From Pseudomonas farsensis (lineage in GTDB: Bacteria; Pseudomonadota; Gammaproteobacteria; Pseudomonadales; Pseudomonadaceae), in the NCBI RefSeq assembly GCF_014268805.2, contig NZ_JABWRF020000004.1, forward strand, positions 186,001 to 250,000: DNA of 64,000 bases, read 5' to 3'. Positions 1 through 64,000 of this stretch are shown here, in pieces (position 1 is the stretch's first letter; the number at the start of each line of letters is the position of its first letter). The position numbers were made by a program, and so were the translations under genes. The notes beneath the pieces were generated by a model. It searched no databases and had not been told where the DNA came from. It saw nothing but the letters and a program-made list of their open reading frames with translations.

Positions 1-2
1 CT

Positions 3-932
3 CGCATTGGCATCATTGGCACAGGTGCCATTGGTGGTTTCTACGGGCTGATGCTGGCCCGCGCCGGCTTCGACGTGCACTTCTTGCTACGCAGTGAGTA
101 CCAGGCCGTGCGCGAGCATGGCATCAGGCTCGACAGCGCCGTGCACGGCCAGGTGCACATGCCAGTCAACGCCTATGCCAACGCCGCCGACATGCCGCCC
201 TGCGACTGGTTGCTGGTGGGCGCCAAAGCCACCAGCAATGAACAGTTGGCACCGCTTATCGTGCAAGCGGCGGCCCCCGATGCCAAGGTAGTGCTGCTGC
301 AGAACGGCCTGGGGGTCGAGGAGCAATTGCGCCCGGCATTGCGTGCCGACCTGCATCTGCTCGGCGGTTTGTGCTTCATTTGCGTCAACCGCCAGGGGCC
401 AGGGGACATTCGTCACCAGGCACTCGGGGCGGTCAACCTGGGCTACCACAGCGGCCCGGGCGGCGCCGATGCCGAGCAGGTGGTCGAGGAAGGTGCCGGG
501 TTGTTCCGTGCTGCGGGCATTGATTCTCAGGCCATGGCCAACCTCGACCAGGCGCGTTGGCAGAAGCTTGTGTGGAATGTGCCCTACAACGGCCTTTCGG
601 TGCTGCTCCAAGCCAGTACGACGCCGTTGATGGTCGACCCCGACAGCCGCGCCCTAATTGAGGCGCTGATGGCTGAAGTGGTCGAGGGCGCCAAGGCCTG
701 TGGCCAGGTGCTGCCCGACGGCTACGCCGCGCACCTGCTCCGTGTCACCGAGCAGATGCCCGATTATTGGCCGAGCATGTACCACGACCACGCCCAGCAG
801 CGCCCACTGGAGTTGCAAGCCATCTACGCCGAGCCCCTCAAACGGGCCGCTGCTGCCGGCTGCCAACTGCCACGCATGCAGGCGTTGTATCAGTCGCTGG
901 CTTTCATGGACCGGCGCAGCCAGCCCAACTGA
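3..932 (+). CDS. 2-dehydropantoate 2-reductase family protein (5' end cut off)
   Basis: The reading frame is already open at the window edge, so the true start lies upstream. The first residues give a Rossmann nucleotide-binding motif, GIIGTGAIGGFYG. This is the NAD(P)H site of the ketopantoate reductase (PanE/ApbA) family, which reduces 2-dehydropantoate to pantoate for coenzyme A synthesis. A C-terminal helical domain is present, with the family-type segment KLVWNVPYNGLSVLL near the middle. The visible part is about 309 residues, close to the usual 300-315. Pseudomonads often carry several paralogues, so this may act on another 2-oxo acid rather than being the housekeeping PanE. A universal stress gene follows 87 bp downstream on the same strand. 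Confidence 0.85.
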   Translation, partial: RIGIIGTGAIGGFYGLMLARAGFDVHFLLRSEYQAVREHGIRLDSAVHGQVHMPVNAYANAADMPPCDWLLVGAKATSNEQLAPLIVQAAAPDAKVVLLQNGLGVEEQLRPALRADLHLLGGLCFICVNRQGPGDIRHQALGAVNLGYHSGPGGADAEQVVEEGAGLFRAAGIDSQAMANLDQARWQKLVWNVPYNGLSVLLQASTTPLMVDPDSRALIEALMAEVVEGAKACGQVLPDGYAAHLLRVTEQMPDYWPSMYHDHAQQRPLELQAIYAEPLKRAAAAGCQLPRMQALYQSLAFMDRRSQPN

Positions 933-1019
933 GAACGGCAGCGCCGGACGGCCGAGCGATGGCCAAAGGCGCTGCTAAGCTGAACCTTGCTCTGCCGAAA
1001 CGGCAGTCGAGGAGGTCGA

Positions 1020-1517
1020 ATGATCCGTTCCATGCTGTACGCAACCGACCTCGGTGTGTACGCGCCTTTTGTCTTGCAGCACGCGCTTGCCCTGGCGCGG
1101 ACCTTCAGTGCAGAGCTGTATGTGATCCACGCCGTCGAACCCATGGGCCAGTTCGCCGAGTCCCTGCTGCAAAGCTACCTTGACGAGCAGACCCTCGACG
1201 CCCTGCATAGTGAGGGGGTGAACACGGTCATGGCCAATATCGAGCAGCGTGTCCTGGAAAACTTCCGCGATGAACTCGGCGAGGTGGCCGACCTTGCCCT
1301 GATTCGTGCGGTGCGCGTGCGCCAGGGCGACCCGGCCCAAGTCATCCTTGATCAGGCGCAGCGGCTGCAAGTCGACCTGTTGATTTTTGGCAGCCACGCC
1401 GCAGGGGCTGGGGTGGATGTGCCGATTGGCAGGACAGCCGTGAGGTTGCTGCAACTGTCGCCGGTGCCGGTATACATGGTGCCTCTGGCGCAGCACCTTG
1501 GGCGTAGGAAACTGTGA
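1020..1517 (+). CDS. universal stress protein (UspA family)
   Basis: A 165-residue single-domain Usp protein. It begins MIRSMLYATDLGVYAPFVLQ, the usual first strand and helix of the fold. It ends with a glycine-rich nucleotide-loop segment (GSHAAGAGVDVPIGRTAVRLL) that resembles the G-2x-G-9x-G(S/T) signature loosely. The ATG at 1020 is chosen because a strong GAGGAGG ribosome-binding site sits at 1009-1015; a longer upstream frame has no such site. Family members bind ATP or other nucleotides and help survival under starvation or stress; the particular role here is not evident. It lies between a PanE-like gene and cysB with no shared operon logic. Confidence 0.85.
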   Translation: MIRSMLYATDLGVYAPFVLQHALALARTFSAELYVIHAVEPMGQFAESLLQSYLDEQTLDALHSEGVNTVMANIEQRVLENFRDELGEVADLALIRAVRVRQGDPAQVILDQAQRLQVDLLIFGSHAAGAGVDVPIGRTAVRLLQLSPVPVYMVPLAQHLGRRKL

Positions 1518-1633
1518 CAAAGCCGGTAGGGCGCCGAGCGCAGTCGTAACAAAATAGTTCTAGATTTATTGCCGGAGCCACTAATATAGTTATAACTCGT
1601 CGCGGCCAGCTGCCGGTGACTCACCGTCTTTGA

Positions 1634-2617
<984 letters not shown>

Positions 2618-2628
2618 TCCAGCGCGCG

Positions 2629-2674
2629 CTGTACAGGAGCGGCCTTGTGCCGCCAAGGGCCGCAAAGCGGCCCC
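2629..2674 (+). repeat. single REP-like palindrome between cysB and cysH
   Basis: One copy of the window's commonest intergenic element: a 'tgtaggagcggccttgtg' type head (here with ACAGGAGCGG), then a hairpin, GGGCCGCAAAGCGGCCC. It lies between two convergent genes, where it could stabilise both mRNA ends. Confidence 0.7.
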
Positions 2675-2681
2675 GCTTTCT

Positions 2682-3416
2682 TTACGCTTTGCTGATCAAA
2701 TTGCCGGCATGCAGCCCGCATTCTTTCTGCGTCGCTTCTTCCCACCACCAACGCCCTTCACGCTCATGCTGGCGCGGTAATACCGGGCGCGTGCAGGGCT
2801 CGCAGCCGATGCTGATGAAGCCCCGCTCGTGCAGCGCATTGAATGGCAGCTCAAGCATGCGGATGTAACCCCAGACTTCCTCACTGCTCATCTGCGCCAG
2901 CGGGTTGAACTTGTACAGGGTGTGCTCTGGGGAGGAAAACGCAGTGTCGATTTCCAGTGCCGCTACCTGGCTGCGGGTGCCGGGGCTCTGGTCGCGGCGC
3001 TGGCCAGTGGCCCAGGCGCTGACGGTCGCGAGCTTGCGGCGCAACGGTTCGATCTTGCGAATGCCGCAGCACTCGCCGTGGCCGTCCTTGTAGAAGCTGA
3101 ACAGGCCCTTTTCCTTGACGAACGGGTCGAGTTTGTCGCGGTCTGGGCTGAGCAGCTCGATAGGCAGGTTGTACTGCTCGCGCACCTGGTCAATGAAACG
3201 GTAGGTTTCCGGGTGCAGGCGCCCGGTGTCGAGGCTGAACACCTTGACCTGTTTGTTGAGTTTCCAGGCCATGTCCACCAGCACCACATCCTCGGCGCCG
3301 CTGAAGGAAATCCACAGGTCGTCACCGAAATGCTCGAAGGCGAGCTTGAGGATCTCCTGCGGGGATTTGCTGGCATAGGTCGCGGCCAGGGCGGCGACGT
3401 CGAAGGGTTGGCTCAT
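2682..3416 (-). CDS. cysH: assimilatory sulfonucleotide (APS-type) reductase CysH
   Basis: 244 residues. It reduces activated sulfate (adenylyl sulfate or PAPS) to sulfite using thioredoxin in the cytoplasm. The PP-loop-like segment [12 protein letters not shown] is near residue 35. Two cysteine pairs, ECCGIRK in the middle and GCEPCTRPV near the C-terminus, are the ligands of a 4Fe-4S cluster that marks the APS-using group of pseudomonads. The catalytic C-terminal motif KECGLHAGN is present. It is transcribed towards cysB, its expected activator. The cluster ligands argue against the cluster-free PAPS reductase of enterobacteria. Confidence 0.95.
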
Positions 3417-3508
3417 CAGGCGGTTTCCATCGGGTGAGTGGCGCTGTGCGCTCGTAGTGCGCAGATGGTAACAAAAAATGGCGGGCCCACGGGCAGCTGC
3501 GCAGGCGC

Positions 3509-4852
<1,344 letters not shown>

Positions 4853-4957
4853 CAGAATGGACGGCGATGAAAAAGCAAGGAGCGCGATTGTAGACCTGTG
4901 TAGGAAATGCGCCTAGCGCTGGGGCGACATTTGCATGCCAGCGATCACGCTGAGCGT

Positions 4958-5074
4958 GTAGGAGCGGCCTTGTGCCGCGAATGGAGTGCGAAGCGCCCCC
5001 TTGGATTTTTGCCTCTAGCGGGTATCGCCGGGGCCGCATAGCGGCCCTTTCGCGACACGAGGCCGCTCCTACAG
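4958..5074. repeat. REP pair, inverted (4958-5074)
   Basis: Two facing copies of the GTAGGAGCGGCCTTGTGTCGCGA-type element (this copy reads TGTGCCGCGA). The left head begins at 4958, and the right copy ends CGAGGCCGCTCCTAC at about 5072. The internal hairpins differ between the two halves. It fills most of the 240-bp gap between pabB and the ligase gene. Confidence 0.85.
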
Positions 5075-5092
5075 AGAGAGCGTAACCGGCTA

Positions 5093-6073
5093 TCAGTGCG
5101 GCACGACGTGGCCGAACAGGCCCTGAGCCACCTTGACCCGCTGCTCGGCATCTTCGCTGCGCCCTTCCTTGGCCAGCATTTCGATATGCGCCTCGATAGC
5201 GTGGGTGCGTTGGGTCAGGCCGCAGTCGTTGGCGATCTGGATGTTCAGGCCGGGGCGGGCGTTCAGTTCAAGGATCAGCGGCCCCTTGTCCTGGTCCAGC
5301 ACCATATCCACACCGATGTAGCCCAGGCCGCACAGCTCGTAGCAGTTGGCGGCAAGCTTCATGAAGCCGTCCCAGTTCGGCAACTGCACGCCGTCCACCG
5401 CGTTAGTGGTGTCTGGGTGCTTGCTGATGATCTTGTTCAGCCAGGTGCCGCGCAAGGTCACGCCAGTGGCAAGGTCCACACCCACGCCGATGGCGCCCTG
5501 GTGCAGGTTGGCTTTGCCGCCGGATTGGCGGGTCGGCAGGCGCAACATGGCCATCACCGGGTAACCCATCAGCACGATGATGCGGATGTCCGGCACGCCT
5601 TCATAGCTGATGCTCTTGAAGATCTGGTCGGGCGTGACGCGGTACTCGATCAGCGCGCGGTCGCGGTGCCCACCAAGTGAATACAGGCCGGTGAGGATGC
5701 TGGAAATCTGGTGCTCGATTTCCTCGTGGCTGATGATCTTGCCCGACACCGTGCGGTAGCGGTCCTCGAAACGGTCGGCGATCACCAGGATGCCGTCACC
5801 GCCGGCGCCCTGGGCCGGCTTGATGACGAAGTCGCTGCGCCCACCAATGATCTCGTCGAGCTTGTCGATCTGCTTTTCGGTCTCGATCACGCCGTACATT
5901 TCCGGCACATGAATGCCGGCCGCCAGCGCGCGCTCCTTGGTGATGATCTTGTCGTCGACGATCGGGTACAGGTTGCGCTTGTTGTACTTGAGGACGTAGT
6001 CCGCGTTGCGCCGGTTGATGCCCATGATGCCCCGGGCTTCCAGGGCCTTCCACGTCTTGATCAGTCCGAACAT
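5093..6073 (-). CDS. ATP-grasp alpha-L-glutamate ligase-like protein (amidoligase)
   Basis: 326 residues of the RimK-like ATP-grasp class (ATPgrasp_ST type). The ATP-binding lysine and glycine-rich loop are FVIKPAQGAGGDGILVI at about residues 97-113. The metal-binding C-terminal part reads GPLILELNARPGLNIQIAN. Family members form amide bonds between a carboxylate and an amino group, often adding glutamate or similar residues to a peptide. The substrate is unknown. The start ATG overlaps the stop of the upstream transglutaminase-like gene (TGATG at 6071-6075), so the two are translationally coupled, and a RimB-like protease gene leads the operon. Confidence 0.85.
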   Translation of the reverse strand: MFGLIKTWKALEARGIMGINRRNADYVLKYNKRNLYPIVDDKIITKERALAAGIHVPEMYGVIETEKQIDKLDEIIGGRSDFVIKPAQGAGGDGILVIADRFEDRYRTVSGKIISHEEIEHQISSILTGLYSLGGHRDRALIEYRVTPDQIFKSISYEGVPDIRIIVLMGYPVMAMLRLPTRQSGGKANLHQGAIGVGVDLATGVTLRGTWLNKIISKHPDTTNAVDGVQLPNWDGFMKLAANCYELCGLGYIGVDMVLDQDKGPLILELNARPGLNIQIANDCGLTQRTHAIEAHIEMLAKEGRSEDAEQRVKVAQGLFGHVVPH

Positions 6074-7608
6074 CAGGCGTCAGCCTTCTTCAGGAATGCC
6101 TTGAAGCGCACGAGCTCGGTCAGGCGGTAGCCACGGTAGCGGCCCATCGCCAGCATGAAGCCCACCAGGATCAGCAGCACAGCCGGGAAGGTGAACACGA
6201 AGTACACAGCCTCTGGCACGGTCATCAGCAGGTGCGCCAGGGATGCGGCGAACAGGGTGCCGATGGCCACTTTCATGGCATGGCCACCACCACGTTCTTC
6301 CCAGGTGATCGACAGGCGTTCGATGGTCATGGTCAGAATCACCATCGGGAACAGTGCAACCGACAGCCCGCGCTCCAGGCCCAGCTTGTGGCTGAACAGG
6401 CTGATGGCGGCAATCAGCACCACCACGAAGGTCAGCACCACCGACAGGCGCGGCAGCATCTGCAACTTCAGGTGTTCAAGGTAGGAGCGTAGCGACAGCC
6501 CCAGCGCGGTAATCACCGTGAACAGCACGATGCCGAAGCCCAGCTGGGTTTCACGGAAGGCCAGGGCGATCAGCACCGGCGTGAAGGTGCCCAGGGTCTG
6601 GATGCCGATCAGGTTGCGCAGCACCAGGATCACCAGTACGCCGATCGGGATCATCACCATGATCATGAAGGTCTGCTGGGTCTGCAACGGCAGGCCGTAC
6701 AGCGAGTATTCCAGAAAGTCCGCGTCAGTGTTCTCGTCGGTCAGCTTGGCCAGGCGGATGGCGTTCATCTCGCTGTTGTTCATGCTGAAGGTCACGCTGG
6801 CTTTCTTGCCGCCATCGACGCTGATCAGGTTGTCATCGCCGGTCCACCACAGCAGGCGGTCGTTTGGCAGGCCCTGCTCGCCGGTGTCCGGGTTGAAGTA
6901 CAGCCAGTCGTTGCCATTGAAGCTGCGCAGCCACAGCTCAGGGGTTTGCGGGGTGTCGGCGACCAGGCGAATGGTGTGGACCTTTTCCAGCGGCACGTGG
7001 GCAATCGACAGCAGCAGGTCGATGACCTGGGCTTTTTTCATCGACGAAGTGTCACCGGCCAGCAGCAGCTTGACGTTGTCGTCGTTGAGGTTGTTGACGC
7101 GCTTGATGGTCTCGCCGACAAAAGTCTCGACGTCGGCCGAATGCTGGCGGATAGGCGCCATCAGTGCTTCGGCGGCGATCTTCTCGGGGCCCTCGACGGC
7201 CTGGCTGTCGCGGAAGGTCGGGCCTTTGATCTTGGTTTTTTCGGTGCTGTAGCGTTTGGTCAGCACCAGGCGGTAGTACAGCGTCTGGTTGCCGCTGGCG
7301 CGACGTGCCGACCAGGTGACCTTGCGGTTGCCATCGGCGCGGTTGATGCTGACACCATAGTTGTTGGAGATGAAGCTCTCGTTGAGGCTGACGTAGTCGC
7401 GGTTCAACGGCGGCACGAACATCTGCACCTTGACCGGGTCCTTGGAACTGGCGACGAACTCGACCTTGGCGTCGATGTTCCACAGGTCGTCGGTTTCGTC
7501 TTCGGTCACCGGGATGCCCAGAGCAAAGATCTGATAGGCCGTAATGGCAACGCCCAGCAGCACCAGTACGGTGATCAGGACTTTCAGGTGGAGGGTAAGA
7601 GAGCGCAT
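6073..7608 (-). CDS. inactive transglutaminase fused to 7-TM domain (membrane protein)
   Basis: 511 residues. One N-terminal membrane segment (about 9-29) is followed by a roughly 270-residue exported transglutaminase-like domain, then a C-terminal bundle of about seven helices starting near TFMIMVMIPIGVLVILVLR. This order fits the inactive transglutaminase (Transglut_i_TM) plus 7TM_transglut families, in which the Cys-His-Asp triad is lost. I see no convincing catalytic Cys in the soluble domain. It probably presents or binds a peptide at the membrane for the neighbouring ligase. It is coupled downstream to the ATP-grasp gene and lies 5 bp after the protease gene, so the three form one operon. 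Confidence 0.85.
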   Translation of the reverse strand: MRSLTLHLKVLITVLVLLGVAITAYQIFALGIPVTEDETDDLWNIDAKVEFVASSKDPVKVQMFVPPLNRDYVSLNESFISNNYGVSINRADGNRKVTWSARRASGNQTLYYRLVLTKRYSTEKTKIKGPTFRDSQAVEGPEKIAAEALMAPIRQHSADVETFVGETIKRVNNLNDDNVKLLLAGDTSSMKKAQVIDLLLSIAHVPLEKVHTIRLVADTPQTPELWLRSFNGNDWLYFNPDTGEQGLPNDRLLWWTGDDNLISVDGGKKASVTFSMNNSEMNAIRLAKLTDENTDADFLEYSLYGLPLQTQQTFMIMVMIPIGVLVILVLRNLIGIQTLGTFTPVLIALAFRETQLGFGIVLFTVITALGLSLRSYLEHLKLQMLPRLSVVLTFVVVLIAAISLFSHKLGLERGLSVALFPMVILTMTIERLSITWEERGGGHAMKVAIGTLFAASLAHLLMTVPEAVYFVFTFPAVLLILVGFMLAMGRYRGYRLTELVRFKAFLKKADA

Positions 7609-7613
7609 CGGGA

Positions 7614-8150
7614 TTACTCTGCTTTGGGAGCTTCGGTGGCGCAGGCAGGTTTGCCGGCCGCGTATTTTAGGCTTGGGTCGACCAGCGCATCCATGTGCTT
7701 GAGGGCCTCGGAGCCGATCAGCAGCGGGAACTGGAACGCGCTGCGGTCGGTGAGGTTGACCTCGATGGTGCGGCGGGTCTGGCCCATGCAGATGTCGAGT
7801 TCGATGACCGGGCGGGCAGTGTAGGCCTTGCCCGATTCGGCGTCGTAGTCCCCGGCGCGGCGTTTGATCTTGCTGACACGGGCCAAGGGGCGTTCGATGG
7901 GGTGCTTGTGTGCGGCGTCGATGGCCAGATAGAAGCGCACCCAGCTTTCGCCGTTGCGCTTGAAGCGCTTGATGTCGCGGGCACTGAGCGAGGCGGTCTT
8001 GGCGCCGGTGTCGAGCTTGGCCGCCACTTCAAGGTCCAGGTCGCCCAGGCGGGCGTACTCGTTCAGGCCATAGACGGTTTTTTCCGCAGCCGGGGCAAAG
8101 GCCGGCAGCAGAGCAAGGCAGAGCAGCAGTGGAGCGGGTATCAGTCTCAT
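7614..8150 (-). CDS. exported RimB/Zn_protease-family (retropepsin-like) protein
   Basis: 178 residues from the ATG at 8150; a longer frame to 8198 would place basic residues ahead of the signal peptide. The start MRLIPAPLLLCLALLPAF ending in AAE is a secretion signal. The motif KLDTGAKTASLSA is the D-T-G-A signature of the family once called ATP-dependent zinc protease (PF05618, RimB-like), a retropepsin-like fold. A partner motif, LIGSEALKHM, is near the C-terminus. The family is typically next to RimK-like ligases and is thought to trim what the ligase adds. Here the protease is periplasmic, unlike cytoplasmic RimB, so its substrate is probably envelope-located. First gene of the operon. 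Confidence 0.82.
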   Translation of the reverse strand: MRLIPAPLLLCLALLPAFAPAAEKTVYGLNEYARLGDLDLEVAAKLDTGAKTASLSARDIKRFKRNGESWVRFYLAIDAAHKHPIERPLARVSKIKRRAGDYDAESGKAYTARPVIELDICMGQTRRTIEVNLTDRSAFQFPLLIGSEALKHMDALVDPSLKYAAGKPACATEAPKAE

Positions 8151-8213
8151 AATCCTGGCGCGTTGCTGTGCGGGTTTCTGGGCAAGGCGACTGGCCAAGC
8201 ATCCTTTTTAGGG

Positions 8214-8223
8214 CTGTCGACAG
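8214..8223. promoter_or_regulatory. GTCGAC palindrome, possible GntR operator (site 1)
   Basis: Perfect 10-bp palindrome CTGTCGACAG, 64 bp ahead of the protease gene start. It shares the TGTCGACA core with two further sites nearer the GntR gene. FadR/FCD-type GntR proteins bind palindromes of the general form TnGTnnnACnA. Confidence 0.5.
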
Positions 8224-8350
8224 TATGAAACGACGACAGTCACGCTATCCGTGCTCGCAAAGGAGCGCGGCATTCTATCACGCCGATGTGCCGGCGCCAG
8301 CGCGTCCGCGATCTGACCGCAGGTAGGCGGGGTAAGTTCGTTATTAGACG

Positions 8351-8362
8351 ATTGTCGACAAT
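8351..8362. promoter_or_regulatory. ATTGTCGACAAT palindrome, probable GntR operator (site 2)
   Basis: Perfect 12-bp palindrome, 75 bp ahead of the GntR start codon, where a promoter for the prp operon would lie. It fits the half-site pattern of FCD-type GntR regulators. Confidence 0.65.
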
Positions 8363-8425
8363 ATGCTTTTTGTCTTTGACTGACGGCCTCTAGTTAGCTA
8401 GTTTTGCCAGCAAGGATTCAAAAGG

Positions 8426-8433
8426 TGTCGACA
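8426..8433. promoter_or_regulatory. TGTCGACA palindrome next to GntR start (site 3)
   Basis: TGTCGACAAT lies only 3 bp before the ATG at 8437 and overlaps its weak ribosome-binding site (AAAGGTG). Occupancy here would block translation initiation or early transcription of the regulator and the operon behind it. Confidence 0.6.
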
Positions 8434-8436
8434 ATT

Positions 8437-9153
8437 ATGCTCGAAGCAGCCCCCGTTACCGCACTGATGCAGGACGAAACCGAGACCCTCTCTGAGAACG
8501 TCTTCCGGCGCATCCAGGCTGCCATCGTCAAAGGCGAGATCGCCCCGGGCAGCAAAATCTCCGAACCTGAGCTTGCCCGCACCTACGGCATCAGCCGCGG
8601 CCCGCTGCGCGAGGCCATTCACCGCCTCGAAGGCCAGCGCCTGTTGGTGCGCGTGCCCCACGTCGGCGCGCGGGTGGTTTCACTGAGCCATGCCGAGCTG
8701 ATCGAACTGTACGAAATCCGCGAATCGCTTGAAGGCATGGCCTGCCGGCTGGCCGCCGAGCGCATGAGCCAGGCCGCTATCGACGAGCTGCGCCATGTGC
8801 TCGATACCCATGAGCGCGACGCCGCGTTCCAGGCCGGGCAGGGCTATTACCAGCAGGAAGGCGACTACGACTTCCATTACCGGATCATCCAGGGCAGCGG
8901 CAACCAGACCCTCTACAAAATGCTGTGCGGCGAGCTGTACCAACTGGTGCGCATGTACCGCATCCAGTTTTCCAGCACCCCCAACCGGCCCCGCCAGGCG
9001 TTCGCCGAGCACCACCGCATTCTCGATGCCATCGAGGGGCGTGACGGCGAACTGGCAGAACTGCTGATGCGCCGCCATATCGGCGCGTCCAGGCGCAATA
9101 TCGAACGCCACTTTCAAGGCACCGACAACAATAGCCCACGAGGTGATTCATGA
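8437..9153 (+). CDS. GntR-family (FCD domain) regulator of the prp operon
   Basis: 238 residues from the ATG at 8437; a TTG 33 bp upstream is less likely. The winged helix contains [21 protein letters not shown] (about residues 46-66). The C-terminal FCD domain has the metal-ligand type histidines in DYDFHYRI and [13 protein letters not shown] regulators usually bind small organic acids; a methylcitrate-cycle acid is the natural inference from position. Its stop overlaps the prpB start (ATGA at 9150-9153), so regulator and enzymes are co-translated. Three GTCGAC palindromes upstream suggest autoregulation. Confidence 0.9.
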
Positions 9154-10040
9154 CAGTCAAGAGCACGCCCGGCCAACGCTTTCGCGAGGCGGTCGCCGCC
9201 GAACATCCGTTGCAGGTGGTCGGTACGATCAACGCCAACCATGCATTGCTGGCCAAGCGCGCCGGGTTCAAGGCCATCTACCTGTCTGGTGGTGGCGTAG
9301 CCGCAGGCTCGCTGGGCCTGCCTGACCTGGGCATCAGCAACCTCGACGACGTGCTCACCGATGTGCGGCGCATCACTGATGTCTGCGACCTGCCATTGCT
9401 GGTGGATGTCGATACCGGCTTTGGCGCTTCGGCGTTCAACGTGGCGCGCACTGTCCGTTCGATGTGCAAGTTCGGCGCGGCAGCCATTCATATCGAGGAC
9501 CAGGTGGGCGCCAAGCGCTGCGGCCACCGCCCCAACAAAGAAATCGTCTCGCAGCAGGAGATGGTCGACCGCATCAAGGCGGCGGTGGATGCCCGTAGCG
9601 ACGACAGCTTCGTCATCATGGCGCGCACCGACGCCCTGGCGGTAGAGGGCCTGAATGCCGCGCTGGACCGTGCGGCGGCCTGCGTCGAAGCCGGCGCCGA
9701 CATGATCTTCCCTGAAGCGATCACCGAACTTGCCATGTACAAGACCTTCGCCGAGCGGGTGAAGGCGCCGATCCTGGCCAATATCACCGAATTTGGTGCA
9801 ACGCCGCTGTACACCACCGAGCAGTTGGCTTCGGTCGACGTGTCGCTGGTGCTGTACCCGCTGTCGGCCTTCCGCGCCATGAACAAGGCAGCCGAGAACG
9901 TCTACACCGCGCTGCGCCGTGACGGCACGCAGCAGAACGTGATCGACACCATGCAGACCCGCATGGAGCTGTACGACGCCATTGGTTATCACGCGTTCGA
10001 GCAGAGCCTCGATGCGTTGTTTGCGCAGAAGAAAGGTTGA
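9150..10040 (+). CDS. prpB: 2-methylisocitrate lyase PrpB
   Basis: 296 residues, family length. It splits 2-methylisocitrate to pyruvate and succinate, the last step of the methylcitrate cycle. The lyase signature [10 protein letters not shown] (about residues 121-130) holds the catalytic cysteine, and [10 protein letters not shown] holds metal-binding acidic residues. A GAGGTGA ribosome-binding site lies inside the end of the GntR gene, and the start overlaps that gene's stop. prpC follows after 84 bp that include a GC-rich hairpin (about 10050-10076). Confidence 0.96.
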
Positions 10041-10124
10041 GTGAATGCCGGTGCGGGCCCTTCGCGGGGCCGCACCGAATCAGCCAGAAAGACTTCATAA
10101 CAAATTCAAGAAAGGAGAAACCCC

Positions 10125-11252
10125 ATGGCCGAAGCAAAAGTACTCAGTGGCGCAGGCCTGCGTGGCCAGGTGGCCGGGCAGACGGCGCTGTCGACCGTCG
10201 GCCAGGCTGGTGCCGGCCTGACCTACCGTGGCTATGACGTACGCGATCTGGCCGCCGCTGCCGAGTTTGAGGAAGTCGCCTATCTATTGCTGTATGGCGA
10301 GCTGCCAAGCGCTGCGGAACTGGCCGACTACAAGCACAAGCTCAAAGGCCTGCGCCAATTGCCCCAGGCGCTGAAAGAAGTGCTGGAGCGCATCCCGCGC
10401 GATGCCCACCCGATGGATGTGATGCGCACTGGCTGCTCGATGCTGGGCACCCTGGAGCCCGAGCTCACCTTCGACACCCAGCGCGACAAGACCGATCGCC
10501 TGCTGGCGCTGTTCCCGGCAGTGATGTGCTACTGGTACCGCTTCAGCCACCATGGCGTGCGCATCGATTGCAGCAGCGACGAGGACACCCTGGGTGGCCA
10601 CTTCCTGCACCTGCTGCATGGCAAGAAGCCCAGCGACCTGCACGTCAAGGTGATGAACGTCTCGCTGATTCTGTATGCCGAGCACGAATTCAACGCCTCG
10701 ACCTTCACCGCCCGGGTTTGTGCCTCGACCTTGTCGGACCTGTATTCGTGCATCACCGCCGCCATCGGCTCGCTGCGCGGCCCGTTGCATGGCGGCGCCA
10801 ACGAGGCGGCAATGGCGCTGATCGAGCGCTTCAGCAGCCCGCAAGAGGCCACCGCCGAGCTGCTGCGCATGCTGGAGCGCAAGGACAAGATCATGGGCTT
10901 TGGCCATGCCATCTACAAAGAGTCCGACCCGCGCAACGAGGTCATCAAGGGCTGGGCCAGGCAGCTTGCCGATGAAGCGGGTGACACGGTGCTGTACCCG
11001 GTCTCCGAGGCCATCGACAAGACCATGTGGGAGCAGAAGCGCCTGTTCCCCAATGCTGACTTCTACCACGCCTCGGCGTACCACTTCATGGGTATCCCGA
11101 CCGAGCTGTTCACGCCGATCTTCGTCTGCTCGCGCCTGACCGGCTGGGCCGCCCACGTGTTCGAGCAGCGCGCCAACAACCGCATCATCCGCCCGAGCGC
11201 CGAATATACAGGCGTCGAGCAGCGCAAGTTCGTGCCGATCGAGCAGCGTTGA
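10125..11252 (+). CDS. prpC: 2-methylcitrate synthase PrpC
   Basis: 375 residues of the short citrate-synthase type. It condenses propionyl-CoA with oxaloacetate to 2-methylcitrate. The catalytic histidines are in GPLHGGANEAAM and MGFGHAIYKESDPRNE, and the catalytic aspartate region is NADFYHASAYHFMGIP. The start MAEAKVLSGAGLRGQVAG matches PrpC rather than the TCA-cycle GltA. It has an AAGGAG-type site before the ATG. Position between prpB and acnD settles the assignment. Confidence 0.96.
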   Translation: MAEAKVLSGAGLRGQVAGQTALSTVGQAGAGLTYRGYDVRDLAAAAEFEEVAYLLLYGELPSAAELADYKHKLKGLRQLPQALKEVLERIPRDAHPMDVMRTGCSMLGTLEPELTFDTQRDKTDRLLALFPAVMCYWYRFSHHGVRIDCSSDEDTLGGHFLHLLHGKKPSDLHVKVMNVSLILYAEHEFNASTFTARVCASTLSDLYSCITAAIGSLRGPLHGGANEAAMALIERFSSPQEATAELLRMLERKDKIMGFGHAIYKESDPRNEVIKGWARQLADEAGDTVLYPVSEAIDKTMWEQKRLFPNADFYHASAYHFMGIPTELFTPIFVCSRLTGWAAHVFEQRANNRIIRPSAEYTGVEQRKFVPIEQR

Positions 11253-11265
11253 GTCACCGGGCGCT

Positions 11266-11369
11266 GGGGCTGCTTTGCAGCCCTTTCGCGACACAAGGCC
11301 GCTCCTACAGGGGGCGCGCTTTTCTGTAGGAGCGGCCTTGTGTCGCGAAAGGGGCGCGCAGCGCCCCCA
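11266..11369. repeat. REP pair between prpC and acnD
   Basis: Inverted pair with the two conserved heads facing: CGCGACACAAGGCCGCTCC on the left and GGAGCGGCCTTGTGTCGCG on the right, separated by a GC-rich spacer. Its position inside the operon may lower acnD and prpF expression relative to prpBC. Confidence 0.88.
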
Positions 11370-11416
11370 GTGGCCAGGCCTGCATACTGAATACCGTGAC
11401 CGAGTCTGATAACTAT

Positions 11417-14005
11417 ATGAACAGCGCCTACCGCAAGCTCCTGCCAGGCACCGCCCTGGACTATTTCGATGCCCGCGCCGCCATTGACGCCATCCAGCCA
11501 GGCGCCTACGACCGGCTGCCCTATACCGCCCGCGTGCTCGCCGAAAACCTGGTGCGCCGCTGCAGCCCCGCCACCCTCGACGCCTCCCTGGGCCAGTTGA
11601 TCGAGCGCAAGCGTGACCTCGATTTCCCATGGTTCCCGGCGCGCGTGGTGTGCCATGACATTCTTGGCCAGACCGCGCTTGTAGACCTTGCCGGCCTGCG
11701 TGACGCCATCGCCGACAAAGGCGGCGACCCGGCCCAGGTCAACCCGGTCGTGCCGGTGCAACTGATTGTCGATCACTCCCTGGCCGTCGAATGCGGCGGC
11801 TACGACCCGCAGGCGTTCACCAAGAACCGCGCCATCGAAGACCGGCGCAACGAAGACCGTTTCCATTTCATCAACTGGACCAAGCAGGCGTTCAAGAACG
11901 TCGATGTGATCCAGCCGGGCAACGGCATCATGCACCAGATCAACCTGGAAAAAATGTCGCCGGTCATCCACAGCGACCAGGGCGTGGCCTACCCGGACAC
12001 CTGCGTCGGCACCGACAGCCACACCCCGCATGTCGATGCGCTGGGCGTGATCGCCATTGGTGTCGGTGGCCTGGAAGCGGAAAACGTCATGCTTGGTCGC
12101 GCCTCGTGGATGCGCCTGCCCGAAATCATCGGCGTCGAGCTGACCGGCCGCCTGGCGCCGAACATCACCGCCACCGACCTGGTGCTGGCGCTGACCGAAT
12201 TCCTGCGCAAGCAGAAGGTGGTCGGGGCCTGGCTTGAGTTCCATGGCGCCGGCGCCAGCGCGCTGACCCTGGGCGACCGCGCCACTATTTCCAACATGGC
12301 CCCGGAATACGGCGCCACGGCGGCAATGTTCGCCATTGACCAGCAAACACTGGACTACCTCACCCTGACCGGGCGTGACGATGCCCAGGTGCAACTGGTC
12401 GAGACCTATGCCAAGTCGGCTGGCCTGTGGGCCGACAGCCTGGCCAACGCCGAATACGAGCGTACCCTGAGCTTCGACTTGGGTAGCGTGGTGCGCAACA
12501 TGGCCGGCCCCTCCAACCCCCATGCGCGGGTTGCCACGGCCGACCTTGCTGCCAAGGGCATTGCCGGCCAGTGGCAGGAGGTGCCGGGGCAGATGCCCGA
12601 CGGCGCGGTGATCATCGCGGCAATTACCAGTTGCACCAACACCAGCAACCCGCGCAACGTCATCGCTGCCGGCCTGATTGCGCGCAATGCCAACCAGCTT
12701 GGGCTGACCCGCAAGCCATGGGTCAAGTCGTCGCTGGCGCCGGGCTCCAAGACCGTGCAGCTGTACCTCAAGGAAGCGGGCCTGGAGCAGGAGCTGGAAC
12801 AGTTGGGCTTTGGCATCGTCGCCTTCGCCTGCACCACCTGCAACGGCATGTCCGGGGCGCTGGACCCGGCGATCCAGCAGGAAATCATCGACCGCGACCT
12901 GTACGCCACCGCCGTGCTGTCGGGCAACCGCAACTTCGACGGGCGCATCCACCCTTACGCCAAGCAGGCGTTTCTGGCCTCGCCGCCGCTGGTGGTGGCC
13001 TATGCGATTGCCGGCACCATCCGTTTCGATATCGAAAAGGACGTGCTGGGTGTGGTCGATGGCAAGGAAATTCGCCTCAAGGACATCTGGCCCAGTGACG
13101 CCGAGATCGACGCCGTGGTGCGCGCTTCGGTCAAGCCCGAGCAGTTCCGCCAGGTGTACATCCCGATGTTCACCATCGAGGAGGACACCGGGCCGAAAGT
13201 GGCGCCGTTGTATGACTGGCGCCCTATGAGTACCTACATTCGCCGCCCGCCGTACTGGGAAGGCGCCCTTGCCGGCGAGCGCACGCTGCGTGGCATGCGC
13301 CCGCTGGCGGTGCTGCCGGACAACATCACCACCGACCACCTGTCGCCGTCCAACGCCATCATGCTGGACAGCGCTGCCGGGGAATACCTGGCGAAAATGG
13401 GCCTGCCGGAAGAGGACTTCAACTCCTACGCCACCCACCGTGGTGACCACCTGACCGCCCAGCGCGCCACGTTCGCCAACCCCAAGCTGTTCAACGAGAT
13501 GGTGCACGACGCCCAAGGCAAGGTGCAGCAAGGCTCGCTGGCGCGTATCGAGCCTGAAGGGCAGGTGACGCGCATGTGGGAGGCCATCGAGACCTACATG
13601 GCGCGCAAGCAGCCGCTGATCATCATTGCCGGCGCCGACTACGGGCAGGGGTCTTCACGCGACTGGGCCGCCAAGGGTGTGCGCCTGGCGGGTGTCGAGG
13701 CGATTGCCGCCGAAGGTTTCGAGCGCATTCACCGCACCAACCTGGTGGGTATGGGCGTGCTGCCGCTGGAGTTCAAGCCGGGCACCGACCGCAATACCTT
13801 GCAGCTCGATGGCAGCGAAACCTACGACGTAGTCGGTGAGCGCACACCGCGTGCGACCCTGACGTTGCTGGTCACCCGGCGCAACGGTGAGCGCGTCGAG
13901 GTGCCGGTGACCTGCCGTCTGGATACCGCCGAAGAGGTGTCGATCTACGAGGCGGGCGGGGTGCTGCAGCGCTTTGCCCAGGACTTCCTGGAAGGCACAG
14001 CCTAA
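11417..14005 (+). CDS. acnD: Fe-S 2-methylcitrate dehydratase AcnD
   Basis: 862 residues of the aconitase A-like family. AcnD dehydrates 2-methylcitrate to a methylaconitate isomer that PrpF must rearrange; the pair replaces cofactor-free PrpD. The cluster cysteines are in TSCTNTSNPRN and ACTTCNGMSG, and the swivel domain has GADYGQGSSRDWAAKGVRL. The ATG at 11417 (MNSAYRKLLPGTALDYF) is preferred over the in-frame GTG at 11396 because AcnD homologues usually begin here; neither has a strong ribosome-binding site. The 4Fe-4S cluster makes this step iron- and oxidation-sensitive. Confidence 0.94.
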   Translation: MNSAYRKLLPGTALDYFDARAAIDAIQPGAYDRLPYTARVLAENLVRRCSPATLDASLGQLIERKRDLDFPWFPARVVCHDILGQTALVDLAGLRDAIADKGGDPAQVNPVVPVQLIVDHSLAVECGGYDPQAFTKNRAIEDRRNEDRFHFINWTKQAFKNVDVIQPGNGIMHQINLEKMSPVIHSDQGVAYPDTCVGTDSHTPHVDALGVIAIGVGGLEAENVMLGRASWMRLPEIIGVELTGRLAPNITATDLVLALTEFLRKQKVVGAWLEFHGAGASALTLGDRATISNMAPEYGATAAMFAIDQQTLDYLTLTGRDDAQVQLVETYAKSAGLWADSLANAEYERTLSFDLGSVVRNMAGPSNPHARVATADLAAKGIAGQWQEVPGQMPDGAVIIAAITSCTNTSNPRNVIAAGLIARNANQLGLTRKPWVKSSLAPGSKTVQLYLKEAGLEQELEQLGFGIVAFACTTCNGMSGALDPAIQQEIIDRDLYATAVLSGNRNFDGRIHPYAKQAFLASPPLVVAYAIAGTIRFDIEKDVLGVVDGKEIRLKDIWPSDAEIDAVVRASVKPEQFRQVYIPMFTIEEDTGPKVAPLYDWRPMSTYIRRPPYWEGALAGERTLRGMRPLAVLPDNITTDHLSPSNAIMLDSAAGEYLAKMGLPEEDFNSYATHRGDHLTAQRATFANPKLFNEMVHDAQGKVQQGSLARIEPEGQVTRMWEAIETYMARKQPLIIIAGADYGQGSSRDWAAKGVRLAGVEAIAAEGFERIHRTNLVGMGVLPLEFKPGTDRNTLQLDGSETYDVVGERTPRATLTLLVTRRNGERVEVPVTCRLDTAEEVSIYEAGGVLQRFAQDFLEGTA

Positions 14006-14057
14006 TAGCCATTTGTGGGGGCGGGCAGGCCCGCTCCTGCGCAAAGGAACCTTCAAC

Positions 14058-15248
14058 ATGAGCCATGTGCCGCAAATCCGCATCCCCGCCACCTATATGC
14101 GTGGCGGCACCAGCAAAGGCGTATTCTTCCGCCTGCAAGACCTTCCGCCAGCGGCGCAAACCAAGGGCCCGGCCCGCGATGCGCTGCTGCTGCGTGTCAT
14201 CGGCAGCCCCGACCCCTACGCCAAGCAGATCGACGGCATGGGCGGCGCGACCTCCAGCACCAGCAAGACGGTCATCGTTGCCCCCGCCAGCAAGCCCGGC
14301 CACGACATTGATTACCTGTTCGGCCAAGTGTCCATCGACAGCGCCTTCGTCGACTGGAGTGGCAACTGCGGCAACCTGTCCGCTGCCGTGGGTTCGTTCG
14401 CCATCAGCAACGGCCTTGTCGATGCCGGGCGCATTCCGCGTGATGGCATTGCCACGGTACGCATCTGGCAGGCCAATATCGGCAAGACCATCATTGCCCA
14501 TGTGCCCATCACGAATGGTGAGGTACAGGAAACGGGTGATTTCGAACTGGATGGCGTGACGTTTCCGGCCGCCGAAGTGCAATTGGAGTTCCTCGACCCG
14601 GCCGCCGATGAAGGTGACGGCGGAGGCGCGATGTTCCCCACGGGCAACTTGGTGGATGAGCTGGAAGTGCCGGGTATTGGCACCTTCAAGGCGACGCTGA
14701 TCAATGCCGGCATCCCGACCATCTTCGTCAATGCTGCCGATATCGGCTACACCGGCACCGAACTGCAGGACGCCATCAACAGTGACCCAGCGGCGCTGGC
14801 GCGGTTTGAGATGATTCGCGCCTATGGCGCGGTGCGCATGGGCCTGATTGAGCACATCGACCAGGCTGCAGGCCGGCAGCACACGCCAAAAGTTGCGTTT
14901 GTCGCAGCGCCAGCCTCGTACACGGCCTCCAGCGGCAAGCCCGTGAAGGCCGAGGATGTCGACCTGCTGGTGCGGGCGTTGTCGATGGGTAAGTTGCACC
15001 ACGCCATGATGGGCACTGCGGCAGTGGCCATCGGCACGGCCGCGGCGATTCCGGGCACGCTGGTGAACCTTGCAGCCGGCGGCGGCGCGCGTAGTGCAGT
15101 GCGCTTCGGCCACCCCTCCGGGACCTTGCGGGTGGGTGCCGAGGCCAGTGGGGAGGGCGGACAGTGGACGGTCACCAAAGCCATCATGAGCCGCAGCGCG
15201 CGGGTGTTGATGGAAGGCTGGGTGCGCGTGCCGGGCGATAGTTTCTGA
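14058..15248 (+). CDS. prpF: 2-methylaconitate cis-trans isomerase PrpF
   Basis: 396 residues, usual length. It isomerises the AcnD product to cis-2-methylaconitate, which aconitase then hydrates to 2-methylisocitrate. The N-terminal motif YMRGGTSKGVFF carries an active-site lysine, and WSGNCGNLSAAVG carries the catalytic cysteine region. The ATG at 14058 is chosen because AAAGGAAC precedes it; the frame extends further upstream without support. It is the last gene of the operon: no prpD follows, only a repeat-rich gap. Confidence 0.95.
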   Translation: MSHVPQIRIPATYMRGGTSKGVFFRLQDLPPAAQTKGPARDALLLRVIGSPDPYAKQIDGMGGATSSTSKTVIVAPASKPGHDIDYLFGQVSIDSAFVDWSGNCGNLSAAVGSFAISNGLVDAGRIPRDGIATVRIWQANIGKTIIAHVPITNGEVQETGDFELDGVTFPAAEVQLEFLDPAADEGDGGGAMFPTGNLVDELEVPGIGTFKATLINAGIPTIFVNAADIGYTGTELQDAINSDPAALARFEMIRAYGAVRMGLIEHIDQAAGRQHTPKVAFVAAPASYTASSGKPVKAEDVDLLVRALSMGKLHHAMMGTAAVAIGTAAAIPGTLVNLAAGGGARSAVRFGHPSGTLRVGAEASGEGGQWTVTKAIMSRSARVLMEGWVRVPGDSF

Positions 15249-15671
15249 CACGGTCAGGAAATCGCCGGGGCTGCTTTGCAGCCCATCGCAGGCTGCCGCC
15301 AGCTCCCACAGAGGCCATGTTCAACCGCAACCTTGCTGGTTGGACCCAATCCTGTGGGAAATGATAGACAGTTGTGGCGAGCGGGCTTGTCCCGCGTTGG
15401 GCTGCGCAGCAGCCCCTGGGGTTTTCAGGGCTGCTGCGCAGCCCAACGCGGGACAAGCCCGCTCGCCACAAAGGAGCTCGCCACAAGAAGATATGTCGGG
15501 CGGGAACAGGTTTGTACAAAACCATAGAATCTCCCACAGGTTGCGTCGCTTTTTGATTTTGTGGGAGATCACCCAGCCCTTCCGGGCTGCGCTGCCGCGC
15601 AGAGAGCTGGGCAGCGTGGGAGCGGGCTTGCCCCGCGATGGATGGCGTAGCCCTCGCGGCAATATCAAAGG
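15249..15671. repeat. repeat-rich gap between prpF and acnB
   Basis: No gene is seen in this stretch of over 400 bp. It holds several short repeat families in a row. At 15285-15400 is a unit about 93% identical, by my count, to the inverse of 45598-45710. At 15372-15471 is a large palindrome. At 15516-15575 a piece containing the inverse of GGGAGATTCTATGGTTT also occurs near 41911-41927. At 15605-15650 is a further GGGAGCGGGCTTGCCCCGCG element. In many relatives prpD would be expected here. Confidence 0.8.
15372..15471. repeat. perfect 44-bp inverted repeat with 12-bp loop
   Basis: The left arm 15372-15415 and right arm 15428-15471 are perfect reverse complements. The arms contain GTGGCGAGCGGGCTTGTCCC followed by GCGTTGGGCTGCGCAGCAGCC. 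This is a head-to-head pair of the GAGCGGGCTTGTCCCGC repeat family, unusually long and without mismatches, so probably recent or under conversion. Confidence 0.92.
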
Positions 15672-15673
15672 CA

Positions 15674-15701
15674 TAAAAAAGCCCCGGTTCTCACCGGGGC
15701 T
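15674..15701 (-). terminator. rho-independent terminator of acnB
   Basis: Read on the minus strand: stem AGCCCCGGT/ACCGGGGCT with a short GAGA loop, followed by a run of Ts (complement of AAAAAA at 15675-15680). It lies 35 bp past the acnB stop. Confidence 0.9.
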
Positions 15702-15735
15702 CATTCTTACCGCTTGTCGCTAAGCCTGTAGCTGC

Positions 15736-18345
15736 TTAAGCCTGGACAACCGGGATGTTGGCGCTGGCTGCCGCCTCGCGGAACTCGGCGATCTGGTCGA
15801 AGCTCAGGTAGCGGTAGACGTCGGCAGACATGCTGTCGATGTCCTTGGCGTACTGCATGTACTCCTCGACGGTCGGCAGCTTGCCGATGATCGAAGCGAC
15901 CGCAGCCAGCTCGGCCGAGGCCAGGTACACGTTGGTAGCATCACCCAGACGGTTCGGGAAGTTACGGGTCGAAGTGGAGACCACGGTAGAGCCGGTCTGC
16001 ACACGTGCCTGGTTACCCATGCACAGCGAGCAGCCTGGCATTTCCATGCGCGCACCGGCCTTGCCGTAGATGCCGTAGTAGCCTTCTTCGGTCAGCTGGT
16101 GTGCGTCCATCTTGGTTGGCGGAGCCAGCCACAGACGGGTCGGGATACCGCCCTTGACCTTCTCCAGCAGCTTGCCGGCAGCGCGGAAGTGGCCGATGTT
16201 GGTCATGCACGAACCGATGAACACTTCGTCGATCTTCTCGCCCTGTACCGAAGACAGCAGGCGGGCGTCGTCCGGGTCGTTCGGCGCGCAGAGCACAGGC
16301 TCCTTGACGTCGGCCAGGTCGATTTCGATGATCTCTGCGTATTCGGCATCGGCGTCGGCCGACAGCAGCTCAGGGTTGGCCAGCCAGGCTTCCATGGCTT
16401 GTGCGCGGCGCTCCAGGGTGCGTGCATCGCCGTAGCCTTCGCTGATCATCCAGCGCAGCAGGGTGATGTTCGACTGCAGGTACTCGGCAACGGCCTTTTC
16501 CGGCAGCTTGATGGTGCAACCTGCTGCCGAACGCTCAGCCGAGGCGTCGGACAGCTCGAAGGCTTGTTCGACGGTCAGTTCGTTGAGGCCTTCGATTTCC
16601 AGGATGCGACCCGAGAAGGCGTTTTTCTTGCCTTTTTTCTCGACGGTCAGCAGGCCTTGCTGGATGGCGTAGTAAGGGATGGCATGGACCAGGTCACGCA
16701 GGGTGATGCCAGGCTGCAGCTTGCCCTTGAAGCGCACCAGGATCGACTCGGGCATGTCCAGCGGCATGACGCCGGTGGCAGCGGCGAAGGCGACCAGGCC
16801 GGAACCGGCCGGGAACGAAATGCCGATCGGGAAGCGGGTGTGCGAGTCGCCACCGGTACCCACGGTGTCAGGCATCAGCATGCGGTTCAGCCAGCTGTGG
16901 ATGATGCCGTCGCCTGGGCGCAGCGACACGCCGCCACGGGTGCGGATGAAGTCTGGCAGGGTGTGGTGGGTGGTCACGTCGATCGGCTTTGGATAAGCCG
17001 CGGTGTGGCAGAACGACTGCATTACCAGGTCAGCCGAGAAGCCCAGGCAGGCGAGGTCTTTGAGCTCGTCGCGGGTCATCGGGCCGGTGGTGTCCTGGGA
17101 GCCGACGGTGGTCATCTTCGGTTCGCAGTAGGCGCCTGGGCGTACGCCCTGGCCTTCTGGCAGGCCGCATGCACGGCCGACCATCTTCTGCGCCAGGGTG
17201 AAGCCTTTGTTGGATTCGGCAGGCTGATCAGGCTTTTTGAACAGGTCGACTGGGCCCAGGCCCAGTTCGGCGCGAGCTTTATCGGTCAAACCGCGGCCAA
17301 CGATCAGCGGGATACGGCCGCCAGCACGGACTTCGTCGAGCAGGACCGGGGTCTTGAGTTCGAAGTTGGTGACCAGCTCGTTGCTTTCGTGGCGGCGCAC
17401 TTCACCTTTGTATGGGTACACGTCGATGACGTCGCCCATGGCCAGGTTGGTGCAGTCGAATTCGATCGGCAGGGCGCCGGCGTCTTCCATGGTGTTGTAG
17501 AAGATCGGGGCGATCTTGGTGCCGAAGCAGAAACCACCGGCGCGCTTGTTCGGCACGTACGGGATGTCGTCGCCGAAGAACCACAGCACCGAGTTGGTAG
17601 CCGATTTACGCGACGAACCCGTACCCACCACGTCGCCGACGTAGGCGACCGGGAAGCCTTTGGCGCGGACGGCTTCGATCTGCTTGAGCGGGCCAACCGA
17701 ACCGGGTTGCTCAGGCTCGATGCCGTCACGGGCCATTTTCAGCATGGCCAGGGCGTGCAGCGGGATATCAGGGCGCGACCAGGCGTCCGGAGCCGGCGAC
17801 AGGTCGTCGGTGTTGGTTTCGCCAGGCACCTTGAACACGGTCAGGGTGTATTTTTCGGCGATTGCCGGGCGCTTGGTGAACCACTCGCCGGCAGCCCAGG
17901 ATTCCAGTACGGCTTGGGCGTGGGCGTTGCCCGACTTGGCTTTTTCGGCCACATCGTGGAAGGCATCGAACATCAGCAGGGTGTGCTTGAGCTGTTCGGC
18001 CGCGACGGCGCCCAGTTCGGCGTCATCCAGCAGCGCGACCAGCGTCTCGATGTTGTAGCCGCCCTGCATGGTACCCAGCAGCTCGGTGGCGTGCTTGCGG
18101 TCGAGCAGTGGCGAAGTGGCTTCGCCCTTGGCGATGGCAGAGAGGAAAGCGGCCTTGACGTAGGCAGCTTCGTCCACCCCTGGTGGAACGCGGTTGGTGA
18201 TCAGGTCTACGAGGAAGGCTTCTTCGCCGGCCGGCGGGTTTTTCAGCAGCTCGACCAGGCCTGCGGTTTGTTCGGCGTTCAGCGGCTGGGGCACGATGCC
18301 CAGAGCGGCACGCTCTTCGATGTGTTTGCGGTAGGCTTCAAGCAC
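15736..18345 (-). CDS. acnB: bifunctional aconitate hydratase B / 2-methylisocitrate dehydratase
   Basis: 869 residues. AcnB interconverts citrate and isocitrate in the TCA cycle and hydrates 2-methyl-cis-aconitate in propionate oxidation. The 4Fe-4S cysteines are in [12 protein letters not shown] and [13 protein letters not shown], and the swivel domain has [14 protein letters not shown] near residue 245. The GTG at 18345 is taken as start, giving [16 protein letters not shown] as in other AcnB proteins, with GAGGG about 8 nt ahead; an in-frame ATG 15 bp upstream would overlap that site. It faces the prp operon and ends in a clear terminator. The ribosome-binding region is complementary to PrrF encoded at about 44.2 kb. 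Confidence 0.96.
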
Positions 18346-18363
18346 AGTTATTACCCTCATCAG
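18346..18363 (-). promoter_or_regulatory. acnB ribosome-binding region with PrrF complementarity
   Basis: The acnB mRNA reads CTGATGAGGGTAATAACT just before its GTG start. CTGATGAGG is a perfect 9-nt complement of CCTCATCAG in the core of the PrrF RNA of this window, and a nearby TAAT matches the adjacent ATTA. The paired stretch includes the Shine-Dalgarno GAGGG. PrrF is known to repress aconitase genes in P. aeruginosa under iron starvation; the pairing here is my inference. Confidence 0.65.
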
Positions 18364-18466
18364 TGGTCCCTAAAGGGGGTCCGGGACGCTCATCCAGCAT
18401 TCCTTGCACCCATGCGCAGCAACGGCTTTTTGAGCCGCAGGGCCAGGGTCGCAGAGAATCCTTACA

Positions 18467-18598
18467 GAAGCTGTTTTCAAAGTTTTACGCCTGTAGAACG
18501 GAAGGCTGATGAGGGGTTGGTACGGGGCAGGGTGCCTGGCCCGGACCAACGCCGTTCTACCGGATGAACTGTGCTCGTGACGCTTTGAAAACAGCTTC
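18467..18598. repeat. nested 132-bp palindromic element upstream of acnB
   Basis: Three tiers of symmetry share one centre. The outer 16-bp perfect arms are GAAGCTGTTTTCAAAG (18467-18482) and its complement (18583-18598). The 9-bp arms are GTAGAACGG (18493-18501) and CCGTTCTAC (18552-18560). A central hairpin spans 18516-18550, pairing GTTGGT with ACCAAC and continuing through CGGG/CCCG and CAGG/CCTG. It has no ORF. It could be a structured RNA in the acnB leader, an independent small RNA, or a MITE-like element; its sequence is unlike the other repeats here. Confidence 0.75.
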
Positions 18599-18747
18599 CA
18601 ACGGACATTGTTGCCTTGAAAAGGCGGGTTGATTCTACGGTAAAAAATGCCCGATGGTAAGGCGGGGAAGATGACTTTAACGAGTGACCCTGGTTAGACA
18701 AAGGGCTAACATGGCCGCATGTTCCACCCCCAGACCGTTGTTTGCTC

Positions 18748-19215
18748 ATGTCCAACCAGTCCATCAAGACCCCTTGTGTCGGCCTCTGCTCCACTGTCTA
18801 CGGTGACCTGGTGTGCCGTGGCTGCAAGCGTTTTCACCATGAAGTGATCCACTGGAACGGCTACGACGACGAGCAGAAGCGCGCGGTGTGGCTGCGCCTG
18901 GAGCAACTGCTGGTGCAGGTGATGATGGCCAAGCTTGAAGTGTTCGACAAAGCGCTGCTGCGCCAGCAACTGGAAAACCGCTCGATCCGCTTCGTCGAGC
19001 ATCAGTCGGTGTATTGCTGGGCATACCAGCTGATCGCCCGTGGGGCGCGCATGATCCGCGAACTTGAGGCCTACGGCATGGTGTTGCTGCCGGAGTTTCG
19101 CGATTGGGAGCTGCCGCAACTGCGCGATGCGATTGACCGCGAGTTCTTTTTGTTGTCCGAGGCACACTACCAGCGCTACATCGCCCCAAGCTTTCTGCGC
19201 GACGCCATGGGTTGA
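18748..19215 (+). CDS. DUF1289 domain protein (four-cysteine, probable metal binding)
   Basis: 155 residues. The N-terminal motif TPCVGLCSTVYGDLVCRGCK is the DUF1289 signature: two cysteine pairs that probably bind iron-sulfur or zinc. The larger C-terminal part is helical and found with DUF1289 in gammaproteobacteria; its function is unknown. The ATG at 18748 is preferred to an in-frame TTG 6 bp earlier. It is transcribed away from acnB across a 402-bp gap that contains the nested palindrome. A repeat pair lies directly downstream. Confidence 0.82.
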   Translation: MSNQSIKTPCVGLCSTVYGDLVCRGCKRFHHEVIHWNGYDDEQKRAVWLRLEQLLVQVMMAKLEVFDKALLRQQLENRSIRFVEHQSVYCWAYQLIARGARMIRELEAYGMVLLPEFRDWELPQLRDAIDREFFLLSEAHYQRYIAPSFLRDAMG

Positions 19216-19222
19216 AGCTGAT

Positions 19223-19328
19223 GGCCTCATCGCAGGCTGTCGCCAGCTCCTACAGGAACTGGGCAAGGCCTCAATTGTGCGACTGTGCGCGATCTCTGTG
19301 GGAGCTGGCGACAGCCTGCGATGAGGCC
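19223..19328. repeat. inverted repeat pair, second REP family
   Basis: Facing copies of the GGGAGCTGGCGACAGCCTGC family. The arms begin GGCCTCATCGCAGGCTGTCG on the left and match their complement on the right for 28 bp, then after one mismatch for four more. It sits between convergent genes (DUF1289 protein and queD). The same family recurs at 28117-28222 and inside 15.3 and 45.7 kb. Confidence 0.88.
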
Positions 19329-19344
19329 CATGCAGGCCGGTAAA

Positions 19345-19701
19345 TCAGTCGCCGGTGTATTCGCAACCGCTGGTGCAGGTTTCGTGAATACGCACTTTCG
19401 AAAGCTCCGGCAGCAGCGGCTTGACCTGTTCCCAGATCCACTTGGCGATCACTTCGCTGGTAGGGTTTTCAAGGCCTGGGATGTCGTTCAGGTAATTGTG
19501 ATCGAGCTGCTCGTAAAGCGGCTTGAAAATCGCCTTGATCTCGGAAAAGTCGCGGATCCAGCCGGTGTGCGGATCAAGCGGGCCAGTCAAGTGCAGGGCG
19601 ACCTTGAACGAGTGGCCATGCAGGCGCCCGCATTTGTGCCCGGCAGGGACGTGCGGCAGGCGGTGGGCCGATTCGAAAGTGAATTCCTTGAAGATTTCCA
19701 C
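19345..19701 (-). CDS. queD: 6-carboxy-5,6,7,8-tetrahydropterin synthase QueD
   Basis: 118 residues. It converts dihydroneopterin triphosphate to 6-carboxytetrahydropterin in queuosine (tRNA wobble base) synthesis. Zinc histidines are in [10 protein letters not shown] and LHGHSFKV, the catalytic cysteine is in [10 protein letters not shown], and the C-terminal [13 protein letters not shown] is typical of QueD. It starts at a GTG ([13 protein letters not shown]). No other que gene is adjacent; the window does contain tRNA-Gln(UUG), which is not a queuosine substrate. Confidence 0.94.
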
Positions 19702-19755
19702 GCTGTATGAACTCTGTGTGTAACGAAAATTGCGCGCAGTCTACCAGCATGCCCG

Positions 19756-20835
19756 CTACAAGGCTTGCAGCCGATCAGCCAACTGCCCGGTGGCAATCAG
19801 CTCCAGTAGCTCATCGCCCAGGCGCTGGCTCTCGGTGATGGCCTTGTACCAGTAGCGCTTGCGCCCGGCGGCATCGCCCATGAAACGCTTGAAATCGTTG
19901 CGGTCGGGCAACTTGCCGTAGGGTAGGGCGGCCAGATACTGCGGCGAGGGTGTGAGCAGCAGCACGTTGCGCAAACGCTCGGCGTCGCCACGGCGCCAGG
20001 GCAGGGCCTTGTCGAACCAGCCCGGCACCACTTTGTCGGTGAAGTGCGGGTACAGCACCAAGTCGTCGCCTGCGTAAGGCAGGTCGAGGTGGTAGTCGAG
20101 CAGGCCGCCATCGCGGTAGGTGCCGGCGCCTGCGCCGGGTATGTCACGCACGCCTTCCATCACCATCGGGATCGAACCCGAAGCCAGCAGAGCGTGGCGC
20201 AGGTTGGCAAGGTCCAGCGCCAGGCAGCGTGAGGGGAAATCGGTCAACGGCCCCAGCGGCGGCGCTGCGCGCTGGTCGTGCAGGATAACCCGCTCGAAGT
20301 GCCGGCCCAGGTTGGCGCGGCCCAGCAGGTTGCTGGCGATCACCGAACCCAGGCCCATGCCCAGGCGCCCGCGATGGTCGTGGGCCAAATGGCCGTGGCT
20401 TTTGACCACCAGAATATTCAGCCGATAGTGCGGGTTGGCCAGAATCTGCCCGTCGCGGCCTTGCAGCAAGTCATCGAGCATGCGCTGGCAGCTCTGGCTG
20501 ATCTGCCGCGCAGTGACACCTTTGGCGAAGTCCTGCTCGGTATACAGCTCGCCAAGGCGGCGGATGCCGGCAACCGGGTTGTCGAGGCAGGCACTGGCAA
20601 AGCGCCAGGAGCCGATCGAAGCACCGATCAGCGCCCGTTGGCGTGGCGCCGAGGGCAGCCATTCACCGAACAGCGCCAGGTCAAGGCCCTGGATGCCCAG
20701 CGGCTTGGGCCCGCCTGCAGCACCCGGCAATACACCCACATCGCCAGCCTGCAAGCCACGCTCGCGGATCTGGCGCATGGCGCGTTGCCCGGCCTTGAGT
20801 GTCAAGGCGGGGTATTTGATATGGATGGCGGTCAT
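19756..20835 (-). CDS. patatin-like phospholipase/esterase
   Basis: 359 residues from ATG 20835 (MTAIHIKYPALTLKAG), which has a GAGAG site ahead. The nucleophile motif is GASIGSW (GxSxG type, about residue 78), and the acid partner is RDGGLLDYHLDL, giving the Ser-Asp dyad of patatins. It begins with a basic-loop segment VLPGAAGGPKPLG that fits the anionic hole DGGGxRG only loosely. There is no signal peptide, so it is probably cytoplasmic. The lipid substrate is unknown. Short gap to queD on the same strand, with no clear link. Confidence 0.82.
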   Translation of the reverse strand: MTAIHIKYPALTLKAGQRAMRQIRERGLQAGDVGVLPGAAGGPKPLGIQGLDLALFGEWLPSAPRQRALIGASIGSWRFASACLDNPVAGIRRLGELYTEQDFAKGVTARQISQSCQRMLDDLLQGRDGQILANPHYRLNILVVKSHGHLAHDHRGRLGMGLGSVIASNLLGRANLGRHFERVILHDQRAAPPLGPLTDFPSRCLALDLANLRHALLASGSIPMVMEGVRDIPGAGAGTYRDGGLLDYHLDLPYAGDDLVLYPHFTDKVVPGWFDKALPWRRGDAERLRNVLLLTPSPQYLAALPYGKLPDRNDFKRFMGDAAGRKRYWYKAITESQRLGDELLELIATGQLADRLQAL

Positions 20836-21013
20836 GGCGTCTCTCGTGCCGGGCAGGTGCGCATTATAGAGCAACACCTGGGTTGGGCACGAAGGCCTGC
20901 GAGAGCGCCCGAGCCTGCGTTATCATGCACCCCGTTGTTTTCAGGTTGAATTAAGGACCCAGGGTTAATGTTGATTGCGTAGACAACTTCTAGCCCTCCA
21001 AGGAGAAACATTC

Positions 21014-21322
21014 ATGAAAACGTTGACTGCCCTGTTCACCGCCGCTGCCCTGACCTTCGGTGCTACCGCTGCGTTCGCCAAAGACGTGCAACCCGATGAA
21101 GTGGTCAAGCTGGTGAACGCCAAGACCATCAAGTCCCTGGATGAGCTCAAGGCTACCGCCGTCGCCAAGCACCCAGGCGCCACCGTCACCGATTCGGAGC
21201 TGGAAGACGAATACGGTCGCTACATCTACAAAGTCGAGCTGCGCGATGCGCAAAATGTCGAGTGGGACGTTGACCTGGACGCCAAGACCGGTGAAGTCCT
21301 GAAGGACGCGCGAGACAACTGA
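21014..21322 (+). CDS. periplasmic PepSY-domain protein (first of pair)
   Basis: 102 residues with signal peptide MKTLTALFTAAALTFGATAAFA. The mature part is one PepSY domain ending WDVDLDAKTGEVLKDARDN. A strong AAGGAG site precedes the ATG. Its stop overlaps the start of the next gene (TGATG at 21320-21324). PepSY pairs encoded ahead of a PhoP/PhoQ-like two-component system commonly act in sensing at the periplasmic face or are targets of the system; which applies here cannot be told from sequence. Confidence 0.88.
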   Translation: MKTLTALFTAAALTFGATAAFAKDVQPDEVVKLVNAKTIKSLDELKATAVAKHPGATVTDSELEDEYGRYIYKVELRDAQNVEWDVDLDAKTGEVLKDARDN

Positions 21323-21636
21323 TGAACGCACTCCCGCGAGCGGCGCGCTACCTGGCTCTGGCCCTTGCGGCTGTGTGTTCGCTGGCGGCCGCCCGCGACC
21401 TGGACCAGGATGAGGCACTGGCGCTACGGCAAAAGGGCATCATCCTGCCGCTTGAGCAACTGCTTGAAGCCGCCCTGGGGCGTTACCCCGGGGCGCGCTT
21501 GCTTGAGGCGGAGCTGGAAGAAAAGCACAAGCGCTACGAATACGAAGTCGAGCTGCTCACCCCGCAGGGTGTGGTGCGCGAGATCAAGCTCGACGCCCGC
21601 ACCGGTGCGTTGCTCAAAGACGAGGAAGACGACTGA
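21322..21636 (+). CDS. periplasmic PepSY-domain protein (second of pair)
   Basis: 104 residues, signal peptide ending SLAAA. The PepSY fold reads HKRYEYEVELLTPQGVVREI and ends IKLDARTGALLKDEEDD. It looks like a divergent duplicate of the preceding gene, with similar length and C-terminus. It overlaps the upstream stop by one base and abuts the response regulator start (TGAATG), so all four genes of the cluster are tightly coupled. Confidence 0.87.
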   Translation: MNALPRAARYLALALAAVCSLAAARDLDQDEALALRQKGIILPLEQLLEAALGRYPGARLLEAELEEKHKRYEYEVELLTPQGVVREIKLDARTGALLKDEEDD

Positions 21637-22305
21637 ATGCGCCTGTTGCTGGTCGAAGACAATGTGCCCCTGGCCGACGAACTCACCGCCGCCCTGCAGC
21701 GCCAGGGCTATGCCCTGGACTGGTTGGCCGATGGCCGCGATGCGGTCTACCAGGGCCAGAGCGAACCCTATGACCTGATCATCCTCGACCTCGGCCTGCC
21801 TGGCATGCCGGGGTTGGAGGTGCTCGCGCAGTGGCGCGCAGCCAAGCTGGCCACCCCGGTGCTGGTGCTGACCGCCCGTGGTTCATGGGCCGAGCGCATC
21901 GAAGGGCTCAAGGCGGGCGCTGATGACTACCTGACCAAGCCATTCCACCCCGAGGAGTTGCAACTGCGCATCCAGGCCTTGCTGCGCCGTGCCAAGGGGC
22001 TGGCCAACCAGCCGCGGCTCGAAGCGGCGGGGCTGCACCTGGACGAATCGCGCCAGTGTGTCAGCCGCGAGGGTGTCGATATCCAGCTGACTGCCGCCGA
22101 GTTTCGCCTGTTGCGTTACTTCATGCTGCACCCAGGCCAGGTGCTGTCCAAGAGCCACCTGGCCGAACACCTCTACGACGGTGAGACCGAGCGTGATTCC
22201 AACGTGCTCGAAGTGCACGTCAACCATCTGCGCCGCAAGCTCGGCCGCGCGGTGATCGAAACCCGTCGTGGCCAAGGTTACGTGTATGCCGGGAGTGCTG
22301 CGTGA
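21637..22305 (+). CDS. OmpR/PhoP-family response regulator
   Basis: 222 residues. Receiver domain: acidic pair VEDN at the N-terminus, phosphoacceptor Asp in [12 protein letters not shown] (about residue 51), Thr in VLTAR and Lys in LTKPF. The C-terminal winged helix ends [21 protein letters not shown], the OmpR/PhoB type. It overlaps the sensor kinase start by 4 bp. With PepSY partners it resembles metal- or peptide-sensing PhoPQ/CarRS-like systems, but no named orthologue can be assigned. Confidence 0.92.
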
Positions 22306-23621
22306 AGTCGATCCAGGGGCGCCTGAGCCTGGGCCTGGTGGCGGTGCTGGTGGTGGTCGGGTTGTGCGTGGCGCAGCTGACCCTGTGGCTGTTCGAGGCC
22401 GGCCTGCAGCGCTACCTGGAAAGCGGCTTGCGCAAGGAAAGCGAGAACCTGCTGGTGGCGCTGGTGCGCGGCCCCAATGGCCTGCAACTGGATGAACGGC
22501 GTATTTCCTCGGCTTATCAACGGCCGTTTTCCGGCTACTACTTTCGCATCGACTTCGAGCAAGGCACCTGGCGCTCGCGCTCGCTGTGGGACTTGAACAT
22601 GCCCAAACCGGCCAAGGCCGGGCTGGACGATGGGCACGAACTGGGCCCCGAAGGCCAGCATCTGCTGGCTTTTCGCGGTGATTACCGGCGCCTGGGCCAG
22701 GACATTTCCATCAGCGTGGCGCAGGACTATTCCCCGGTGCGCGAAGGTTTCCGGCGCATGCAGCAGGTTGGCCTGGGCATCGGCCTGGTAGCGCTGGTGC
22801 TGGTGCTGGTGCTGCAGCGCATCACCGTGACCCGCTCGCTGCGCCCGCTGGAGCGTGCACGCCTGCAGATCGCCCAGTTGCAGCAGGGCAAACGCTCGCA
22901 ACTGGACGCCGAGGTGCCCAGCGAGCTGCAACCTCTGGTCGACCAGATCAACCACCTGCTGGCCCACACCGAAGACAGCCTGCGCCGCTCGCGCAATGCC
23001 TTGGGCAACCTTGGCCACGCCCTGAAGACGCCCCTGGCGGTGCTACTTAGCCTGGCGGCCAGCGAGCGCCTGCAAGGGCTGCCTGAGGTGCGCACGCAAC
23101 TGCGCGAGCAACTGGAGCAGATCCAGCAGCGCCTGGCCCGCGAGCTCAACCGCGCACGCCTGGCGGGCGATGCGCTGCCTGGCGCGCAGTTCGATTGCGA
23201 TGCCGAGCTGCCGGGCTTGATGTCGACACTGGGCATGATCCACGGCGAAGGGCTGCTGCTGGCTCGCGATGTGCCACCGGGCTTGCTGCTGCCGTGGGAC
23301 CGTGAAGACCTGCTGGAGCTGCTGGGCAACCTGCTGGATAACGCCTGCAAGTGGGCCGACAGCGAAGTGCGTCTGGGTATTGCGCCAACCACCGAAGGCT
23401 ATCAGTTATGGGTCGATGACGATGGCCCAGGCATCCCCGAGGGCCAGCGCTTGCAGGTGCTCGAGCGCGGCTCGCGGCTGGACGAGCAGGTCGATGGCCA
23501 CGGCTTGGGGCTGGGTATCGTGCGCGACATCGTCGAAGCCTGGGGCGGGCGCATCGCGCTGCTTGAGAGCACTCTTGGCGGGTTGCGGGTCAGCATCGAC
23601 CTGCCGCGCAAACACCATTGA
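22302..23621 (+). CDS. PhoQ-like sensor histidine kinase
   Basis: 439 residues starting at a GTG that overlaps the regulator stop (GTGA). The order is TM1 (about 7-30), a periplasmic domain of about 120 residues, TM2 (about 151-171), a HAMP-like linker, a phosphoacceptor region [14 protein letters not shown], and an ATPase with [17 protein letters not shown] and GHGLGLGIV. The H-ALKTPL variant is characteristic of the PhoQ-like branch. The ligand is unknown. Partner of the preceding response regulator. Confidence 0.92.
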
Positions 23622-23794
23622 CTTGCAGGGCGGGCGCTATGGCCCGCCTCGATGCTGCAAAATAATTGCATCTCAAGCGCACTTTTTTGAATTAGCCGCC
23701 CCCACCGCCGCCCGGCACAATCGCCCCCACGAAACCTTTGGTTTCCATCCCTCCATGGACGGAACTCCTTGCGTTATTGCTCCGGCAATACGGG

Positions 23795-23826
23795 GCCCAG
23801 GCAAGCGGTGCTGGGCTTTCTTTTTC
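23795..23826 (+). terminator. rho-independent terminator between kinase and HPP gene
   Basis: GCCCAG (23795-23800) pairs with CTGGGC (23811-23816), followed by TTTCTTTTTC. It ends only 30 bp before the HPP start, so besides ending the two-component operon it could act as an attenuator in the HPP leader. Upstream, 23622-23790 has small hairpins but no gene. Confidence 0.75.
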
Positions 23827-23856
23827 AACTAAAAAAAACACGACCCCATAATTTCG

Positions 23857-25014
23857 ATGTCTGCCTCTCGTCCGCAAAGCCGCCTGCAGCGCTTGCTGCC
23901 GGCCCCTCTGAATAGCCCCCCAAAAGAATGGTTGCGCGCAGGCCTTGGCGCACTGCTCGGCCTGTTCCTGGCGGGTTACCTGTGTAGCCTGGCTTATGGC
24001 CCCTCGGTTGCCTTGCACTTGCTCGGCCCATTGGCCGCCTCGGCGGTGCTGGTATTTGCCGTACATTCAGGCCCATTGGCCCAGCCGTGGTCGGTGCTTG
24101 GCAGCTATGCCGTGGCCGGTGCCATAGGCCTGGCTATGCGCCAGGCTCTGGGCGGCGGCCTCTGGGTGGCCGCCGCCGCGTTAGGCATCGCCCTGGTGGT
24201 GATGTGCCTGCTGCGCTGCCTGCACCCGCCCGGTGGCGGTGTGGCGGCCAGTGCGGTGCTGGCTGACCCCGGGCTGGTTGCGCTTGGCGACCATCTGCTT
24301 GAGCCCGTGCTGCTCAACGCACTGGTGCTGGTGCTGGTGGCCGTGATGTACAACCGGCTGACCGGGGTGCGCTACCCCAAAGGCGTGCCCCCGCGTAAAG
24401 ACGCGCACCACACCCACGACCCGCTGCCCAACGAACGCGTGGGCTTCAGCGGTGCGGACCTGGACCAGGCCTTGGAGGACATTGGCGAGTTCGTCGACGT
24501 GACCCGCGAGGAGTTGCAGCGGATCATCCTGGCCACCGAACAGCATGCGTTGCAGCGCAGCCTGGGCGGTATCACTGCGGGTTCGCTGATGTCCCGTGAT
24601 GTGCAGTCGGCCAGCCCGGACACCACCTTGGAGCAGGCGTGGAAGATGCTCTCAGGCCATCATCTGAAAACCCTGCCGGTGCTCGACAACGGCCAGCTGG
24701 CCGGCATTGTCAGCCTGAGCGACCTGGTCGGCCCGGCCATGGCGCGCGGGCGGTTCAGCTGGCGGGGCGTGTTTGGCCGAAAGCCCGTGCGGCTTGGCCA
24801 GGTGATGAGCCGGCGGGTCGTCAGCGTGACCAGCCAGCACCCATTGGAGCGCCTGTTGCCGCTGCTTTGCGAGCAGGGCCTGCACTGCCTGCCGGTGCTT
24901 GATGAGGGCCGCTTGGTGGGGGTGATTACCCAAACCGACTTGATTGCCGGCCTGAAGCGGCATTTGCTCAATGCCGCAGGGCAGGCGTCAGATAACCGGG
25001 TCCCAGCGCTGTGA
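23857..25014 (+). CDS. HPP-family membrane protein with two CBS domains
   Basis: 385 residues. The N-terminal half has about four to five membrane segments and the family motif RCLHPPGGGVAA, which gives HPP its name. The C-terminal half holds two CBS domains (SLMSRDVQSASPDTTLEQAW... and QVMSRRVVSVTSQHPLERLL...), each ending with a V/I-SxxDL type strand. HPP proteins have been linked to nitrite transport in plastids and cyanobacteria; CBS pairs bind adenine nucleotides and would gate the membrane part. No clear ribosome-binding site is seen. Its 3' end overlaps the convergent LysR gene by 27 bp. Confidence 0.85.
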   Translation: MSASRPQSRLQRLLPAPLNSPPKEWLRAGLGALLGLFLAGYLCSLAYGPSVALHLLGPLAASAVLVFAVHSGPLAQPWSVLGSYAVAGAIGLAMRQALGGGLWVAAAALGIALVVMCLLRCLHPPGGGVAASAVLADPGLVALGDHLLEPVLLNALVLVLVAVMYNRLTGVRYPKGVPPRKDAHHTHDPLPNERVGFSGADLDQALEDIGEFVDVTREELQRIILATEQHALQRSLGGITAGSLMSRDVQSASPDTTLEQAWKMLSGHHLKTLPVLDNGQLAGIVSLSDLVGPAMARGRFSWRGVFGRKPVRLGQVMSRRVVSVTSQHPLERLLPLLCEQGLHCLPVLDEGRLVGVITQTDLIAGLKRHLLNAAGQASDNRVPAL

Positions 25015-25854
25015 CCAGTCGCTCTCGCCGGCTGCGATCAGCCGGCGCAGCACGCTGAAGGCCTGCTGCAACGCCTCGCTGTCGCGCTTGCGGGCGTACA
25101 CCAAGAACGTTGGGTAGGTAAATTCCGGCGCATGCGGCACGCGCTCGAACACCCCGCTTTGCAGGTAGGCCTGGACCACGCGGGTGCGGAAGTAGCCACT
25201 GCCGCCTTGGTCGAGAATGAACTGCAGGGCCAACGGCCCGAGGTTGAAACTCAGCGCCGGGCGCGAGAGGTCGGGCAGGGCGGCATCGTGCTGGCGCCGG
25301 AAGGCTTCGCCCCAGTCGATATAGACGTAAGGGGCGGGGGCATCCACCCGGCGTATGCGGATCAGTTTTTCTTCCATCAACTGCTCGACCTGCAGCCCGG
25401 GGCCGTAGGTGGGCTGGTACACCAGCGCGGCGTCCAGCAGGCCCATCTCGACCTTGCGCAGCAGCGACTCGCCATCGCTGACTTCGCTGCGGATGGCATG
25501 GCTGGGCAGTTCGCGGTGCAGCGCGCTGACCCAGTCGAGCATCATCGGGTTGCCCAGGCTCACTTCCCCGCCCACATGCAGCACTTGCTGGCAGCCTTGC
25601 GGCAATGGCAGATCGCGCCGCGCCGCTTCCCAGGTTTGCACCAACTGGTTGGCATAGATGACGAACGCCTCGCCATCGCTGGTAAGGCTGGCGCCGCTGC
25701 GGTTGCGCACGAACAGCTGGCAGCCGAGTTGTTGTTCGAGGCGTTGCACGCGAGCGGTGATGGCAGTTTGCGATACGAACAGGCGCTCTGCCGCAGCGAC
25801 AAGGCTGCCGCAGCGGACGATTTCGAGGAAGGTTCGGGCCTGTTCGATGTCCAT
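24988..25854 (-). CDS. LysR-family transcriptional regulator
   Basis: 288 residues. The winged helix at the N-terminus reads GSLVAAAERLFVSQTAITARVQ (about residues 16-37), followed by a substrate-binding domain of normal length. The effector and targets are not recognisable. It is convergent with and overlaps the HPP-CBS gene, and is divergent from the propionyl-CoA synthetase gene across a 351-bp gap that is mainly a REP pair. Confidence 0.88.
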   Translation of the reverse strand: MDIEQARTFLEIVRCGSLVAAAERLFVSQTAITARVQRLEQQLGCQLFVRNRSGASLTSDGEAFVIYANQLVQTWEAARRDLPLPQGCQQVLHVGGEVSLGNPMMLDWVSALHRELPSHAIRSEVSDGESLLRKVEMGLLDAALVYQPTYGPGLQVEQLMEEKLIRIRRVDAPAPYVYIDWGEAFRRQHDAALPDLSRPALSFNLGPLALQFILDQGGSGYFRTRVVQAYLQSGVFERVPHAPEFTYPTFLVYARKRDSEALQQAFSVLRRLIAAGESDWSQRWDPVI

Positions 25855-25962
25855 GGCGCTGCTCGGTGGGGAGGGTTGCGTATTCTAAAGCGCTTTGCAC
25901 CGAAATGGGGCTCTACCGGCGGGCCTGCCAACCGTTGATTCGGGTTGTTACGCCGGTTTGGC

Positions 25963-26076
25963 TGTAGGAGCGGCCTTGTGTCGCGATGGGGTGCGCAGCA
26001 GCCCCCAGGATCCAAGCCTTACGCAGAACCTCTGGGGCCGCTTTGCAGCCCATCGCGACACAAGGCCGCTCCTACA
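25963..26076. repeat. REP pair between LysR gene and prpE
   Basis: Facing heads TGTAGGAGCGGCCTTGTGTC and its complement at 26057-26076, with a 22-bp or longer perfect match continuing through GCGATGGG/CCCATCGC. It occupies a third of the 351-bp gap. The remaining 130 bp before prpE holds its promoter region; no other gene is seen. Confidence 0.88.
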
Positions 26077-26205
26077 CTTAAAGCTGCCACCAGCCCATGC
26101 AAATCTGCACAACCGTTGCGACTTAAGTCCGATGGCGGCGCGCCAACCCCGGTCCATACTCATCATTCGCCCTTCAATAACAACAAGTACCGGGTTGCGA
26201 AAACG

Positions 26206-28095
26206 ATGACTTATCAGCACAGCTACACCCAGTCCATAGCCGACCCCGCAGCCTTCTGGAAAACCCAGTCAGACGCCCTGGCCTGGTACCAAAAGCCCAC
26301 TCAGACCCTGCAGCAAAACCCCGACGGCACCCACCGCTGGTTCGAGGACGGCCGCCTGAACACCTGCTACCTGGCCCTCGACCACCAGATCGAGCAAGGC
26401 CGCGGCGACCAACTGGCGCTGATCTACGATTCGCCCGTCACCGCCACCCAACAGACCTACACCTATAACCAGTTGCGCGACGAAGTGGCGCGCCTGGCCG
26501 GCTTGCTCCGCAGCCTGGGCGTGGGCAAGGGCGATGGCGTGATCATCTACATGCCCATGGTCCCCCAAGCCGCCATGGCCATGCTCGCCTGCGCGCGCAT
26601 CGGTGCCGTTCATTCAGTAGTGTTTGGTGGTTTCGCCGCCAACGAGCTGGCCCTGCGCATTGACGACGCCCGCCCTGCGCTGATCCTCACGGCCTCGTGC
26701 GGCCTGGAGTTCGACCGTGTCATCCACTACAAGCCCCTGGTGGACCGCGCCTTGCAACTGGCCCGCCATCAACCTCGCCACGTCCTGGTGCTGCAGCGCC
26801 CGCAGGCCCACGCCGAGTTGTTGCCGCAGCGCGACCTCGACTGGCAGCAGGCGCTGGCCACCGCCCAGCCTGTGGCTCCGGTGGAGCTGGCGGCAGGCGA
26901 CCCGCTGTACATCATGTATACCTCCGGCACCACCGGCAAACCCAAGGGCATCGTGCGCGAAAACGGCGGCAACGCGGTGGCCCTGTGCTACGCCATGCGC
27001 CATATCTACGGCATGCAGGCGGGGGACGTCTGGTGGGGTATTTCCGACGTCGGTTGGGTAGTAGGGCATTCGCTGATCGTCTACGGGCCGCTGATGAGCG
27101 GCTGTACCACGGTGTTCTATGAAGGCAAGCCGATCCGCACCCCCGATGCTTCTGCGTACTGGCGCGTGGTGCAGCAGTACCAGGTCAACGCGCTGTTCTG
27201 CGCACCCACCGCCATGCGTGCGATCCGCAAGGAAGACCCTGAAGGCGAGCTGATCCGTGGCCACAACCTGAGCTGCCTGCGCCAGTTGTTCCTGGCCGGC
27301 GAAAAGCTCGACTCCAGCACCCACGAATGGCTTGAGCGGGTCAGCGGCAAGCCGGTGCACGACCATTGGTGGCAAACCGAAACCGGCTGGCCGGTGACTG
27401 CGCCCTGCGTTGGGCTGGAAGGTAGCGCCGCACGGCCTGGATCGAGCAACCGCGCGGTGCCTGGCTACCATGTGCAGGTGCTGGACGATGATGGCAAGGT
27501 GCTTGGCCCGAACCAGCAGGGTGCCATTGTCATCGCGCTGCCCTTGCCGCCTGGCTGCAGCCAGACCCTCTGGGGCGACCACGACCGCTATCTTGAGGCG
27601 TATCTGCACACCCACCCGGGCTACTATCACACGGGCGATGGTGGCTACCTGGACGACGAGGGTTTTGTCTACATCATGGGCCGTACCGACGACGTGATAA
27701 ACGTCTCTGGCCACCGCCTGTCCACAGGCGAGATGGAAGACTTGGTCGCCCGCCACCCGGCGGTGGCCGAGTGTGCGGTAATCGGCGTGCATGATGACAT
27801 CAAGGGCCAGGTGCCGCTGGCGTTGGTGGTGCTCAAGGACGGGCAGGGCATTGGCGAGGCGCAGTTGCAGTCCGAGCTTGCCGCCAGTGTCCGCGAGCAT
27901 ATTGGCGCGCTGGCCTGTTTCAATCAGGTGCGGCTGGTGAAGCGCTTGCCCAAGACCCGCTCGGGCAAGATTCTGCGGGCGGTGCTGCGCAAGATTGCTG
28001 ATGGGCAGCCGTATATCCCGCCCTCAACGCTGGATGATCCGGCGGTGCTTGGGGAGATTGAAGGGGTGTTGGCCAACCTGGCGCGTGCGGGGTGA
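26206..28095 (+). CDS. prpE: propionyl-CoA synthetase PrpE
   Basis: 629 residues of the acetyl-CoA-synthetase family. It activates propionate (and to some extent acetate) with ATP and CoA. The AMP-binding motif YTSGTTGKPKG, the acyl-pocket/HWWQTETGW region, the hinge GRTDDVINVSGHRLSTGE, and the acetylatable lysine motif KTRSGKILR near the C-terminus are all present. The N-terminal ACS domain HSYTQSIADPAAFW fits PrpE. The ATG at 26206 is chosen; the frame runs back through the REP without support. It feeds the prp operon 12 kb away rather than sitting in it. Confidence 0.92.
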   Translation: MTYQHSYTQSIADPAAFWKTQSDALAWYQKPTQTLQQNPDGTHRWFEDGRLNTCYLALDHQIEQGRGDQLALIYDSPVTATQQTYTYNQLRDEVARLAGLLRSLGVGKGDGVIIYMPMVPQAAMAMLACARIGAVHSVVFGGFAANELALRIDDARPALILTASCGLEFDRVIHYKPLVDRALQLARHQPRHVLVLQRPQAHAELLPQRDLDWQQALATAQPVAPVELAAGDPLYIMYTSGTTGKPKGIVRENGGNAVALCYAMRHIYGMQAGDVWWGISDVGWVVGHSLIVYGPLMSGCTTVFYEGKPIRTPDASAYWRVVQQYQVNALFCAPTAMRAIRKEDPEGELIRGHNLSCLRQLFLAGEKLDSSTHEWLERVSGKPVHDHWWQTETGWPVTAPCVGLEGSAARPGSSNRAVPGYHVQVLDDDGKVLGPNQQGAIVIALPLPPGCSQTLWGDHDRYLEAYLHTHPGYYHTGDGGYLDDEGFVYIMGRTDDVINVSGHRLSTGEMEDLVARHPAVAECAVIGVHDDIKGQVPLALVVLKDGQGIGEAQLQSELAASVREHIGALACFNQVRLVKRLPKTRSGKILRAVLRKIADGQPYIPPSTLDDPAVLGEIEGVLANLARAG

Positions 28096-28116
28096 GGTTA
28101 GGTGCTCGCCTGTACC

Positions 28117-28222
28117 GGCCTCATCGCAGGCTGGCGCCAGCTCCCACAGGGATCTGAGCCAGGCTCGGATATCGCGGCTGACGCGGCCTCTGTGGGAGCT
28201 GGCGATAGCCTGCGATGAGGCC
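28117..28222. repeat. inverted repeat pair, second REP family
   Basis: Left GGCCTCATCGCAGGCTGGCG and right copy ending GCCTGCGATGAGGCC. Same family as 19223-19328, with two mismatches between arms, lying between convergent prpE and zapE. Confidence 0.86.
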
Positions 28223-28321
28223 GCCCCGCGCTGGCACAAAACCCTGGAGTTTCCAACGCTGCCCAGTTCTCTGGGCGATTTCCTACAGTTGGCGGCGAAA
28301 AGCAGGCCAGCGTGGTGCCCC

Positions 28322-29380
28322 TCACGGCCCAACTTGATGTAGTTGTCCCAACCGGCTGCGGGTGCGCATCAGGTCGCCAATTGCGCCGCCCAGGCTGTCT
28401 GCCAACGGGCGTTTGCCAATCACCGTCACCTGGCGATCCTGGTCATACAGCACATCCACCAGGTTGACGAAACGCTGCTGGGCGGCCAGCGAGCATTCGG
28501 CCAAGTCGTCCAGGCCGTCGATGATCCAGTGCTGGTAACGCTCGGCCAGCGCCAGGTAGTCAATTACCGCGGTGGCCTGCTCGCACAGGTCGCTGAAGCT
28601 GAACATCACTTGCTGGCCATCTTCTGCCAGCACCCGCAACGGGCGTTTGTTGACCTCCAGCACTTTTGCCTCACTCGGCGGCAGTTGCAGTTCTGCACGC
28701 TGCTCGGCATCGCCTGGCCACACATAGTACCCCTGGGTAAAGCGCTGGTGCTCGCGGTTGGCCGGCAGGCTGCGAAAGTCGGTATCGCCGCCCACTTCCA
28801 GCACCTGCATGCGCCCGTGGATCAAGCGGATTACCGGCAGAAAACGCTCGTGGTACAGCGGGTTGGGGAGCAGGCCCTCAGGGGCGTAGTTGGAGGTCAC
28901 CAGCAGAAACACGCCGCGTTCGAACAAGGCCGTGAACAGCCGCGTCAGCAGCATGGCATCGCCGATGTCATGCACATGGAATTCGTCGAAGCACAGCACC
29001 TGCACTTCACCCAGCAGTTCATCGAGCGTCGCCTCCAGGGCATCGTCCAGGGCGCGATGGCGGTGCATGCCCTGGTGCAGCCGGGCGAAGAAATCGTGAA
29101 AGTGCAGGCGCCGCTTTGCGCTAACCGGCACGGCCTGGAAAAAACCGTCGAGCAACCAGCTCTTGCCGCGCCCGACCGAGCCGTGCAGGTACAAACTGCA
29201 CGCCTGGCCTTGTTCCAGCACAGCCAGTTGCGTGGCCATGGCGTCGATGACTAGGCGTTGGCCGTCGCTGAGCAAGTAGCCGCGGTCGCGGGCCTTGTCC
29301 TGAAAGTGCGTCAGCAGTGCGCTTGGCGCGGGCTCGCAAGTGCGCGCGCGGCGCAGCGGGGCAGGGATCCAGCTGGGCAA
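28322..29380 (-). CDS. zapE: ZapE/AFG1-family ATPase
   Basis: About 352 residues from a TTG start at 29380 (LPSWIPAPLRR); an in-frame GTG at 29449 would add 23 residues without homology. Walker A is LHGSVGRGKSWLLDGF and Walker B is VLCFDEFHVHDIGDAM. The length and DEF-box fit the ZapE/AFG1 family, which acts at the division ring in E. coli and in protein quality control in mitochondria. Convergent with prpE. Only the start is uncertain. Confidence 0.87.
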   Translation of the reverse strand: MPSWIPAPLRRARTCEPAPSALLTHFQDKARDRGYLLSDGQRLVIDAMATQLAVLEQGQACSLYLHGSVGRGKSWLLDGFFQAVPVSAKRRLHFHDFFARLHQGMHRHRALDDALEATLDELLGEVQVLCFDEFHVHDIGDAMLLTRLFTALFERGVFLLVTSNYAPEGLLPNPLYHERFLPVIRLIHGRMQVLEVGGDTDFRSLPANREHQRFTQGYYVWPGDAEQRAELQLPPSEAKVLEVNKRPLRVLAEDGQQVMFSFSDLCEQATAVIDYLALAERYQHWIIDGLDDLAECSLAAQQRFVNLVDVLYDQDRQVTVIGKRPLADSLGGAIGDLMRTRSRLGQLHQVGP

Positions 29381-29475
29381 GGGGCAAGGTCCTCGGCGTG
29401 GGGGCAGCCTTGGATTCTGACCAATAGTGCAGACGCGGTGCAAGCCCACTCCCCAGCCAGCATTGCCAGCGCGGT

Positions 29476-29718
29476 TCAGCCCTTGCGCTGGAGCTGCCGG
29501 TCGATCATGTACTTCACGGCCAGCCTACGTTCCTTGAGGCGGCGCAGGTCCTCATCGACGAAGTTGCCCGCTGAAATAGCCTCGGCAGCCAGGACCTGAT
29601 TGTCGATGTCGACATAGTCGTCTAGCAGGCGGTCGAGTTCCTTGTCCTGCTGACGGCGCTGTTGGACGATTTCACGGGGGTAGTGCAGGTCCTGATAAAG
29701 GTCGTGGGAAACTGGCAT
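29476..29718 (-). CDS. YdcH-like DUF465 protein
   Basis: 80 residues, no signal peptide, strongly helical and charged, ending LRRLKERRLAVKYMIDRQLQ. This fits the short YdcH/DUF465 family, which ends in an LKK.KL.LKD-type helix. A near-ideal AAGGAGGCGCC leader precedes the ATG. Function unknown; probably a coiled-coil dimer. Confidence 0.75.
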   Translation of the reverse strand: MPVSHDLYQDLHYPREIVQQRRQQDKELDRLLDDYVDIDNQVLAAEAISAGNFVDEDLRRLKERRLAVKYMIDRQLQRKG

Positions 29719-30021
29719 GGCGCCTCCTTGTGATGCGCAGGTTAAGGTCTACCTGATTGGAAGGGCCAAAGCCGATTGTGTTGAAGCGAGACGGAAAAAA
29801 TACGACGAGCGGTACGCTGCCACCGCGAGTCAGCCGCAAGGAATCGCCGCTGCCAAAATACAGATGGACTAACTTGCTGTTTTTCTGCGTTTTTTTTAAG
29901 AAAAAGCTTTTCAACTGGAAAAGGCGCTGGTAAAGTTCGGCCCATTCCCGAGCTGCTCCACACGGAGCACTCGGTGAATTGTCAGATCGACAGTGCATCA
30001 GTCACTCGTCACATCCGATAC
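29719..30021. other. non-coding gap ahead of tRNA-Gln
   Basis: About 300 bp without a gene. It is more AT-rich than its surroundings around 29870-29915, with runs of T and A (TTTTTTTTAAGAAAAAGC). The last 100 bp should hold the tRNA promoter; GGTAAAGT near 29930 is a possible -10 area. Nothing else is recognised. Confidence 0.5.
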
Positions 30022-30096
30022 AGGGGCGTCGCCAAGCGGTAAGGCAGCAGGTTTTGATCCTGCCATGCGTTGGTTCGAATCCAGCCGCCCCTGCCA
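30022..30096 (+). tRNA. tRNA-Gln (anticodon TTG)
   Basis: 75 nt with encoded CCA. The acceptor stem AGGGGCG pairs with CGCCCCT. The D arm GCCAAGCGGTAAGGC, anticodon stem GCAGG/CCTGC with loop TTTTGAT (anticodon TTG, reads CAA), and T arm GTTCGAATC are all intact. The discriminator G and CCA end at 30096. A terminator follows at 30122. Confidence 0.97.
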
Positions 30097-30121
30097 TTAC
30101 TTAATCAGCAGTCAGTCTCCC

Positions 30122-30145
30122 AATCGCCTTTCGGCGATTTTTTTC
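30122..30145 (+). terminator. terminator of tRNA-Gln
   Basis: Stem AATCGCC/GGCGATT with TTTC loop, followed by six Ts, 25 bp past the tRNA. Confidence 0.88.
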
Positions 30146-30155
30146 GTTCTGCCTC

Positions 30156-32537
30156 TCAATTTTCCAGCAGCTCGGCCAATGCCTGGGCCAGCGCCTGCTC
30201 GTGCACGGGCTTTTGCAGCACGCGGCTATGCGGCAGGTTCAGCTCTTCAACCTCTGCGTACCCAGTCAGGAACACCACGGGCAGTTGCGCAAAGCGCTCG
30301 CGGGCCGCTTGGGCCAGCTGGGCGCCGGTGAGCCCTGGCATGGCGAAATCGGTGAATAGCAGGTCGATGTGCTCATCGAGCAGCTCCAGCGCCTGCGCGC
30401 CGCTGACGGCCTGGCGCACCTGATAACCCAGGCGGCCCAGTACATCGGCAATCATCTCGCGTACAGCATGGTCGTCGTCCACCAGCAATATCCGCTCGCC
30501 GCCGCCGCCACTGGCAAGGGGCCGTGGGGTAGGGGTTTCGGGGGCGCTGTCGCGGGGGCGGTGCTTGACCGACGGCAGGTAGACACTCACCTGGGTGCCG
30601 CGCTGCGGCGCCGTTTCGATACGTACCCCCCCGCCGGATTGCTTGGCAAAGCCGAACACCTGGGCCAGCCCCAGGCCTGAGCCTTTGCCAATATCCTTGG
30701 TGGTGAAGAACGGCTCGAAGACTTTGGCCAGCACCTCTTCACTCATGCCGCAACCCGTATCACGGATGCTCAGCACCACGTATTCGCCGGGCTCCGGGTC
30801 TTCCGGGCGGCGCGGGCGCATGTTCACCTGGGTGTTGCGGGTGGACAGGGTGAGCTGGCCACCATTGGGCATGGCATCGCGGGCGTTGATCGCCAGGTTG
30901 AGAATGATCATCTCGGTCTGGGTAGGGTCGGCCAGCGCGTGCCACAGGTTGCGGTCCAGATCCAGGCTTACCGCGATCCTGCCGCCAAGGGTGCGGCTAA
31001 GCAGCTCTTCCAGCCCGGACAGCGTACCGTTGAGGTCCACCGGCACCGGCTCCAGACGCTGCTTGCGCGAAAAAGCCAGCAACTGTGCAGTCAACTTGGC
31101 GCCGCGCTCGCCCGCTTCGCGGATATGCTGCAGCCGCTTGTCGGCCTTTTCGAGCTGGCCTCTTTGCAGGTCGCGTTCAAGGAAGCTGGCGCCGGTCAGG
31201 ATCACCGTCAACAGGTTATTGAAGTCATGGGCAACGCCTGCGGTGAGCTGGCCGACGGCTTCGAGGCGTTGCATTTGCTGCAGGGCGGCTTCGACGCGCT
31301 CGCGTTCGGCAATTTGCTCGCGCAGGCGGGTGTTGGCCTGGGCCAGCTCCAGCGCTGCCTCGCGCTCGCTGGTTATGTCGCGGGCGACCACGTGCAGCAG
31401 GGCATCGTCCGGCACCACTACCCAGGACAACCAGCGCGGCTGGCCGTTGGCGTGCAGCACGCGGCCGACAAAGCGAGCGCTGGTGCGCCCGAGTGACAGC
31501 GCGGCGAGCTCTGCCAGCAGCACCTCCTGGTCGGGCTCGGGCAGCAGTTGCAACAGCGAGGCTTGCCCGAGGCGCTCAAGGCTGAAACCCAGGCTCGCCT
31601 CCCAGGCTGGGTTCAGCGCCACCGGCGTGAGGTCTTTGTTCAGTACCGCCAGCAAGTCCTGGGACAACTCCCAGGCACGGTCACGTTCGCGGGTGCGCCG
31701 TTCGACCCGCTCGCCGAGCATCTGGTTGAGCTGCTCCAGGGCGCGGGTGGCCTGGCGTTGCTGGTGAATATCCTGCAGCACCCCGGAAAACCGTACGCAC
31801 TTGCCATCGACGAACTGCGTCTGTCCGGTGGACAGCAGCCAGTGAGGCTCGTAGCCCTCGGGCTGGGCAATGCGAAACTCCACGCGGTAGCGGCCATCGC
31901 TGTCGGGGCGCATGGCGTGCTCGACCATCTCGCGGACTTTGTCACGGTCTTCGGGGTAGATGCCGTCGTAGAACACATCAAGGGTCATGTGCGTATCGGC
32001 AGGCAGCCCGAACAGCATCTTGCAGCGATCATCCCACAGCAGCTCGCCCTCCTGCGGGCGAAACTCCCAGGTACCCATGCCGGCGGCGTCAATGGCGATG
32101 CGCGCACGCGCCTCGACATCGGCCAGCGCTTCTTCGGCGCGGCGCCGACGCTGGCGCTCGTGCACCTCGGTCAACGCCCGGCGCACGGCCTTGGGCAGCA
32201 GCGAGAGATTCTTTTTCAGCACATAGTCGGTGGCACCCAGGCGGATCATTTCCACCGCGTGCTCTTCGCCATAAATGCCGGAGAGGAAGATGAACGGCAC
32301 CCCAGGGGCCTGGCGCTGGGCAATGGCCAGCACCTCGGCGCCGGAGGAACCTGGCAGCACGCAATCACAGAGAATCAGGTCAAAGCTGGCTTCACGCAGG
32401 GCGTGCTCGGCCGCCACATGGTCGAACACCAGTTTTGACTGCACGTGCAGGCCGCTGCGCTCGAGGCGCATCAGGATCAGCTCGGCATCCATGGTGCTGT
32501 CTTCGACCATGAGGATGTGCAACGGGGTTTGCTGCAT
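30156..32537 (-). CDS. hybrid sensor kinase: REC-PAS-PAS-HisKA-HATPase-REC
   Basis: 793 residues from ATG 32537, where AAGGCGG precedes; the frame can be read from a GTG at 32561 that overlaps the upstream gene. Domain order: receiver (LMVEDS, Asp in LILCDCVLPG), PAS with PAC-type FSGVLQDIHQQRQA, a second PAS, a coiled linker, HisKA of the AHDFNNLLTVI type, HATPase (NLAINARDAMPNGG, DTGCGMS, GSGLGLAQV), and a C-terminal receiver (LLFTDFAMPGLTG). No membrane segment: cytoplasmic. Third gene of an operon behind bacteriophytochrome and a single receiver, so it may receive the light signal through its N-terminal REC. Confidence 0.9.
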   Translation of the reverse strand: MQQTPLHILMVEDSTMDAELILMRLERSGLHVQSKLVFDHVAAEHALREASFDLILCDCVLPGSSGAEVLAIAQRQAPGVPFIFLSGIYGEEHAVEMIRLGATDYVLKKNLSLLPKAVRRALTEVHERQRRRRAEEALADVEARARIAIDAAGMGTWEFRPQEGELLWDDRCKMLFGLPADTHMTLDVFYDGIYPEDRDKVREMVEHAMRPDSDGRYRVEFRIAQPEGYEPHWLLSTGQTQFVDGKCVRFSGVLQDIHQQRQATRALEQLNQMLGERVERRTRERDRAWELSQDLLAVLNKDLTPVALNPAWEASLGFSLERLGQASLLQLLPEPDQEVLLAELAALSLGRTSARFVGRVLHANGQPRWLSWVVVPDDALLHVVARDITSEREAALELAQANTRLREQIAERERVEAALQQMQRLEAVGQLTAGVAHDFNNLLTVILTGASFLERDLQRGQLEKADKRLQHIREAGERGAKLTAQLLAFSRKQRLEPVPVDLNGTLSGLEELLSRTLGGRIAVSLDLDRNLWHALADPTQTEMIILNLAINARDAMPNGGQLTLSTRNTQVNMRPRRPEDPEPGEYVVLSIRDTGCGMSEEVLAKVFEPFFTTKDIGKGSGLGLAQVFGFAKQSGGGVRIETAPQRGTQVSVYLPSVKHRPRDSAPETPTPRPLASGGGGERILLVDDDHAVREMIADVLGRLGYQVRQAVSGAQALELLDEHIDLLFTDFAMPGLTGAQLAQAARERFAQLPVVFLTGYAEVEELNLPHSRVLQKPVHEQALAQALAELLEN

Positions 32538-32547
32538 GTTGCCCGCC

Positions 32548-33009
32548 TTACTGGTTGCCACGGCGGCTCAGGCGCAGCGAACCGGGTGGTGGCTCGTTGA
32601 GCACCGCCCAGAACACGCCGAGGTCGGAAATGGCGGTGACAAACTCCTTGAACTCCACCGGCTTGACCACATAGGCGTTGACGCCCAGCTCGTAGGCACG
32701 TTGCAAGTCGGGCTCCTCGCGCGAGGACGTCAGCATAACCACCGGGATACTGCGCAGCTCAGGCGTGGTGCGTACAAGCTTGAGCACCTCCAGGCCATCG
32801 ACTTTGGGCAGTTTCAGGTCAAGCAGCATGACGGCGGGGTTGCCGTCGTCGCGGTCGGCATAGGCATTGCGGCGCAGCAGGTAGTCCAGTGCATCGGCGC
32901 CGTCGCGCAGCACGATGACTTCGTTGGCCAGCTGGCTACGCTCCAGCGCCACGAGGGTGAGTTCCAGGTCGCGAGGGTTGTCTTCGACCAGCAGGATAGG
33001 CTTGAGCAT
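32548..33009 (-). CDS. Rcp1-like single-domain response regulator
   Basis: 153 residues. A receiver domain with LLVEDNPRDLEL, phosphoacceptor Asp in VMLLDLKLPKVDG and Lys in YVVKPVEF, with no output domain. It is the type usually encoded right after bacteriophytochromes and phosphorylated by them. It lies 14 bp from the phytochrome gene and 10 bp from the hybrid kinase, so it probably serves as a phosphate shuttle in between. Confidence 0.9.
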   Translation of the reverse strand: MLKPILLVEDNPRDLELTLVALERSQLANEVIVLRDGADALDYLLRRNAYADRDDGNPAVMLLDLKLPKVDGLEVLKLVRTTPELRSIPVVMLTSSREEPDLQRAYELGVNAYVVKPVEFKEFVTAISDLGVFWAVLNEPPPGSLRLSRRGNQ

Positions 33010-33023
33010 GGTAATCGGCGGCC

Positions 33024-35270
33024 TCAGGCTGTCGGTAATTGATGGGGCAGGGTGAAATGGAAACTGGCGCCCTGGCCGACACGGCCCTCGGCCCAGACCC
33101 GGCCGTCATGGCGCTCGATGATACGCCTTACACTGGCAAGGCCAATACCCGTACCCTCGAATTCTTCCATGCGATGCAGGCGCTGGAACACGCCGAACAG
33201 CTTGTCGACATAGGCCATGTCAAAGCCCACACCGTTGTCGCGCACGTACACCTCGGTCTCGTCGGCGTGTTGCACCGCGCCCACTTCGATACGCGCAGGG
33301 TCGCGGTCGCGGCTGTACTTGATGGCGTTGGCGATCAGGTTGTGCAGCACCATGTTGATGAAGGCCGGGTCTGCGTACACCTTGGGCAGCTGCGCCACTT
33401 CCCAGATAATAGTGCGCCCGGCGTAGTCAGGCGCCGTTTCGTTGCGGATCGCTTCGACCAGCGCATTGAGGTCAACATCCGACAGGCGCAGCGCCGAGCG
33501 GCCCATCTGCGAGAAATTCAGCAGGTTGTCGACCAGCGAGCCTGCAAACTGTGCGGCTTCCTCGATATGGCCCAGGAAGCGCTTGCCGCGCTCGGTCAGG
33601 TGCTCGCCCTCAAGCTCGTTGAGCAGTTCGCTGTAGCCCGCGATGTGCCGCAGCGGCGCGCGCAGGTCGTGGGATACGCTGTAGGAAAACGCTTCGAGCT
33701 CTTTGTTCGAGCGCTTCAGCTCGTTGGCCAGTTGCGCCAGTTCTTCAGCCTTGCGCAGGACGATGCCGAGCACGGCGTTGCGCAGTTCGGTAACCCCTTC
33801 GATGATCAGTGGCTCCCACGGTGCGCTGAAGTCGCGGACCTCTTCCCGCCAGCGTTCGAAGCTGTGCCGCGGGTTGAGCGTGCCTTGCGGGCCAATATGC
33901 TTTTCTGGCCGGCCGGCCCAATCGACTGTGCGCGCCTGCTCGTCGCGGAACCACACCAGGTAGTGCGAGTGGATCTGCGAGATGGCCACCGCCAGCACCC
34001 CGGCAGAATGCTCCGCGAGTTCCGGCAACACCTCGATGTCGCGGCGCACGTTGTCGGTGTGTAACACCAACTCGCCACTGCGCTGGCCCAGCCAGTGCAC
34101 CAAGGCGTTTACCTGCGCTGCGGGCGGGGTGTGGCCGATCAGGTCGCAGCGTTCGGCACTGATGATCGCAGCGCCAGAGGCGCGGGCAAATTGCAGCATG
34201 ACCTCGGGCTGTGCCAGCAGGCCATCGCTGACGCTGTCATGGTCGGCCATGGCGGCAAGCATGCGCACGATGTACTGGCGCAGGTCGAGCAGAAAACGGG
34301 TGCTGTCGTGGGCTTCCAGCGCTTCAAGCTGCAGCGATAGCACGTTGGCCAGCAGTTCGCAGGCGGTGCGGCTCTGGAAGTCCACCGCACGCGGCTGTTC
34401 GTGGTGGCACGACACCAGCCCCCAGAGCTTGCCGTCGACCACGATCGACAGCGACATCGAAGCCTGCGTGCCCATGTTGCGCATGTACTGAAGGTGCACT
34501 GGCGAGACACTGCGCAGGGTGGCGAAGCTCATGTCCAGTGGTTGGCCGGTGCGAGGGTTGAGCTCGGGGACCAGCGCTGCGGGCTGGTAATCGGCGTCTT
34601 CGATGACGCGGATGCGGTTGATGCAATACAGCTCGCGGGCCTGGCGCGGGATGTCCGACCCCGGGAAGCTCTGGCCCAGGTAGCTGGGGTAGCCGGGGTC
34701 CAAGGCTTCAGCCAGGACCTTGCCGGTGCCATCGGCATCGAAGCTGTAGGCTTTTACCCGGCCGAAACCTGTGATGCGCTTGATCTGCCGAACCGCCTGC
34801 TGCAGCAGTTCCTCGATGCCTTTGGCCTGGTGCACGGTGCTGACGAAAGCGCGCACCAGCGGATAATAGTCGCTGTGCTGCGAAACGCGCCGCGCACTGG
34901 GTTCGAATTCGACGATCAGCACCTGGTCATGGGCATGGGCGAGCACGCGCAGCGGTTCCTGGCAGGGGGCCTGCGGGTGCAGTTGCAGGTCGCCGATATG
35001 GAACGGAAACACCTCGTCCTCAGGCAGGTTTGCCAACAGCTCGCGCAGGTTGACGCCCTCGGCGAGTAAGGCCGGCAGCGCTTGGCCAAGCAGCGCCTGG
35101 GCAGGCTGGCCGAGCCATTGCTGGCTGTTTTCGCTGGCCTGAAGAATGCTCAGGTCGCTGTGGTCGAGCACCAACAGAAAACCTTGGGGCTGGATGCTGC
35201 CGGGGATCCGGATCGGTTCCTGGGCGCAGCGCTCGATGGCCTGTTCGAGCGAAGTCGGGGCATTGCTCAA
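33024..35270 (-). CDS. bphP: bacteriophytochrome histidine kinase BphP
   Basis: 748 residues from a TTG with AGGAG ahead. It senses red/far-red light through a biliverdin chromophore. The N-terminal Cys15 in AIERCAQEPIRIPGSIQPQG is the expected chromophore attachment site. The PAS, GAF (FPGSDIPRQAR, the PxSDIP motif) and PHY domains are in order, then HisKA FSYSVSHDLRAPLRHIAGY and HATPase with NLIANAIKYS, DNGVGFD and GTGIGLASV. No heme oxygenase gene (bphO) is adjacent, so biliverdin must come from another enzyme. First gene of a three-gene signalling operon, divergent from the pilus operon. Confidence 0.95.
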   Translation of the reverse strand: MSNAPTSLEQAIERCAQEPIRIPGSIQPQGFLLVLDHSDLSILQASENSQQWLGQPAQALLGQALPALLAEGVNLRELLANLPEDEVFPFHIGDLQLHPQAPCQEPLRVLAHAHDQVLIVEFEPSARRVSQHSDYYPLVRAFVSTVHQAKGIEELLQQAVRQIKRITGFGRVKAYSFDADGTGKVLAEALDPGYPSYLGQSFPGSDIPRQARELYCINRIRVIEDADYQPAALVPELNPRTGQPLDMSFATLRSVSPVHLQYMRNMGTQASMSLSIVVDGKLWGLVSCHHEQPRAVDFQSRTACELLANVLSLQLEALEAHDSTRFLLDLRQYIVRMLAAMADHDSVSDGLLAQPEVMLQFARASGAAIISAERCDLIGHTPPAAQVNALVHWLGQRSGELVLHTDNVRRDIEVLPELAEHSAGVLAVAISQIHSHYLVWFRDEQARTVDWAGRPEKHIGPQGTLNPRHSFERWREEVRDFSAPWEPLIIEGVTELRNAVLGIVLRKAEELAQLANELKRSNKELEAFSYSVSHDLRAPLRHIAGYSELLNELEGEHLTERGKRFLGHIEEAAQFAGSLVDNLLNFSQMGRSALRLSDVDLNALVEAIRNETAPDYAGRTIIWEVAQLPKVYADPAFINMVLHNLIANAIKYSRDRDPARIEVGAVQHADETEVYVRDNGVGFDMAYVDKLFGVFQRLHRMEEFEGTGIGLASVRRIIERHDGRVWAEGRVGQGASFHFTLPHQLPTA

Positions 35271-35537
35271 GGGAATCTCCTGTGGGTCCGTCCATGCGCG
35301 GGGCAGGTACTTGTGTCGCGGTGCAAAGTATCAGAAGGCGGCCTGGATTGCCGGCTTATGGCTATTGGAGGGGCAGGAAGTTCAGGGGTTTCGTCCATTT
35401 TTCAATAAATTTTCTGCACCCCCGGTTACGCCGTTTAGCCCTTTTTATTAATGCCAAAGAGAGATATCCATCGCCCGGCCCTGATCAATTCCCACTGCTA
35501 CGCTCAAATTCAACCTCTTCAGGGCAGGGTGTAAAAG

Positions 35538-36065
35538 GTGAAGGAGCGCTTAGTGGCCGGGTGTTTGGGCCTGTGTTTGAGCAGCAGTGCAATGGCAGCA
35601 GACTTTCTCGTCGATGTGCAGGTACGGGTGCAGCGCGGCTGCATGCTGGTCAATCAGCAACGTGATGCCGGTGCCCAAGCGCTAGGAGTGATCGACCTTG
35701 GCGCCGCCGCCCGCCTGGACGGCCCCGGTGCGCCGCTGGCCGGCGTGCTGTACAGCCCGCGGCCGCCACGCCTTGAGTGCAACCCCGATACCCCCTACCA
35801 GATTCGCGTTGACGGCGGCCTGCACGGCGGCGTCGGCCAGGTGCGTTACCTGGCCAGCACTGATCAGCGCGCCCAGCCTATCCCGTACCGCCTCTACCGC
35901 GATGCCGCCTGGCGCGAACCCCTTGAAGTGGGTGTCGCGCAGTCGGCGCGGGTGCCGGACAGCGGCTCGGTGGAACTGCCGCTGTATGCGCGTATCGACA
36001 AGATAGCGTGGGTGCCGCGGGCCGGGCTGTATGCCGACCTGCTCAAAGTCACCGTGACCTGGTAG
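35538..36065 (+). CDS. SCPU-domain pilus subunit 1 (Csu/CupE type)
   Basis: 175 residues, GTG start with AAAAGG ahead, signal peptide ending SSSAMAA. One spore-coat-U (SCPU) domain: the early Cys in QRGCMLVN pairs with that in RLECNP, and the end LYADLLKVTVTW is the terminal strand used for donor-strand exchange. These proteins are secreted subunits of archaic chaperone-usher pili that mediate attachment and biofilm formation. First of four similar small genes in the operon; a minor subunit is likely. Confidence 0.88.
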   Translation: MKERLVAGCLGLCLSSSAMAADFLVDVQVRVQRGCMLVNQQRDAGAQALGVIDLGAAARLDGPGAPLAGVLYSPRPPRLECNPDTPYQIRVDGGLHGGVGQVRYLASTDQRAQPIPYRLYRDAAWREPLEVGVAQSARVPDSGSVELPLYARIDKIAWVPRAGLYADLLKVTVTW

Positions 36066-36074
36066 GGAACCGCC

Positions 36075-36623
36075 ATGCACAAGGAACGGCTGCAACGCAC
36101 ATCCCTTCTACTGCTGACCCTCGGCCCGCTGTTGCTACCGGGTGGCACTGTCCACGGCAGCAGTACCGGGTTCATCCAGGCGCAGTTGATCATCAGCGCC
36201 GCCTGCCAGATCAACAACAACCCCCAGCCGGCAACCCTCGGCAACCCAGGGCTGATCGACTTCGGCGCGCAAGGCCCGTCCTGGGAACAACCGCTGGCCG
36301 GCAAGGTGGACGACGCCGGCGGTGCAGGTGGCCTGCAGATCAGTTGCTCGCCCCAGGTGCGCGCCTTCACCGTGCGCATCGACGAAGGGCTAAACGGCGG
36401 CGACGGCGTGCGCCGGCTGAGCAACGGCCGCGAAACCATCGTCTATCAGTTGGCTGTCGACCCCGCTGGCAACAGCCGCTACGCCGTCGGCCAGGCGCGC
36501 ACCTTCACCATCAGAGGCACCCAGCAAGTTCCCGTACCCATTTACGGCGTGGTGGTCGCGCAGCCGCGCGCGCTGCCGGCCGGGCTGTACCGCGACACCC
36601 TCAGAGTGACACTGGACTGGTAA
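36075..36623 (+). CDS. SCPU-domain pilus subunit 2
   Basis: 182 residues with signal peptide (MHKERLQRTSLLLLTLGPLLL...). SCPU domain with Cys in SAACQINNN and LQISCSPQ, ending LYRDTLRVTLDW. It follows subunit 1 by 9 bp. A minor or adaptor subunit of the same pilus is likely. Confidence 0.88.
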   Translation: MHKERLQRTSLLLLTLGPLLLPGGTVHGSSTGFIQAQLIISAACQINNNPQPATLGNPGLIDFGAQGPSWEQPLAGKVDDAGGAGGLQISCSPQVRAFTVRIDEGLNGGDGVRRLSNGRETIVYQLAVDPAGNSRYAVGQARTFTIRGTQQVPVPIYGVVVAQPRALPAGLYRDTLRVTLDW

Positions 36624-36640
36624 CACGCAAGGAGATCCCG

Positions 36641-37174
36641 ATGCCCAAGCACTATTCTCGCTGCCTGCTCGCAGGCATGGCCCTGGCCCTGACCGCTCAG
36701 GTTCAGGCCGCCACCGTAACCGGCACCATCAGCTCGACCCTGACCCTTACCGCTGCGTGCCAGGTCAATGGCGGCTCCGGTAGCTCCGGGCTGAACTTCG
36801 GTACCCTCAGTTTCGGCACCCAGGATGCGCTGTTCACCACCGCCAACGGGCAAGTGCTCGGCGGCGGCGGTGGGGCGATGAGCATTTTGTGCTCGGCGGG
36901 CACCGTGCCGTCGATCCGCGTGCGCGCCGGGGCCCATGACGGCCAGTCCTCTGGAGGCACCCGCGCCCTGGCTGACGGTGCTGGCAACTATGTGCCCTAC
37001 GATTTCTACACCGACACCGGGCGCACCCAGCCACTGGCCATCGACGGCACCATCACTTTGCCGACCAGCACCGGTGCTGCGCAGACCGTCAACCTGTACG
37101 GCCAAGCACGTGGTAAAGCGGGGCTGCCGGCAGGGGTGTACACCGACACAGTGGCGGTCGAGCTGAGTTTCTGA
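36641..37174 (+). CDS. SCPU-domain pilus subunit 3, candidate major pilin (CsuA/B-like)
   Basis: 177 residues. A good AAGGAG site and the signal peptide MPKHYSRCLLAGMALALTAQVQA precede a glycine/serine-rich mature start ATVTGTISSTLTLTAACQV. Cysteines are in AACQVNG and ILCSAG, and the end is YTDTVAVELSF. The strong ribosome-binding site and composition suggest the main shaft subunit, but this is a guess. Confidence 0.86.
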   Translation: MPKHYSRCLLAGMALALTAQVQAATVTGTISSTLTLTAACQVNGGSGSSGLNFGTLSFGTQDALFTTANGQVLGGGGGAMSILCSAGTVPSIRVRAGAHDGQSSGGTRALADGAGNYVPYDFYTDTGRTQPLAIDGTITLPTSTGAAQTVNLYGQARGKAGLPAGVYTDTVAVELSF

Positions 37175-37177
37175 ACC

Positions 37178-37681
37178 ATGTGCAGCGCGCTTCGCCTGCT
37201 GCTTGCCGGGCTGGTGCTGATACCCGTGCAGGGCACCCAGGCGGTAACCGGCAGTACCTTCGAGGTATCTGCGACCATCAGCGCCGGGTGCCTGGTGGTG
37301 GGCGGGGTGACCACCTACGGGGTGCTCGATTTCGGGACCCGCTCGGCGCTGGCCACCGGAGTGGTTGGCACGTCGCTGGGCGGCACCACGGTGACCTTCC
37401 AGTGCACGCCGGGGGTTGGTCTGAGCATGAAGCTCGATGGTGGGCAGAACAGCGCCAGCGGCACCCGCAACCTCAAGCGCAACGGCGGTACCCAGCTACT
37501 GGCCTATCAGCTGTTCAGCGACGCCGCCTACAGCCAGGCGCTGGGTATTGGCACCAGTGCCACGGTCAGCTACAGCGACCCTACTGCCATCAAGCTGCCG
37601 GTCTATGGCCGCACCACCTTGCCCGGCAACTTGCCGGCTGGGACCTACACCGATGTTGTGCAAGTGACGGTGACCTGGTGA
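37178..37681 (+). CDS. SCPU-domain pilus subunit 4
   Basis: 167 residues, three bases after subunit 3. Signal peptide to GTQA. SCPU domain with ISAGCLVVGG and VTFQCTPG, ending YTDVVQVTVTW. Canonical csu operons have three small subunits before the chaperone, so this gives one more than usual. Confidence 0.87.
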   Translation: MCSALRLLLAGLVLIPVQGTQAVTGSTFEVSATISAGCLVVGGVTTYGVLDFGTRSALATGVVGTSLGGTTVTFQCTPGVGLSMKLDGGQNSASGTRNLKRNGGTQLLAYQLFSDAAYSQALGIGTSATVSYSDPTAIKLPVYGRTTLPGNLPAGTYTDVVQVTVTW

Positions 37682-37718
37682 ACCAGGCGCTGTAATCGAC
37701 CAGATGAAGGAGAGCGGT

Positions 37719-38495
37719 ATGCGGGCAGGCGCGAAACTGGCGCAAGGAATCATCGGGCTGTTGCTGCTGGCGAGTACGCCGGCCTTCGCCGCCACCTCGG
37801 TGTTGATCTGGCCGATCGACCCGGTGCTTGAGGCCGACCAGAAGGCCGGTGCGCTATGGCTGGAAAACCGCGGCAGCACGCCGGCCAGCCTGCAGGTGCG
37901 GGTGTTCGCCTGGCGCCAGGGCGAGTTCCAGGAACAGTTTCAGGCCCAGCGCGACATCATCGGCAGCCCACCGGTGGCCAATATCGCCCCGGGGCAGAAG
38001 CAACTGATTCGCCTGACCCGCACCGGCAACTCGCCAGCGGGGCAGGAGCAGGCTTACCGCATCATCATCGACGAGATCCCGTCACCCTTGCCCACCGACC
38101 CAGCAGCAGAGGGGCCCAAGGCTGCGATCCGTCTGCAGATGCGTTATTCGGTGCCGCTGTTCGTCTACGGCGATGGGCTGTGGGGCAAGGCCGACAGCGA
38201 AGGCAACCGCAGCGCCGAAGGCGTGGGCAAGCCGCAACTGAGCTGGCGCGCGGTGACGGTGCAGGGCAAACCCTATGTGGAGTTGCGCAACACCGGCCCG
38301 GTACACGCCCGGCTGACCGATGTGGTGCTGCAACAGGGCGGGCAGGAGCGGCCGCTGGTGGAGGGCTTGCTGGGTTACGTGCTGCCCGGCGCCAGCATGC
38401 GATGGCCGGTGCCCGCAGCGCCGGGCGCCGCTAGCGTGCTCAAAGGGCGGGTCAACGGCCAGGACGTGGCGCAGGCGATTCGGCAAGGGCAGTAA
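37719..38495 (+). CDS. csuC: pilus periplasmic chaperone (CsuC/CupE4 type)
   Basis: 258 residues from ATG 37719, with AAGGAGAG directly before it; an ATG 15 bp upstream lies across that site and is rejected. Signal peptide to FAA. Two immunoglobulin-like domains; the first has VLIWPIDPVLEADQKAGALWLENRG and the subunit-docking strand QKQLIRLTRTG. It caps SCPU subunits in the periplasm and delivers them to the usher that follows. Confidence 0.92.
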   Translation: MRAGAKLAQGIIGLLLLASTPAFAATSVLIWPIDPVLEADQKAGALWLENRGSTPASLQVRVFAWRQGEFQEQFQAQRDIIGSPPVANIAPGQKQLIRLTRTGNSPAGQEQAYRIIIDEIPSPLPTDPAAEGPKAAIRLQMRYSVPLFVYGDGLWGKADSEGNRSAEGVGKPQLSWRAVTVQGKPYVELRNTGPVHARLTDVVLQQGGQERPLVEGLLGYVLPGASMRWPVPAAPGAASVLKGRVNGQDVAQAIRQGQ

Positions 38496-38564
38496 TCCAC
38501 GCAGTAGATGCACGTCAGGGGCCAGGGAGGACCCGGCAATGGCAGAGAATCGTGTGTGAGCTGG

Positions 38565-40898
38565 ATGCGGGCAGCAACGCATCGAGTATGGCTGGGCCTG
38601 GCAGTGCTGGGGGTGGGCCTTGCGGTGGCCGACGAACTACCGCCACCGCCCGCCGAGAGTTCGGCCATTGCCGATGCCACGCTGTACCTGGACCTACTGG
38701 TGAACCAGGTGGGCAAGGCTGAGCTGGTGCCGGTGCAGCAGCGGGCAGGGCGCTTGTACCTGCCCAGCGAGGTGCTGCGCGAGGCCGGCGTGCGCTTGCC
38801 GGGTGACCCGCAAGGCGAGGTCGCCGTGGAAGACATTCCAGGCCTGCACGCCGACTACGACAGCCAGAACCAGCGCCTGCTGCTGCAGGTGCCACCGTCG
38901 TGGCTGCCGGACCAGCAAATCGGTGACCGCGGCCTGTACCCGGCCAGCGACAACCGCACCAGTTTTGGCGCCTTGTTCAATTACGATGCCTACCTCAACG
39001 ATACCGACGACGGCGGGACCTACCTGGCTGCCTGGAACGAACTGCGTCTGTTCGACACCTGGGGCACGTTTTCCACCACCGGGCAGTGGCGCCAGTCGTT
39101 CAATGGGCCGCACAGCGAGACGCGCCAGGGTTTTCTGCGCTACGACACCACGTTTCGCTACACCGATGAACAGCGCCTGCTCAGCTACGAGTTGGGCGAC
39201 GTGGTGACCGGCGCCTTGCCGTGGACCACCTCGGTGCGTGTGGGGGGCGTGCAATTGTCGCGCGACTTCGGCGCCCGCCCAGACCTGGTCACCTACCCCT
39301 TGCCGGCCTTTGCCGGCGAAGCGGCGGTGCCAACCTCGCTGGATCTGTTCATCAATGGCTACAAAAGCAGTACCACCGAGCTGCAGCCAGGCCCCTACAC
39401 GCTAACCAACGTGCCGTTCATCAATGGCGCGGGTGAGGCCGTGGTCGTCACCACCGACGCCCTGGGCCGGCAGGTCTCAACGACCTTGCCGTTCTACGTC
39501 ACCAGCAGCTTGCTGGCCAAGGGTTTGTCCGACTTCTCGATGGCCGCAGGCAGCCTGCGCCGTGATTACGCCGTGCGCGACTTTGCCTATGGCCCAGGGG
39601 TGGCGACTGCCAGCTTGCGCCATGGCCTGTCGGACTACTTCACTGTCGAAACCCATGCCGAGACGTCCGAGTCGCTGGCGCTCGGCGGCGTGGGTGGCAA
39701 TCTGCGCGTCGGTACCTTTGGCGTGCTCAATGCTGCAGTGGCGCAAAGCCGCTTCGCCGGGGAGAGCGGCCAACAGGTGGCGCTTGGCTACCAGTACAAC
39801 AGCCGGCGCCTTGGCTTCAATTACCAGCGCATCGAGCGCCGTGGCGAATACGCCGATCTGTCGCTGGTCGACAGCCCCTACACGCGCCTGAGCCGGCGCA
39901 GCGAGCAGGCTACCGTGAGCGTGAACCTGGACCGCTACGGCAGCCTGGGTGCGGGCTTCTTCGATATTCGCGCTGGCGACGGCTCGCGCACCCGGTTGCT
40001 GAACCTGAGCTGGAGCAAGCCCCTGTGGGGCAACAGCAGCCTGTACCTGTCGGCCAACCGCGATATCGGCGACAGCCAGTGGGCGGTGCAGGCCCAGGTG
40101 GTGGTGCCGTTCGATCTGCGCGGCACGCTCTCGTTCAGCGCCGAGCGCAGCAAGGACGGCCAGGACCTGCAGCGCGTCAACTACAGCCGCGCGGTGCCGG
40201 TTGGGGGTGGTGTCGGCTACAACCTGGGCTACGCCAGCGGCGGCAGCAGCGGTGCCTATCGTCAGGCCGACCTGACGTGGCGGCTGCAGTCGGTGCAGTT
40301 GCAGGCCGGGCTGTACGGCAGTAGCGAGCAGATGACGCGCTGGGCCGATGTCAGCGGCTCGTTGGTCCTGATGGATGCCGGAGTGTTCGCCGCCAACCGC
40401 ATCGATGATGCCTTTGTGGTAGTCAGCACAGCAGGCTACGCCGATGTGCCGGTGCGCTACGAAAACCAGCTGGTTGGCCGTACCGACCGTAACGGGCACC
40501 TGCTGGTGCCGTACAGCAGCGGCTATTACCGAGGCAAATACGAGATCGACCCCATGGACCTGCCGGCCGATGTGCTGGCGCCGCAGGTTGAGCAGCGCGT
40601 GGCCGTGCGCCGCAACAGCGGTTACCTGCTGGAATTCCCGCTCAAGCGGGTGTTGGCGGCGAGCCTGGTACTGGTGGATGGCAAGCAGCAGGAACTCAAG
40701 CTGGGCAGCCGGGTGCTGCATCAGGAGAGTGGCAGCGAGGCGGTGGTGGGCTGGGACGGGCTGGTGTATCTGGAAAACCTGGCGCCAGACAACCATCTGC
40801 GGGTGGACAAGGCGGACGGTGGGCAGTGCACGGTGGCCTTCAGGTTGCCTGAAGGGCAGGGCCCGATCCCGCTGATCGGCCCGCTGGTGTGCCAGTGA
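38565..40898 (+). CDS. csuD: outer-membrane usher (CsuD/CupE5 type)
   Basis: About 777 residues from ATG 38565 (MRAATHRVWLGLAVLGVG, a signal peptide). In-frame starts at 38556 (GTG) and 38508 are possible. The order is an N-terminal periplasmic domain, a 24-strand beta-barrel with a middle plug, and a C-terminal domain ending in a cysteine (PLVCQ). Typical usher segments include FINGYKSSTTELQPGPYTLT and GADQ-like strands. It assembles and exports the pilus. The best ribosome-binding site (AGGGAGG at 38524) points to an out-of-frame ATG at 38539 that encodes only six codons. The stop overlaps the next start (TGATG). Confidence 0.9.
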   Translation: MRAATHRVWLGLAVLGVGLAVADELPPPPAESSAIADATLYLDLLVNQVGKAELVPVQQRAGRLYLPSEVLREAGVRLPGDPQGEVAVEDIPGLHADYDSQNQRLLLQVPPSWLPDQQIGDRGLYPASDNRTSFGALFNYDAYLNDTDDGGTYLAAWNELRLFDTWGTFSTTGQWRQSFNGPHSETRQGFLRYDTTFRYTDEQRLLSYELGDVVTGALPWTTSVRVGGVQLSRDFGARPDLVTYPLPAFAGEAAVPTSLDLFINGYKSSTTELQPGPYTLTNVPFINGAGEAVVVTTDALGRQVSTTLPFYVTSSLLAKGLSDFSMAAGSLRRDYAVRDFAYGPGVATASLRHGLSDYFTVETHAETSESLALGGVGGNLRVGTFGVLNAAVAQSRFAGESGQQVALGYQYNSRRLGFNYQRIERRGEYADLSLVDSPYTRLSRRSEQATVSVNLDRYGSLGAGFFDIRAGDGSRTRLLNLSWSKPLWGNSSLYLSANRDIGDSQWAVQAQVVVPFDLRGTLSFSAERSKDGQDLQRVNYSRAVPVGGGVGYNLGYASGGSSGAYRQADLTWRLQSVQLQAGLYGSSEQMTRWADVSGSLVLMDAGVFAANRIDDAFVVVSTAGYADVPVRYENQLVGRTDRNGHLLVPYSSGYYRGKYEIDPMDLPADVLAPQVEQRVAVRRNSGYLLEFPLKRVLAASLVLVDGKQQELKLGSRVLHQESGSEAVVGWDGLVYLENLAPDNHLRVDKADGGQCTVAFRLPEGQGPIPLIGPLVCQ

Positions 40899-41860
40899 TG
40901 CGGCGCCTCGGGCTGGCCTTGCTGGCAGTGCTGTTGCCGGCGCCCGCGTGGGCCGCGTGCTCTGTGGTCAGCACCGCTGCGGCGGGGTTCGGCACCGTCA
41001 ACTCAACCTTGGTGCGCACCACTGTGCAGAGCGCCTCAACCCCCAACGCCGGGCTGCGCTGCACCGGTTCGCTGCTGTCGCTGCTGGTCAGTACCGACCA
41101 CATCTACGTCACCATCACCTCCACCAGCAGCGGGCTGGTGGCGCCGACGGGGGATGTCATCCCTTATACGATCTATGCCGACAGTGCGGCCAGCTACGCC
41201 ATCACCCGCGGCACGCAGTTTGATCTGGCCCGCAATGGCGTGGCCGATGCGCTGGGTTTGCTCAGCGGCAACACGCCCAAGACCGCACCGTTGTATCTGA
41301 AGACGGTTATCGGCGCCAATGTCGCGGCGGGGGTTTATACCGAGACGCTGAACGTGGCTTGGGCGTGGAATTATTGCTCTGGCATTGGCCTTGGCAACGT
41401 TTGCCTTGGGCGGGATGTCGGGTCTGGCAACCAGACCGTCAGTGTCAGCCTGACCGTGAGTAACGACTGCCAGATCACCACCCCGAACATCAGCTTTGGC
41501 AGTGCGCCGGTGGTGGCCGGGTTCACTACGGTGAACCAGAGCTTGAGCCTGTCGTGCACCAAGGGCAGTGCCTACACCGTAGGCCTGAACGATGGGCAGA
41601 ACGCTTTGGGTGGGCGGCGGCGGATGAAATCCGCCGCTGGCAATTACCTGGCCTACGACATTTTCAAGAGCGGCGGCACTACGCGCTGGGGCTCGGTTTC
41701 GGCGGCCCGGCGTGCAAGCAGCGATGCCGATGTAAACCCTGGCAACGGTAGTGGCATCGGTGCGCAGGTGTTCAATTACAACGCCCGAATTTACACCGAC
41801 CAGCCCACTCCGCCGGCTGGCAGCTACCTCGACAATGTAGTGCTGGATGTGACGTTTTAA
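40898..41860 (+). CDS. csuE: two-domain SCPU tip adhesin (CsuE/CupE6 type)
   Basis: 320 residues. Signal peptide MRRLGLALLAVLLPAPAWAA. Two SCPU domains in tandem: the first (from ACSVVSTAAAGFGTVN) and the second (from VSNDCQITTPNISFGSAP, ending YLDNVVLDVTF). The doubled length and last position in the operon are the marks of the pilus tip subunit, which binds surfaces through hydrophobic loops in CsuE. Start overlaps the usher stop by one base. Confidence 0.9.
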   Translation: MRRLGLALLAVLLPAPAWAACSVVSTAAAGFGTVNSTLVRTTVQSASTPNAGLRCTGSLLSLLVSTDHIYVTITSTSSGLVAPTGDVIPYTIYADSAASYAITRGTQFDLARNGVADALGLLSGNTPKTAPLYLKTVIGANVAAGVYTETLNVAWAWNYCSGIGLGNVCLGRDVGSGNQTVSVSLTVSNDCQITTPNISFGSAPVVAGFTTVNQSLSLSCTKGSAYTVGLNDGQNALGGRRRMKSAAGNYLAYDIFKSGGTTRWGSVSAARRASSDADVNPGNGSGIGAQVFNYNARIYTDQPTPPAGSYLDNVVLDVTF

Positions 41861-41947
41861 GCGATCGCCCAGCCCTTTGGGTTGCGCTATCGCGCAAAGA
41901 ATTGGAGCTTGGGAGATTCTATGGTTTCAGGTAATTCGCTTTGACTG

Positions 41948-42064
41948 TGTAGGAGCGGCCTTGTGTCGCGAAAGGGTCGCAAAGCGGCCCAGGCGATATC
42001 AAGTTGAAGCACAGATTTTGGGGGCGCTTCGCACCCCTTTCGCGACACAAGGCCGCTCCTACAG
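41948..42064. repeat. REP pair after the pilus operon
   Basis: Facing TGTAGGAGCGGCCTTGTGTC heads with CGCGAAAGGG extensions on both sides. Just upstream, 41870-41930 carries a separate element (GGGAGATTCTATGGTTT) shared with the gap at 15.5 kb. Confidence 0.88.
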
Positions 42065-42130
42065 AAACCGCGTCCAGGCGCGGTATTGATGCCAGGCGAG
42101 GGCCAGGCCAGCCTGTAGAACAAGTGGCTG

Positions 42131-43279
42131 CTAGCGCAGGTCGTCGACCATCTTGAGCAGCGTTTCAAGCACCGCCCCGGCCAGCGCCTTCGCGCGTGCG
42201 CCCGACCACTGTGCTACCGGCTCCGGCGCATCGTCATGGTCCTTGAACGGCATTTCCAGCGTCAGCGACAGGCAATCATAGGCCTGGCCCACGGCATTGC
42301 AGGCAAGGGTCATGTTGGCCTGGCCGGGCGCGTCGCGGGTGTAGCCGTGGGTGGTCTGGAAATCTGCGGTCAAGCTGCTCAACGTAGTGCGGAACTGCTC
42401 TTCCAACCTGGCGATACGCGGGGTATAGCCAGGGTTGCCTTCGCAGGCCGCGGTGAATACATGGGGTATTTCTTCATCGCCATGGGCATCGACAAAGGCG
42501 TCCACACCGTACAAGTTCATCTGGCTTTGGGCGAAGAACACCTCGGGGCTTTGCTCAAGGCTGGCGTTCTGCCAGGCGCGATTGAGGTCCTGGCCCTTGA
42601 AGTTGGTGCGCAGGTGGCCGAGGAACGCGCCGTCGGGGTTCATGTTGGGAATCAGGTAGAGGTCGGCCTTGGCCAGCAGTTGCGCAATGGCCGGGTCGTT
42701 GGCCTGCAAACGGTCGATAACCCCTTCGATGAACCATTCGGCCATATGTTCGCCGGGGTGCTGCTGGGCGATGATCCACAGCTTGCGCTTGCCGGCACCG
42801 CCATCGCCTGCCCGCAGCAGCGGGATGTCCCGGCCTTGCACGCTGCGGCCGTTGGCTAGCACTTCGACGCCGGGGATTTGCCGGGCGCGTTCGATCAACT
42901 GGTTGTGGCGTGCGCGGGAGTAAGGCTCGAAATAGGCGAACCAGATAGTGTCGTGTTCGGCCTCGACTTCGAAGCTGAGCGCCTTGCCGTCGTACTGGCT
43001 GGGCACACGAAACCAGGTTTTCTGGTCGTAGGAGGCCGCCGCGTTGTAACCCGTCCAGGCGTTTTTGTACGAGGAGGCATGGGCGTTGTCGAGGCTGAAG
43101 CGATGCGTTTGCCCCACGATCAGGCCGCTGACCTTGAAGTGGAACCACTGGAAATGGCCGCTGTGGGTGTCCGGGCGGATATGCAGGTGCACCTGGGCGG
43201 GGTTGCTGGCATCTACCACATGGATATTGCCGGCATCGAACTCACAGTCGATGTGCAGTGGGGACAGCGTCACGGTCAT
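42131..43279 (-). CDS. M14-family zinc carboxypeptidase (AGBL/CCP-like)
   Basis: 382 residues from ATG 43279 (AGGAG 8 nt ahead). An N-terminal beta-domain of about 120 residues precedes the peptidase domain. Zinc ligands: HPGEHMAEW (HxxE) and the later His in VDAHGDEE; substrate Arg/Asn region LRTNFKGQDLNRAW; catalytic Glu in LTLEMPFKDHDD. The N-domain plus motifs match cytosolic carboxypeptidases that remove C-terminal residues such as glutamate from proteins. The bacterial substrate is unknown. No signal peptide. Confidence 0.88.
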   Translation of the reverse strand: MTVTLSPLHIDCEFDAGNIHVVDASNPAQVHLHIRPDTHSGHFQWFHFKVSGLIVGQTHRFSLDNAHASSYKNAWTGYNAAASYDQKTWFRVPSQYDGKALSFEVEAEHDTIWFAYFEPYSRARHNQLIERARQIPGVEVLANGRSVQGRDIPLLRAGDGGAGKRKLWIIAQQHPGEHMAEWFIEGVIDRLQANDPAIAQLLAKADLYLIPNMNPDGAFLGHLRTNFKGQDLNRAWQNASLEQSPEVFFAQSQMNLYGVDAFVDAHGDEEIPHVFTAACEGNPGYTPRIARLEEQFRTTLSSLTADFQTTHGYTRDAPGQANMTLACNAVGQAYDCLSLTLEMPFKDHDDAPEPVAQWSGARAKALAGAVLETLLKMVDDLR

Positions 43280-43435
43280 TGCCAGGCTCCTGTCTTGGCG
43301 TTGTTGTGCGGTTACTCTACACCGCAACGCTGGCGACAGGGCGCGTGAAATTTCCTTCAAATAAGTCGGACTGTTCTGTGAGCTGACCAGCTTCTAACCG
43401 TGGCGTATTGGCTCAAGGGCAGGCAGGCGTTTTGG

Positions 43436-43948
43436 TCAGGCCCACAAACCCAGTGCTGCCAAGGCCGCTAGCCCTAGCGCAATGGTCACCGAGCAGCCGC
43501 CCAGCGACAGTGCCGCCCGGCCCTGGCGATACCAGCCATCCTGCCCGAGCAGCCGGGCCGGTGCCTGCAGGCTGCGCCAGCGCAGTTCGGTCTGGTGGAA
43601 GGCGTGCAGATGCTCGGGGGCTGCATCCAGCCAGCGGCGAAAATCGATACGTTCGCTGGCCGTCACTTCCGGGCTTTGCAGGCGCACGTACCATTGGATC
43701 GCCACACTGGCCAACGCGTCGCCCGGCTCGCGGGTGGTCTGCAGGGCCTGGTTCAGATGGCGCTCGATGGCCAGCAACGGCAAGCCCAGGCGCGCGGCAA
43801 TCTCGGCGAAGGGCAATTGGTCGAGACGGTTGAGCAGAAAGACTTGCTGCACCCGCCGCGGCAGGCGCTTGAGTGCATGTAGCAGGGAGTCGGCAGGCTG
43901 GTCGGCGGTGCGCGGGTGTTGCTGTAGAGGCAACAGCAGACGGCTCAT
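43436..43948 (-). CDS. sigma region-4 / FecR N-domain chimera with C-terminal TM helix
   Basis: 170 residues, with a strong AAGGAG site. Residues about 20-75 (LLHALKRLPRRVQQVFLLNR ... EIAARLGLPLLAIERHL) match region 4 of FecI-type ECF sigma factors. Residues about 80-130 (IQWYVRLQSPEVTASERIDF ... WLDAAPEHLHAFHQTELRWR) match DUF4880, the cytoplasmic N-domain of FecR-type anti-sigma regulators. The last 20 residues are a hydrophobic helix. Sigma region 2 and the periplasmic FecR domain are both absent, and I see no remnants of them on either side. A Fur box lies 71 bp upstream, and PrrF is encoded just beyond. Function unknown; iron-regulated and membrane-tethered by inference. Confidence 0.75.
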   Translation of the reverse strand: MSRLLLPLQQHPRTADQPADSLLHALKRLPRRVQQVFLLNRLDQLPFAEIAARLGLPLLAIERHLNQALQTTREPGDALASVAIQWYVRLQSPEVTASERIDFRRWLDAAPEHLHAFHQTELRWRSLQAPARLLGQDGWYRQGRAALSLGGCSVTIALGLAALAALGLWA

Positions 43949-44018
43949 GGACAGCTCCTTGCTCAGGGAATGGAGGGAGGGGCGCGTCTTCCGTGACGCC
44001 GAACCAGCTTAATCGCAA

Positions 44019-44033
44019 TGAGATTGATTCTCA
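44019..44033. promoter_or_regulatory. Fur box ahead of the sigma4-FecR chimera
   Basis: TGAGATTGATTCTCA fits the 7-1-7 Fur pattern TGATAATnATTATCA at 11 of 14 positions by my alignment. It lies 71 bp before the start at 43948, where a promoter would be. Confidence 0.65.
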
Positions 44034-44130
44034 AGTGCTGATTCGGCAAAGATTTGTAATGAGCGTTCACGCACTGAAACACTTTTGCTATGATCGCCGC
44101 CATTAAACGATCTTCATTAGCCTGAAGAGC

Positions 44131-44160
44131 AAAAAAAATGACCCGGCAAAAAGCCGGGTC
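44131..44160 (-). terminator. PrrF terminator
   Basis: Minus-strand stem GACCCGGC, loop TTTTT, GCCGGGTC, then TTTTTTTT; perfect 8-bp stem plus flanking A-T pairs. Confidence 0.93.
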
Positions 44161-44248
44161 AAAAACCGTGATTAGCCTGATGAGGAGATAATCTGAGAGT
44201 CCGACCTGAGGACTTGCAGGTTATCCAGCGGGTCTCGCGACCAGCTGA
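44131..44248 (-). ncRNA. prrF: PrrF-type iron-responsive small RNA
   Basis: About 118 nt on the minus strand. The 5' hairpin reads CAGCTGGTCGCGAGACC, the single-stranded core contains CTCAGATTATCTCCTCATCA then GGCTAATCACGG, and the 3' end is a terminator GACCCGGC/GCCGGGTC followed by eight Ts. This layout and sequence match PrrF RNAs of Pseudomonas, Fur-repressed RNAs that, with Hfq, silence iron-rich proteins (SodB, aconitases, succinate dehydrogenase). A near-perfect Fur box overlaps the promoter. The 5' end is placed within a few bases from homology. P. putida-group strains usually have two unlinked copies; only one is in this window. Confidence 0.92.
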
Positions 44249-44254
44249 GTGCAA

Positions 44255-44269
44255 TAATAATCGTTATCA
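44255..44269. promoter_or_regulatory. Fur box of prrF
   Basis: TAATAATCGTTATCA fits the 7-1-7 Fur pattern at 12 of 14 positions. It lies directly upstream of the PrrF 5' end and overlaps its -10 region, as expected for iron-dependent repression. From 44270 to 44388 nothing further is recognised, apart from a TACCG..CGGTA hairpin at about 44290-44306. Confidence 0.85.
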
Positions 44270-44388
44270 TTTGCCAGTCAAATGATTTTTACCGTACTCG
44301 GTAAAAAAAACGTACCGACGCACGCCTCATCCCTGCCAGCGGGGGATAGCACCAGCCCTGGGCATCACGTCCTGCTTCCTTCCTGCAT

Positions 44389-44697
44389 TCAATCCTGTTC
44401 CATGGCGTGGCGCTGCTCCAGCAGAGCGCGGGCCATGTTGGTCATGTGCATCAACGCAAAAACCACCTCACGCGTCGTGCCCTGCTGATGGGCTGCGGTT
44501 TCCTGCGCGGTGGCCGCAGCGCAGCGCAGCAGCTCCAGGGCATGTTCCATGGCCTGCTCGCGGCTCACCCCGTCACGCAAGGTCCACAGCGAACGCTCAA
44601 GGTCGGGTGTGGCGGTGGGCGGGTTGAGGTAGTAGTCGAGGGCTCGGCGGGCGGCCTCGCTGTCGAGTTCTGTATCCGTTTTTTTCGGGCTGTTCAT
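44389..44697 (-). CDS. DUF6124 family protein
   Basis: 102 residues from MNSPKKTDTELD; an upstream in-frame start would extend it by seven residues. A helical, soluble protein with SEAARRALDYYLNPP, a conserved start of this small Pseudomonas-specific family (DUF6124, formerly DUF3077). Function unknown. Members are numerous in each genome. It diverges from the S24-type regulator gene, sharing a short promoter region. Confidence 0.78.
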   Translation of the reverse strand: MNSPKKTDTELDSEAARRALDYYLNPPTATPDLERSLWTLRDGVSREQAMEHALELLRCAAATAQETAAHQQGTTREVVFALMHMTNMARALLEQRHAMEQD

Positions 44698-44752
44698 CCT
44701 GATTACCTGAGAGTCCAAGCGGGAAAGGGTGTTCGGCGAGTTTAATACCTTG

Positions 44753-44780
44753 AGTATTTTTAGTAGATTACTGAAATACT
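44753..44780. promoter_or_regulatory. nested dyad ahead of the S24-like regulator, probable operator
   Basis: AGTATTT (44753-44759) and AAATACT (44774-44780) are perfect inverted arms. Inside them AGTA/TACT (44762-44772) shares practically the same centre. It sits in the AT-rich 88-bp gap between two divergent genes, where an autoregulatory repressor would bind. Confidence 0.6.
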
Positions 44781-44785
44781 ACTTT

Positions 44786-45493
44786 ATGTGTATTGAGCGT
44801 GAGGTGGCAGCCCGTATTGTGCCTGCGATGAATATGGACAAATGGATCGCACTCATCCGAGACCGGATCGAGGAGCTGGATATCTCCCAGGAGCAGCTAG
44901 CCGAACGCGTTGGGGTTTCCCAGGGCAGCATTGGCCATTGGCTGCGTAAGCGCCGGCAACCGCGGGTCGAATCGATGAACCGGGTGTTCGTCGAATTGGG
45001 CATGCCGCATTACCAGGTCTGCATGCAGTTGCGTGTGCAGGGCCAGGTGGGCGAGGAGCGCGCCCGGTACGTGGTGGACGAAGACGAAAGCGTCGATGAT
45101 GCCCAGGCTCAATACTTTGTGTGCTTCCGCTACCCGCTGCGCCAGTGGGTGGCGTTGGGCGAGCCTGAGGCAGAGGCACAGGTGTTCGAGCAGACGGACT
45201 ATCTGGCCCAGGGCAAGGCGTTCTGGTTGACGGTGGAGAACGACAGCATGAACGCCGCCCACGGCACCAGCGTGCCCCAGGGGGTGCGCATTCTGGTCGA
45301 CGACGGCCTGCCTGCCGAGCCTGGCAAGTTGGTGATTGCCCGGTTGCCTGGCAAGAGTGCGATCTTCAGGCAGCTGGTCGAGGAGGGTGGGCAGCGTTAT
45401 CTGAAGGCACTAAACACAAGCTACCCGACGTTGTTGTGCGAGGACGGGTGCGAATTTCTTGGGGTGGTGGTGCGGATGCAGGGGGCTTTGTAG
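44786..45493 (+). CDS. HTH regulator with S24 (LexA/CI-like) domain, probably not self-cleaving
   Basis: 235 residues if started at MCIEREV (44786); ATGs at 44828 (MNMDKW) and 44834 are equally plausible, and none has a clear ribosome-binding site. The N-terminal XRE helix-turn-helix is DISQEQLAERVGVSQGSIGHWL. The C-terminal half has the S24 fold, with the serine motif ENDSMNA. The lysine normally found in the t-vKrl segment is arginine here (SAIFRQL), and no Ala-Gly cleavage site is seen before the serine. It therefore resembles phage-type repressors that lost autoproteolysis. Neighbouring genes are not phage genes. Confidence 0.82.
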   Translation: MCIEREVAARIVPAMNMDKWIALIRDRIEELDISQEQLAERVGVSQGSIGHWLRKRRQPRVESMNRVFVELGMPHYQVCMQLRVQGQVGEERARYVVDEDESVDDAQAQYFVCFRYPLRQWVALGEPEAEAQVFEQTDYLAQGKAFWLTVENDSMNAAHGTSVPQGVRILVDDGLPAEPGKLVIARLPGKSAIFRQLVEEGGQRYLKALNTSYPTLLCEDGCEFLGVVVRMQGAL

Positions 45494-45819
45494 CTGGGGC
45501 TACACCAACCCCTTCTTTCAAGGGGGGCGCGAGAGGGCTGGCAGGTGCTCGCGGGCAGGTTTCCAGCGCCTACAAGATCGAGCGCCGCCCGCGCGGCGCA
45601 TCGCGGGACAAGCCCGCTCGCCACAACTCTCTATCATTTCCCACAGCATTGGGTCCAACCAGCAATGTTGCGGTTGAGCACGGTCTCTGTGGGAGCTGGC
45701 GATAGCCTGCGATGCGCCGCGCGGGCGGCGCTCGATCTTGTAGGCGCTGAAAGGCTTCCGGCAAACACTTGGCAGCCCTGACTCGATCACCTCGATGCCC
45801 CCGCAGGTCGCCTGTCCCC
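45494..45819. repeat. repeat-filled gap between S24 regulator and liuD
   Basis: No gene is seen in these 326 bp. A 41-bp inverted repeat (see 45564-45749) encloses copies of two other repeat families. The flanks carry a CCCCTTCTTTCAAGGGG hairpin near 45510. Confidence 0.75.
45564..45749. repeat. composite repeat island with perfect 41-bp inverted arms
   Basis: The left arm 45564-45604 (begins CAGCGCCTACAAGATCGAGC) and right arm 45709-45749 are perfect reverse complements. The 104-bp interior contains GGGACAAGCCCGCTCGCCAC and GGGAGCTGGCGATAGCC family members. The interior with part of the arms is about 93% identical, in inverse orientation, to 15285-15400. Confidence 0.9.
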
Positions 45820-47769
45820 TCACTCCATCTCCACCAACACCCTCCCTTCGCTCACCATCTCCCCCTCCTGGCAAAACAGCCCCTTGACCGTGCCATCCTC
45901 AACCGCGCGGATGCTGTGCTCCATCTTCATCGCCTCCAGCACCACCAGCGTCGCGCCTGCGGCAACCACCTGGCCAGGCTCCACCAGCACCCTGACGATG
46001 CTGCCATTCATCGGCGCTGCCAGCCCGCCATGGTGCCCCGGGCCCGCTTCAGCAGCGGCTATCGGGTCATGCTGGCGCAGCGTATGCAGCTCGCCCTGCC
46101 ACTGCAGATACAGCACATCATCACGACGCACCGCCAGGTAGCGCCGGCGCAGGCCGTCGTGGTCGTGGCACAACTGCTCCCCGGCCAATTGCCAGGCGCT
46201 CGGTGCGTTACCTTCAACGGCAACCGCCTGGGCCTGCCCGTCGCTGTGCAGATACACGCTGCTGCGCGCAGGCAAACCCAGGCGCAGGCCATTGCGGGTG
46301 GCCCAAGGCGAGGCCGGGTCATCCTCGCGTTGCAGGGCCGGAGTGCTTTGCAACCAGGCCTGTGCGGCAGCCTCCCAGAACAACGCTGGCAGCGGCTCTG
46401 GGGCCGGTAGCAGCACCTGTTGATGACGTGGAATGAAGCCTGTGTCCAGTTCTGCCGCCGCAAAGCCTGGGTGGGCGAGAATGCGGCGCAGGAAGGCGAT
46501 GTTGGTTTTCACCCCGCCGATAGCAAACTCGTCGAGCATTGCCAGCAGGCGCAGGCGCGCCTGTTCACGGTCCACGCCCCAAGCGATCAGCTTGCCCAGC
46601 ATGGGGTCGTAGAACGGCGAGACTTCATCGCCCTCACTGACCCCGCTGTCCACACGGCGCCCGGCGCCGGGCGCCGATTCACGGTACAACGCAAGGGTGC
46701 CGGTGGCCGGCAGAAAGTCGTTGGCCGGGTCTTCGGCGTACAGTCGCACCTCGATGGCATGGCCATTGAGCGGCACCTGCTCCTGGGTGATCGGCAGCGG
46801 CTCGCCGCAGGCCACGCGGATCTGCCAGGCAACCAGATCCAGGCCGGTAATCGCCTCGGTGACCGGGTGCTCCACCTGCAGCCGCGTGTTCATCTCCATG
46901 AAGAAGAACTCGCCACGGGCATCGAGCAGAAATTCCACCGTGCCAGCCCCGACATAGCCGATGGCCTGGGCGGCGCGCACTGCCGCCTCACCCATGGCCT
47001 TGCGCAGCCCAGGCGCAAGGCCTGGCGCGGGGGCTTCCTCGACCACCTTTTGGTGGCGGCGCTGGATCGAGCAGTCGCGCTCGTTCAAATAAATGCAATT
47101 ACCGTGCTGGTCGGCGAATACCTGAATCTCCACGTGCCGGGGCTTGAGCACGTATTTTTCCACCAGCATGTGCGCATCGCCGAACGAGGCCTGGGCTTCG
47201 CGCTGTGCCGAAGCCAGGGCATCGGCCAGTTGGCTGGGCTCATCAACCACTTTCATGCCCTTGCCGCCGCCACCGGCGCTGGCCTTGAGCAGCACCGGGT
47301 AGCCAATGCTTGCGGCCGCCTCGCGGAAGGTGTCCAGGTCCTGTGCCTGGCCATGGTAGCCGGGCACCAGCGGTACGCCAGCGGCCTGCATCAGCGTCTT
47401 GGCCGCCGACTTGCTGCCCATGGCATCGATGGCGCTGGCGGGTGGGCCGAGGAACATCAACCCGGCCGCTTCAATGGCGCGGGCAAAGGCGGCATTTTCC
47501 GACAGGAAACCATAGCCTGGGTGGATCGCCTGGGCGCCGCTGGCTTTGGCGGCCGCGAGGATCTTGTCGATCACCAGGTAGCTCTCGGCGGCTTTGCTGC
47601 CGCCCAGGTCGACGCGGATATCGGCTTCGCGGCTGTGCCGCGCGTCGCGGTCGATGGCGCTGTGGACGGCAACGGTGGTCAGGCCCATGGCCTTGGCGGT
47701 GCGCATCACCCTGCAGGCGATCTCGCCACGGTTGGCCACCAGCAGGGTAGTGAGGGTTGCGCGGCTCAT
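45820..47769 (-). CDS. liuD: methylcrotonyl-CoA carboxylase biotin subunit LiuD
   Basis: 649 residues. Biotin carboxylase domain first (AKGVPLV-type lid, KASAGGGGKGMKVV ATP loop, MNTRLQVEHPVTEAITG), then a linker domain and the biotin carrier with LEAMKMEHSIRA about 35 residues from the end. It carboxylates 3-methylcrotonyl-CoA in leucine degradation together with LiuB. The assignment among biotin carboxylases rests on the neighbours. Its start overlaps the liuC stop by 4 bp. Last gene of the operon. Confidence 0.94.
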   Translation of the reverse strand: MSRATLTTLLVANRGEIACRVMRTAKAMGLTTVAVHSAIDRDARHSREADIRVDLGGSKAAESYLVIDKILAAAKASGAQAIHPGYGFLSENAAFARAIEAAGLMFLGPPASAIDAMGSKSAAKTLMQAAGVPLVPGYHGQAQDLDTFREAAASIGYPVLLKASAGGGGKGMKVVDEPSQLADALASAQREAQASFGDAHMLVEKYVLKPRHVEIQVFADQHGNCIYLNERDCSIQRRHQKVVEEAPAPGLAPGLRKAMGEAAVRAAQAIGYVGAGTVEFLLDARGEFFFMEMNTRLQVEHPVTEAITGLDLVAWQIRVACGEPLPITQEQVPLNGHAIEVRLYAEDPANDFLPATGTLALYRESAPGAGRRVDSGVSEGDEVSPFYDPMLGKLIAWGVDREQARLRLLAMLDEFAIGGVKTNIAFLRRILAHPGFAAAELDTGFIPRHQQVLLPAPEPLPALFWEAAAQAWLQSTPALQREDDPASPWATRNGLRLGLPARSSVYLHSDGQAQAVAVEGNAPSAWQLAGEQLCHDHDGLRRRYLAVRRDDVLYLQWQGELHTLRQHDPIAAAEAGPGHHGGLAAPMNGSIVRVLVEPGQVVAAGATLVVLEAMKMEHSIRAVEDGTVKGLFCQEGEMVSEGRVLVEME

Positions 47770-48581
47770 GGCTGCTGCTCCTTGTGCGGCTTGGCTTGCC
47801 AGCTGGGCGGGCGTTTTTCGAGGAACGCGCGCAGCCCTTCCTGGCCCTCGTCGCTGACCCGAATGCGGGCGATGGCGTTTTCGCAGTAGCGGCGCAGTGC
47901 CGGGCTCAGTTCGCCGTCATCCACTTCGCGCAGCAGGTCTTTGGTGGCGCGCAGCGCCTGGGGGCTGTTTTGCAGCAGGGTTTCGATCCACGCCTCGGCC
48001 TGCGCGGGCAGCTCTGCGGCCGGGTATACCTCGGCCAGCAGCCCCAGTTCGCGGGCGCGCTCGGCGCTGAAACGCTCGGCGGTCAGGGCGTAGCGGCGTG
48101 CGGCGCGCTCGCCGATCGCCTTGACCACGAACGGGCTGATGACCGCCGGGGCCAGGCCAATGCGCACCTCCGACAGGCAAAACTGTGCATCATCGGCGCC
48201 AATGGCCATGTCGCAGCAACTGATCAGCCCCAGCGCGCCGCCGTAGGCTGCGCCTTGGACAACCGCCAGGGTCGGCACCTTGAGCCGGTGCAGGGCGTAC
48301 ATCAACTCGCCCAACTGGCGCGCGTCGTCCAGGTTGGTGTTGAAGTCCAGCGCAGCCGACTGCTGCATCCAGGCCAGGTCCGCCCCGGCGCTGAAGTGCC
48401 GGCCACGGGCACGCAGCAGCACAAAGCGCAGGCTAGCGTCGTTGCCAAGCTGTTCAATGGTCACGACCAGCTCGCGGATCATCTGGGCGTTGAAGGCGTT
48501 GTTCTTGTCCTCGCGGCTCAGCCACAGGGTGGCGAAGCCGCGAGGGTCCTTGTGCAGTTCGAGGGTGGCGAAATCGCTCAT
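47766..48581 (-). CDS. liuC: methylglutaconyl-CoA hydratase LiuC (enoyl-CoA hydratase family)
   Basis: 271 residues of the crotonase fold. The oxyanion-hole segments are GRHFSAGADLAWM and GAAYGGALGLISCCDMAIG; a glutamate follows in SEVRIGLAPAVISPFV. It hydrates 3-methylglutaconyl-CoA to HMG-CoA. It lies 3 bp after liuB and overlaps liuD by 4 bp, so the operon is tightly packed. Position within liu genes supports this over a generic hydratase. Confidence 0.93.
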   Translation of the reverse strand: MSDFATLELHKDPRGFATLWLSREDKNNAFNAQMIRELVVTIEQLGNDASLRFVLLRARGRHFSAGADLAWMQQSAALDFNTNLDDARQLGELMYALHRLKVPTLAVVQGAAYGGALGLISCCDMAIGADDAQFCLSEVRIGLAPAVISPFVVKAIGERAARRYALTAERFSAERARELGLLAEVYPAAELPAQAEAWIETLLQNSPQALRATKDLLREVDDGELSPALRRYCENAIARIRVSDEGQEGLRAFLEKRPPSWQAKPHKEQQP

Positions 48582-48584
48582 GGG

Positions 48585-50189
48585 TCACATCCGGAAGATG
48601 CCGAAACGGCTCTGTTCAATCGGGGCGTTCAGCGCAGCGGAAAGCGCCAGACCAAGCACGTCGCGGGTTTGCGCCGGGTCAATGACGCCGTCATCCCACA
48701 GCCTTGCGCTTGAGTAGTACGGGTGGCCCTGTTGCTCGTACTGATCGAGAATCGGTTGTTTGAGGCGCTGCTCGTCCTCAAGGCTGAACACCTCGCCGCT
48801 GCGCTCGCTCTGTTCGCGCTTGACCTGCGCCAGCACGCCGGCGGCTTGCTCGGCGCCCATCACGCCAATGCGCGCGTTTGGCCACATCCACAAAAAACGC
48901 GGGTCGTAGGCGCGCCCGCACATGCCGTAGTTGCCGGCACCGAAACTGCCGCCGATGATCACCGTGAACTTAGGCACCTGGGCGCAGGCCACGGCGGTCA
49001 CCAGCTTGGCGCCGTGCTTGGCGATGCCGCCTTCTTCGTATTTCTTGCCGACCATGAACCCTGTGATGTTCTGCAAGAACAATAGCGGGATGCCACGCTG
49101 GCAGGCCAGTTCGATGAAGTGCGCACCTTTTTGCGCAGCTTCTGCGAACAAAATGCCGTTGTTGGCCAATATCGCGATCGGGTAGCCGTGCAGGTGGGCA
49201 AAGCCACACACCAGCGTGGTGCCGAACAGGGCCTTGAACTCATCGAATTGCGAACCGTCGACCAGCCGCGCGATCACCTCGCGCACATCAAACGGCTGCT
49301 TGGCCTCGGCGGGCACCACGCCATACAGCTCATTGGCGTCGTACAGCGGGGCAACCGGCGCCTGGCATTGCAGCCTGCCGAGCTTGTGCCAGTTGAGGTT
49401 GGCCACGCAGCGCCGGGCCAGGGCCAGGGCGTGTTCGTCATCTTCGGCGTAGTGGTCGGCGACGCCGCTGGTGCGGCAGTGCACATCGGCGCCGCCGAGG
49501 TCCTCGGCGCTGACCACTTCACCGGTGGCGGCCTTCACCAGCGGGGGGCCGGCGAGGAAGATGGTCGCTTGCTGGCGCACCATGATCGCCTCGTCGGCCA
49601 TGGCTGGCACATAGGCGCCGCCAGCGGTGCACGAGCCCATTACCACGGCGATCTGCGGGATGCCTAGGGCGCTCATGTTGGCCTGGTTGAAGAAGATCCG
49701 GCCAAAGTGCTCGCGGTCAGGGAATACCTCGTCCTGGCGCGGCAGGTTGGCGCCGCCTGAGTCCACCAGGTACAGGCAGGGCAGGCGGTTCTGCAGGGCG
49801 ATGGCCTGCGCGCGCAGGTGCTTTTTGACCGTAAGCGGGTAATACGAGCCGCCTTTGACCGTGGCGTCGTTGGCCACGATCATGCATTCCACGCCCTCGA
49901 TGCGGCCGATCCCGGCAATCACGCCGGCAGCGGGCACGTCTTCGCCATACACCTGGTGGGCTGCCAGCTGGCCGATTTCAAGAAACGCCGAACCCGGGTC
50001 GAGCAGCCGATCGATACGTTCGCGTGGCAGTAACTTGCCGCGCGAGGTGTGGCGCTGCTGGGCCTTTTGCCCGCCGCCCTGGGCGACTTGGGCAAGCAGG
50101 CTGCGCAGGGCATTGACCTGCTCCAGCATGGCGGCGCTGTTGGCGGCGAAATCCGCCGCACGGGTGTTCAACTGAGACTTCAGAATCAT
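48585..50189 (-). CDS. liuB: methylcrotonyl-CoA carboxylase carboxyltransferase subunit LiuB
   Basis: 534 residues from ATG 50189 ([17 protein letters not shown]), with AAGGAC ahead; the open frame continues upstream into liuA sequence without coding sense. A carboxyltransferase with two crotonase-like halves: [19 protein letters not shown] and the C-terminal [17 protein letters not shown] with [10 protein letters not shown]. It transfers the carboxyl group from biotin to methylcrotonyl-CoA. Confidence 0.95.
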
Positions 50190-50260
50190 CGCAGGTCCTT
50201 GGGCAGCGGCCAGGCTGTAACCGGCAAGCTGCAAGCTTGGTACGCGTGGGCTACCCGCTT

Positions 50261-51424
50261 TCAGCGGGTCTCGTTGAACAGTTCGCGGCCGATCAGCATG
50301 CGGCGGATTTCGCTGGTACCCGCGCCGATCTCGTACAACTTGGCATCGCGCAGCAGGCGCCCGGCGGGGAATTCGTTGATGTAGCCGTTGCCACCGAGAA
50401 TCTGGATCGCCTCCAGGGCCATTTGCGTGGCGCGCTCGGCGCTGTACAGGATCACCCCGGCGGCATCCTTGCGTGTGGTCTCGCCACGGTCGCAAGCCTG
50501 GGCCACGGCATACAGGTACGCGCGGCTGGCGTTGAGCTGGGTGTACATGTCGGCGATCTTGCCCTGGATAAGCTGGAACTCGCCGATGCTCTGGCCAAAC
50601 TGCTTGCGGTCGTGAATGTACGGCACCACCAGGTCCATGCAGCTTTGCATGATGCCGGTAGGGCCGCCGGCCAGCACCACTCGCTCGTAATCCAGGCCGC
50701 TCATCAGCACTTTTACGCCGCTGTTGAGCTGGCCAAGCATGTTTTCTTCGGGCACTTCGACGTCATCGAAGAACAGCTCGCAGGTGTTGGAGCCGCGCAT
50801 GCCGAGCTTGTCGAACTTGTTGCTGCGGGTGAAGCCTTTCCAGTCGCGCTCGACAATGAACGCAGTGATGCCATGGGCGCCGCGTTCAAGGTCAGTCTTG
50901 GCGTAGATCACGTAAGTATTGGCGTCGGGGCCGTTGGTGATCCAGGTCTTGCTGCCGTTGAGCAGGTAATGGTCGCCGCGCTTGTCGGCGCGCAGCTTCA
51001 TCGACACTACGTCGGAGCCGGCATTGGGCTCGCTCATGGCCAGCGCGCCGATGTGCTCGCCGCTGATCAGGCCCGGCAGGTACCTGGCCTTTTGCGCCGC
51101 GTTGCCGTTGCGGTTGATCTGGTTCACGCACAGGTTGGAGTGCGCGCCATAGGACAACGCCACCGAGGCCGAGCCGCGGCTGATTTCCTCCATGCATACC
51201 ACATGCGCCAGATAGCCCAGGCCGGCGCCGCCGTACTCTTCAGACACGGTGATGCCCAGCAGGCCCATGTCGCCGAACTTGCGCCACATATCGGCGGGGA
51301 ACAGGTTGTCTGCATCGATTTGCGCGGCGCGCGGGGCCAGCTCTGCTGCGACAAAGTGGCGGACCTGGTCGCGGAGCATGTCGATGGTTTCGCCCAGGGC
51401 GAAGTTCAGGGTTGGGTAATGCAT
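50261..51424 (-). CDS. liuA: isovaleryl-CoA dehydrogenase LiuA
   Basis: 387 residues from ATG 51424 ([20 protein letters not shown]), with AAGGTG ahead. An acyl-CoA dehydrogenase: FAD/substrate segments [13 protein letters not shown] and [19 protein letters not shown], and the C-terminal [20 protein letters not shown]. The catalytic Glu of isovaleryl-CoA dehydrogenases lies in the middle helix region ([11 protein letters not shown]). It oxidises isovaleryl-CoA from leucine. First gene of the operon; the MerR regulator LiuR and lyase LiuE are not in this window. Confidence 0.95.
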
Positions 51425-51455
51425 GAGCGGCACCTTGTTGTTCTTGATATGGCTC

Positions 51456-51526
51456 GTGGGGGCGGGCTTGCAAGGCCAAAGCGGCAGTGGTTTACGTTAG
51501 CAATCGCGGGGCAAGCCCGCCCCCAC
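51456..51526. repeat. inverted GTGGGGGCGGGCTTG repeat upstream of liuA
   Basis: GTGGGGGCGGGCTTG (51456-51470) and its perfect complement (51512-51526) enclose 41 bp. Within it, TTTACGTTA (51491-51499) repeats the first nine bases of the palindrome at 51547. Confidence 0.8.
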
Positions 51527-51546
51527 AGGGCGTTTTTTTGATCACC

Positions 51547-51562
51547 TTTACGTTAACGTAAA
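51547..51562. promoter_or_regulatory. perfect 16-bp palindrome, likely LiuR operator
   Basis: TTTACGTTAACGTAAA is a perfect palindrome 123 bp upstream of liuA. Liu operons in proteobacteria are controlled by the MerR-family LiuR, which binds palindromes in the promoter; that this is its site is inferred from position and symmetry. Confidence 0.65.
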
Positions 51563-51602
51563 CCTGAGTGGGTGAATTGTCCAGCCGGCTGTTTGGGAGG
51601 GG

Positions 51603-51860
51603 TCAGGCTTTTGCGGCCAGCGCCTTGCGCACCAGTCGGTCGAGGGTTTTGAAAACTACGAGGGTGGGGATTTGTGTCGGGAGCCGGATGTCAAGTGCTT
51701 CCTCAGCCAGGGCCTGCATCTCGACCATGTCCATGCTGTCAGCGCCCAATTCGTGGAAGCTCAAGTCGCTCAAAAAGTCTTTTTCTTCCAGCTCCAAATG
51801 AGCCGCGAAGATGCGCAGAAGCGTGGTAGTGATGGAGTCGTGGGCGGGCATGGCGTTCAT
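51603..51860 (-). CDS. stand-alone acyl carrier protein
   Basis: 85 residues from ATG 51860 (MNAMPAHDS); starts at 51851 or further upstream are possible and none has a good ribosome-binding site. The phosphopantetheine attachment Ser is in LGADSMDMVEMQALAEEAL, a classic ACP motif. Helix I (TLLRIFAAHLELEEKDFLSD) and helix IV are present. The housekeeping AcpP is more acidic and lies with fab genes, so this is a specialised carrier. No partner ligase, synthase or transferase is nearby. Confidence 0.85.
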   Translation of the reverse strand: MNAMPAHDSITTTLLRIFAAHLELEEKDFLSDLSFHELGADSMDMVEMQALAEEALDIRLPTQIPTLVVFKTLDRLVRKALAAKA

Positions 51861-52062
51861 CGGCGAAAGGGATGAGCGTCTTGTTACGCGCATTGGCAGG
51901 GTGGGGCTACTGATAGAAATGTCAGTTGAGTGTTGCCGAAGGATATGCATCGTCGCCAGCGTGGGCGTAGCTTCCCAGGGCCTCCATTGAGCACCTGCTC
52001 AAGGACTCGCTACTAGCAAAATTACAGGTGCCGCCCAACCAGGCGCGGCAACCCGTCTATCC

Positions 52063-52218
52063 TCACACCTTCACCGGCGGCTCCTCGCTCGGTGGGTCAC
52101 CCACGGTAGGCGGCACGGTTGGCTTGATCGGCAATTCATCCGGCTCATGCACCGGCGGCGGCAGGGGTGGCTCGTCGATGTTCGGGTCGGGAGTCTCTGG
52201 TGGCACTGGGATGTTCAT
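52063..52218 (-). CDS. small proline-rich protein, 51 residues
   Basis: From ATG 52218: it begins MNIPVPPETPDPNIDEPPLP and continues as proline, glutamate and valine to the end. About 40% of residues are proline. It has no signal peptide and no cysteine, and is probably disordered. An in-frame frame extends upstream to 52317 but looks non-coding. Divergent from glgE by 142 bp. A regular PP-x-pattern and conserved wobble choice suggest a real small gene; the function is unknown. Confidence 0.62.
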   Translation of the reverse strand: MNIPVPPETPDPNIDEPPLPPPVHEPDELPIKPTVPPTVGDPPSEEPPVKV

Positions 52219-52360
52219 GGGGCCTGACCTCGCGGGGGTGAATGAAGAGGTACTGCAGGCTACGACAAGTGCTTTGCGCCTTTCGCTCAGTTTTTTTGAA
52301 CCCCCGCGCGCGTTCACGGCTCAGAACCCTTACCGCCACAATCCCCCTGGAGTGAGTGCG

Positions 52361-54379
52361 ATGTCAGGTAACGAGCCCTTCGAAAGCGTGCCAATGGCCT
52401 TGGATCATCCGGACCAGGCCATCAGCCTGTCCCAGGCGTTGCTCGCGCCGCGCATCGTGATCGAGGATGCCGGCCCCGTGCTCGACGCTGGCGCATTTGC
52501 CGCCAAGGCCATCAGCGGCCAGCCGGTGCAGGCCAGCGCCAAGGTCTACAGCGATGGCCACGACCGCCTGGCGGTGATGCTGTACTGGCGCCAGGCCCAC
52601 AGCCGGCGCTGGCACGCCGTGCCCATGCAGTCGCCGGGCAACGACCTGTGGTTGGCTGAATTCACGCCCACCGAGCTTGGCCTGCACCTGTTCAGCATCG
52701 AAGCGTGGATCGACCCGTTCGCCACCTATTGCTACGACCTCGAGAAAAAGTACGCAGCGGGCTTAGATGTCACCCTTGAACTCGAAGAGGGCCGGCTGAT
52801 GCTCGGCAAAGGCATCGAGCGCAGCGACGGCTTGCTGCATGAGCAACTGCTGGAGATCCAGCAGCGCCTGCCAAGCCTTGCGCCGCACGAGCAGGTGGCG
52901 CAGTTGCTTGACGCCGACACCGCACGCCTGATGAATGAAGCCGAACACCGCAGCTACCTGACCCGCAGCCGCGAGTTCCCGCTGGACGTCGATCGTCCTG
53001 CGGCGCAATTTGCCAGTTGGTACGAGCTGTTCCCGCGCTCGGTCACCGACAGCCCGGAGCGCCACGGCACTTTCAACGATGTGCACAAGCGGCTGGCGGC
53101 GATCCGCGACATGGGCTTCGACGTGCTGTACTTCCCGCCCATTCACCCCATCGGCAAGCAGCACCGCAAAGGCCGTAACAACGCCTTGCAGGCCGGCCCC
53201 GATGACCCTGGCAGCCCTTACGCCATCGGCAGTGCCGAGGGTGGCCACGATGCCATCCACCCACAACTGGGTAGCCGCGAGGACTTCCGCCGGCTGGTGC
53301 TCGCCGCCGCCGAACATGGCTTGGAAATCGCCTTGGATTTTGCCATCCAGTGTTCCCAGGACCACCCGTGGCTCAAGGAACACCCCGGCTGGTTCAGCTG
53401 GCGCCCGGACGGCAGCATCCGCTATGCCGAGAACCCGCCGAAGAAGTACCAGGACATCGTCAACGTCGACTTCTATGCGCCCGACGCGGTGCCGGGGTTG
53501 TGGCTGGCCCTGCGCGATGTAGTGATTGGCTGGGTAGAGCAGGGGGTCAAGACCTTCCGCGTCGACAACCCGCACACCAAGCCCTTGCCGTTCTGGCAGT
53601 GGCTGATCGCCAATGTGCGCAGCCAGTACCCCGAGGTGCTGTTCCTCGCCGAGGCCTTTACCAAGCCCGCGATGATGGCCCGGCTGGGCAAGGTCGGCTA
53701 CGCCCAGAGCTACACCTATTTCACCTGGCGCAACACCAAGCAAGAGCTGCGCGAGTATTTCGAAGAACTCAACCAGCCGCCCTGGAGCCACTGCTACCGG
53801 CCGAACTTCTTCGTCAATACCCCGGATATCAACCCGTTTTTCCTGCACAACTCTGGCCGCGCCGGTTTTCTCATCCGCGCAGCTTTGGCAACCATGGGCT
53901 CCGGGCTGTGGGGCATGTATTCAGGCTTTGAGCTGTGCGAAGCGGCAGCGCTACCGGGCAAGGAGGAATACCTGGACTCGGAAAAGTACGAAATTCGCCC
54001 GCGCGATTACACCGCCCCCGGCAACATCGTCGCCGAGATCGCCCAGCTCAACCGCATACGCCGGCAAAACCGCGCCCTGCAGACGCACCTTGGGGTGGTG
54101 TTCCTCAATTGCTGGAACGACCAGATCCTGTACTTCGCCAAAATGACACCTGCGCGCGACAACATCGTGCTGGTGGCCATCAGCCTTGACCCGCACAACG
54201 CCCAGGAAGCCAATTTCGAGCTGCCGCTGTGGGAGCTGGGGCTGGACGACACCGCCAGCACCCAAGGCGAAGACCTGATGACCGGCCACCGCTGGGCCTG
54301 GCATGGCAAGACCCAGTGGATGCGTATCGAGCCCTGGCACCAGCCGTTCGGCATCTGGCGCATCGAGAAAATGCGCTAG
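52361..54379 (+). CDS. glgE: alpha-1,4-glucan:maltose-1-phosphate maltosyltransferase GlgE
   Basis: 672 residues from ATG 52361 (MSGNEPFESVPMALDH), with GGAGTGAG ahead; the frame is open for 111 more codons upstream but that part is low-complexity and overlaps the opposite small gene. GH13_3 family: N-domain, then barrel motifs ASWYELFPRS, ALDFAIQCSQDHPWLKEHP, nucleophile Asp about 402 in FRVDNPHTKPLPFW, and acid/base Glu about 431 in FLAEAFTKP. It extends alpha-1,4-glucan with maltose from maltose-1-phosphate supplied by the next gene's kinase domain. First gene of a three-enzyme operon. Confidence 0.96.
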   Translation: MSGNEPFESVPMALDHPDQAISLSQALLAPRIVIEDAGPVLDAGAFAAKAISGQPVQASAKVYSDGHDRLAVMLYWRQAHSRRWHAVPMQSPGNDLWLAEFTPTELGLHLFSIEAWIDPFATYCYDLEKKYAAGLDVTLELEEGRLMLGKGIERSDGLLHEQLLEIQQRLPSLAPHEQVAQLLDADTARLMNEAEHRSYLTRSREFPLDVDRPAAQFASWYELFPRSVTDSPERHGTFNDVHKRLAAIRDMGFDVLYFPPIHPIGKQHRKGRNNALQAGPDDPGSPYAIGSAEGGHDAIHPQLGSREDFRRLVLAAAEHGLEIALDFAIQCSQDHPWLKEHPGWFSWRPDGSIRYAENPPKKYQDIVNVDFYAPDAVPGLWLALRDVVIGWVEQGVKTFRVDNPHTKPLPFWQWLIANVRSQYPEVLFLAEAFTKPAMMARLGKVGYAQSYTYFTWRNTKQELREYFEELNQPPWSHCYRPNFFVNTPDINPFFLHNSGRAGFLIRAALATMGSGLWGMYSGFELCEAAALPGKEEYLDSEKYEIRPRDYTAPGNIVAEIAQLNRIRRQNRALQTHLGVVFLNCWNDQILYFAKMTPARDNIVLVAISLDPHNAQEANFELPLWELGLDDTASTQGEDLMTGHRWAWHGKTQWMRIEPWHQPFGIWRIEKMR

Positions 54380-54407
54380 ACGCACCGCGCACTTAAAGGA
54401 GTTGCAC

Positions 54408-57400
54408 ATGGCCAAGCGTTCCCGCCCGGCAGCGTTCATCGATGACCCGCTCTGGTACAAGGATGCGGTGATCTACCAATTGCACATCAAGTCGTTTTTC
54501 GATGCCAACAACGACGGTATCGGCGATTTTGCCGGGTTGATCAGCAAGCTCGACTATATTGCCGAACTGGGGGTGAACACCCTGTGGCTGCTGCCGTTCT
54601 ACCCCTCGCCACGGCGCGACGACGGCTATGACATCGCCGAGTACAAGGCCGTACACCCCGACTACGGCAGCATGGCCGATGCCCGGCGCTTCATTGCCGA
54701 GGCGCACAAGCGCAACCTGCGGGTGATCACGGAGCTTGTCATCAACCACACCTCCGACCAGCACCCGTGGTTCCAGCGTGCGCGCCACGCCAAGCGCGGC
54801 AGCAAGGCGCGGGATTTTTACGTGTGGTCGGATGATGAACACAAATACGACGGCACGCGGATCATCTTTCTCGATACCGAGAAGTCCAACTGGACCTGGG
54901 ACCCGGTGGCCGGTCAGTACTTCTGGCACCGGTTTTACTCCCATCAGCCGGACCTGAACTTCGACAACCCGCAGGTGCTCAAGGCGGTGATCGAGGTGAT
55001 GCGTTTCTGGCTCGACCTTGGGGTCGATGGCCTGCGCCTGGATGCCATTCCGTACCTGATCGAACGCGACGGCACCAACAACGAGAACCTCCCGGAAACC
55101 CACGCCGTACTCAAGGCGATCCGCGCCGAAATCGACGCCAACTACCCCGACCGCATGCTGTTGGCCGAAGCCAACCAGTGGCCGGAGGATACGCGCCCGT
55201 ATTTCGGTGAAGGCGACGGCGATGAATGCCACATGGCGTTCCATTTCCCGTTGATGCCGCGCATGTACATGGCGCTGGCCATGGAAGACCGCTTCCCGAT
55301 TACCGACATCCTGCGCCAGACCCCGGAAATACCCGCCAATTGCCAATGGGCGATCTTCCTGCGCAACCACGATGAGCTGACCCTGGAAATGGTCACCGAC
55401 CGTGAGCGCGACTACCTGTGGAACCACTACGCCGAGGACCGGCGCGCGCGTATCAACCTTGGCATTCGCCGGCGCCTGGCGCCGCTGCTGCAGCGCGACC
55501 GGCGGCGCATCGAGCTGCTGACCAGCCTGCTGCTGTCGATGCCCGGCACGCCCACGCTGTACTACGGCGACGAGCTAGGCATGGGCGACAACATCTACCT
55601 GGGCGACCGCGACGGCGTGCGCACCCCCATGCAGTGGTCACCAGACCGCAACGGCGGCTTCTCGCGGGCCGACCCGCAGCGCCTGGTGCTGCCGCCGGTC
55701 ATGGACCCTTTGTATGGCTACCAGACCATCAACGTCGAAGCGCAGGCCCACGACCCGCATTCACTGCTGAACTGGAACCGCCGGCTGTTGGCAGTGCGTA
55801 ACCAGCAAAAAGCCTTTGGGCGTGGCAGCCTGAAAATGCTCAGCCCCAGCAACCGGCGCATCCTTGCGTACATTCGCGAATACACCGACGCCGAAGGTCA
55901 TACCGAGATCGTGCTGTGCGTGGCCAACGTGTCACGCGCTGCCCAGGCAGCAGAGCTTGAACTGTCGCAGTACGCCGACCGGGTGCCGGTGGAGATGCTT
56001 GGAGGCAGCGCGTTCCCACCCATCGGCCAGTTGCCGTTTCTGCTCACCCTGGCCCCGTATGGCTTCTACTGGTTTGTGCTGGCTGCCCATGACCGCATGC
56101 CCAGCTGGCACATCCAGCCCGCGCAGAGCCTGCCGGAACTCGATACCCTGGTGCTGCGCAAGCGCATGGAAGAACTGCTCGAAGCACAGCCACGCGATAC
56201 CCTGCAAAGCGCGATCCTGCCGCAATACCTGCCTAAACGGCGCTGGTTCGCCGGCAAGGAAGGGCCTATCGACCAGGTGCGCCTGAGTTACGGCGTGCGC
56301 CTGGCCACTTCGGCGTTGCCGGTGCTGCTCAGCGAGTTCGAGGTGCACAGCGATGGCGTGGTTACCCACTACCAGTTGCCATTCGGCTTGCTGCCCGAAG
56401 ACCAGATCAACGCTGCCTTGCCGCAGCAACTGGCGCTCGCGCGGGTACGTCGTGGCCGGCAGGTGGGGCTGATTACCGATGCTTTTGTCCTCGAGCCTTT
56501 CATCCGCGCGGTGTTGCGTGGCTGCCAGGACGGCCTGCGGCTGCCGTGCGGCGAGGGCCTGGGGGAGCTGCATTTCGAATGCACCGAGCAATTGGCAGCG
56601 CTGGGTCTGAACGATGAAAGCGAAGTGCGCTACCTGAGCGCCGAGCAGTCCAACAGTTCGGTGGTGGTCGGTGGTTGCGTGGTGCTCAAGCTGATCCGCC
56701 GGGTCAACCCCGGTATTCACCCCGAACTTGAAATGAGCGCGTACCTGACCGAAGCAGGCTTTGCCAATATCTCGCCGTTGCTGGCCTGGGTCAGCCGCGT
56801 CGATGCAGCGGAGCAGCCGCACCTGCTGATGATTGCCCAAGGTTACCTGAGCAACCAAGGCGATGCCTGGGCCTGGACGCAGAACACCCTCGAACGCGCT
56901 ATCCGCGATGAGATGGAGCCGTCCAGCCACCAGCAGGAGGCCCATACCGATGCACTGGCCGAACTTGGCGCCTTCGCCGGCCTGCTCGGCCAGCGCCTTG
57001 GCGAGATGCACCTGTTGCTGGGCGCTCCAACAGACGATACGGCCTTTGCACCACGGCCCAGCACTGCCGAGGACAGCGAACGCTGGAGCACGCAGATCAA
57101 CGCCGAGCTGGAGCATGCCCTCGACCTGTTGGCCCAGCACCGCGACAACCTCGCACCCGACAGCCAGGCGCTGGTCGACGACCTGCAGCAACAGCGCGCA
57201 GGGCTCGCCCAGCACATTGCCAACCTGGCACGGCAGGCTGAAGGCGGTCTTTTGATGCGGGTTCATGGCGACCTGCACTTGGGGCAGGTGCTGGTGGTGC
57301 AGGGCGATGCCTATCTGATCGACTTCGAGGGTGAGCCGGCGCGGCCTCTTGAAGAGCGGCGGGCCAGACACAGCCCGTACAAGGACGTCAGCGGCGTGCT

Positions 57401-57725
57401 GCGCTCGTTCGACTATGCTGCTGCGATGATTCTGCGCAGCGCCTCGGCGGTCGACCTGTCGGACGCCGCGGGCCAGGCTCGCCAGCGCGTTGCCCGGCAA
57501 TACCTGCACCAGTCCAGGCATGCCTTTGTCGAAGCCTATGGCTTGGCCACGGCCGCCATGCCCCACGCGTGGCAGCACGCCGAGGGCGAGCGCGCGGCGC
57601 TGGAGCTGTTCTGCCTGGAAAAAGCCGCCTACGAGATCACCTACGAGGCCGAAAACCGGCCAAGCTGGCTGGCCGTGCCTTTGCATGGCTTGCATGGGTT
57701 GATCAGTACGTGGGGCGAGGCATGA
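54408..57725 (+). CDS. treS: trehalose synthase-maltokinase fusion (TreS-Pep2)
   Basis: 1105 residues from ATG 54408, with AAAGGA ahead. Residues 1 to about 550 are GH13 trehalose synthase: YQLHIKSFFDANNDGIGDF, nucleophile Asp about 212 in GLRLDAIPYL, acid Glu about 254 in LLAEANQWPED, and FLRNHDELTLEMV. Residues about 560-1105 are maltokinase (Pep2), with HGDLHLGQVLV at about 953 and IDFEGEPARPLEERR. It isomerises trehalose to maltose and phosphorylates it to maltose-1-phosphate for GlgE. The stop overlaps a 26-codon ORF that leads into glgB. Confidence 0.96.
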   Translation: MAKRSRPAAFIDDPLWYKDAVIYQLHIKSFFDANNDGIGDFAGLISKLDYIAELGVNTLWLLPFYPSPRRDDGYDIAEYKAVHPDYGSMADARRFIAEAHKRNLRVITELVINHTSDQHPWFQRARHAKRGSKARDFYVWSDDEHKYDGTRIIFLDTEKSNWTWDPVAGQYFWHRFYSHQPDLNFDNPQVLKAVIEVMRFWLDLGVDGLRLDAIPYLIERDGTNNENLPETHAVLKAIRAEIDANYPDRMLLAEANQWPEDTRPYFGEGDGDECHMAFHFPLMPRMYMALAMEDRFPITDILRQTPEIPANCQWAIFLRNHDELTLEMVTDRERDYLWNHYAEDRRARINLGIRRRLAPLLQRDRRRIELLTSLLLSMPGTPTLYYGDELGMGDNIYLGDRDGVRTPMQWSPDRNGGFSRADPQRLVLPPVMDPLYGYQTINVEAQAHDPHSLLNWNRRLLAVRNQQKAFGRGSLKMLSPSNRRILAYIREYTDAEGHTEIVLCVANVSRAAQAAELELSQYADRVPVEMLGGSAFPPIGQLPFLLTLAPYGFYWFVLAAHDRMPSWHIQPAQSLPELDTLVLRKRMEELLEAQPRDTLQSAILPQYLPKRRWFAGKEGPIDQVRLSYGVRLATSALPVLLSEFEVHSDGVVTHYQLPFGLLPEDQINAALPQQLALARVRRGRQVGLITDAFVLEPFIRAVLRGCQDGLRLPCGEGLGELHFECTEQLAALGLNDESEVRYLSAEQSNSSVVVGGCVVLKLIRRVNPGIHPELEMSAYLTEAGFANISPLLAWVSRVDAAEQPHLLMIAQGYLSNQGDAWAWTQNTLERAIRDEMEPSSHQQEAHTDALAELGAFAGLLGQRLGEMHLLLGAPTDDTAFAPRPSTAEDSERWSTQINAELEHALDLLAQHRDNLAPDSQALVDDLQQQRAGLAQHIANLARQAEGGLLMRVHGDLHLGQVLVVQGDAYLIDFEGEPARPLEERRARHSPYKDVSGVLRSFDYAAAMILRSASAVDLSDAAGQARQRVARQYLHQSRHAFVEAYGLATAAMPHAWQHAEGERAALELFCLEKAAYEITYEAENRPSWLAVPLHGLHGLISTWGEA

Positions 57726-57802
57726 ACCTGAATGAACCTGGCGTTGCGCCGCAGCGTCAGACAATCGCTTTGAACTACACATGGAAAGGGGCTGTGAGAT
57801 GA
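57722..57802 (+). CDS. 26-codon coupled ORF between treS and glgB
   Basis: It begins ATGA over the treS stop (57722-57725) and ends ATGA over the glgB start (57799-57802). The peptide starts [20 protein letters not shown] and ends KGAVR. A GAGG lies 2-5 bp before its ATG, and AAAGGGG lies near its end, 8 nt before the glgB ATG. Such exact coupling on both sides suggests it at least passes ribosomes to glgB. No known homologue is recognised; a chance ORF remains possible. Confidence 0.45.
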
Positions 57803-60009
57803 ATGCAACCACGCGTGACAACGGCGGCCTCCGGCAGCGGGACCTCGATGCCCTGGCCAGCGCCGAGCACGCCGACCCGTTCGCCGTGCTCGGCCCGCAC
57901 CCCGATGGTGCAGGCGGGCTGAACATCCGGGCCTACCTGCCCAACGCCCTGAGTGTGCAAGTGCTGGCCCGCGACGATGGCCGGCCTCTGGCCCAGATGC
58001 AGCAGGGCAAGTTGCCCGGGCTGTTCACCGCCCACGTGCAGCAGGCTCATCCCTACTTGCTGCAGATTGCCTGGGCCGGCGGCGAGCAGGTCACCGAAGA
58101 CCCGTACAGCTTTGGCCCGCAACTGGGTGACATGGACATGCACCTGTTCGCCGAAGGCAACCACCGCGACCTGGCCGGGCGTTTTGGCGCCCAGCCGGTG
58201 CAGGTCGACGGTGTCGACGGGGTGTGCTTTTCGGTGTGGGCGCCCAACGCCCGGCGCGTGTCGGTAGTGGGCGACTTCAACAACTGGGACGGCCGCCGCC
58301 ACCCAATGCGCCTGCGCCATGGCGCCGGGGTGTGGGAGTTGTTCATCCCGCGCCTGGCCGCAGGCGAAACCTACAAATACGAAGTGCTTGGAGCCGAAGG
58401 TGTGTTGCCGCTCAAGGCCGACCCACTGGCCCGTGCCACTGAGCTGCCGCCCAGCACCGCCTCCAAGGTAGCCGGCCCGCTGGCGCATGCCTGGCAGGAC
58501 CAGCAATGGCTTGATCAGCGCGCCCATCGCCACGCCTACAACGCGCCGCTGTCGATCTACGAGCTGCACGTCGGCTCCTGGCGCTGCGAACTGGACGATG
58601 CCGGCGAGGTGGCGCGGTTCTACAACTGGCGCGAACTGGCCGAGCGTCTGGTGCCTTATGTGCAAGAGCTGGGCTTCACCCACATCGAACTGATGCCGAT
58701 CATGGAGCACCCGTTCGGCGGCTCGTGGGGCTATCAGCCGCTGTCGATGTTCGCGCCCACCTCGCGCTATGGCAGCGCCGAAGACTTTGCCTTCTTCGTC
58801 GACGCCTGCCACCAAGGCGGCATTGGTGTGTTGCTGGACTGGGTGCCTGCGCATTTCCCCACCGACGAACATGGCCTGGCACGCTTCGACGGCACTGCGC
58901 TGTACGAGTACGACAACCCGCTCGAAGGCTTCCACCAGGACTGGAACACGCTCATCTACAACCTTGGGCGCAACGAGGTGCGCGGTTTCATGCTGGCCTC
59001 GGCACTGCATTGGCTCCGGCACTTCCATATCGACGGCCTGCGCGTGGACGCAGTCGCCTCGATGCTGTACCGCGACTACTCGCGCAAGGCCGGTGAGTGG
59101 GTGCCTAACCGCCATGGCGGGCGCGAGAACCTCGAGGCCATCGATTTTATCCGCCACCTCAATGAAGTGGCCGCCCACGAGGCCCCAGGCGCGCTGATCA
59201 TCGCCGAGGAATCCACCGCATGGCCGGGCGTCAGCCAGCCGGTGCAGCAAGGCGGGTTGGGTTTTGCCTACAAATGGAACATGGGCTGGATGCACGACAC
59301 GCTGCATTACATCCAGAACGACCCGGTGCATCGCAACCATCATCACAACGAGCTGAGCTTCGGGCTGATCTACGCGTATTCCGAGCACTTCATCCTGCCC
59401 ATCTCCCACGATGAGGTGGTGCACGGCAAGCACTCGCTGATCGACAAGATGCCCGGTGACCGTTGGCAGAAGTTCGCCAACCTGCGTGCCTACCTTGCGT
59501 TCATGTGGACCCACCCCGGCAAGAAGCTACTGTTCATGGGCTGCGAGTTCGGCCAGTGGCGTGAGTGGAACCACGATCAGCAGTTGGACTGGTACCTGCT
59601 GCAGTACCCCGAGCACCAAGGGGTGCAGAAGCTGGTCGGCGACCTCAACCGTTTGTACCGCGAGCTGCCGGCGCTGCATGAGCAGGATTGCCAGCCCCAG
59701 GGCTTCCAGTGGCTGATTGGCGATGATGCGCAGAACAGCGTGTATGCCTGGTTGCGTTGGAGCAGCCAGGGTGAGCCGTTGCTGGTGGTCGCCAACTTCA
59801 CCCCGGTGCCGCGCGAGGGGTATCGCATTGGTGTACCGTTTGGCGAACAGTGGCAGGAGTTGCTCAACAGTGATGCCGAGCTGTATGCCGGCTCCAACGT
59901 TGGCAACCTTGGGGCAGTGGCCAGTGATGCAATCGCCAGCCACGGCCAGCCATTGTCGCTGGCGCTGAACCTGCCGCCGCTGGGTGTTTTGGTCATGAAG
60001 CCCGCCTGA
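57799..60009 (+). CDS. glgB: 1,4-alpha-glucan branching enzyme GlgB
   Basis: 736 residues from ATG 57799; an in-frame ATG at 57781 lies before the ribosome-binding site AAAGGGG and is less likely. Two N-terminal CBM48-like domains ([30 protein letters not shown]) precede the GH13_9 barrel: nucleophile Asp about 417 in [14 protein letters not shown], acid Glu about 470 in [10 protein letters not shown], and [13 protein letters not shown]. It makes alpha-1,6 branches in the polymer built by GlgE. Third enzyme of the operon. Confidence 0.97.
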
Positions 60010-60034
60010 CGCCCCCCGACCTTCACACGTTCAC

Positions 60035-60148
60035 TGTAGGAGCGGCCTTGTGTCGCGAAAGGGCTGCGTAGCAGCCCCAGGATCTCTGTCTCACACAAAA
60101 TCCCTGGGTTGCTACGCAGCCCTTTCGCGACATAAGGCCGCTCCTACA
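60035..60148. repeat. REP pair after glgB
   Basis: TGTAGGAGCGGCCTTGTGTC head facing a copy that ends ATAAGGCCGCTCCTACA (one change, CATAAGG for CACAAGG). It separates convergent glgB and the autotransporter gene. Confidence 0.88.
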
Positions 60149-60172
60149 AGTGCGGCAAGAAGCCGATCGTTC

Positions 60173-61240
60173 CTACCACCGCATCCTCACCCCCAGGCTG
60201 CCAATCAGCCCGTTCAGGTCGTTGTCATCGACATCACTGCTGTAATCGGCGCTGACAAACAGCGCCACATTCGGCGTGACCCGCGCCACCAGCCCCAAGC
60301 CCAATTCCACGGTCGCCGCGCTGCGCGAGCTTGAGATCTTGTCCACTTCATCGAGCTTGACCGTGTCGTAGTTGCTGAAGTCGTACCACACGTTGGTGCG
60401 CACATAGGGTTCAATCGGCATGCCGCGTACCTCATAACGCGCCGACAGTTTCGCCCCCACCCGGCCGCTCCAGCTCGGCTGGCTGTCAAAGGCCTTCAGT
60501 GTCTCCTCCTGTACCTGGCTGCCGGGGAAGAACTGCTGGTTGATCAACTGGGCCTGGGGCTCGATCACCCAGTGGTCGCCCAGACCAATGGGAAAACCGC
60601 CTTCCACCGAAAAGGTCATGGCATGCCCGCTGTCATCGACCCGCTGGCCGCCCTCGGAACGGCCATTGACATCGATCCGCGACCCCATGGCCACGGCATC
60701 CACGTGCCAGCCCTGGGCATGGGTCATGCTCCAGTACACCCCAAGGCTCTCGCCGCTGAGGTTGACCGCATTGCGCTGCTTGTCACCGAGCAACGGGCGC
60801 ATGCCATTGAAGCTGCTCTGCAGGTTGTTTTGGCCGACGAAGATCCCGGCCCGGTGCACATTGCCGCCAGCGGTTTCACGCACGAACAGGTCAGGCCCGA
60901 CCATCATCTGCTGGCTGGGCGCCTCCAGATGCGCCGGCGCCTGGCCACCGGGTTGTGGCGCACTGGGGAAAAACTGCGCCCATTGGCTGGCGATCAGGTC
61001 TGGGGCGCTCTGGCCATGGCGCTCGCCCATCCGCTCGCTGAAGGCCGTGAGCATACCCTGGGTCAGGCCGTTGGCATTGAGGGGGTCGAGCGACAGGGTA
61101 GGCGTGGCCGGTACATCCAGATACCGGCTGAAGGGCTCGCGTTCCTGCTCATCGAAGGCAAACGTCTGCACCGGTAGCGAAAACAGCAATGATGCACAGA
61201 AAACAGCCTCACAACGCCGGGTGTTCGAAGTGTGGGTCAT
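60173..61240 (-). CDS. autotransporter beta-barrel protein without passenger
   Basis: 355 residues from ATG 61240 (AGGAGATC ahead). A signal peptide (ASLLFSLPVQTFA) is followed by a short acidic linker of about 80 residues. The rest is an autotransporter-type translocator: GPDLFVRETAGGNVHRAGIFVG, LSGESLGVYWSMTHAQGWHVD, alternating strands, and a C-terminal GSLGVRMRW ending in tryptophan, as Bam substrates do. No passenger domain is encoded in this frame, and the upstream 340 bp hold none. It may be a stand-alone barrel or a degenerate autotransporter. Confidence 0.78.
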   Translation of the reverse strand: MTHTSNTRRCEAVFCASLLFSLPVQTFAFDEQEREPFSRYLDVPATPTLSLDPLNANGLTQGMLTAFSERMGERHGQSAPDLIASQWAQFFPSAPQPGGQAPAHLEAPSQQMMVGPDLFVRETAGGNVHRAGIFVGQNNLQSSFNGMRPLLGDKQRNAVNLSGESLGVYWSMTHAQGWHVDAVAMGSRIDVNGRSEGGQRVDDSGHAMTFSVEGGFPIGLGDHWVIEPQAQLINQQFFPGSQVQEETLKAFDSQPSWSGRVGAKLSARYEVRGMPIEPYVRTNVWYDFSNYDTVKLDEVDKISSSRSAATVELGLGLVARVTPNVALFVSADYSSDVDDNDLNGLIGSLGVRMRW

Positions 61241-61581
61241 GGCGGATCTCCTGTTTGTCATGGGGTTGAACAACCACTACCTGGCGTGATGTCACTGAGC
61301 TGACGACAAAACAGGAGGCGACAAAGACCAGCGCCCCGGCCTTTCGTGAACACGCGCAAAGACGCGAGCTAGAGGCCCGGAACGTTTTATTACCGTTGTT
61401 GGTTCTGTTCAGCTAAGGAGACAGCCGCGCTTGCGTCAAGAAGCTGTGAAATGCGCGTGCACAGCGCGTGAAGGGCGCCAATGTATTGATTGGGAAGGGG
61501 ATTGGAGGGTGGATATGGGCGTAGGTTATTTCGCCGCTGCTGGCTATGCCGAATCATTGCTAGGGCGCACCGGCGTCCTGC
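61241..61581. other. non-coding gap ahead of the autotransporter gene
   Basis: About 340 bp. Apart from promoter-like AT-rich sequence near 61385-61410 (ACGTTTTATTACCGTTGTTG), no gene, repeat or RNA is recognised. Short ORFs here lack good starts and family resemblance. Confidence 0.45.
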
Positions 61582-61610
61582 AAAAGACGGGGGCGTTACC
61601 GCCCCCGTCT
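61582..61610 (-). terminator. terminator of glgX
   Basis: Minus-strand stem GACGGGGGCG/CGCCCCCGTC with loop GTAA, followed by TTTT; 10-bp perfect stem, 6 bp past the glgX stop. Confidence 0.9.
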
Positions 61611-61615
61611 ACCGG

Positions 61616-63769
61616 TCACTCTTCCTCGCGTTGCAGCACCATCAGCAGCACCGAGCGGCCTTGCACCTGGAACTCGGTATCGAATTCCAGGCGCTGAGCC
61701 TTGCGCAGCTCCGGTCGGTCGGTATCGATGAGGCAGCTCCAGTACTCGCCCTCTGGCACCTGGGGCAGGGTGAATGGCACCACGTCATGGTAGGCGTTGA
61801 CGATCAGCAGCATGGTCGCTTCGGCCCCTGGCCGGGCGATACCGCTGACCTGCGCGCGGCCGTCCATGAGCATGCCAAGGCAACGACCATGCGGGTCCTC
61901 CCACTGCTCGACGCTCATTTCATTGCCGTCGGGCGCAAGCCAGGTCACGTCCTTGACGCCAATCGCCTCGTTGTAGTCGCCCACCAGGAAGCGTGAGCGG
62001 CGCAGGATCGGGTATTTGAGGCGCAGGCGGTTGAGGCGTTTGACGAATGCCAGCAAGTGCTGGCCTTCTTCGTCTATGTCCCAATTCACCCAGCCGATCT
62101 CGCTGTCCTGGCAATAGGCGTTGTTGTTGCCGTGCTGGGTGCGGCTGAATTCGTCCCCGGCGACGATCATGGGCGTGCCTTGCGACAGCAGCAAGGTGGC
62201 GAAGAAATTGCGCATCTGGCGCATGCGCAAGGCATTGATCGCCTCGTCATCGGTGGGGCCTTCGGCGCCGCAGTTCCACGACAGGTTGTTGTCGGTGCCG
62301 TCCTGGTTGTTTTCGTCGTTGTCCTCGTTGTGCTTTTCGTTGTACGACACCAGGTCGCGCAAGGTGAAACCGTCGTGGGCAGTGATGAAGTTGACCGAGG
62401 CATAGGGGCGCCGGCCACGGTTGTTGAACAGGTCGCCAGAAGCCGTAATGCGCGCGGCAAAATCGGCAAGCTTGCCCTCATCACCTTTCCAGAAGCTGCG
62501 CACGGTGTCGCGGAAGCGGTCGTTCCATTCCGCCCAGCCTGGGGCGAAATTGCCCACCTGGTAACCGCCGGGGCCGCAGTCCCAAGGTTCGGCAATCAGT
62601 TTGACCTGGCTCAGCATCGGGTCCTGGCGGCAGGCCACGAGGAAGCCGTGTCGCTCGCTGTAACCATCGTGGTAACGGCCTAGAATGGTCGCCAGGTCGA
62701 AGCGGAAACCGTCCACGTGCATCTCGCCGGCCCAATAGCGCAGTGAGTCGGTGACCAGTTGCAGCACGCAGGGATGGCTCAGGTCCAGGGTGTTGCCGGT
62801 GCCGGAATCGTTGATGTAGTAACGCTTGTCGTCGGGCATCAGGCGGTAGTACGAGGCGTTGTCGATACCGCGCATCGACAGGGTCGGGCCGCGCTCGTTG
62901 CCTTCGGCGGTGTGGTTGTAGACCACGTCCAGAATCACTTCAAGGCCGGCATCGTGAAGGTGCGCGACCATTTCCTTGAATTCGGCAATCTTGCCACTGG
63001 CCAGGTACTTCGGGTGCGGGGCGAAGAACGCAATGCTGTTGTAGCCCCAGTAGTTGTTCAGGCCCTTGTCCAGCAGGTGCTGGTCATTGACGAAGGCGTG
63101 GATCGGCAACAGCTCGATGCTCGATACGCCAAGGTCCTTGATGTGCTTGAGCAGTTCGTCGTTGGCCAGCCCTGCAAAGGTGCCACGCAGCTCCTCGGGC
63201 ACCGCCGGGTGGCGCATGCTGATGCCACGGGTGTGGGCTTCGTAGATGATCGTGCGCTCCCACGGCACCGATACACGTTGGTCGCGGCCCCAGGTAAACG
63301 CCGGGTCGATCACCTTGCATTTAGGCACGAATGGCGCGCTGTCGCGTTCATCGAATGACAGGTCGTCATCGGGGTGGCCAATGGTGTAGCCAAATAGCGC
63401 TTCGGACCATTTCAACTCGCCAACCAGTTGCTTGGCATAAGGGTCGATCAGCAGCTTGTTGGGGTTGAAACGGTGGCCGTTCTGCGGCTCGTAAGGGCCG
63501 TAGACGCGGTAGCCGTACACCAGCCCAGGATGCGCATCGGGCAGGTAGCCGTGGTAGATCTCATCGGTGTACTCCGGCAGTTCGATGCGTTCGAGCTCGT
63601 TTTCGCCCGTGGAGTCGAACAGGCACAGTTCGACTTTGGTGGCGTTTGCCGAGAACAGCGCAAAATTGACGCCCAGCCCATCCCAGTTGGCGCCGAGCGG
63701 GAAGGGCAGGCCCTCACGAATGCGCGACGGGGCAACGGAGCGGGTTTTCTTGTGGGTACGGGGGTTCAT
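61616..63769 (-). CDS. glgX: glycogen debranching enzyme GlgX
   Basis: 717 residues from ATG 63769 (MNPRTHKKTRSVAPSRI). N-terminal CBM48 (LGANWDGLGVNFALFSANAT), then a GH13_11 barrel: YEAHTRGISMRHPAVPEE, nucleophile Asp about 358 in DGFRFDLATILGR, acid Glu about 394 in LIAEPWDCGPGGYQVG, and FITAHDGFTLRDLVSYN. It hydrolyses alpha-1,6 branches of phosphorylase-trimmed glucan. On the opposite strand to glgE-treS-glgB, it heads away from them. Confidence 0.96.
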   Translation of the reverse strand: MNPRTHKKTRSVAPSRIREGLPFPLGANWDGLGVNFALFSANATKVELCLFDSTGENELERIELPEYTDEIYHGYLPDAHPGLVYGYRVYGPYEPQNGHRFNPNKLLIDPYAKQLVGELKWSEALFGYTIGHPDDDLSFDERDSAPFVPKCKVIDPAFTWGRDQRVSVPWERTIIYEAHTRGISMRHPAVPEELRGTFAGLANDELLKHIKDLGVSSIELLPIHAFVNDQHLLDKGLNNYWGYNSIAFFAPHPKYLASGKIAEFKEMVAHLHDAGLEVILDVVYNHTAEGNERGPTLSMRGIDNASYYRLMPDDKRYYINDSGTGNTLDLSHPCVLQLVTDSLRYWAGEMHVDGFRFDLATILGRYHDGYSERHGFLVACRQDPMLSQVKLIAEPWDCGPGGYQVGNFAPGWAEWNDRFRDTVRSFWKGDEGKLADFAARITASGDLFNNRGRRPYASVNFITAHDGFTLRDLVSYNEKHNEDNDENNQDGTDNNLSWNCGAEGPTDDEAINALRMRQMRNFFATLLLSQGTPMIVAGDEFSRTQHGNNNAYCQDSEIGWVNWDIDEEGQHLLAFVKRLNRLRLKYPILRRSRFLVGDYNEAIGVKDVTWLAPDGNEMSVEQWEDPHGRCLGMLMDGRAQVSGIARPGAEATMLLIVNAYHDVVPFTLPQVPEGEYWSCLIDTDRPELRKAQRLEFDTEFQVQGRSVLLMVLQREEE

Positions 63770-63855
63770 GGCAGGCCTCGTGGAGCCTCGCAACGCGAGC
63801 GCAAGGGCTTAACTGAAAGACGTTAGCCGGCGGCGTAACGCTGTTGTTCAAAGTC

Positions 63856-63964
63856 GCTGGGGCCGCTTTGCGGCCCTTTCGCGACACAAGGCCCCTCCTA
63901 CAGAAGAGCGCAGCCCCGGGTACGAGCGGCCTTGTGTCGCGATGGGCTGCATCGCAGCCCCAAG
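63856..63964. repeat. REP pair near the right window edge
   Basis: Facing copies of the GGAGCGGCCTTGTGTCGCGA family. Both heads carry a substitution (GGCCCCTCCTAC left, GTACGAGCGGCC right), so the pair is more worn than the others. Beyond it, to 64000, only 36 bp remain. Confidence 0.8.
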
Positions 63965-64000
63965 TGGAGTGGTTATCCAGCGGCGGGCTTTTTCGCAGCC

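What the first reader, a model, noticed from the sequence alone, without database searches (positions are those of the whole stretch)
43436..43948. Chimera of sigma-factor region 4, FecR N-domain and a TM helix, under a Fur box
Seen: residues about 20-75 look like FecI-type region 4, about 80-130 like the FecR cytoplasmic DUF4880 domain, and the C-terminus is one hydrophobic helix. Sigma region 2 and the FecR periplasmic domain are absent, and no remnants flank the gene. Known: FecI and FecR are normally separate proteins, and FecR residues near its N-terminus bind region 4. Inference: a membrane-anchored protein that could titrate anti-sigma factors or core polymerase, or hold a self-complexed region 4, acting as an iron-controlled modulator of other ECF systems. 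The Fur box, ribosome-binding site and intact frame argue against a simple pseudogene.
Basis: partly seen in the sequence, partly recalled or inferred. Interest (0 to 1): 0.68.

Follow-up and report, generated by a model that had tools for sequence, protein, structure and literature searches.

The report
Reduced sigma/anti-sigma fusion beside PrrF
In many Pseudomonas species a small membrane protein, made of one piece of a sigma factor joined to the piece of the regulator that normally grips it, sits under an iron-control site next to the iron-saving small RNA PrrF; it is a real, conserved gene whose task is still unknown.

Summary
The 170-aa protein passes Pfam cut-offs for Sigma70_r4_2 (21-70) and DUF4880 (83-121) and ends in one C-terminal membrane helix. 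It is no decayed remnant: 105 of 396 genomes of the genus carry the fusion, under purifying selection.

(1) It lies directly downstream of the sRNA gene prrF (Rfam, 160 bits); 146 of 148 held fusion loci keep this, while 18 of 20 sampled prrF loci without it go straight on to the M14 carboxypeptidase. (2) Its nearest relatives are FecI-FecR pairs with a TonB receptor; in three genomes the same two pieces are separate overlapping genes. (3) Conservation is inverted. Among the three parts compared, two true FecI/FecR families keep the promoter-recognition helix best and DUF4880 worst; the fusion does the reverse.

Best reading: an iron-controlled, sensor-less membrane module working by protein contact through DUF4880, not by promoter reading. 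The partner is unknown and titration is untested. A new variant of the sigma/anti-sigma hybrid kind (IutY).

The parts
43436..43948 (-). sigma4-DUF4880-TM fusion gene, 170 aa plus stop
   Evidence: orthologues
43733..43888 (-). sigma region 4 half (residues 21-72)
   Evidence: Pfam Sigma70_r4_2 E 2e-12; four helices, block pLDDT 91-98
43571..43702 (-). DUF4880 half (residues 83-126), the FecR cytoplasmic domain
   Evidence: Pfam E 4e-14; PupR 5cos_A Z 6.3, rmsd 1.9 over 56 residues
43442..43519 (-). C-terminal membrane helix (residues 144-169), almost nothing beyond it
43955..43960 (-). ribosome-binding site AAGGAG, kept in most P. putida-group loci listed
44019..44033 (-). Fur box TGAGAATCAATCTCA, about 85 nt before the ATG
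44132..44281 (-). PrrF sRNA gene (RF00444), same strand, directly upstream; its own terminator at 44139-44161
   Evidence: 160.5 bits, E 7.9e-30; terminator
42131..43279 (-). M14 carboxypeptidase gene directly downstream on the same strand; possibly the same operon
   Evidence: Pfam M14_N and M14; same strand within 400 nt in 108 of 148 loci, no same-strand match in the DNA held for 31 (many loci have only 1.5 kb flanks)

Best explanation
The gene encodes a stripped-down cell-surface-signalling regulator. The sigma2 domain and the periplasmic sensor are gone; what remains is sigma4, the DUF4880 domain of the kind that binds sigma4, and a C-terminal membrane anchor. Shown: the domains, their conservation, the adjacency to prrF, the Fur box as a sequence, and the conservation pattern. 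Inferred: when iron is short, Fur lets go and the protein accumulates on the cytoplasmic face of the inner membrane; sigma4 and DUF4880 sit against each other in one chain; DUF4880 is the working surface, and the tethered sigma4 acts as a lid or pseudo-partner, not as a promoter reader. Most likely mechanism (inference): partner exchange at the membrane with FecI-type sigma factors, or the polymerase carrying them, which sets a ceiling or buffer on iron-starvation ECF activity. It has no sensor, so its only visible input is iron through Fur.
For: Conservation inversion. In 7 genomes holding both genes, a true FecI keeps its recognition helix at 97% and helices 1-2 at 84% (21 pairs), and its FecR DUF4880 at 61% (15 of 21 pairs usable); in the fusion these are 52%, 69% and 75%. 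A second FecI/FecR family (9 loci) gives 82%, 64% and 55%; 76 non-redundant fusions give 46%, 65% and 72%. Pooled dN/dS: DUF4880 0.16, sigma4 0.30, recognition helix 0.36. W19 and W39 of FecR, hit by induction-negative mutations (PMC9249621, section 12 read), fit W86 and W106 here by spacing, invariant in 78 of 78 (the matching is mine; the third such residue, W50, falls on F117, also invariant). AlphaFold2 pTM 0.72 with about 125 of 170 residues well ordered suggests the two domains are placed together (inference, no inter-domain error was shown). Fur box. Split pairs with the same two pieces.
Against: No binding or expression data for this gene beyond one table row for a probable orthologue. 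FecR-FecI binding is specific: E. coli FecR1-85 does not bind the P. aeruginosa FecI equivalent PA2468 (PMC9249621, section 12), so a generic buffer of many FecIs is doubtful. The nearest full FecI/FecR is missing where the fusion is present, so no obvious cognate partner exists. FecR N-termini can inhibit or activate depending on the system (same section), so even the sign of the effect is open. The inversion rests on two control families, only one of them in matched genomes, and extra constraint on DUF4880 could mean an entirely different partner.
Confidence: 0.4

Rival explanations
1. Sigma4 decoy: the tethered sigma4 imitates FecI and occupies FecR-type anti-sigma factors, freeing their sigma factors, by mimicry as in PhyR-NepR (recalled).
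For: Helices 1-2 of sigma4 are kept (69%; dN/dS 0.22); 4 of 44 relatives also match the Pfam PhyR_sigma-like model; sigma4 is the FecR-binding part (PMC9249621, section 12).
Against: A free decoy would not need its own DUF4880 beside it, and DUF4880 is the best-kept of the parts compared. FecR-FecI specificity is high in the one case tested (PMC9249621).
Confidence: 0.18
2. Pro-sigma helper: DUF4880 stimulates one FecI-type sigma factor at the membrane, as FecR1-59 does for FecI.
For: N-terminal FecR, FoxR and FiuR fragments activate their sigma factors (PMC9249621, section 12); DUF4880 is under the strongest constraint.
Against: It stays fused to its own sigma4 and to the membrane, with almost no residues beyond the helix for processing. 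IutY variants with periplasmic residues depend on RseP (PMC5411451, abstract).
Confidence: 0.12
3. Membrane-bound DNA-binding regulator, for example of prrF or of its own operon.
For: An HTH fold is present, and membrane-anchored HTH regulators exist (recalled).
Against: The recognition helix is the least conserved of the three parts compared (46-52%), whereas two true FecI families keep it at 82-97%.
Confidence: 0.08
4. Degenerate remnant of a FecI/FecR pair with no function.
For: It clearly lacks sigma2 and the sensor, and it is absent from one clade of 18 sampled loci. In the more distant fusion group (190 pairs) the linker (dN/dS 0.94) and the membrane helix (0.60) are weakly constrained.
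Against: dN/dS 0.16-0.51 in every part over all pairs, and 0.18 for DUF4880 in the distant group too; start, RBS and Fur box kept; 105 of 396 genomes.
Confidence: 0.04

Closest known systems
IutY of P. putida (full sigma/anti-sigma hybrid, aerobactin; ECF243)
   Same: Sigma-factor and FecR-type parts in one polypeptide with one membrane helix; iron-related (PMC5411451 abstract and section 12; PMC9249621 passages).
   Different: IutY has sigma2 and a periplasmic FecR-like domain and answers the receptor IutA. Here both are absent, no receptor was found in window 42000-46000, and a DUF4880 domain is present.
FecI-FecR pairs of L153, L154, L156, L173-L175, with a TonB receptor
   Same: Closest relatives of both halves: profile E 1.6e-24 to 1.4e-27, against at best 8e-18 (sigma4) and 1e-7 (DUF4880) for the genome's other pairs.
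   Different: Full length, separate genes; receptor with STN domain confirmed by Pfam in L153 and L173; no prrF in the DNA held of L153, L156, L173 and L174.
PupR/FecR cytoplasmic domain (PDB 5cam, 5cos)
   Same: Fold of residues 76-131: Z 6.2-6.3, rmsd 1.7-1.9 over 55-56 residues; phmmer E 1.7e-4.
   Different: In PupR it is the N-terminus of a sensor-bearing anti-sigma factor, not a C-terminal partner of sigma4.
PhyR sigma-factor mimicry
   Same: A sigma-like domain kept for protein binding rather than promoter reading would work the same way (inference).
   Different: PhyR carries a receiver domain (recalled). Only 4 of 44 relatives match the Pfam model, and no mimicry was tested.

Membership tests
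ECF sigma factor (FecI group) | region 2 and region 4 both present | tested here: not met
   Only region 4 listed up to E 1; no sigma2 remnant in window 42000-46000
ECF sigma factor (FecI group) | conserved -35 recognition helix | tested here: not met
   52% against 97% in a matched true FecI; 46% against 82% in a second, unmatched family
FecR-type anti-sigma factor | DUF4880 cytoplasmic domain | tested here: met
   PF16220 52.6 bits, cut-off 25
FecR-type anti-sigma factor | periplasmic FecR domain (PF04773) | tested here: not met
   not listed up to E 1; present in the full relative L153
IutY-type sigma/anti-sigma hybrid | sigma and anti-sigma parts in one chain with a membrane helix | tested here: met
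IutY-type sigma/anti-sigma hybrid | complete sigma factor and periplasmic sensor | tested here: not met
IutY-type sigma/anti-sigma hybrid | release by Prc and RseP | not testable with these tools
   needs western blots in protease mutants
PhyR-like sigma mimic | sigma-like domain binds an anti-sigma factor | not testable with these tools
   4 of 44 relatives match PF22233
Fur-regulated gene | Fur box in the promoter | tested here: met
   13 of 14 positions, 1 of 300 shuffles; the box is a sequence match only
Fur-regulated gene | Fur binds and represses | not testable with these tools
   needs ChIP or iron-limited RNA-seq

The most novel reading that the evidence does not exclude
A cell-surface-signalling regulator has been reduced, perhaps more than once, to the bare sigma4-DUF4880 contact on the membrane, then placed under Fur beside prrF, where DUF4880 has taken a new target. 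That would make it an iron-stress regulator without sensor, receptor or promoter reading, working beside the PrrF RNA.
Probability: 0.35. Interest if true: 0.78.

Novelty: new variant of a known kind. Interest (0 to 1): 0.62.

Why it matters
Whether a FecR N-terminus inhibits or activates its sigma factor differs between systems (PMC9249621, section 12). Here that contact has been kept alone, without sensor, sigma2 or receptor, in 105 of 396 genomes searched, so it can be studied in isolation. Its place beside prrF and under a Fur box ties it to the core iron response of the genus. If it buffers ECF sigma factors, a layer is missing from present iron-regulation models of Pseudomonas.

Tried and rejected
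PA2384 as the same protein: recalled as a lead; passages in three papers describe it as a predicted DNA-binding or Fur-like protein, with P. putida orthologue PP_2900 in one of them. Rejected.

Decayed remnant: rejected by distribution, selection, empty-site comparison and lack of remnants.

Independent origin of the split pairs: the tree joins split L155 with full L156 (97/85); L155 shares a flanking gene with L153, L154 and L156, and no receptor match was found in L155. But holding all reduced forms together is not rejected (p-AU 0.205), nor is fusions plus L155 (0.396). So repeated reduction is favoured, not shown. For that tree I left out 9 of 44 fusion rows, and the paralogues were only 7 of the genome's 14 other DUF4880 loci (those in which both halves passed the threshold) plus one from another genome (L178).

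A leader hairpin seen by eye after the Fur box failed a pattern count (1 of 143 fusion loci, 5 of 20 others). Dropped.

My M14 query was in the wrong frame (the tree was useless); one search repeats it in the right frame and is the one used. The S24 and DUF3077 matches and the domain-profile search do not depend on it.

Direction of the single change (loss or gain of the fusion): the M14 tree needs one change (100/98); only midpoint rooting makes it a loss. It used 35 hand-picked fusion loci (33 with M14) and 18 of the 20 others.

Foldseek reached no E <= 0.001; Z values stay under 8, so the folds rest mainly on Pfam. PADLOC: nothing. PHROGs: only a sigma-factor family at E 2e-4.

Literature: searches for DUF4880 with Pseudomonas, prrF with FecR (31), prrF1/prrF2 with synteny (32), PP_4070/PP_4069 (33), prrF with downstream-gene terms (66), Fur-regulon terms (74) and FecI/FecR fusion terms (91); of these I saw the listings, plus passages of PMC2803797, PMC8085936, PMC8999054, PMC2613906 and PMC3377617. 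No description of this fusion appeared in what I saw. The library lacks most subscription journals.

Full report
What is there. The ORF at 43436-43948 (minus) encodes 170 residues. Pfam finds Sigma70_r4_2 at 21-70 and DUF4880 at 83-121, both well above the curated cut-offs, and lists neither sigma region 2 nor the FecR domain up to E 1. AlphaFold2 on 47 sequences gives mean pLDDT 85 and pTM 0.72, with four helices for sigma4, four for DUF4880 and a terminal helix at 144-169. Residues 76-131 match the PupR cytoplasmic domain (5cos_A, Z 6.3, rmsd 1.9 over 56), and residues 12-77 match E. coli sigmaE (1or7_A, Z 6.9, rmsd 2.2 over 66). These Z values alone would be weak; with Pfam they agree.

Distribution. 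A protein search matched 110 of 398 genomes of the genus at E <= 1e-15. A profile search matched 109 of 396 at E <= 1e-22; 4 of these (G013, G054, G166, G290) are not fusions, leaving 105. Three of the 105 rows (G066, G334, G335) count one TGA inside the matched range; in the two that were fetched (L166, L144) the reading frame runs 177 residues, so there the stop lies at the end. The first look scores only some candidates per genome, so these counts are lower bounds. Outside the genus one genome, G518, has a fusion at 69% identity. Named examples include P. putida, P. monteilii, P. mosselii, P. entomophila, P. fulva and P. capeferrum. All 44 scanned relatives hold both domains.

Neighbourhood. 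Rfam places PrrF (RF00444, 160.5 bits) at 44132-44281, minus strand, ending about 180 nt before the fusion's ATG. In 146 of 148 fused loci held, the PrrF core lies 228-380 nt upstream on the same strand; the two misses are a contig end (L111) and L133, whose genome keeps a prrF 31 kb away on the same contig. The 148 are not independent: several genomes occur twice, and at 88% identity 78 remain. Of 20 PrrF loci picked by hand from the rows as lying away from a fusion, 18 show S24 repressor, DUF3077, prrF and then M14, with the M14 start 306-352 nt after the PrrF core, against 796-1029 nt in the 30 fusion loci where both were located; neither domain profile matched anything in the 20 loci. The other two are L191 (from the L133 genome) and L196. 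TTGAGAATC of the Fur box is still there in 16 of the 20, and in 114 of 143 fusion loci. The M14 tree separates 33 fusion loci from 18 empty ones by a single change (100/98).

Origin. The best full-length relatives are FecI and FecR pairs (L153, L154, L156, L173-L175); in L153 and L173 a TonB receptor with STN domain follows. In L155, L176 and L177 the same reduced pieces are two genes, with GTGA (L155) or ATGA (L176, L177) overlaps between them (Pfam on L155 and L176); none of the three has prrF in the DNA held. In L155 a stretch like the first 14 residues of the full FecI sits just ahead of sigma4, as an internal loss of sigma2 would leave, but that match is not significant by itself (E 2.4). 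The fusions form one clade (94/80). Repeated reduction is favoured by the tree and by the shared flank of L155, but it is not shown, since the tests did not reject one clade.

Selection. Pooled over 6960 pairs, which are not independent and partly near saturation, dN/dS is 0.16 for DUF4880, 0.30 for sigma4 (0.22 helices 1-2, 0.36 recognition helix), 0.29 for the membrane helix and 0.51 for the first 20 residues. In the more distant group alone (190 pairs) the figures are DUF4880 0.18, helices 1-2 0.29, recognition helix 0.50, membrane helix 0.60 and linker 0.94. Against true FecI/FecR pairs the pattern is inverted. This is the most telling result: of the parts compared, the one that reads promoters is free to vary, and the one that grips sigma factors is held tighter than in the two ordinary FecR families. 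Only one of the two control families was compared in the same genomes.

Regulation. The Fur box stands at 44019-44033 and is kept at 12-13 of 14 positions in 131 of 148 loci; 7 loci score 10 or less, so it is not universal. In KT2440, PP_4070, probably the orthologue, falls together with a FecR gene, exbB, exbD and tonB on overexpression of another chromosomal sRNA region (6 genes down in all; PMC7324555, section 22 part 1 read). That fits iron control but does not prove it. PP_4070 is called hypothetical there and in the CbrB binding table of PMC6296734 (passage read).

Mechanism and literature. The FecR N-terminus binds sigma4 of FecI; residues 9-59 activate FecI; the FpvR N-terminus inhibits FpvI and PvdS; in FpvI the structures needed to bind the anti-sigma factor are those needed to bind the promoter (PMC9249621, sections 12 and 13 read). 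A chain that carries both partners and a C-terminal anchor would, if they dock, be closed to DNA. I therefore commit to partner exchange at the membrane at 0.4, with a decoy, a helper and a DNA regulator as rivals.

Verdict. It is a conserved new variant of the sigma/anti-sigma hybrid kind, with its function open.

Noticed in passing
window 44112-44127 (-): CTTCAGGCTAATGAAG, a small perfect hairpin just after the prrF terminator, repeats the PrrF-core 9-mer CAGGCTAAT. It is identical in 142 of 143 fusion loci and in 18 of 20 other prrF loci. Purpose unknown.
   Followed up: partly
window 44066-44094 (+): Promoter-like TTCACG-17-TATGAT with TG before the -10, pointing into prrF from behind. A matching -10 pattern is present in 123 of 143 fusion loci and 14 of 20 others. 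It could start an antisense or sponge RNA against PrrF.
   Followed up: partly
window 42131-43279 (-): M14 carboxypeptidase (Pepdidase_M14_N plus Peptidase_M14) follows the fusion, or in its absence prrF directly, behind the same Fur-box-like element, so it may be iron-controlled too.
   Followed up: partly
window 44389-45493: DUF3077/DUF6124 gene and a divergent S24/HTH repressor gene flank prrF; 19 of 20 sampled prrF loci matched each of the two.
   Followed up: partly
window 38508-41860 (+): Outer-membrane usher followed by a spore-coat-U domain protein.
   Followed up: no
   Followed up: no
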